Shown here in pieces: positions 1 to 23,869 of a DNA stretch of 23,869 bases (its first letter is position 1; the number at the start of each line of letters is the position of its first letter). Source of the DNA: a virus; IMG/VR virus record IMGVR_UViG_3300021356_000167, positions 1-23,869 of that record. The stretch is one strand, 5' to 3'. The position numbers and the translations under genes were made by a program. The notes under the pieces were generated by a model that was given only the letters and a program-made list of their open reading frames with translations, was not told where the DNA came from and did no database searches.

Positions 1-2967
1 CTTTCGCAGGTAAAGCTTGGCATTAACCTTGTCAGCAACGTCACCGTCAAACGAAGGCCATGCGTTGATAAGAGCGGTTTTGTCGTCGATCAAATCGTCG
101 GGGTAAATCGCGCGAGTCACAAACCGACGCTTAAGGTCAAGCGAAAACACGCTTTCAAGATCTAACGTGCTGGCAAAAACGTATTCACCGCTTGCTTCAG
201 TATCGCCAAGAGAGTCAATCAACCCCCACAAATTGATGTCTTCGGTTTTATCGTCGATTCGCTCAGTGCTTTGCAGCGTCAAAGCGTCGAACTCATCGCT
301 GTAGAACGTGTTGGTGTCTATCCCTTGGAACGGAGGCGAATCCTGACTCTCTAGTCGTGATAGCAACAGCAGTTTGTTGCGCGTTTCTGGCAACAGAATG
401 ATCAAGCTGGTTTCATTGGCGCTAAGCCTGCCACCGTCATCGGCAAACTTGACCAGCACTTCCCCGTCCACCAACGGGATCTTGGCGCTAGTGGACGAAC
501 CAGCAATGCCGTTGATCAGGTCAACGCTGTTGCTCCAGCTGCCAGTGCCGTCAGTTTTACCAGAGTGACGGATGTAAACCTTGCCGCCATGAATCACGTC
601 AAGGTCAGTTGATTCCGTCCAGCTCAGCGTTCCTTCCTTGTCGCTAGTCGCCTCAAACGTCAGACCTTGTACGTCTGCAGGAATAGCGGTTTTGCCAATC
701 GCGTTAAACGTCAGGCTCGCAAAGTCACTCGACTGCCTGCCAAGTGAGTTGATGCTGTAGACCTCGATGGTGTATGCGCCCGCCCTGGTATCAAGAATCT
801 CGGCGTCCGGCTTTGTGACGATCTGGGTCTCCCAGTTGTCGTTGTCGGCCCTGTAGCGGACCTTGTATTGGGGGACGCCTTTAATCGCCTGCCAGCTGAC
901 GACAATTTTTACCTTTGCCTTGTCGTTAGCCGCGTAGAACTTTTCAGATGCCTGCGGGTTTTCTGGTGGCGAGGGGATTGCGTTGAGAGTCGTTATGGTC
1001 CGCGTCGATAGCTTGTAGCCCCTCTCGACGTGGTCGTAGGCAGTCGAGTTATAGGCGAGCGCTGCGAACTCATAGATGTGCTCGTCTTTTTCTTTGACAG
1101 CAAGAACGCGAAACGCTTGGGCCTGGATGTCGTCTGTTTGGACAACCCACACAGAATTTGCCTGGGGTTGGGTTGACCAGTTTTCGTCAACAGTGATTAG
1201 CGTGCCGGTCCTGCTGATAATGTTCTTTGTTTCAACTGAACCATCAGGCAAAATGACGCTTAGGGTTGCGTCGTCGCTTGGCAGTCCGGTCGCGTCGTCA
1301 ACGTTGATTGTGTTTGCGCCTGATGCAGTAATGCGGCCTCCATTCCGCACGCCTGCGCGTGCAGGGTCCTGAATTTCGATCACACTGCCTGGGCGTACAA
1401 GCGTGCCGGCGTCCAGTGAGGCACTGAACGTCACTACTTCGGTGGAGTTTTGCTCGGTGAACAATATCCACTGTCCGAGCCTGTTTGCTTGGCCCCTAGA
1501 AGTGCAGGCAAACGCCTTGACCTCAGTCGGGACCCATCCATATTTGGCGATGGCGTCCCGGTCTTCTACAACCTCAAATTCCTGCTGCCTTGTTTCGAGA
1601 TTGAGGTAACTGACAACGGCCGCAGAGTGGCGGGTTTTGACGTCTGAGCCCGTGTAGCTAAACCCAGGCTCGATGACGTTTGATCGGTTGAAAACGTAGG
1701 TGACGTCGGTCGGCTTGTCCTGGCTCAAGGTCAAGGCGCCTGCAGCCCAAAACGGCTGACAACGCATGACGCTGCACAAATCGTTGATGAGCTTATATGC
1801 CTCGTAGCGGTTTTGAATCAGAGCATTGCAGCTGAACCGGGCCTCTTTTGTGCCATCGCCCAGCCCCGCATCAACAAGCTCGTTCGCATAAACACTGGCG
1901 GAATAAAAATCGAACTTCGAGAGCTGCGCCTCGCTGATGTGGTCACCAAAACCGAAGCGAGTTGAAGTGCAAAGTGCGTATAGGATCCAAGCCGGACAGG
2001 TGCACCATTGCGCTGCGCCAAAGGTGCCAGTCCAAGTCCCGCTGTAAATTAACCGCCCCGTGTCCTGGTCCACAGTGGCGTTGTCTGGGATCTTGATCTT
2101 GATGCCGCGGATTCGGTAGGCCCTGCTGGGTATGCTGCTAAATTGCTCCGCTTGAAAGCGAAGACCGACCAAGGCGCTGTTTGGATAGCGCAGCTTTTGA
2201 TAAATCAGCTCGGTGTAAGTTGTGAATTGCGTCGGGTTGACATTCTGATCTGTTGTGTCGCCTGAGATTCTCTTAACCCTTACGTCAACAGGAAATGCAC
2301 CGTCAAGCTCGACAACATAGTCCCGCTCATACTTATCAACTGTTCTGCCGCTAATTGTGTCTCTCTTGACTTCGGTAAAACCGCCGCCGTTGTACTGAAG
2401 CTCAATTGCAATCGTGACGCTAGTGCCAAGAACATCGCCCTCGTTTGTGGCCCGCTCCAGTCGAGGCACCGCGATGCTGACCCTGACCGCGTCTACGTTC
2501 GTGTCAGTGATTTGCCGAGTAATTCCGTCCCCCTGTTCAAGCGCAGTGTTGACTTGCTTAACGTCCTCTGTCGCCTCGAAACCTGGAACGTATGCCTGGA
2601 AGTTTGTGCCATACCTTGGGGTAACGGTGACTCCCTGAAAGTTGTAATCGCTTGATTGCAGGTCTGTGACATCCGCCCCTGAGCGCAGAATCGGCGTGTC
2701 TGCCAAAAACACGTCTTTGAGAAGTGCCTTGTTGTAGTTGTCGCTTCCGCGGGTGTAATCCCGTGCAGAAGGAAACCCCTCAATCTCGCCCTCGCTAATT
2801 AGATCGAGGATGTTACCAAAAGCAGTTGAGCTGAGATTGTCAGCTGTTCTCGTCGGCGTCCTTGCAGGAGGCGGAGCGCTTACCTGCTGAACGATCTGCT
2901 GCTGGACGACCGTGGTGCCGCCTTTAGCGCCAATGATTTGTGGCTTTTTCTTGTCAGGCTTGCTCAT
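1..2967 (-). CDS. Tail tip attachment (lambda J-like) protein, 3' part cut by window edge
   Basis: The frame is open from the ATG at 2967 to base 1 (989 codons, no stop), so the C-terminus lies outside the window. The N-terminal part begins with a Lys-rich stretch, then a segment typical of J proteins (STAFGNILDLISEGEIEGF near residue 50). Later come TWTGTFGAAQWCTCPAWILY and a FnIII-like strand pattern (VSWQAIKGVPQYKVRYRADN, about residue 690). Lambda J forms the tail fibre at the tip and binds the host receptor with its C-terminus, which is the missing part here. The ATG overlaps the stop of the upstream I-like gene by ATGA, and the gene stands last in the tail order, as in lambda. The family call is firm; host range cannot be read from this part. 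Confidence 0.93.
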   Translation of the reverse strand, partial: MSKPDKKKPQIIGAKGGTTVVQQQIVQQVSAPPPARTPTRTADNLSSTAFGNILDLISEGEIEGFPSARDYTRGSDNYNKALLKDVFLADTPILRSGADVTDLQSSDYNFQGVTVTPRYGTNFQAYVPGFEATEDVKQVNTALEQGDGITRQITDTNVDAVRVSIAVPRLERATNEGDVLGTSVTIAIELQYNGGGFTEVKRDTISGRTVDKYERDYVVELDGAFPVDVRVKRISGDTTDQNVNPTQFTTYTELIYQKLRYPNSALVGLRFQAEQFSSIPSRAYRIRGIKIKIPDNATVDQDTGRLIYSGTWTGTFGAAQWCTCPAWILYALCTSTRFGFGDHISEAQLSKFDFYSASVYANELVDAGLGDGTKEARFSCNALIQNRYEAYKLINDLCSVMRCQPFWAAGALTLSQDKPTDVTYVFNRSNVIEPGFSYTGSDVKTRHSAAVVSYLNLETRQQEFEVVEDRDAIAKYGWVPTEVKAFACTSRGQANRLGQWILFTEQNSTEVVTFSASLDAGTLVRPGSVIEIQDPARAGVRNGGRITASGANTINVDDATGLPSDDATLSVILPDGSVETKNIISRTGTLITVDENWSTQPQANSVWVVQTDDIQAQAFRVLAVKEKDEHIYEFAALAYNSTAYDHVERGYKLSTRTITTLNAIPSPPENPQASEKFYAANDKAKVKIVVSWQAIKGVPQYKVRYRADNDNWETQIVTKPDAEILDTRAGAYTIEVYSINSLGRQSSDFASLTFNAIGKTAIPADVQGLTFEATSDKEGTLSWTESTDLDVIHGGKVYIRHSGKTDGTGSWSNSVDLINGIAGSSTSAKIPLVDGEVLVKFADDGGRLSANETSLIILLPETRNKLLLLSRLESQDSPPFQGIDTNTFYSDEFDALTLQSTERIDDKTEDINLWGLIDSLGDTEASGEYVFASTLDLESVFSLDLKRRFVTRAIYPDDLIDDKTALINAWPSFDGDVADKVNAKLYLRK

Positions 2968-3599
2968 TTGTTGTCTACGTCGATGCCTGCAGAAATCGTG
3001 ACTGACCCGACGATTGTCTCCCCAAAGACCACGGGGACCGGCGTCGCGGCCTTCGAGGTGTTTTGAATCCCGCTGAAGCTGTAGGAGTCCTGGCCTTGCG
3101 GATCTAGGGCTGAACCCTCAGAGGATTTGGGCGGCGTGAACCCAGTTGCCGGGCCAAGCAAGCCCACCTGTGGCGTAGGGCTCAGCATTTGCGAAACACC
3201 GCCAAGAATCAAGCTTGCACCAATCACACCCACAAGGGTGGACACAGTCAAACCAGAGGTGAGTCCAAAGGTTCCAATCGCCGCGGCGCCAAACGGGTTA
3301 ATGATTGCCACCGCAACCAAGGCAATCCCGGCGAGAATCTTTCCAAACGTCTTCCAGAATGAGCCTGCAACTACAGGAATAATTTGGATTGTCTCCGCGA
3401 CTGGGTTGTTCACCTCATCTAGATCTGCGTCGTAGTTGTCCACCACAACCCTGTAATTCCACCCGGCCATGTGCTGCTCAAGGCCTGGGAAGTTCGCGAC
3501 CAGCATCCTGATCGCCTCGCCAGCGCTGCTGACCTCTGCCAAAAATTTTCGTTGGCCTACAAATCTTGCTAGGGGGCCATATAGCTTGATTTCACGCAT
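2964..3599 (-). CDS. Tail assembly protein, lambda I-like
   Basis: 211 residues, close to lambda gpI (223). The N-terminal ~90 residues look like a ubiquitin-type fold ([18 protein letters not shown], then a helix [17 protein letters not shown]). A long hydrophobic, Gly/Ala-rich segment follows (about residues 85-150), then a Pro/Ser-rich stretch and a C-terminal strand region ([20 protein letters not shown]). These are the usual features of the family, which acts in tail tip assembly. It sits between K-like and J-like genes, overlapping both by a few bases, which supports the call. Confidence 0.9.
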
Positions 3600-4305
3600 C
3601 GCACCGAAGCACCTTGCCCGTGCATTGTAGAAGCCATCCAGAAGAATCTCCCAGGATGTCCCGGCTAGACAGCCTGCCCCTCAGGTGATGCAACAGGTAG
3701 CCATCGCCAACGTAAACGCCAACGTGGTTCAGCTTGTTGGACTCGATCGCCATTAGCAAGGCGTCGCCCTTCTGCATGTCCTCAACATCCACTTGCCTAA
3801 AGCCAATCTCTTTCCAGCACTCGTCAAACATCGGCGCAGCGTTGAACGCATCAATCGAGACCGGCCGATCCCAGTCCCTCAGCTGAAGGCCCTGCTCGGC
3901 GTACCAATCCCGAACCAGCGTCCAACAATCGCTCACGCCCCAGACCCACTGGCGGCCAATCAGCGGCGCCTTGTAGCCAGTTGGCTCAAGCTGGCCCCAC
4001 TCCTCTGTCTTGGGGTTGACGATAAACCAAGGAAGCTCCGATTTTTCGCAAGCTACCTTGTCAGCATCGCTGGGCTCCGGTTTTGAGATTGGATGGCTAT
4101 GGACGACTGCCACGACTTCACCCTGGTCTTCCGCGGCGGCGTAATCGACTGGATCGAGGACAAAGAAATCGTTTTCATCAGCCAGGTTTTTACATGGCCA
4201 ATACCTCTCGCGGCCTTTGACGATGACGAGTAAACCGCAAGCCTCTCTCGGGTCCTCCTGCTTCGCATGAGCCAGTGCCTTGGCTCTAGACGTGGCGTTC
4301 ATCAC
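3592..4305 (-). CDS. Tail tip assembly protein, lambda K-like: JAMM plus NlpC/P60 peptidase
   Basis: 237 residues with two domains. Residues ~1-110 are a JAB/MPN (JAMM) metalloprotease-like domain: Glu21, His69-Ser-His71, then Ser79 and Asp82, which fits the JAMM pattern HxH-x7-SxxD. Residues ~115-237 are an NlpC/P60-type peptidase: catalytic Cys127 in WGVSDCWTL, His195 in NHVGVY, and His207 or His208 as third polar residue. In lambda-like phages this protein is needed for tail tip assembly, and the NlpC/P60 domain may cut cell-wall peptides during entry. All catalytic residues appear present. It overlaps the L-like gene upstream and the I-like gene downstream. Confidence 0.93.
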
Positions 4306-5045
4306 CTAAAAGCACCAATGCCAGGAAAGCCCCCAAAGGGTAGTGCGTTGGCCTCGCCAAACCGCGCCTGACAACTGCTCAGCCGTTTGCCGCATTTGTC
4401 ATCTGTGGCCGACGTGATCGCCTTGTCGTTTTCATCGAAATAGGCGCTGCCGTCGTAGCCGCACTCTGCTCCCTTGTAGATCCACGGACAAAGGTTTTGA
4501 TTGCACTGGCGTTTGGGCGCCTTGATGCCTGACAAGTCAAATGATGCAGCCAGCTCAAACTCAACAAGGTCTCGGTTCTCTGTGACTTTGCGGCTGATGT
4601 AGTAGATCTCGTCTGGAAACTTGGTTGTGCTGCTGGCCGTCCCAAAAGGGTTGCTGTCCTCGTCTGGGAAATTGTCGTCGTCGATGTAGCGCAGCAGCGT
4701 GCGGATCCTGGTCACCTTGGCGCTGGTCAAGTCGTTGCCCGCAGTGGTTGCGTTTGCGCTAATTAGGACTGCCGTCATCGTGCCCAGAATGTTTGAGACG
4801 CGAAGGATCGGCCGGGGCAGCTGACCGCTGTCTGCGTTGTACTCAAACCCCTCAGCCTCAATGGGATAACGGGTGTAGGTGTTCCCCGCCCAAATGATGT
4901 TGCCGTTGCTGTTGTAGGGGTTGACCCCAGAGTGGAACCTGTAGGTGAAGTCCGCGCCATGCAGGGCTTCGGACAGCTCAAGTTCAAACAGCTCAATGAT
5001 GCTGCTCGGGTTGACCTTCTGCAGCTCTGAGGTGGGTACTGCCAT
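4302..5045 (-). CDS. Minor tail protein, lambda L-like (iron-sulfur type)
   Basis: 247 residues (lambda gpL is 232). The C-terminal third has a cluster of five cysteines (181, 186, 195, 218, 225) in the arrangement seen in lambda gpL, where four cysteines bind a [4Fe-4S] cluster. [20 protein letters not shown] is a strongly recognisable family segment. The protein forms part of the tail tip. It lies between M-like and K-like genes and shares one base with the M-like gene and four with the K-like gene, consistent with translational coupling. Confidence 0.93.
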
Positions 5046-5395
5046 TAGGGCTCAAACACCTGGCGGAAGGTCGCCACGATGGTGGCCCTGCCGTTGTAGC
5101 TGATCGACTTGCTCCACTCTGGACAAATCCACTTGTAGCTGTCCGTCTCGTCTAGCGGGCTCCAGTCAAAGCTCGCGCAGTCTTCGGCCCTGGCGTCGAG
5201 GAATGTCTCAATGGTGTCGGCGTCGGCTTCGCTGATGTTGTTCCAGCTCAAACCCCACTCTTTGGGGTTCATCTGGCTGGGGATGCCATAGGTCAGCCGC
5301 TGGGTAAAGCCATCACCAAACTCCACGGTGGTGAACCTTGGCTTGCTTGACTTTTGAGCCCCATAGCTCGGGGTGATGCTTGGGAACGTAGCCAT
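5045..5395 (-). CDS. Minor tail protein, lambda M-like
   Basis: 116 residues (lambda gpM is 109). PSYGAQKSSKPRFTTVEFGD at the N-terminus, the segment FGDGFTQRLTYG and the run of aromatic residues (WGLSWNNIS, SFDWSPLDE, YKWICPEW) are typical of the family. It acts at the tail tip below the tape measure. Its start codon overlaps the stop of the tape measure gene by one base and its stop overlaps the start of the L-like gene by one base. Confidence 0.92.
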   Translation of the reverse strand: MATFPSITPSYGAQKSSKPRFTTVEFGDGFTQRLTYGIPSQMNPKEWGLSWNNISEADADTIETFLDARAEDCASFDWSPLDETDSYKWICPEWSKSISYNGRATIVATFRQVFEP

Positions 5396-7971
5396 CAGCT
5401 AAGAAGACCTCCTGGGCGTTTTTGCTTGATCAATTCGGTTCGGATTGCGATGCCAATCGCCTCGCCCAATCGCTTGGAATCCTCGGCGTTACCTTCGACG
5501 CTGGAGCCAGTTGCGTCCACATTCACGGTGATATTTGAGTTCCCAGTCAGAGCGTGGTTGGGGATGATTGTGCCGCTTCGGTTAGGCGTAAACAGCTCAG
5601 GGCCCCGCTCGCCCACCATGTAAGTAGAGCCGCCTGACACCGGGCCGCCCATTGCTTTCGCGGGAAACTTAAACAGGCCGCCCAGCAGGCCGCCACCGCT
5701 GCCCATGCCGCCCAGGCCAAACAGTGCTGCATTAACGGCAAAGTCGATCAGCTTGCTCAATAGCTTATTCATCAAGTCCATGGCCACGTCCTTGAGCTTC
5801 TTCGTGCCTTGGATCGCGCCCGTGATGCCATCCACCACGCTGTCCTTGATGGTCGTGCCGATGTCGGCGTAGAGGGCCTGCATCCTTTCGCCGGCCTTCT
5901 TCTGCTTTTTGTCTAACTCGTCCTGTGCCTTGCCCTGCTCCTCTAGGGCATTTGTCTGATCAAAAATTGCCTGCAGGGTTCGCTTGGCATCGTCGATCCG
6001 CTCTTTATCAATGAAGCCCGACCGCTCGATGATGTTTGCGATTGCTTGGCGCTGCTGCTCTTCTCTCTCGTTGCCTTCAAGCCTTGCCTCCAGGAGCATG
6101 TTGCCTTCAGCAAGCTTCTCAACCTGCTTGGCAAAAGCCTCATCAGCCGAGACGGTAGGGTCCATGCCTGACCCGGAAAAACCTGGCATTTGGAATTGTC
6201 CGCCAAGTCCGCCGCCGGTTGGAACGATCCCGTTCGCAGCTTGCTGCTGCTGAGCGTTGGCGGTCCTTAACCTTTCCTCTGCCTTAAATCCTTGACCTGC
6301 AGCGATGGTCGTTTGGGCAAACTGCTGAATTGCGCCACCTGCTCCAGTAACTAGCGGTGCGGCCGCCCCAATGACGTTTTGCGCGACCTGCTGAACGCCA
6401 CCCATAGCGGTCTGCACAAGGCCGCCAACGATGCCAGCAGCCTTTGCGGCTCCCTCAATCAGAAACTTCGCCCAGCCAGGAAGGCCGTTGTAGAAGTTCT
6501 GCATCGCGGTTTTGATGCCGTCAAAAGCGTCCTTAAAGCCGCCGATCAAGTTGTCCTTGATCTTGTTTGCGGTCTCGTTTGTCCCGGTAACAATCCCGCC
6601 AAGAAAATCTCCGAACCTGACGCCAAGGCCAACGATGAAATCGCTGACCTGCGTAAAGACGTCTAGGACGCCCTTGTAGGCCTCTTGCATTTCGAAGGCG
6701 ATGTTCACGCCTTTCATGCCCAGAGCTTCTCCGATCGCCTCGCCAACCTGATTGACCGCCGCACCAATAGCCCTAAACGGTGCCAGCAGGTTGTTGATCG
6801 TGACGCCAAACACTTCGACCGTCACGGCCGCAGCCTTGAAAATCAGCTTCAGCAGATCGCCCAGTTCGCTGCCATCTGCAAACAAGTTTTCAAAAGCAAC
6901 GCGCAACCTGTTCAGAGATCCGTTGATCGTGTCGCTTGCCTCAAAGGCAGCTTTCGCGGCCGCCCCCTGCGCCTGCCTTTGATTTTCCAAAAGCTTGTTG
7001 AACTTCTCGGTGTCCTCCAGCAAGGCCAAGATTGCAGGGCCAGCCTCAGTGCCAAACGCCTTGATCACCGTGCCGGCATCAGCGCCCGACTTCTTGATCT
7101 TCTCCAAAGTGCCGGCAAGGCCTTCGCTCCTGATGGTCGAAGCGTTGATCTCAATGCCGAACTTTTTGAACTCCTGCCCAACCTTGCCTGCAGCGACCTG
7201 GGCCAAGGCCGTTTTTAAGCCAGTGAAGGTCACCTCTGCGTTGGTGCCCGCTGCGGTGATTTGCGCCACCGCCGCGTTCACCTCGGCCAGCTCAACGCCC
7301 AGGGCGGCCGCAACTGGCGACACCTTGGCGATGTTGGCCGCATATTGGCCAATGATGATCTTGCCGTCGTTCTGGGTCTGAATAAACCCATCGACAACTG
7401 CGCTGACTTCGTCGGCTGTCTTGCCGTAGGCATTCAAGACAGAGGTGGCCGCGTCGGCGACAGTGTTGATGTCAGAGAAGCCACCAGTTGCGCCCTGGCT
7501 AGCCGCCTGCAAGATCCTGGCGTTGTCAGCTGCGTTGGCAAAGCCTGCTGATGCGACGTCGTAAGCGGCCGCCGTCAGCTCTGTGACGCTCGCTTGGCCG
7601 TTCAACTCACGGCTGACGCCTTTTAGTCGCTTTGTCAGCTCTTCACTGTTGACCCCAAGGGTGCGAACCTTGGCCTCTGCAAAGTCCTGCTTTGCCAGTA
7701 CGCCAAACGCCTGCGTAAGGGCTCCCGCTGCAGACAACAGCAGGCCAATAGGACCTAGGGCCGCGTTGACCGCAGTTCCTAATCCTCTGGCGCCAACAGC
7801 CGCGGCCTGGGCGCCTTTGCCCATGGCCCGCATACCTGTGGCCGCAGTTTGTGTTGTGCCGCCTGCCTTGAGGACCGCAACCTCTAGACCTTGCACCTTC
7901 TTGGTCAGGTGCGCGATCTTCGCGTTGGCGTCAGCCGTCTCAACCCTAAACCTAAGGACTGACTCGGCCAC
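5395..7971 (-). CDS. Tape measure protein (lambda H-like, TP901 type)
   Basis: 858 residues. The N-terminal part is coiled-coil followed by a small-residue-rich stretch and a TP901-type core (about residues 90-360: QDFAEAKVRTLGVNSEELTK, TVADAATSVLNAYG). The middle is hydrophobic and could cross a membrane during DNA injection. The C-terminus carries the signature MGGPVSGGSTYMVGERGPEL common to tape measure proteins. With the usual ~1.5 Å per residue the tail would be roughly 130 nm (inference). The first codon is GTG at 7971: in this frame a TAG lies about 10 codons upstream with no ATG between, so the GTG is the best start. An AGGGG lies ~15 bases upstream. Confidence 0.95.
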   Translation of the reverse strand: MAESVLRFRVETADANAKIAHLTKKVQGLEVAVLKAGGTTQTAATGMRAMGKGAQAAAVGARGLGTAVNAALGPIGLLLSAAGALTQAFGVLAKQDFAEAKVRTLGVNSEELTKRLKGVSRELNGQASVTELTAAAYDVASAGFANAADNARILQAASQGATGGFSDINTVADAATSVLNAYGKTADEVSAVVDGFIQTQNDGKIIIGQYAANIAKVSPVAAALGVELAEVNAAVAQITAAGTNAEVTFTGLKTALAQVAAGKVGQEFKKFGIEINASTIRSEGLAGTLEKIKKSGADAGTVIKAFGTEAGPAILALLEDTEKFNKLLENQRQAQGAAAKAAFEASDTINGSLNRLRVAFENLFADGSELGDLLKLIFKAAAVTVEVFGVTINNLLAPFRAIGAAVNQVGEAIGEALGMKGVNIAFEMQEAYKGVLDVFTQVSDFIVGLGVRFGDFLGGIVTGTNETANKIKDNLIGGFKDAFDGIKTAMQNFYNGLPGWAKFLIEGAAKAAGIVGGLVQTAMGGVQQVAQNVIGAAAPLVTGAGGAIQQFAQTTIAAGQGFKAEERLRTANAQQQQAANGIVPTGGGLGGQFQMPGFSGSGMDPTVSADEAFAKQVEKLAEGNMLLEARLEGNEREEQQRQAIANIIERSGFIDKERIDDAKRTLQAIFDQTNALEEQGKAQDELDKKQKKAGERMQALYADIGTTIKDSVVDGITGAIQGTKKLKDVAMDLMNKLLSKLIDFAVNAALFGLGGMGSGGGLLGGLFKFPAKAMGGPVSGGSTYMVGERGPELFTPNRSGTIIPNHALTGNSNITVNVDATGSSVEGNAEDSKRLGEAIGIAIRTELIKQKRPGGLLS

Positions 7972-7995
7972 AGGACAACATGCAGTCCCCTAACT

Positions 7996-8528
7996 CTACC
8001 GCCGACGCTGTTTTGCGCGATCCATTGCCCGCTCTTCTTCTTCTGCCTTCAGCTCAAAATGCGCAGCAAAGTAGACCAGCTCGGCGTCTGTAAGTTCAGA
8101 CCGAAGCCTGCTCACAGTCATCCCCAACTCGCAGGCTAGGAAGAACTCAAAGCGAGTCCATCCGTCCTGCTTCAGTCGTTTTTTGCATCTTCAAGGTCCG
8201 CTTCTTCGCTGATGCCAAAGAGGAACAGCTCTAGGTCGTTCAGCACTGACTCGGGCAGTTGACGCTGAAGCTTTGCTGCATCCGCAGGCGCGAACGCCTT
8301 TGTGCCGTCTTCTAGCTCTGCCTTCTGGCAAAGCATCTGGGTGGAAATGTCCAGGGCCTCTTCGCTGCCAGCCAACTGGGCCGCCTTCTTACGGTCAGCG
8401 CGAGTGATTGGCGCGAAGTACAGATCGACGATCTTCTGGCCTTGCGCGTTTTTCAGCTGAAACTTGCGCCTCTGGTTGAGGTCAAACGCCCCAACCAGCA
8501 GGTCAACAGTTCGATTTGATGCAGGCAT
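7996..8528 (-). CDS. Tail assembly chaperone GT-like fusion made by -1 frameshift
   Basis: If the ribosome slips back one base at 8178-8184, reading continues as RLKQDGWTRFEFFLACELGM and on for 60 codons to the stop at 7996. The fusion would be about 177 residues. The extension has the look of a T domain: an aromatic/Leu helix (RFEFFLACELGM), SRLRSELTDAELVYFAAHFE, then a charged tail ending QRRR. It has no good start codon of its own near its 5' end and fills the otherwise unexplained 175 bases between the G stop and the tape measure. In lambda a few percent of ribosomes shift; the rate here cannot be read from sequence. Confidence 0.87.
8172..8528 (-). CDS. Tail assembly chaperone, lambda G-like (unshifted product)
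   Basis: 118 residues. It sits exactly between the major tail protein and the tape measure genes, the place of gpG in lambda. The sequence is charged and lacks enzyme motifs (LNQRRKFQLKNAQGQKIVDL, RADRKKAAQLAGSEEALDIS). Its last codons are Ala-Lys-Asn-Asp-stop, and the AAA AAC pair forms part of a slippery heptamer (see the frameshift entry). In lambda gpG coats the tape measure protein and recruits the tail tube protein while the tail is built; neither G nor GT remains in the virion. Confidence 0.88.
   Translation of the reverse strand: MPASNRTVDLLVGAFDLNQRRKFQLKNAQGQKIVDLYFAPITRADRKKAAQLAGSEEALDISTQMLCQKAELEDGTKAFAPADAAKLQRQLPESVLNDLELFLFGISEEADLEDAKND
8178..8184 (-). promoter_or_regulatory. 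Programmed -1 ribosomal frameshift site A AAA AAC
   Basis: On the minus strand the codons GCA AAA AAC GAC TGA contain the heptamer A AAA AAC in the correct X XXY YYZ phase, one codon before the G-like stop. This is among the best-known -1 slippery sequences. I did not find an obvious strong hairpin directly downstream; the stop codon just after it and local structure may help. Confidence 0.87.
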
Positions 8529-8564
8529 TTAGGCGCCAACTTTGACGCCCAAACTATACCCCTA

Positions 8565-8987
8565 TCACTCCAGGTTTGAAGTGATGGTGCCGCTGGTCAC
8601 GAAGCTAGCGCTCACAATCACCAACTCACCAACGGTGGAAGTAATTTCCATGTCGGTGATGATGCCAGCAAAGCTGACCGAATCAGTGCCTGAACTGGTG
8701 CCGGTAGTGAACAGCTCGAAGGTGGCGTCTGCAGTGTCTGCAGTGGTGACCACGTCCTCAAGGAAGCCCGACTGGCCAGTGGCGTCAGGGTCGTACACCA
8801 GCTCAACAGTGCCAGAGCCAGAAACCATGCTTCCAACAAAGCTGCGGAAGGTGTCTCCGTGCTTGCTGGTGTCTAAGGTTTCCTTGGTAATGGTCAGCGT
8901 CCAGCTGCGGGTGCCGACGATGGTTGCATTGCTGGAGCCGGTGGCGTCAAATTGAACAGCGCCTTGCTCGCCTCGAAGGGTGGCCAT
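8565..8987 (-). CDS. Major tail (tube) protein, lambda V-like position
   Basis: 140 residues, rich in beta-strand patterns and in Thr, Ser and Gly, with no cysteine. Segments such as SWTLTITKETLDTSKHGDTF and FRSFVGSMVSGSGTVELVYD match the tail tube fold of many siphoviruses (strand, then a D-T-S/T-x-H-G-D loop). It builds the hexameric tube around the tape measure. It lies just upstream of the chaperone gene and downstream of the terminator-like gene, in the place of lambda V. It is shorter than lambda gpV (246), which has an extra C-terminal Ig domain. Confidence 0.9.
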   Translation of the reverse strand: MATLRGEQGAVQFDATGSSNATIVGTRSWTLTITKETLDTSKHGDTFRSFVGSMVSGSGTVELVYDPDATGQSGFLEDVVTTADTADATFELFTTGTSSGTDSVSFAGIITDMEITSTVGELVIVSASFVTSGTITSNLE

Positions 8988-8990
8988 GGG

Positions 8991-9416
8991 TCAGAGTTCC
9001 TCGATGGTTTCAAAGGTCACACGGACCTGAGATTGGAAGTAGCCCTCGGGAGCTGGTGTAGCCAGTGCCTCTGGACCGACTGGAGCGTCGAAGAAAACCC
9101 CCGACACGATGACCCTATTGTAAAGGTCTCGGATTCGTTTACCAATCTTGTAATTAGACCCAGGGCCGCGGCCTTTGGCCGTGAAGATGTTGAACACAAC
9201 GACGCCCACAACGCGGTTGCGTGAGTTAGTGGTGAGCCCTTGGCTGAGATATTCGCTGGCCCCGAAGGTGGTCAAGCACTGCACCCAGGAGCTATTTGCG
9301 GTTGGCTTGTAGGCCATGTTGTGGAACATGACCGGAATCTTGGGCGCCTTGTTCAGCTCAGTGGTGATCCGAGCCTCGATCGTGGCCCTGATTTCGTTGA
9401 GGTCTGCTGCTGCCAT
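8991..9416 (-). CDS. Tail terminator protein, lambda U-like position
   Basis: 141 residues (lambda gpU is 131). An N-terminal helix (LNEIRATIEARITTELN) is followed by strands (IPVMFHNMAYKP, VGVVVFNIFTAKGRG), a helix around KIGKRIRDLYNRV and a last strand SQVRVTFETIEEL. This layout resembles the DUF4128/tail terminator group, which caps the tail tube end and joins it to the head. The gene shares one base with the upstream gene and stops three bases before the tube protein gene. Confidence 0.8.
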   Translation of the reverse strand: MAAADLNEIRATIEARITTELNKAPKIPVMFHNMAYKPTANSSWVQCLTTFGASEYLSQGLTTNSRNRVVGVVVFNIFTAKGRGPGSNYKIGKRIRDLYNRVIVSGVFFDAPVGPEALATPAPEGYFQSQVRVTFETIEEL

Positions 9417-9784
9417 TACCTAGACCTCCTCAGGATTGCCTGCCAGCGCTCCTGGGACCAGCCCTCAAGTTCTTTGGCAATCAGGTCGGGGTAACCCGGT
9501 TTTGTGCCCTGGAGGGTCTTGTACTCACCGCCCCAGGAGGGAGGCAACGACGTTCCATAGACAACCGGCTCGGCATACTCGACGTTGGTCGTGATCTGCC
9601 CCTCCAGCTTGCGCGCGCCCTTCTGCGGCAGCTCAACCTGCCAAGAACTCCGCAGGCGATCGGTGTCTACTGGCGTTGCCGTCTTGATTCTTGCGTAAGC
9701 TTCCAAAACGCTGGCGGCTACCAAAATTCGCAAGCTCTCCCTCACGTCGTCTGGGATCTCGCCTACTGGGACCTGCCTAGCCAT
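9416..9784 (-). CDS. Tail completion protein, HK97 gp10 / lambda Z-like
   Basis: 122 residues. The segment AYARIKTATPVDTDRLRSSW followed by a strand EGQITTNVEYAEPVVYGTS is characteristic of the HK97 gp10-like family (helix, TPVDTGxLRxSW, then NxxxYAxxVxxG). These small proteins act in tail completion and head-tail joining. The C-terminal part is basic (ERWQAILRRSR). Order and overlap with the terminator-like gene support the call. Confidence 0.85.
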   Translation of the reverse strand: MARQVPVGEIPDDVRESLRILVAASVLEAYARIKTATPVDTDRLRSSWQVELPQKGARKLEGQITTNVEYAEPVVYGTSLPPSWGGEYKTLQGTKPGYPDLIAKELEGWSQERWQAILRRSR

Positions 9785-9786
9785 GC

Positions 9787-10149
9787 CTACGCCCTCAGCA
9801 CCAAGTCGTAGACGATGTCTACTCCGTTTAGCTCTGTCGTTTCAACCTGAACAATCTGGTAGACGACGCTGCTAATCACCACCTGATCCTTGGTGCCAGG
9901 TGCAGCCGCTACGTCAGCCGCAGAAATCTTGAGGTTTTTGTCGCCCGCTTGGACCAGTTCGTTGGCTTCTTTTAAGGTCACGTCTGAGACGATGCCTTTA
10001 ATGGCAGTGTCCGACGCACTCTCTGCAATCTCGCCCGTTGTGGTGTTGTAAGACCCCGCGGTCAGGATTCGGACGGTCACATCACCGCCAAAAACTGACC
10101 CGCCGATAATCGGGGCCAGCTTCTTCTGCAGGATGTCTCCGAGTGCCAT
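9787..10149 (-). CDS. Head-tail joining (stopper) protein, lambda FII-like position
   Basis: 120 residues, the length of lambda FII (117). N-terminal helix ALGDILQKKLAPIIGGSVFG, then a beta-rich body (DVTVRILTAGSYNTTTGEI, AIKGIVSDVTLKEANELVQA, QVVISSVVYQIVQVETTELN). This strand plan, with a loop in which the property of interest is 'times/ids before a measured value', is common to head-closure proteins. The assignment rests mostly on position just before the Z-like gene and on size. It shares one base with the upstream gene. Confidence 0.7.
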   Translation of the reverse strand: MALGDILQKKLAPIIGGSVFGGDVTVRILTAGSYNTTTGEIAESASDTAIKGIVSDVTLKEANELVQAGDKNLKISAADVAAAPGTKDQVVISSVVYQIVQVETTELNGVDIVYDLVLRA

Positions 10150-10379
10150 CAGGCCCTGTAGGCAATAGCGGCGCCGCTGGTCAGCGTGATACTGGTGAAC
10201 AGGCCGTAGATCATCGAATCGGCTGGGAAGGTCTCACTGGCCAGGCTATTGCCGGTATAGCTGTCGGCAGTGATTGCGCTGATCACCGTTTCCTCTTTGA
10301 AGTAGATCGCGCCAAATCGGCCTGTATGTGCGGCCGTGTCGGTGATCACTTCACCGCTAACGCCAAAAGGAATCCCCAT
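10149..10379 (-). CDS. Small structural protein of unknown role
   Basis: 76 residues, no cysteine and almost no lysine. TGRFGAIYFKEETVISAITA is followed by a Thr/Ser/Ala-rich strand region (SYTGNSLASETFPADSMIYG, LFTSITLTSGAAIAYRA). Short proteins with this pattern occur in the connector region of marine phages (recollection, not checked). A virion surface or connector role is inferred from its neighbours only. The stop overlaps the FII-like start (TGATG). Confidence 0.72.
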   Translation of the reverse strand: MGIPFGVSGEVITDTAAHTGRFGAIYFKEETVISAITADSYTGNSLASETFPADSMIYGLFTSITLTSGAAIAYRA

Positions 10380-10382
10380 TGA

Positions 10383-10943
10383 TCAGCTCCGTTTGACGGC
10401 GATGTTTCCTGGTCCGCTGATTCTAAGGCTGTGCAGATACCTTTCAAACATGGGCGGCACGCGGTCAGCTCCCACGGCTCCAGTCTTGTCGGGGATCACG
10501 TTGATATTGCCCACCTGCACGCTCTTGAAGTCTTCAAGGCCGCCAAGCTGTAGGCCGTCCTTGTTGTTGTGCAGATAGACCGCAAGAACAATTTGCGCGT
10601 GCTTGATCTGCGACGGAATCTCGGTGTCAGTAAAGAAGTCACCGGAGATTCGGATCGGGAAGCCCGTGGCGTAGGTGTTGATATAGGTCGAAGGCTTGCG
10701 GACGCCAGTGCGCGGCCACTCCAGGGCCTGCGTGTCGGTCGCCTTTGCCCCTAGAAATCTTTCACGGTCCAGGCGCTGCGTCGCTGCAGTCAGCGCTCGG
10801 TTGCGGCTGTCCTCGTTGCCGCTGTCCCAATGGGCCGCATCGGTGCCAAGCACCATGGCTTCGACGTAGGCGTCAGCTTCCGCCAGCGTGATGTAGCTGT
10901 TCGCGCTCGCTCCGCCCGCTGTTGCGTCGATTGTTACTGCCAT
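10383..10943 (-). CDS. Head-tail adaptor, DnaT-like domain family
   Basis: 186 residues. The start ATAGGASANSYITLAEADAY and the helices RALTAATQRLDRERFLGAKA, then EWPRTGVRKP, and SQIKHAQIVLAVYL fit the phage adaptor family often labelled 'DnaT-like ssDNA-binding' in databases. Its position after the capsid genes points to the head-tail adaptor that binds the portal; the DNA-binding label is probably a family-name artefact. The reading frame overlaps the end of the small upstream ORF by 71 bases. Confidence 0.83.
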   Translation of the reverse strand: MAVTIDATAGGASANSYITLAEADAYVEAMVLGTDAAHWDSGNEDSRNRALTAATQRLDRERFLGAKATDTQALEWPRTGVRKPSTYINTYATGFPIRISGDFFTDTEIPSQIKHAQIVLAVYLHNNKDGLQLGGLEDFKSVQVGNINVIPDKTGAVGADRVPPMFERYLHSLRISGPGNIAVKRS

Positions 10944-11055
10944 TGGACTTGCGGGTTGTGGTCTTTGCCTTGGTCTTAGCAGGAGGGGGAGGCGGGGCCA
11001 CCGCCAAAGCAGCGGCCACCTGTTCCCTCATTCGCCGGAAAGCGAATATCGCCAT
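10873..11055 (-). CDS. Small basic hypothetical protein
   Basis: 60 residues: a short hydrophobic/amphipathic start (MAIFAFRRMREQVAAALAVA), five prolines, then a Lys/Arg/Thr/Ser tail. The ATG overlaps the stop of the upstream gene (TGATG), so it could be translated by coupling. The last 71 bases overlap the adaptor gene in another frame, which is more than is usual here. It fills a gap of ~110 bases that has no other gene. I do not recognise a family. Confidence 0.5.
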   Translation of the reverse strand: MAIFAFRRMREQVAAALAVAPPPPPAKTKAKTTTRKSNGSNNRRNSGRSEREQLHHAGGS

Positions 11056-11420
11056 CAGGACGTAGCGCCCTTGATCACGACGAAGTTGAGGACGATTGCC
11101 TCAGATGCCGAAGAACCAGACAGGTTGGCAACGGTGATCGCAAAGGATCCAGCAGCCAAGCTGTTGGCCTGCACCAAGTAGGCGCCGGCAGTGCCAGCCG
11201 AGGCGTGGTTCACAAGAACCACATCGGAGGCAGTCACCTTGTCGTTGGTGACAGTGAACGAAACCTCAGCGCCTGCTGCCAGGGCTGCATCGTTCAGGGT
11301 GATCGCGCCAGAGGCGGCGTTGATCGTCACCCCCGTGCTTTTGTCGGTTGATTGAGTCACCGACGAACCGGAGGTGTAGCCGATAGCCAGACCTGCGGTT
11401 GCTTCAAAAACAGATGCCAT
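11055..11420 (-). CDS. Probable capsid decoration or accessory structural protein
   Basis: 121 residues, only three lysines, no Cys or Trp. The protein is almost all beta-strand pattern with Ser/Thr/Ala/Gly (TGVTINAASGAITLNDAALA, VSFTVTNDKVTASDVVLVNH, FAITVANLSGSSASEAIVLN). Such small Ig-like or jelly-roll proteins next to the capsid gene are often decoration proteins; this is inference from place and composition. It has a good ribosome binding site between the two genes: GGAGG about 11 bases before the ATG. Confidence 0.75.
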   Translation of the reverse strand: MASVFEATAGLAIGYTSGSSVTQSTDKSTGVTINAASGAITLNDAALAAGAEVSFTVTNDKVTASDVVLVNHASAGTAGAYLVQANSLAAGSFAITVANLSGSSASEAIVLNFVVIKGATS

Positions 11421-11436
11421 TAGTTAGTTACCTCCG

Positions 11437-12471
11437 TCAGTCAAGAGTAGAAGTAACCGTGGCCCGGACGATACCAATGTTCTTGGTCTCGTAAACCTTG
11501 GACCAGTTACCAACGGTTTCCAGTTGGCTGCGAGTCGGGTTGACAGTAGTCACGCCCCACTTGGAACCAATCGGGTGGTAGCAATACCCAAGAGAAATGG
11601 CCATTGCATCGCTGAGAGCCAGGATGTCCCTGTCGGTCTCAGTGGTCAGAGCAGTGTTCTCGGAAGAACCGATTGCGCCCTGGGTGAAGAAATAGGTTGC
11701 GTATTCCGTAGAGGAACCGGAACCTGCAGTCTGCACGTCATCCGAAACGATCACTCGGAGGCCGAGGAACGTGGGCACGGTGCCGGAGCCAGTGAAGGCT
11801 TCAGACATCGAACCGCCAGAAGCAGTTGCAGATCCGCCGTTGGCATCAGTTGCCAGGACGAAATCAACAGCGCGGCGCTCGACCAACGAGTAATACACCG
11901 CAGAGTGCATCACGACGGCGGTCAGCTTGTCGCCTTGGTCGCCCAGCAGGTTCTTAGCGCGAGCAACGTGGCTCGGGTTCAGGCCGGTGGGGGTGTCGCC
12001 GGAACCACCGTCGAGGGTGAGACCGAAGAAGGCTGCGCTGGCGCTGGTGCTGTTGACGGAACCAAACACGCCGCCCAGGCAGGACAGAAGATCCTTCTGC
12101 TTCTGGTGGTTGACGTAACGGGCCATTTTCTGACCAATGGCGGCCATGGGGTCCGAACCGGATGCAAGCGCGGCGAGATCCCGCGCCTCAAAGGCCCGGC
12201 CTCTCCGCAGCAGCACGCCAATCTGGCGGTCTGCCTCGATCTTGCCGGGGGTCAAGGAAGTGCTGTCAGTCAGCACCTCGAAGTCGCCAGAAAGGTTGGC
12301 TTTGTAGAAAGGGACGCTGACGAAATCGCCAGAACCATCGCCAGAGGTATTCAGCTCGGCCATTGGCTGGACCACGCCTGACTGCAGAAATGCGTCAGAA
12401 CGGGTCGATTCTTCAATGACGTAGGGGCTGAAAATTTCCGGGATGATTAAGTCCGACCGAAGGGTGGCCAT
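11437..12471 (-). CDS. Major capsid protein (HK97 fold expected)
   Basis: 344 residues. MATLRSDLIIPEIFSPYVIE at the N-terminus, then FVSVPFYKANLSGDFEVLTD, a helical spine-like stretch (GVLLRRGRAFEARDLAALAS, MAAIGQKMARYVNHQKQKDL) and a core with VAVMHSAVYYSLVERRAVDF-type pattern (THAVVMHSAVYYSL). This matches coat proteins of siphoviruses with a separate scaffold. It lies right after the scaffold gene. GGAG stands five bases before the ATG, a strong site fitting the most abundant virion protein. A large open frame on the opposite strand (11524-12381) is a shadow. Confidence 0.92.
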   Translation of the reverse strand: MATLRSDLIIPEIFSPYVIEESTRSDAFLQSGVVQPMAELNTSGDGSGDFVSVPFYKANLSGDFEVLTDSTSLTPGKIEADRQIGVLLRRGRAFEARDLAALASGSDPMAAIGQKMARYVNHQKQKDLLSCLGGVFGSVNSTSASAAFFGLTLDGGSGDTPTGLNPSHVARAKNLLGDQGDKLTAVVMHSAVYYSLVERRAVDFVLATDANGGSATASGGSMSEAFTGSGTVPTFLGLRVIVSDDVQTAGSGSSTEYATYFFTQGAIGSSENTALTTETDRDILALSDAMAISLGYCYHPIGSKWGVTTVNPTRSQLETVGNWSKVYETKNIGIVRATVTSTLD

Positions 12472-12544
12472 AATCTCCAGTGAAATGTTTCAGGGCTTGG
12501 GCGTAACCCGTTTGGCGCGGCGTAGCCTTACCAGTTGCTTCATA

Positions 12545-13258
12545 TTAACGGTCGCGTAAACGTCGCTCCGCTTCCGCTTTGTACTTCTGCCAGGTGTCTG
12601 GGTACAGCCGGTAGGCCTCCATGACCACGGACATATTGACCCCGCGGTTGTGGCCGCCAGTCGTCATACGGCGCAGCAGTTCCTCATCAAAGCCGCCCTC
12701 GGAACCCATGCTGCGAGCTGCAGGGGCACCACTTCCTTGGGGCTTGGGCGCCTTCTGCATGTAGTCAGGCAGCCGACGAGCGTAGTCAGACAGCGACGTG
12801 CGCTCATAGCCGTCCTTGTAGACCACCTGGCCGTTGTCGTCCCGGTCGAGCTTGTTGACGTCCAACAGGCCAGCCTTAAACAACATGCTGGGGTCATGGA
12901 CGACGTCAGCGAGGGCCGCGGTTGCAGGTGCGATCAGCTCAAGCTCGCGCACGCGGCTTTCGAGTTCGCTGATCCGCTTATCTTTTTCGGCCGCGGCATC
13001 ACGGAACTGCTGTTCCATCGCCTGCCGGGCCTCGGTGTACTTGCCCTGGGACTCCAGCTCAGCCTGCTCCGCCTTTGCCTTGAAGTCCAGCAAGGCCTGC
13101 ACGTCCACATTGTCGGGGACAGACTTGGCCTTTTTCAGCTTGCCAATCAGCTCGTGATTCTTTCGCTCTAGCGCCTCAACGCTGTTTTTCAGCGCATCAA
13201 GTTCGCCATAGGTTATCTCTGCTGTCGGCGTAGCCTCTTGCAGTTGTTCGTCGGACAT
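12545..13258 (-). CDS. Capsid scaffolding protein
   Basis: 237 residues, very charged. Residues ~15-110 form a long coiled coil (LDALKNSVEALERKNHELIG, DAAAEKDKRISELESRVREL). Then comes a segment VVHDPSMLFKAGLLDVNKLD with a flexible Pro/Gly/Ser part and a basic C-terminus (YKAEAERRLRDR) that would bind the coat protein. This architecture and the place just upstream of the capsid gene are classic for scaffolds. It is probably the first gene of a second transcription unit, since a terminator-like hairpin precedes it. Confidence 0.9.
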   Translation of the reverse strand: MSDEQLQEATPTAEITYGELDALKNSVEALERKNHELIGKLKKAKSVPDNVDVQALLDFKAKAEQAELESQGKYTEARQAMEQQFRDAAAEKDKRISELESRVRELELIAPATAALADVVHDPSMLFKAGLLDVNKLDRDDNGQVVYKDGYERTSLSDYARRLPDYMQKAPKPQGSGAPAARSMGSEGGFDEELLRRMTTGGHNRGVNMSVVMEAYRLYPDTWQKYKAEAERRLRDR

Positions 13259-13297
13259 GAATAACCCGTAAGGTTAATTGCCGCCCGATTGTATTAG

Positions 13298-13322
13298 AAA
13301 AAAGTCCAGACGCCCGGCCTGG
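13298..13322 (-). terminator. Rho-independent terminator-like hairpin between packaging and capsid genes
   Basis: On the minus strand CCAGGC-CGGGC-GTCTGG forms a six-pair stem (one G-T pair) with a five-base loop, followed by AC and six T. It begins five bases after the stop of the Tudor-domain gene. The stem is modest, so it may be partial. Downstream a TACAAT stands in the 39 bases before the scaffold start, but no good -35 is at the right distance. Confidence 0.55.
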
Positions 13323-13326
13323 CCCA

Positions 13327-13548
13327 TTAAGACCTGGCTGGGCGCAAATCAGAGCGCGTCTTAAGGACTGAGTTGCCAGTGCTGTCTGATTTGATCAGAT
13401 ACACCGGGTTGTCCTTAGTCCCGCGTCGTTTGACGGTCCCACCAGAGGGCCCCTTGACAGTGTGCAGGCCTTCGCCCTTCAGGCTGACGATCTTGCCGGA
13501 GGTGGCCTTTCCCCCGTAAGTCCAGCTCACTCGCTGACCTACCCTCAC
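13327..13548 (-). CDS. HVA1-type Tudor domain protein (DUF2945 family)
   Basis: 73 residues. GQRVSWTYGGKATSGKIVSL followed by a strand region, DNPVYLI and a final VLKTRSDLR give the clear pattern of the hypervirulence-associated Tudor family (small beta-barrel; biochemical role unknown). These proteins are common in bacteria and phages. The start is GTG at 13548, overlapping the stop of the upstream tiny gene (GTGA). It is the last gene before the terminator-like hairpin. Confidence 0.82.
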   Translation of the reverse strand: MRVGQRVSWTYGGKATSGKIVSLKGEGLHTVKGPSGGTVKRRGTKDNPVYLIKSDSTGNSVLKTRSDLRPARS

Positions 13549-13625
13549 TTTTTCTTGCCCCCCTTTTTCTTTTTCTTGGGAGGCCGGCCCACCTTCGAGC
13601 CGTAGGTTCCAGGTCCCTTAGGCAT
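13545..13625 (-). CDS. Tiny basic peptide, MPKGPGTYGSKVGRPPKK type
   Basis: 26 residues: MPKGPGTYGSKVGRPPKK followed by Lys and Gly. Its ATG overlaps the stop of the upstream Lys-rich gene (TGATG) and its TGA overlaps the GTG of the Tudor gene. I recall very similar short peptides (MPxGxGTYGSKxGRPPKK) in marine phage genomes, so I take it as real although it is short. The function is unknown; the GRPPKK part resembles an AT-hook-like basic motif, so DNA contact is possible. Confidence 0.72.
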   Translation of the reverse strand: MPKGPGTYGSKVGRPPKKKKKGGKKK

Positions 13626-13759
13626 CACTCAGCCTCGGTTGCTGCTTCCTTTTTAGCGGGCTTTTTCTTGGCCGCGGGCTTTTTAGGAGGGCAGGCCGGT
13701 GCCTCTTCAGCTGGCTGCTGACCAGCCATGGAAAGCTTGAACTTGCTATGCAGTTGCAT
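13625..13759 (-). CDS. Small lysine/alanine-rich protein
   Basis: 44 residues from the ATG at 13759: a short LHSKFKLSMAGQQPAEEAP part and a Lys/Pro/Ala-rich tail (CPPKKPAAKKKPAKKEAATE). The frame stays open upstream to a stop near 13793, with TTG and CTG codons that could give LLFGLSPMQLHSKFK, so the start is not sure; ATG at 13731 is a third choice. The tail looks like histone H1 or Hc1-type linkers. It overlaps the next gene by one base, which supports translation. Confidence 0.55.
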   Translation of the reverse strand: MQLHSKFKLSMAGQQPAEEAPACPPKKPAAKKKPAKKEAATEAE

Positions 13760-13792
13760 GGGACTAAGCCCGAACAGCAATTCCAGGTTAGT

Positions 13793-13996
13793 TCACTCGC
13801 TAATAGCAGACAAAACCTCTAAATGCTCCGGCGTTTCAGCAAGGCTTGCTAATACTTCAAACAGCTCGCCTATGTAAGGCTTCTCTTCTGCGCTGGCCTC
13901 GTCGTGCAAAGCCTTCAGCGCCCGAAGACGAACGCCGGAGAATCGGTCTGTTTTTGCAAGCTCTAGCGCCTGGCTCAGGTTAGGGGTCATCTTCAT
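13793..13996 (-). CDS. Small hypothetical protein
   Basis: 67 residues, all helical by pattern (LSQALELAKTDRFSGVRLRA, LKALHDEASAEEKPYIGELF, EVLASLAETPEHLEVLSAIS), acidic, with one aromatic-poor core. The ATG overlaps the TGA of the MuF gene (ATGA), so coupling is likely. Helix pairs of this type resemble small HEAT-like units, but I do not recognise a family. Confidence 0.7.
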   Translation of the reverse strand: MKMTPNLSQALELAKTDRFSGVRLRALKALHDEASAEEKPYIGELFEVLASLAETPEHLEVLSAISE

Positions 13997-16701
13997 TTGG
14001 CTAAAAACTCATACAGGCTTCTGCGGATGCGGTCGTAAAGCTCTGGCCGCATCTCCTTCAGCTTTTCGGGCTGCAAGACAAAGGCCACGAAACCTTCAGC
14101 GAAGGCCTCTCGATCATTAGTGCCACTGTATTGGGTCAATTTTCGCTTGGCCCTGAGTCGTATGCCAAGCCTGTCATTTCTGGTTTCGTCCATGAACTGA
14201 ACGACGTGGCCAACCTCGTGGATCAGAGTTGACATCACTGACTCAGCGTCTCTTGCTGGAGCGTCCAGGATGGTCGCCCTGCCGGGCATAGAGCTGAAGC
14301 TCCAGGGCTCGTCTCCCTTTTCTACTAGCGCCAACTTGTCTTTGACTCGCTGCCGTAAAGCCTTGGCGTCAAATGCGCCGCCGTTGAGCTTGTTGCCGTC
14401 CTTGACACTGATGAAATTAAACCCTTTGAACGCCTGACCGTTCGCATTCGGCGGAGGAGTCATGAACCGTTTCAGGAACTGATCAATTCTCTGCTCATAC
14501 AGATCAGGGATTTGCTCGCCGTCGAGCTTCTTCCTAATGGCATGGCCAACAATGTCTGCTCCCTGGCCTGATCTCCTTTCAAGAACGGTCCGCCTGAAGG
14601 TGGCGTTCTTCGTGAAGATCTCGTATCGCTCGGCCGGTGTCATCTTTCCGGTCATCAGCAGAGTCGAGTCGCTCCTTTCGAGAAACTCAATCATCGCCTT
14701 AGCGTTGGTTCCGGCCTCTCCTGGTAGCTCGGCAAGATCCGACAGGGCCTTTTCAAGGTCTTTGGGCGACAGGCCAGCTTTTTGGGTACTGCTCGCAATC
14801 GGGACGTGTTTGTCAACAAGGCCGGCAACGCTCCCAACGCTCTTGGGCTGGTAGCTTTTAGCCGCCTTGGCCGCCTTGGCCTGTGCCGCAGCAGTCCTTT
14901 CTGCCGCGAATCGGGCCTCTTCGTCTGCAATCTTTTTGCGTAGGTAGCCCCGCCGCTCAATCAGCTTGCGGTATCGCTTCTTAGCCGCGAACTGGATGTC
15001 ATCGCTGTTTTCTTCCAGGACATCAAGCCGATCCAGGATGCTGCGATCCTTTGTCTTTTTGTACTGGCCCTCAAGATCAGAAATCTCAGCCTGCAGCTTT
15101 TTGAATTTGGAATTGTTGGCCAGCAAATACTCCCTGGTCCATGGAGGCTTCTCTTCAATGCGCTTGATCTGGCGATCAATGACCTCTCGCTGAGCCTCTG
15201 TTGAGAGTGGCGCCTTTGGCTTGCGCTTAGGCTGCGTCGAAGCAGCAGCGGACGCTGGCTTGGGCTTCGTCTTTGGCTTCGGTTTGGGCTTGGGTTTGGC
15301 CTTTGCCTTTGCCGCCGTGATCTTGGCCGGGTCGCCATAGCGGGACTGCAGCTGCTTCAGGCTGACCTCGCTGCCGTCCTCCCTCATGAACCGCTGCATC
15401 GCCCCATCTGGGCCGTAGCGGTCCGCCAGCCGGTTGAAATAACGCGCCTTTTGCCTGGACCCAGGCGTGTCTTTGCCACCTCCCAGCATCCGCGCCTGGG
15501 CCGCGCTTGGCTCAAACCTGGACTTGCCGCCTGACTTGGTATTCGCCCTCAACCCATAAATGTGAGACGCGGCGCTGGTGTCCACTGGCACGCGCCCGCC
15601 ATCTGGCTTAGCACTGCTCGGCTTCGATTCCTTGGTTGGCCTGTACCCCTGCTCATTGGGCGGAGGGTCAATGCCAAGCCCCTCCCAATCAACCACCGGC
15701 ACGGTCGTAGACCTACAGCGGAAATGCGGTGGATTCGCAGGCGTCGGCCCCTTGCCGTACTCGTATACGTTCTGATCAAGGTTGCGGCAGATCGGGGTCG
15801 TCCTGCTATCCAGCGTCGCCACCCAGCGATATTGCTTTGTGATGTCAGGGTTCGCCTTAAACACCTGCATCGAGGCCGCGTTGGACGTCGCATTGACAGA
15901 CGTCTGCACAAGGGTGCGCACCTGATGCTTTGCCATCTTCCAGGCGTTGCCCTTTTGAGCTAGCGCGATCTGCCGAGGCGTCAGCGCTTCAGTTGAGAAA
16001 CCAAGCTCGCCATATAAGGATCGAGCGATGGACGCAGTGCTCTCACCTGTCAGTAGGCCATCCAACACCGTGCGCGAAAACAGCTCGCCCTGGCTTTCAG
16101 CAAGTCCGCGAAACGACTTGGCGATGCTTTTGCCGTTCGGCATCCGAATGATCGCGCCTTGCCTGGCCGTCAGCTTCAGTAATGCACCTGGGCCTTTCAC
16201 GGCCTCGTCGATGTTCTGCTTCAGCAGGTTGCTGCCAACATCAAGCGGGTCGGCCTCAACTAAGGCCTTAGCGAACGACTCCGTAACTTCGACGCTTCGC
16301 ACCGACGTCCGCATCTGAGCAGGCAACACCTTGGCCAGCTCGTTTTGCGCAAACGACACCTCAACGTCCGCCAGCCCGTCAAGCTGCTTGATCAGCTCCT
16401 CGGTGCTCTGCTTGGACCAGCTTCGCATCGAGTCCAGGTTCTGCTTGATCAGCGCCCGCATCCGCGCCGCCTTGAACTCTGGCCGCTGGCTGCTCGGCAT
16501 CCGGTCAATGCGCTCTAGCTCGCGCACTGCCTTCACGATCTGCCGCCGGTAAGACTCCAGCAGCTTGTTCGCCACCGTATTGCTAAAGCGGTTTAGATCT
16601 AGCGCCTTGCGGTAGTAAGAGGTCGGGATCCCAGCGACGCCGCCCGCTACCTTGCTGCCCTCCAGGAACGCACGCTGCTGAGCAATCGGGGTGCTGGTCA
16701 T
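13993..16701 (-). CDS. Minor head protein: MuF domain fused to C-terminal HEVGH metallopeptidase-like domain
   Basis: 902 residues. Residues ~20-345 form an SPP1 gp7/MuF-like head morphogenesis part; its end has the family motif RWVATLDSRTTPICRNLDQ and PPHFRCRSTTVPVV (about 291-335). A linker follows with tandem Lys-Pro (residues ~460-480), then a charged helical region (~495-610) with Ala/Lys repeats. The C-terminal domain (~690-902) holds HEVGH at 828-832 and REAFAEGF at 864-871, where Glu865 or Glu869 would be the third zinc ligand. This resembles zincin domains of the anthrax lethal factor (ATLF) type. MuF proteins enter the virion at the portal, so the domain may be carried into the host; alternatively it acts in capsid maturation. 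The ATG overlaps the upstream stop (ATGA). Confidence 0.88.
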   Translation of the reverse strand: MTSTPIAQQRAFLEGSKVAGGVAGIPTSYYRKALDLNRFSNTVANKLLESYRRQIVKAVRELERIDRMPSSQRPEFKAARMRALIKQNLDSMRSWSKQSTEELIKQLDGLADVEVSFAQNELAKVLPAQMRTSVRSVEVTESFAKALVEADPLDVGSNLLKQNIDEAVKGPGALLKLTARQGAIIRMPNGKSIAKSFRGLAESQGELFSRTVLDGLLTGESTASIARSLYGELGFSTEALTPRQIALAQKGNAWKMAKHQVRTLVQTSVNATSNAASMQVFKANPDITKQYRWVATLDSRTTPICRNLDQNVYEYGKGPTPANPPHFRCRSTTVPVVDWEGLGIDPPPNEQGYRPTKESKPSSAKPDGGRVPVDTSAASHIYGLRANTKSGGKSRFEPSAAQARMLGGGKDTPGSRQKARYFNRLADRYGPDGAMQRFMREDGSEVSLKQLQSRYGDPAKITAAKAKAKPKPKPKPKTKPKPASAAASTQPKRKPKAPLSTEAQREVIDRQIKRIEEKPPWTREYLLANNSKFKKLQAEISDLEGQYKKTKDRSILDRLDVLEENSDDIQFAAKKRYRKLIERRGYLRKKIADEEARFAAERTAAAQAKAAKAAKSYQPKSVGSVAGLVDKHVPIASSTQKAGLSPKDLEKALSDLAELPGEAGTNAKAMIEFLERSDSTLLMTGKMTPAERYEIFTKNATFRRTVLERRSGQGADIVGHAIRKKLDGEQIPDLYEQRIDQFLKRFMTPPPNANGQAFKGFNFISVKDGNKLNGGAFDAKALRQRVKDKLALVEKGDEPWSFSSMPGRATILDAPARDAESVMSTLIHEVGHVVQFMDETRNDRLGIRLRAKRKLTQYSGTNDREAFAEGFVAFVLQPEKLKEMRPELYDRIRRSLYEFLAK

Positions 16702-16973
16702 TTGTCCTCTAGCCCCAGCTCTGCCGGCTCGCAGTCGATATAGACCGACACGTCAGCATCTGACTGCAGGAACCCGCTGACGACTTCACTGAACTTGGCT
16801 CCGTTCAACACATCGTCGAAGCGGTCCTTGATGACAACCTCTTGCACCTGGGCCGCTTTGCCATGGTTGCCTCGCCAACTAGCACGGACAATCGCTAAAT
16901 ACTTCCCGAGTAGAGGCCCCTTGAAAACGGTCAGCTCCTGCCGCCTCTCGTCGCCCTTATTCCTCTTCCACAT
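16698..16973 (-). CDS. Small hypothetical protein between portal and MuF
   Basis: 91 residues. A basic start (MWKRNKGDERRQELTVFKG) leads into AIVRASWRGNHGKAAQVQEV and an acidic end (DADVSVYIDCEPAELGLEDK). It overlaps the portal gene by 17 bases and the MuF gene by four. The tight fit argues that it is translated. I do not recognise a family; a role in head assembly is inferred from position only. Confidence 0.7.
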   Translation of the reverse strand: MWKRNKGDERRQELTVFKGPLLGKYLAIVRASWRGNHGKAAQVQEVVIKDRFDDVLNGAKFSEVVSGFLQSDADVSVYIDCEPAELGLEDK

Positions 16974-18408
16974 CTGCGGCGTCCTCGGGCTCTACGGCGT
17001 CCTCTTCGTCGTCACCCTCTTCTGGCTCGTCTTCTTCAAGCGGTGGCTCCTGCGTGCCTGATAGACCGCCCATCTCAGTCGCCTCCAGCTCTTCCTCAAC
17101 GTCCAGATCATCGAGCACCTCGCCCTTGCTGAGTTCTTCCAACAGGGTTTTTTGCGTAATTGTGCCCGCGGTATACAGCTGCAGTAGAGCGGTAATCTCC
17201 TGAGGCTGTAGACGTTGGCCGAGGAAATCGCGGTTTACATAGGCGTTCCCTGGGTTCCTTTCGCCTAGGTATTCCGCATGAAACCGCAGGCAGTTGTCCA
17301 GAAGGTCCTGCATCTGCTGCGCCACCAGCATCATCGTGCTGTCGCCTTGGCTGCGGTCAATCCGCTTGGCCTCTGCCGTCTCTGCCGTCAGCTTCTGGCC
17401 CATGACGCTGGCCAGCGCGAGGGTGTTGATCTCGTGCGCGATCCGGTCTAGGTGCTTGAACTGGGCCTCGTAGCTATTGCCCGAAGGCTCGACGAACTCC
17501 ACCCGTGACTCGGTGGGCAGGCTCATCGCCTCCGACGGGCCAGCCGTGATTTCTTCAGCGCTCGGGGGCATCCCGTAGATCGCCAAGAACGGCACCGCCG
17601 AGATTCTCAGCTGGTTGCTTAAATCTGAGCTGGCCTGGTAGTGCTTCAGGTTTAGCTCTGCAATGTCGGCCATCGGCGGCCGCGACTCCATCAGGTTTAC
17701 CCGGTTTGAGTAGGCCACCGCAAATGGAATCTCGCGGACGCTCGTCGTGCCCTCGTCAAACAGCTCGTATTCGCCGTCTTTGCTCTTGCGGTGAATCTCG
17801 TAGCGGCCAGGGTACAAAACACGGACCTGCTCAACCATTTGCTCGCCGTAGTCCCCCTCAGGCTCAACGATTGTCTCCTTAAGGCGCAACTGGGTCAGCT
17901 TCTGCTGGCCGTCCTTGATCTCGCTGCGGAAGCCCAGGATCGACTTAGGGTTGTAGATGGCCCAATATGGCCGCCCGTTCCCATCAGTTGCTGCATCCAC
18001 CAGGACACCAACGTGGCCATAGCGCAAACACTCCCTCGTGGCTTGGTTCAGGAACAGCGTGATGTCGTTCCCCATCAAGTCAACGTCAAACAGCTGCTCG
18101 GTGATGACGTCACTCACGTCAGTCAGCCGAACTGGCTTGCGGGTCAACATCCCCGCCAACATCTTCTCGATCCTGGCCAGGTACGGACTAAGGCAGCTGA
18201 TTTTCAGCCTGTTGTCATAGCTGAGATCATCTTCTCTGGGATATTGCGGCAAAAACTTTCGGTGACCTTTGCGCATGGCATAGGTGCCACCTAGGAGTGC
18301 ATCGAGCAGACCCCAATGCGGCTCCTGCGCAACCCATGCACCATTTGGGTCGGCAACTCCGGCAACAAGGGCGGATCGGTTAGAGCCACCAATACCGGAT
18401 GAATACAC
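16957..18408 (-). CDS. Portal protein (DUF4055 family)
   Basis: 483 residues. Family features include LPQYPREDDLSYDNRLKISC near the N-terminus, ECLRYGHVGVLVDAA (residues ~125-140), and the long helix region with the segment HEINTLALASVMGQKLTAET followed by AEAKRIDRSQGDSTM. The C-terminus is a strongly acidic tail (Glu/Asp rich, last ~40 residues). The portal is the ring through which DNA enters and leaves the head. The start is GTG at 18408 with GAGG ~9 bases upstream; the gene begins 27 bases after the terminase stop. Confidence 0.92.
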   Translation of the reverse strand: MYSSGIGGSNRSALVAGVADPNGAWVAQEPHWGLLDALLGGTYAMRKGHRKFLPQYPREDDLSYDNRLKISCLSPYLARIEKMLAGMLTRKPVRLTDVSDVITEQLFDVDLMGNDITLFLNQATRECLRYGHVGVLVDAATDGNGRPYWAIYNPKSILGFRSEIKDGQQKLTQLRLKETIVEPEGDYGEQMVEQVRVLYPGRYEIHRKSKDGEYELFDEGTTSVREIPFAVAYSNRVNLMESRPPMADIAELNLKHYQASSDLSNQLRISAVPFLAIYGMPPSAEEITAGPSEAMSLPTESRVEFVEPSGNSYEAQFKHLDRIAHEINTLALASVMGQKLTAETAEAKRIDRSQGDSTMMLVAQQMQDLLDNCLRFHAEYLGERNPGNAYVNRDFLGQRLQPQEITALLQLYTAGTITQKTLLEELSKGEVLDDLDVEEELEATEMGGLSGTQEPPLEEDEPEEGDDEEDAVEPEDAADVEEE

Positions 18409-18435
18409 TGCTTCGCCTCGCCTGATAGGTCGATG

Positions 18436-19797
18436 TTAATAGACACGAATCCCAGTGCCACGCCCTGCTCGAACGTGCAAAGGATTGAACAATGCCCACA
18501 CGGCGTAACCGAGGCAGTCGTTCAAGTGATCGTAGCCGGCTTCTTTGTCTGGTTCCTCTGGATTGCGCTCTGAATAGCTCTGCAATTCCAGGCACTCAAT
18601 CATCCGGTGGCATTTGGCCAGCAGCTGCAATCTCACCTCGCCCTTGCCGTTCTCCAGCAAAGCCTGAACAGCAGCGACGCGATCACGAACGAGAGGGTTC
18701 GACTTGCCAGCGACCACAGAGAGCCCAGCCATCTGGAGAAGCTCGATGTCGGTGCGAGCTGCATTGGTACTCCGGTTGGCACCTGAGGCGTCGGGGTAGA
18801 CATAGACAGGAGCGGTCACATGGGCGCATCTTTGCTTGATTGCCGCGGCCAGGGCGTCAGTGTCATGAGCCTTCACCTCGTCGATAATCAGGAAGGTGTT
18901 GCCCAGGCGCACGCCGCAGACGGCGTTGCAATTCCCGATGTTGAAGTCAATACCCCAGTGGCGAGGCTCGGCGTCAAGGTTGACGGGGGGTGCCGGGATA
19001 ACGTGCTTGGCCCTGTCGAAGCGGTCATAGACCTGGGTGCTGTTGAGCAGGACGAAGTCGCCGTTCAGGTAGGCCGCAAGGCTGGCCGAGTCGTAGTTCT
19101 CCTGTAAGCGCTCGATGAAGTCAGGCGGCAAATGTGGGTTGTCGCAGGTCCGCATCTTGATGAGCCGGCGATCGTCGCGTTCTTGCATCTCGGGTTTGCC
19201 GAACTGCTGGAACAACCAGCGAAAGCCCTCTGGCGTGCTGGCCACGGCGAACTGCCGAACGTTGCCCTCACGAAGGCGGCCCAGGATTTTCTCGAAGGCG
19301 CTCTGGGCGTCCACTAGGCGAAGGATGTCGATCTCGTCGAAACAGGCCCAGGCGGCATTGACGCCGACTGCGGTGAAGGCGCCGTTCTTAATTGAGCGGC
19401 ACAGGATGCGTGTCGGCTTGCTCAGGTGCAGCTCGTATTCAGGAAGCGGACTGGTCCGGTAGGTGTATGGGATGCCGTATTGCTCCAGGAACTTATCGAA
19501 GGTGGCCTTCCAGATGTCCCGAATCATCGGGTAGGTGGGCTCCATGACGATGCCGGTGTAGCCCTGGTTCAGGATTGCGAGGCTGCAGGACTTGGCGGCA
19601 AGCGCCACGGTCTTCCCTGCGCCATAGCCAGCAGTGAGGCCGAGGATCTGGGTAGAGGTGTCTTCGACAAAGGCGAGCTGGCCTGGGTGTAGGTCGGCCT
19701 TGATGCGCTCCAGGATCTCGTCGGTGTCTTGAGCTGAGGGAGGCGTGGCGAACTGCGTGAGGGGTACGGCCTCGCAGATGTCGTCAACGAGGCTCAT
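18436..19797 (-). CDS. terL: Terminase large subunit
   Basis: 453 residues with an N-terminal ATPase and a C-terminal RNase H-like nuclease. Walker A is GYGAGKT at 57-63, Walker B is ACFDEID around 151-157 with Asp154-Glu155, and the coupling motif is VASTPEGFRW at ~185. In the nuclease, GIDFNIGN (Asp284), LIIDEVKAHD (Asp306, Glu307) and YPDASGANRST (Asp336) are candidate metal ligands. It pumps DNA into the head and cuts the concatemer. It overlaps the small subunit gene by four bases. Confidence 0.95.
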   Translation of the reverse strand: MSLVDDICEAVPLTQFATPPSAQDTDEILERIKADLHPGQLAFVEDTSTQILGLTAGYGAGKTVALAAKSCSLAILNQGYTGIVMEPTYPMIRDIWKATFDKFLEQYGIPYTYRTSPLPEYELHLSKPTRILCRSIKNGAFTAVGVNAAWACFDEIDILRLVDAQSAFEKILGRLREGNVRQFAVASTPEGFRWLFQQFGKPEMQERDDRRLIKMRTCDNPHLPPDFIERLQENYDSASLAAYLNGDFVLLNSTQVYDRFDRAKHVIPAPPVNLDAEPRHWGIDFNIGNCNAVCGVRLGNTFLIIDEVKAHDTDALAAAIKQRCAHVTAPVYVYPDASGANRSTNAARTDIELLQMAGLSVVAGKSNPLVRDRVAAVQALLENGKGEVRLQLLAKCHRMIECLELQSYSERNPEEPDKEAGYDHLNDCLGYAVWALFNPLHVRAGRGTGIRVY

Positions 19798-20117
19798 GAC
19801 ATCTCAAAGCGGAGCAGACGGGCCTGGAGTTCAATGGCCTTCAGGGCGGTGCTGTATTGGTTGCGGTTGGTGGCCTTGCGCTGGATGTCCTTGAGAGCCG
19901 ACAGGGACTCATGGAGCCACTCTGGGCGCTCTAGCTCGGCGTCTAGGCGCTGGTGATCGCGTGCCCGCTTGATGTATTCCTCGATTTGGCGGGTGCTGAT
20001 GCCCCAGGCGTCCGCGCCGTATTGAAGAATTTGGGTTCTACTGTTGCCTTCTAAAAGGAGTTTGTAAACGGTATTTATCCGCTCGTCTATTTCGATATTG
20101 GTTGATTTGCCAGCCAT
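19794..20117 (-). CDS. Terminase small subunit (probable)
   Basis: 107 residues. An N-terminal helix-turn-helix (SRTQILQYGADAWGISTRQI followed by EEYIKRAR, residues ~26-55) is followed by helices rich in Arg/Gln (LSALKDIQRKATNRNQYSTA, ALKAIELQARLLRFE) of the kind that form the oligomerisation part. It would select the packaging site. The stop overlaps the large subunit start by ATGA. It is shorter than many small subunits, but position and HTH agree. Confidence 0.85.
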   Translation of the reverse strand: MAGKSTNIEIDERINTVYKLLLEGNSRTQILQYGADAWGISTRQIEEYIKRARDHQRLDAELERPEWLHESLSALKDIQRKATNRNQYSTALKAIELQARLLRFEMS

Positions 20118-20126
20118 GGGCTGAGA

Positions 20127-20384
20127 TTAACAGGAGCGCGTAGCTTCGTGCAGGGAGCGAAGGGCGATTGCTGTTATTTCAACGGACTGATCTTTGGAGA
20201 GCCAGCCTTTGAAGTTTTGATGGACGCTTGCCGCGGCCGTATAGAACTGAGCAGTGGTGGGCCGCATGTTGGCGGGCTGCAGGTGCTCGACGATGACGGC
20301 TGCTAGGTGCTTGCCTTCGGCTTCTGCGATGTCACGGAAGGCGGCGATCTCTTGATTGTCGAGAGAGATTGTGACCCTACCCAT
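20127..20384 (-). CDS. Putative ribbon-helix-helix DNA-binding protein
   Basis: 85 residues from the ATG at 20384. A longer frame to 20570 exists, but its first 62 codons mirror the neighbouring gene in another frame and have no homologue-like character, so I take the internal ATG. The N-terminus GRVTISLDNQEIAAFRDIAE then AEGKHLAAVIVEHL has the strand-helix-helix pattern of CopG/Arc proteins. The rest is helical. It could be a repressor or a packaging or replication accessory. It overlaps the upstream gene by eight bases. Confidence 0.7.
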   Translation of the reverse strand: MGRVTISLDNQEIAAFRDIAEAEGKHLAAVIVEHLQPANMRPTTAQFYTAAASVHQNFKGWLSKDQSVEITAIALRSLHEATRSC

Positions 20385-20580
20385 GGGACGCGAAGCGAAG
20401 GATTGTTTTGATCTCTTCCATTTGTGTGCAAAGGGACTGGTAAGCATCCCTAGGAATCGGGCGGGATTCTTCGACGGCGTTATCGAGGACAGCGGACGCA
20501 ACGGCCTTGGTTTCATCGACGAGGCAAGTGAGGTGCGAGATGACAGGGGCCTGCCTAATGGAAATGTCAATCATTGGCAT
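20377..20580 (-). CDS. Small hypothetical protein
   Basis: 67 residues from the ATG at 20580 (ATG at 20574 gives 65). A frame further upstream is open, but that part shadows the zinc-finger gene. MPMIDISIRQAPVISHLTCL then a helical segment (ETKAVASAVLDNAVEE, QSLCTQMEEIKTILRFA). The start overlaps the end of the preceding gene by 14 bases. I recognise no family. Confidence 0.6.
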   Translation of the reverse strand: MPMIDISIRQAPVISHLTCLVDETKAVASAVLDNAVEESRPIPRDAYQSLCTQMEEIKTILRFASHG

Positions 20581-21088
20581 CGAGGGATGGAAGCAGGTCG
20601 CCCAGGGCCTGGAGCTGCTGCTTGACGTCTGCAATGTACGAAGGGAGTTGCGGTTTGAGACCGGCTCGGACTTGCTGCCTTAAGGCATTGATGTCGTTGA
20701 CGGTGGCCTGCCAGTTGTCGCGCCTGCGGCGGTGGATGTCTCGGACGACGTCCTTATCGAGTTCAATGCCGATGGGCTGGGACTGACCGGCGACGTCGGT
20801 AGAGCGAACTCCAGAGGAATCACGGAACCCAGCGCGGGTCGTTTGTGATTCGTGGTCCTGTGACTCGTAGGAAGCGACGCAATGGCAGACGATCGCAAGG
20901 TCGGAGCCACCATGGCGGCGGATGGTGCCGTCAGGGTTAAGGGTGGCGTCGTAATCCGGCAGGTAGTGATTCAGGAGGCCATCGCCGTTGGAGACGATGC
21001 CGGAGTCGTAACAGGCAAAGCAGGCGACCTTCGGGGCGTAGAAGGTCAGGTCGCGGTCCATGCGGGACCGCTTGTGGGCGTAAGTCAT
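20567..21088 (-). CDS. Small zinc-finger-like hypothetical protein
   Basis: 173 residues from the ATG at 21088; the longer open frame to 21223 overlaps the end of the initiator gene and looks like its shadow. Cys23-x2-Cys26 (VACFACYDSG) and Cys68-x-Cys70 (AIVCHCVASY) form a probable zinc knuckle of the CxxC...CxC kind. The C-terminal ~70 residues are helical and charged (DKDVVRDIHRRRRDNWQATV, LRQQVRAGLKPQLPS). It follows the initiator by 17 bases, so a replication-linked DNA-binding role is plausible but not shown. Confidence 0.7.
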   Translation of the reverse strand: MTYAHKRSRMDRDLTFYAPKVACFACYDSGIVSNGDGLLNHYLPDYDATLNPDGTIRRHGGSDLAIVCHCVASYESQDHESQTTRAGFRDSSGVRSTDVAGQSQPIGIELDKDVVRDIHRRRRDNWQATVNDINALRQQVRAGLKPQLPSYIADVKQQLQALGDLLPSLDAND

Positions 21089-21105
21089 TGAGCCAGGGGT
21101 GGGGG

Positions 21106-21915
21106 CTAGAAGGGGTCGCCTTCCTGGGCGCCAGGATGGGCGAGGGCAACGGGCTTGGCTGATGGTGTTGTGGCAGTTTCTAGGAAGTCCTCGAAGCGTC
21201 CATCGCGCAGCCAGCGGAAGCACTCGGGGTAGTTAGCCGCGAAGCCGCCTGCGCGTTCAATCCTGGCCCGATCCTTAAGCGAGCGGGTTAGGGCGTCTTG
21301 CAGGCGCTCCTGGGTGGCGCGTGGCAGCTTTTTGTACTCGGCCCATGCCTTGGGCTTGGACTGGCTTGAGGCTCTGCAAGGAATTTTTCTGTACTGCTGC
21401 CAAAAGGCCAGGAAGCCTTCGGAGTAGTCGGATTTTTGGCGCTTTTGGCCTTTTGCAGCTTTTAAGGCTGTTTTTAGTTCTTCTGTATTTAGTTCTCTTG
21501 TATTTAATTCGGCGGCATCTCCTGCCGGGGGGTCCGGCATCTCCTGCCTAGGGGTACTGCATTTCGTGCCGGGGGGTACGGCAGACGCTGCCGGGGGGTC
21601 TAAGGGCGGGGGAGCGACATTGGCCAGGTGATTGACGGTGACTCGGTAGAGGTTCGTGCAGCAATCACCTCTCTCGTTTCGGCGTGCTTCGCGTTGGAGT
21701 AGCCCCATGGATTCCAACTGCCCAACAACAGCCCGAGCAGTGCGGACAGAAACACACGCACCGTCAGCGATGGTTTTGATCGAGGGCCAGCAGTCAGCAT
21801 TGGAACCGGCGAAGGTTTGGATAACCCAAAGGACCGCCAGTTGGTTTGGCTGAAGGGTGCCTCGGATTGCTGTCGGCAGTGCCGTGAAGGGCACGCCTTG
21901 CGGGACGAAAGACAT
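21106..21915 (-). CDS. Replication initiator, lambda O-like architecture, with internal origin
   Basis: 269 residues. A winged-helix DNA-binding domain occupies ~15-95 (LQPNQLAVLWVIQTFAGSNA, then WPSIKTIADGACVSVRTARA and VVGQLESMGLLQREARRNER, wing to NLYRVTVNH), matching the HTH_36 type common in phage initiators. A low-complexity linker (~100-160) rich in Pro, Gly, Ala and then Glu-Leu-Asn-Thr repeats is encoded by an iteron-like array and an AT-rich array. The C-terminal part (EGFLAFWQQYRKIPCR, KAWAEYKKLPRATQERL, AANYPECFRWLRDGRFEDFL) is the usual end of such initiators and may bind a helicase loader. The layout equals lambda O: DNA-binding N-domain, origin in the middle, interaction domain at the end. 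No P-like loader or helicase is visible. Confidence 0.82.
   Translation of the reverse strand: MSFVPQGVPFTALPTAIRGTLQPNQLAVLWVIQTFAGSNADCWPSIKTIADGACVSVRTARAVVGQLESMGLLQREARRNERGDCCTNLYRVTVNHLANVAPPPLDPPAASAVPPGTKCSTPRQEMPDPPAGDAAELNTRELNTEELKTALKAAKGQKRQKSDYSEGFLAFWQQYRKIPCRASSQSKPKAWAEYKKLPRATQERLQDALTRSLKDRARIERAGGFAANYPECFRWLRDGRFEDFLETATTPSAKPVALAHPGAQEGDPF
21471..21515. repeat. AT-rich 15-bp tandem repeats (candidate DNA unwinding element)
   Basis: Three 15-base units: TTTTTAGTTCTTCTG, TATTTAGTTCTCTTG and TATTTAATTCGGCGG. They code on the minus strand for ELNTR-ELNTE-ELKTA-like pentads. They lie next to the iterons and continue a T-rich stretch from about 21431, in a window that is otherwise GC rich. 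The place beside the iterons fits a duplex-opening region. Confidence 0.75.
21523..21605. repeat. Four iteron-like direct repeats, 22-bp spacing
   Basis: Units start at 21523, 21545, 21567 and 21589, exactly 22 bases apart. Each is a 17-base imperfect palindrome: TGCCGGGGGGTCCGGCA, TGCCTAGGGGTACTGCA, TGCCGGGGGGTACGGCA, and TGCCGGGGGGTC with a decayed right arm. The period of 22 is not a multiple of three, so the encoded amino acids differ from unit to unit; the repeat is kept at DNA level. Likely binding sites of the encoded initiator. Confidence 0.85.
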
Positions 21916-21927
21916 GGCTTAGATTCT

Positions 21928-21951
21928 CAGTGAGCAGTCGCACGCTCATTG
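21928..21951. promoter_or_regulatory. Inverted repeat in the divergent intergenic region (operator candidate)
   Basis: CAGTGAGC and GCTCATTG are inverted arms (7 of 8 pairs) around an 8-base spacer, in the only divergent gap of the window, 13 bases upstream of the initiator start. This is the size of a dimeric repressor site. I see no convincing -35/-10 pair for either direction. Confidence 0.45.
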
Positions 21952-21962
21952 GCAGTGGGTAG

Positions 21963-21989
21963 GCCGGCTCTTACCAAGCCGGCTTTTTT
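21963..21989 (+). terminator. Terminator-like hairpin directly before the RusA-like start codon
   Basis: GCCGGCT at 21963-21969 pairs with AGCCGGC at 21977-21983 (seven pairs, seven-base loop) and is followed by six T that touch the ATG at 21990. The orientation stops plus-strand transcription. It leaves no ribosome binding site for the downstream gene. Confidence 0.7.
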
Positions 21990-22406
21990 ATGATCGAAAT
22001 TCGGATCGACGGAATCGAACCGGCTCCGCAAGGCTCGAAGGTCAGAACCCGTTTTGGGATGCGCGAAGCATCCGAGCGTGTGGCGCCTTGGCGGGACGCT
22101 GTCAGATCGGAGGCGTTAGCAGCAACAACGGCTCTGATCGAGAGCGCTTGCCGAGTGGACGTCGAGTTTCGATTTCGACGGCCTGAGGGGCACTATGCCG
22201 CCAGTGGCAAATTGCGTCCATCAGCACGTTTGCACTACACCGTGAAACGCAATGACATTGACAAGTGCTGTAGGTCGCTCCTCGATGGATTGACTGGGTC
22301 GGCCCTGGCCGAGGACTGCCTAGTGGTGGAGCTGCACGCCAGTCAGCGGTACTGCGAGCGGGACGAACGACCGGGTGCTCTTGTGACGATCCAGGAACTG
22401 ATCTAA
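21990..22406 (+). CDS. rusA: RusA-like Holliday junction resolvase
   Basis: 138 residues, similar to RusA (120). N-terminal strand and PAPQGSKVRTRFG (substrate-binding loop region), strand DVEFRFRRPEGHYAASGKL, then the core KRNDIDKCCRSLLDGLTGSA with Asp89 and Asp91, then Asp109 (AEDCLVVELHASQRY). These match the three catalytic acids of RusA that bind Mg2+. The enzyme resolves branched DNA during recombination and before packaging. It is divergent from the initiator. The only start is ATG at 21990, directly after the T run of a hairpin, with no Shine-Dalgarno sequence. Confidence 0.88.
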   Translation: MIEIRIDGIEPAPQGSKVRTRFGMREASERVAPWRDAVRSEALAATTALIESACRVDVEFRFRRPEGHYAASGKLRPSARLHYTVKRNDIDKCCRSLLDGLTGSALAEDCLVVELHASQRYCERDERPGALVTIQELI

Positions 22407-22466
22407 TACCCACAACGAGCCCACCATTTCGGGGCAATACTTGGGTCAGTTCAGGCAATCACCCCG
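22381..22466 (+). promoter_or_regulatory. Leader repeat copy 1 (promoter plus conserved 5' leader)
   Basis: Overlaps the last 26 bases of the resolvase gene. TTGTG and, 16 bases on, TCTAAT (5 of 6 with TATAAT; it includes the resolvase stop codon). Then the shared blocks CCCACAAC, CCACCA, GGCAATACT, TCAGTTCA and CACCCC end just before the ATG at 22467. Copy 1 lacks the GCACAA arm of the inverted repeat present in copies 2 and 3. Confidence 0.68.
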
Positions 22467-22697
22467 ATGCTCAGCCCTCTCGCCGTCATCAACGCCACCA
22501 TCGCTACCGGCCTCCCCGAGGGCTGGGAGCACTCCGAAGCCGCCCACGGCTTCTTCGGCCCCGACCTCGCCATGGTCGAAGCCAAGCCCACCCGCCGCGG
22601 CAACTGGGTCTGGGAGGCCACCACCGCCGAGCTGGAGTTCAAGAGCTTCGGCCCCACCAAGATCCGCGAAGCCATGGCCTGGGCGCAGGCCAACTGA
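22467..22697 (+). CDS. Small protein of unknown function (leader cassette 1)
   Basis: 76 residues: LSPLAVINATIATGLPEGWE, FFGPDLAMVEAKPTRRGNW, WEATTAELEFKSFGPTKI, ending REAMAWAQAN. Two Trp-containing strand segments suggest a small alpha/beta fold. Codons end mostly in C or G. The frame is preferred to antisense frames because it begins exactly at the end of the shared leader and stops just before a strong terminator. No Shine-Dalgarno sequence. Family not recognised. Confidence 0.75.
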   Translation: MLSPLAVINATIATGLPEGWEHSEAAHGFFGPDLAMVEAKPTRRGNWVWEATTAELEFKSFGPTKIREAMAWAQAN

Positions 22698-22699
22698 AC

Positions 22700-22723
22700 C
22701 GAGGGGCTCCGGCCCCTTTTTTT
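22700..22723 (+). terminator. Rho-independent terminator after the first cassette gene
   Basis: GGGGC-TCCG-GCCCC (five G-C pairs, four-base tetraloop of good stability) is followed by seven T at 22717-22723, three bases after the stop codon. The last T bases are also the start of the next leader repeat. Confidence 0.85.
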
Positions 22724-22806
22724 GTGCCAACTGCAGAAGCTGCACAATCCCCACAACAAGGGCACCATCCAGGAGCAATACTGGTCTCAGTTCAGACAAC
22801 CACCCC
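22722..22806 (+). promoter_or_regulatory. Leader repeat copy 2 (promoter plus conserved 5' leader)
   Basis: TTGTGC at 22722 and GCACAA at 22742 are inverted arms 14 bases apart; the second arm overlaps CACAAT, a -10-like box 15 bases after TTGTGC. The first 36 bases differ from copy 3 at only two positions. Shared blocks CCCCACAAC, CACCA, GCAATACT, TCAGTTCA and CAACCACCCC follow and end at the ATG. Confidence 0.75.
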
Positions 22807-23118
22807 ATGACCACCCCTGCACGCAAACTGACTGCTATCGCTGAGAACGGCCAGGTCTTCACCCGTAAGACCAGTCGCACCTACACCCATGCCGTCTACG
22901 TCGAAACCACCTACAGCGACGGCGAGGTGGTGAACAGCAACCCCCGGTGGACCGGCCGGCCTGACCTGGCAGAGAAGAACCTAGCCGAGCTTTCAGAGTA
23001 CGCCGCCCGCAAGGAAGGCCAAGAGTTTCGGCTATGGGACATGCAGAAAGGTGTCTGGATTCCGACCGGCCGGTTTTACGCCAAGGCTCGCGCCATTGCG
23101 GTTCCCGTGAGCGACTGA
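22807..23118 (+). CDS. Small protein of unknown function (leader cassette 2)
   Basis: 103 residues. Strand-rich start (KLTAIAENGQVFTRKTSRTY, THAVYVETTYSDGEVVNSN), then RWTGRPDLAEKNLAELSEYA and a Trp/Phe end region (FRLWDMQKGVWIPTGRFYAK). The ATG at 22807 is chosen because it stands right after the leader; an alternative frame from a TTG at 22441 crosses the first cassette gene and its terminator and is rejected. No Shine-Dalgarno sequence. Family not recognised. Confidence 0.78.
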   Translation: MTTPARKLTAIAENGQVFTRKTSRTYTHAVYVETTYSDGEVVNSNPRWTGRPDLAEKNLAELSEYAARKEGQEFRLWDMQKGVWIPTGRFYAKARAIAVPVSD

Positions 23119-23135
23119 GGGCCAGGCCCGCGGGA

Positions 23136-23218
23136 TTGTGCCAACTGTAAAAGCTGCACAATCCCCACAACCAGCCCACCAAAACAGGCAATACTTAGCT
23201 CAGTTCACAACCACCCCA
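23136..23218 (+). promoter_or_regulatory. Leader repeat copy 3 (promoter plus conserved 5' leader)
   Basis: TTGTGC at 23136 and GCACAA at 23156 have the same 14-base spacing as in copy 2, with the -10-like CACAAT overlapping the second arm. The same downstream blocks follow (CCCCACAAC, CCCACCA, GGCAATACT, TCAGTTCA, ACCACCCC), ending one base before the ATG. It begins 17 bases after the stop of the previous gene. Confidence 0.75.
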
Positions 23219-23446
23219 ATGAACCTGATTACCCAAGAGACCGAGACCTTCTTCACCGTCACCACTGAGAAGGGCACCGACGTCGGCGTTGCCTTTCACG
23301 GCTGGGGCGCCGTCAGCATCTACATCCAGTCCAAGGGCCTTCGCTCCATGCCCCGCGGCCGTCAGTTCAAGAACCTGGCCGAGGCTGCTAAGGCTTACAA
23401 GTCCGCCGAGGTCAAGTCCGCCCTTCGCGCCCTGATGGAGGCCTGA
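23219..23446 (+). CDS. Small protein of unknown function (leader cassette 3)
   Basis: 75 residues: TQETETFFTVTTEKGTDVGV, AFHGWGAVSIYIQSKGLRSM, PRGRQFKNLAEAAKAYKSAE, then VKSALRALMEA. Two or three strands followed by helices rich in Ala/Lys. Start at the end of the leader repeat. It heads a short operon: the next gene begins four bases after its stop. Family not recognised. Confidence 0.78.
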   Translation: MNLITQETETFFTVTTEKGTDVGVAFHGWGAVSIYIQSKGLRSMPRGRQFKNLAEAAKAYKSAEVKSALRALMEA

Positions 23447-23450
23447 TCGG

Positions 23451-23621
23451 ATGGACTTCACCTACCGCGGAATCTTTGTCAGCGACAACGGCGAGATCGT
23501 CACTTTCTTTGGGCCTGGCCAGTCCCGTGATCGCTACTACTGCGAGATTGGAGGGATCGGCCATTGGGCCGTGAGCAAGCGCCAGATCAAAGACTTGATC
23601 GCAGAGCAACTGGAGGCCTGA
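23451..23621 (+). CDS. Small hypothetical protein
   Basis: 56 residues: MDFTYRGIFVSDNGEIVTFF, RDRYYCEIGGIGHWAVSKRQ, then IKDLIAEQLEA. Aromatic-rich strands followed by one helix. The start follows the previous stop by four bases and its own stop overlaps the next ATG (TGATG), so it lies in one operon with both neighbours and has no leader repeat. Confidence 0.72.
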   Translation: MDFTYRGIFVSDNGEIVTFFGPGQSRDRYYCEIGGIGHWAVSKRQIKDLIAEQLEA

Positions 23622-23869
23622 TGTTCGACAACCTCACCGAGGCCCACTTCTCCTACGTCGCCCACCTCATCCGCGAGGACCTGGGCCGCGGCGTCATGCT
23701 CTGGGAGCACAAGGGCTGCGAGCCCCTCAGCAGGGAGGCGATCCGCCGGTTCGCCAACTCGATCGACCCCGACGGGTCCGACGAGAAAATTCAGGACCTG
23801 CCCATTGACCACCTGCAGCTGCCGATCCGCGCATACAACGCCCTCTACCGGGCTGGTATTACGAAAGTG
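23621..23869 (+). CDS. Protein with RNA polymerase alpha C-terminal domain, cut by window edge
   Basis: 83 residues are visible and the frame stays open. Residues ~1-55 are a charged helical part (FSYVAHLIREDLGRGVMLWE, LSREAIRRFANSI) not found in the polymerase subunit. From residue 59 the sequence LPIDHLQLPIRAYNALYRAG matches the first helix of the alpha subunit C-terminal domain (E. coli DDLELTVRSANCLK). Arg70 and Asn73 line up with E. coli Arg265 and Asn268, which contact UP-element DNA. The rest of the helix-hairpin-helix lies outside. It may bind UP-like DNA or a sigma or activator surface in place of the host domain. Confidence 0.78.
   Translation, partial: MFDNLTEAHFSYVAHLIREDLGRGVMLWEHKGCEPLSREAIRRFANSIDPDGSDEKIQDLPIDHLQLPIRAYNALYRAGITKV

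Follow-up and report, generated by a model that had tools for sequence, protein, structure and literature searches.

Probable early-type promoter/leader cassettes that double as gene-exchange joints in a siphophage of picocyanobacteria

In phage T4, many small early genes each have their own strong promoter. The cassettes reported here resemble this arrangement in giving many small genes one putative promoter each. They differ in that leaders of the TCAGTTCA class (see below) lack a Shine-Dalgarno (SD) sequence, and we know of no upstream dyad of this kind in T4. A novel element reported by Doron et al. 2016 (ISME J 10:1437) reportedly controls the early genes of cyanophage Syn9, and similarly those of P-TIM40, and is said to be conserved among T4-like cyanophages. 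The present analysis counts 15 of its own promoters in Syn9, and the two are probably the same promoter.

The nearest described kind is the promoter-early stem-loop (PeSL) cassette of T4-type phages (Arbiol 2010 and Comeau 2014, as cited in PMC4503421). In the passages of PMC4503421 that deal with it, an early promoter and a stem-loop are repeated between small variable genes, and genes are exchanged there by recombination. A literature search for the octamer TCAGTTCA together with the word cyanophage found no occurrence in searchable papers. The sequence-only reading of this locus recognised no described system. This stands in that no identical system was identified, but PeSL cassettes, as those passages present them, and the reported early-gene element of T4-like cyanophages are similar in kind. 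As far as can be told, the presence in siphophages, the classes of start sequence and the cassette-by-cassette exchange of genes are new.

The DNA analysed is a stretch of 23,869 nucleotides from an uncultivated-virus record, hereafter the window. Its TerL is 59-63% identical to the terminases of KBS-S-2A, S-H1 and MED4-184, phages of Synechococcus WH7803 and Prochlorococcus MED4, and by this sequence similarity the contig is a siphophage of picocyanobacteria. Megablast against isolated phages gave no match, and comparison with six T4-like cyanophages found no shared protein at E 1e-4. S-H1 has few ORFs in common with the T4-like cyanophages, mostly at low identity. Unlike the carriers of PeSL cassettes, the window is thus a siphophage and not a T4-type myophage, as seen from TerL and from the lack of proteins in common with T4-like cyanophages. 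The cassettes differ as well: a dyad appears to replace the -35 region, a short leader is part of the repeat, and no terminator adjoins copies 1 and 3. A terminator does adjoin copy 2, and a covarying stem-loop is found in part of the wider family. Exchange breakpoints at the cassette are a point of likeness, seen here in a 402-bp insert and in seven gene families after rusA.

Two further features lie upstream in the window. Directly upstream of the start codon of the rusA-like gene is a strong terminator-like hairpin with a T-run (21961-21989). At 21515-21599, a lambda O-like replication gene encoded by the minus strand contains three to four direct repeats of 22 bp (GCATCTCCTGCCGGGGGGT...), which may be origin iterons like those of lambda.

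One control element is found three times in the window, at 22381-22466, 22722-22806 and 23136-23218, and each copy stops directly before an ATG (22467, 22807 and 23219). It is composed of a 24-bp dyad (consensus TGTGMCAGTTNNNNAACTGKCACA), a -10 box that begins 53-54 bp past the first dyad base, the octamer TCAGTTCA 4 bases beyond the -10 box, and a leader without SD sequence. Leaders are 17-19 nt in the window copies, slightly shorter in copy 3 than in the others. The first A of TCAGTTCA is the predicted transcription start, given its spacing from the -10 box. The features are:

22382-22405, + strand: copy 1 dyad TGTGACGATCCAGGAACTGATCTA, degenerate, overlapping the end of the rusA-like gene (score 12/18 at -64 from TCAGTTCA; 54 bp before the -10 box)
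22436-22441, + strand: copy 1 -10 box AATACT (TATA(C/A)T is the consensus here in the alignment of 243 copies)
22446-22453, + strand: copy 1 TCAGTTCA, with predicted start A at 22448 (from -10 spacing) and leader 22448-22466 without SD sequence
22467-22697, + strand: gene behind copy 1, 76 aa, function unassigned (ORF; sister contig L026 has a homologue of 99% identity at this slot)
22701-22722, + strand: intrinsic terminator of gene 1, GAGGGGCTCCGGCCCCTT plus a T-run that ends at 22723, adjoining the copy 2 dyad (-14.1 kcal/mol)
22723-22746, + strand: copy 2 dyad TGTGCCAACTGCAGAAGCTGCACA (score 13/18 at -64; composite dyad and -10 score 22.6)
22777-22782, + strand: copy 2 -10 box AATACT (alignment consensus, composite score)
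22787-22794, + strand: copy 2 TCAGTTCA, predicted start 22789, leader 22789-22806 (core match, alignment)
22807-23118, + strand: gene behind copy 2, 103 aa, family F2 (ORF; the homologue in contig L400 lies directly behind rusA)
23137-23160, + strand: copy 3 dyad TGTGCCAACTGTAAAAGCTGCACA (score 13/18 at -63; composite score 22.2)
23190-23195, + strand: copy 3 -10 box AATACT (alignment consensus, composite score)
23200-23207, + strand: copy 3 TCAGTTCA, predicted start 23202, leader 23202-23218 (core match, alignment)
23219-23446, + strand: gene behind copy 3, 75 aa (ORF)
22409-22426, 22750-22767 and 23164-23181, + strand: block CCCACAACnAGnnCACCA between dyad and -10 box, common to the three copies (window comparison)

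The core GCAATACTnnnnTCAGTTCA has exactly three occurrences in the window, where 0.14 are expected at up to 3 mismatches, and none of 100 shuffles reached three. Coordinates and core count agree with the sequence-only reading, which had described a repeat of about 85 bases before the three genes. Its two differences between copies 2 and 3 over the first 36 positions were counted again, the window leaders do lack an SD sequence, and the genes served are unrelated as it had said, their three proteins being dissimilar. The -10-like box that it reported is present (AATACT at 22436, 22777 and 23190), but the inverted repeat that it placed over this box, TTGTGC...GCACAA, sits about 30 bp upstream of it. 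AATACT is an imperfect match to the -10 consensus, and a search of the window region for a sigma-70 -10 box paired with a -35 hexamer 16-18 bp away found none. Copy 1 has lower identity over its first 25 bases because the end of the rusA-like gene lies there (stop codon 22404-22406); in rusA-anchored relatives a dyad is present at the same place. None of the three window proteins had a match in Pfam or PHROG.

Our reading is that the copies are self-contained early-type promoter/leader cassettes, and also gene-exchange joints, in a picocyanobacterial siphophage, with a probability of roughly 0.78. Promoter activity, the start site, early timing and activation rather than repression through the dyad are what we infer from this layout.

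Pattern scans of IMG/VR gave at least 323 unique TCAGTTCA copies with an ORF start after them, usually 9-16 nt past the octamer. Among the matches listed, 243 non-redundant copies were kept after filtering and removal of similar ones, and these precede about 104 protein families (clusters). Such a consensus search with a list of the genes behind it had been proposed at the outset, and was run here on phage DNA. The families include AAA-ATPase, GP88 and weakly ArdA-like anti-restriction proteins, and most are unnamed. Most of the copies listed are on T4-like cyanophage contigs and a few in siphophages related to the window, where contigs were classed by their resemblance to a limited panel of reference phages. 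An exact scan for one leader form, TANNNTNNNNTCAGTTCACACCAC, in one genome per bacterial species gave no cyanobacterial match. A 3.9-kb contig in a MAG labelled Rhodobacteraceae (RGAJ01000223.1) contains several cassettes typical of T4-like cyanophages, and is by its sequence probably a misbinned cyanophage fragment.

The concern that only these three copies exist anywhere, or that homology extends into the coding regions, is not borne out: hundreds of copies are found elsewhere, and similarity stops at the ATG. On both counts we regard as refuted, and give next to no weight to, the idea that the three copies are a recent functionless tandem duplication of intergenic DNA. The window copies are recent relatives of each other, as the private block CCCACAACnAGnnCACCA suggests and as follows from the rarity of CCCACAAC, present in only 3 of the 243 family members among the matches listed. 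Against a mere duplication, the duplicated part ends at the ATG, and the same dyad, spacing, -10 box and octamer recur in phages otherwise completely different in sequence.

In the alignment of 243 copies (among the matches listed), a TATA(C/A)T box lies 4 bases before TCAGTTCA, and the leader between octamer and ATG is 86% A or C. The likeness to a bacterial sigma-70 promoter lies in the -10 box and the spacing of the predicted start, 6-8 bp downstream, where the conserved A of TCAGTTCA is found. The cassette differs in having no -35/-10 pair in the window, and only 10 of 114 isolate promoters have a TTGAC -35. A dyad score of at least 11 was reached in 119 of 179 non-redundant upstream regions, against 9.9 expected from shuffles (among the matches listed), with a consensus derived from the same sequences that were later scored; Syn9 and Syn1, which have no TCAGTTCA, are independent of that set. 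Among these 119 dyads, 113 are located at -66 to -62. The consensus TGTGMCAGTTNNNNAACTGKCACA, compared by eye, matches neither the NtcA box (GTA-N8-TAC) nor the Pho box (CTTA-N7-CTTA), in the patterns used by PMC3037559, where 16 cyanomyophages were compared and sigma-70, T4-late, Pho and NtcA sites were searched.

Pairing of the dyad arms is possible, with a fold of -13.0 kcal/mol (z -2.2) for copy 3. This would suit a role as RNA hairpin, be it a terminator, a processing site or an antitermination signal, in place of a protein-binding site. Copy 2 folds no better than shuffles, no Rfam family matches the element, and the spacing between dyad and -10 box is constant. The covariance analysis suggested by the sequence-only reading gave a divided answer. 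Covariation is absent between the arms of the dyad (mean stem 3.26, and 3.25 when permuted), so it is the sequence and not an RNA stem that is conserved. Part of the family has another stem-loop, GC-rich and located at -40 to -19, that does covary, with 51 stems of at least 6 bp against 9.2 permuted, and that is followed by a T-run in 14 of 62, as the terminator of a previous gene would be. This stem-loop speaks for RNA structure in the family, but it is a separate element, absent from the window copies. An RNA hairpin at the upstream inverted repeat was rejected as the main reading, as arms permuted between sequences pair equally well, and we hold it to be quite improbable.

We then consider the element in phage isolates, scanned with a matrix of dyad and -10 box that ignores the start sequence, with reversed sequence as control. 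Loci with TCAGTTCA served to train the matrix, some of them from S-PM2, S-RSM4 and S-SRM01; Syn9 and Syn1, without octamer, are independent. All eight Synechococcus/Prochlorococcus myophages scanned have between 15 and 25 composite promoters, with 0 in the reversed control: S-PM2 25, S-SKS1 24, S-CRM01 22, S-SRM01 19 (40 kb scanned), S-RSM4 17, Syn1 17, P-SSM2 17 and Syn9 15. For siphophages the counts are 8 in S-H1, 1 in KBS-S-2A and 4 in the window (the three copies and a weak one), again with 0 in the control. The same scan gave 0 in Ma-LMM01 (a Microcystis myophage), three podophages, siphophages S-CBS1 to 4 and MED4-184. The element recurs with the same architecture and a fixed spacing: the distance from dyad to -10 box peaks at 53 and 54 (20 and 15 sites), with about 1 site at most other distances.

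By the octamer itself, S-PM2 has eight TCAGTTCA copies within 2.5 kb on one strand, at 22079-24593 (reversed-pattern control 1), and S-SRM01, S-RSM4, S-SKS1, S-CAM1 and S-H1 have one or two convincing copies each. According to PMC4503421 the S-PM2 ORFanage has few PeSLs; these eight copies are unmentioned in the relevant passages of that paper. In S-PM2 (NC_006820), ORFs behind TCAGTTCA promoters at 22097-24058 have no annotated CDS at their starts, for example MTRYNPNVYEQQ, MTYQTRQIL, MTNAIAVQP and MTNTALDYNGW, and a minus-strand hypothetical is annotated over one of them. S-SRM01 (NC_070963) contains, at about 90.3 kb, an unannotated 100-aa ORF behind a cassette that resembles the largest cassette family (MFTSLT...).

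Several start sequences recur in the isolates, with TCAGTTCA the commonest, and since others are common the octamer itself is not essential. S-CRM01 has its own repeated cassette, TATTGTagctACATAAGGaaagg, before four genes, with a hairpin GGTCC...GGACC upstream and a purine-rich, SD-like leader. Syn9 has its own repeated start sequence, TATTCTataaGAGTCAAA, with the same dyad upstream in at least two cases. SD-like 4-mers are found in 23 of 243 TCAGTTCA leaders (among the matches listed), against 33 of 95 long S-PM2 ORFs. In isolate leaders found without reference to the octamer they reach 42 of 114, which makes the lack of an SD sequence a property of the TCAGTTCA subclass. The octamer and A/C leader could, besides the promoter, be mainly a convergent 5'-terminal mRNA signal for translation or stability. 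The leaders are nearly unstructured when folded, and TCAGTTCA with its A/C leader persists while the region between dyad and -10 box varies freely. The many other start sequences behind the same dyad and -10 box argue that no single 5' end is required, and this role seems unlikely to us.

Genes are exchanged at the cassette borders. Across 13 siphophage contigs anchored on the rusA of the window, genes of 21 families stand behind 35 cassettes in all. The slot that follows rusA is occupied by any of seven different families, depending on the contig, and families F8, F9 and F10 are at differing positions in different contigs. Sister contig L026, about 92% identical to the window, has 402 extra bp (3226-3627) with a 68-aa gene, placed exactly between the gene 1 terminator and the copy 2 dyad and opening with a degenerate copy of the cassette. 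Beyond this segment, L026 has one more extra gene, which encodes 80 aa. The picture of accessory genes shuffled behind a common element, put forward from the window's letters, is thus borne out by the rusA slot, the relocating families and this insert at a cassette boundary. The same L026 segment also contains a broken second copy of the start of its own gene, with CAGTGCTAGACGCCTTTCGTTCCAGCCACACCG twice, a duplication that suggests repeated insertion at this joint. Behind the cassettes, no gene was found common to siphophages and myophages, and gene flow between the two was rejected for this reason. The element could therefore be a separate convergence in unrelated phages.

The dyad may be bound by a phage-encoded regulator and not a host protein, for instance a repressor that shuts early genes off later. 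The element has so far been found only in phages, and the exact TANNNTNNNNTCAGTTCACACCAC scan, which covers one leader form, had no cyanobacterial match. Weighing against this, first-acting promoters need a factor already in the cell, and dyad spacing is the same in all these phages even though the window and six T4-like cyanophages have no protein in common and S-H1 has few. A regulator protein common to these phages was rejected on the absence of common proteins between the window and the T4-like isolates. We find a phage regulator rather unlikely. A host protein on the dyad is somewhat favoured, because phages with almost no common proteins have the same dyad and early promoters have to function as soon as the phage DNA enters. 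More tentatively, and a little short of even odds, one picocyanobacterial DNA-binding protein would recognise the dyad, and unrelated phage families would exploit it as an on-switch for their earliest genes.

For the early-type cassette, the mechanism would be as follows. Host RNA polymerase with the main sigma factor would use the -10 box, and in most copies the dyad would stand in for the -35 hexamer, with its centre about 54 bp upstream of the start and its distance to that box constant. A dimeric DNA-binding protein on the dyad would help to recruit polymerase. Transcription would begin at the first A of TCAGTTCA. The leader of the resulting mRNA would be short (roughly 15-22 nt), rich in A and C and unstructured, and in the TCAGTTCA class translation would proceed without SD pairing. 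Each gene would be transcribed on its own. With one cassette per gene, gene and cassette would form a complete unit, often with a terminator just upstream, and the repeated cassette would act as a joint for gene gain, loss and reordering.

If so, the cassette is a label, readable from DNA letters, for genes probably expressed first in Synechococcus and Prochlorococcus infection. It groups about 104 mostly unnamed families among the matches listed, and points to ORFs missing from reference annotations. It also extends gene-by-gene exchange at a promoter joint to phages outside the T4 type. Siphophages and myophages with almost no protein similarity have the same cassette, which makes testable which host protein starts infection. 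Lastly, if a single picocyanobacterial protein does serve unrelated phages as that on-switch, any gene placed behind a cassette would be a candidate for host takeover.
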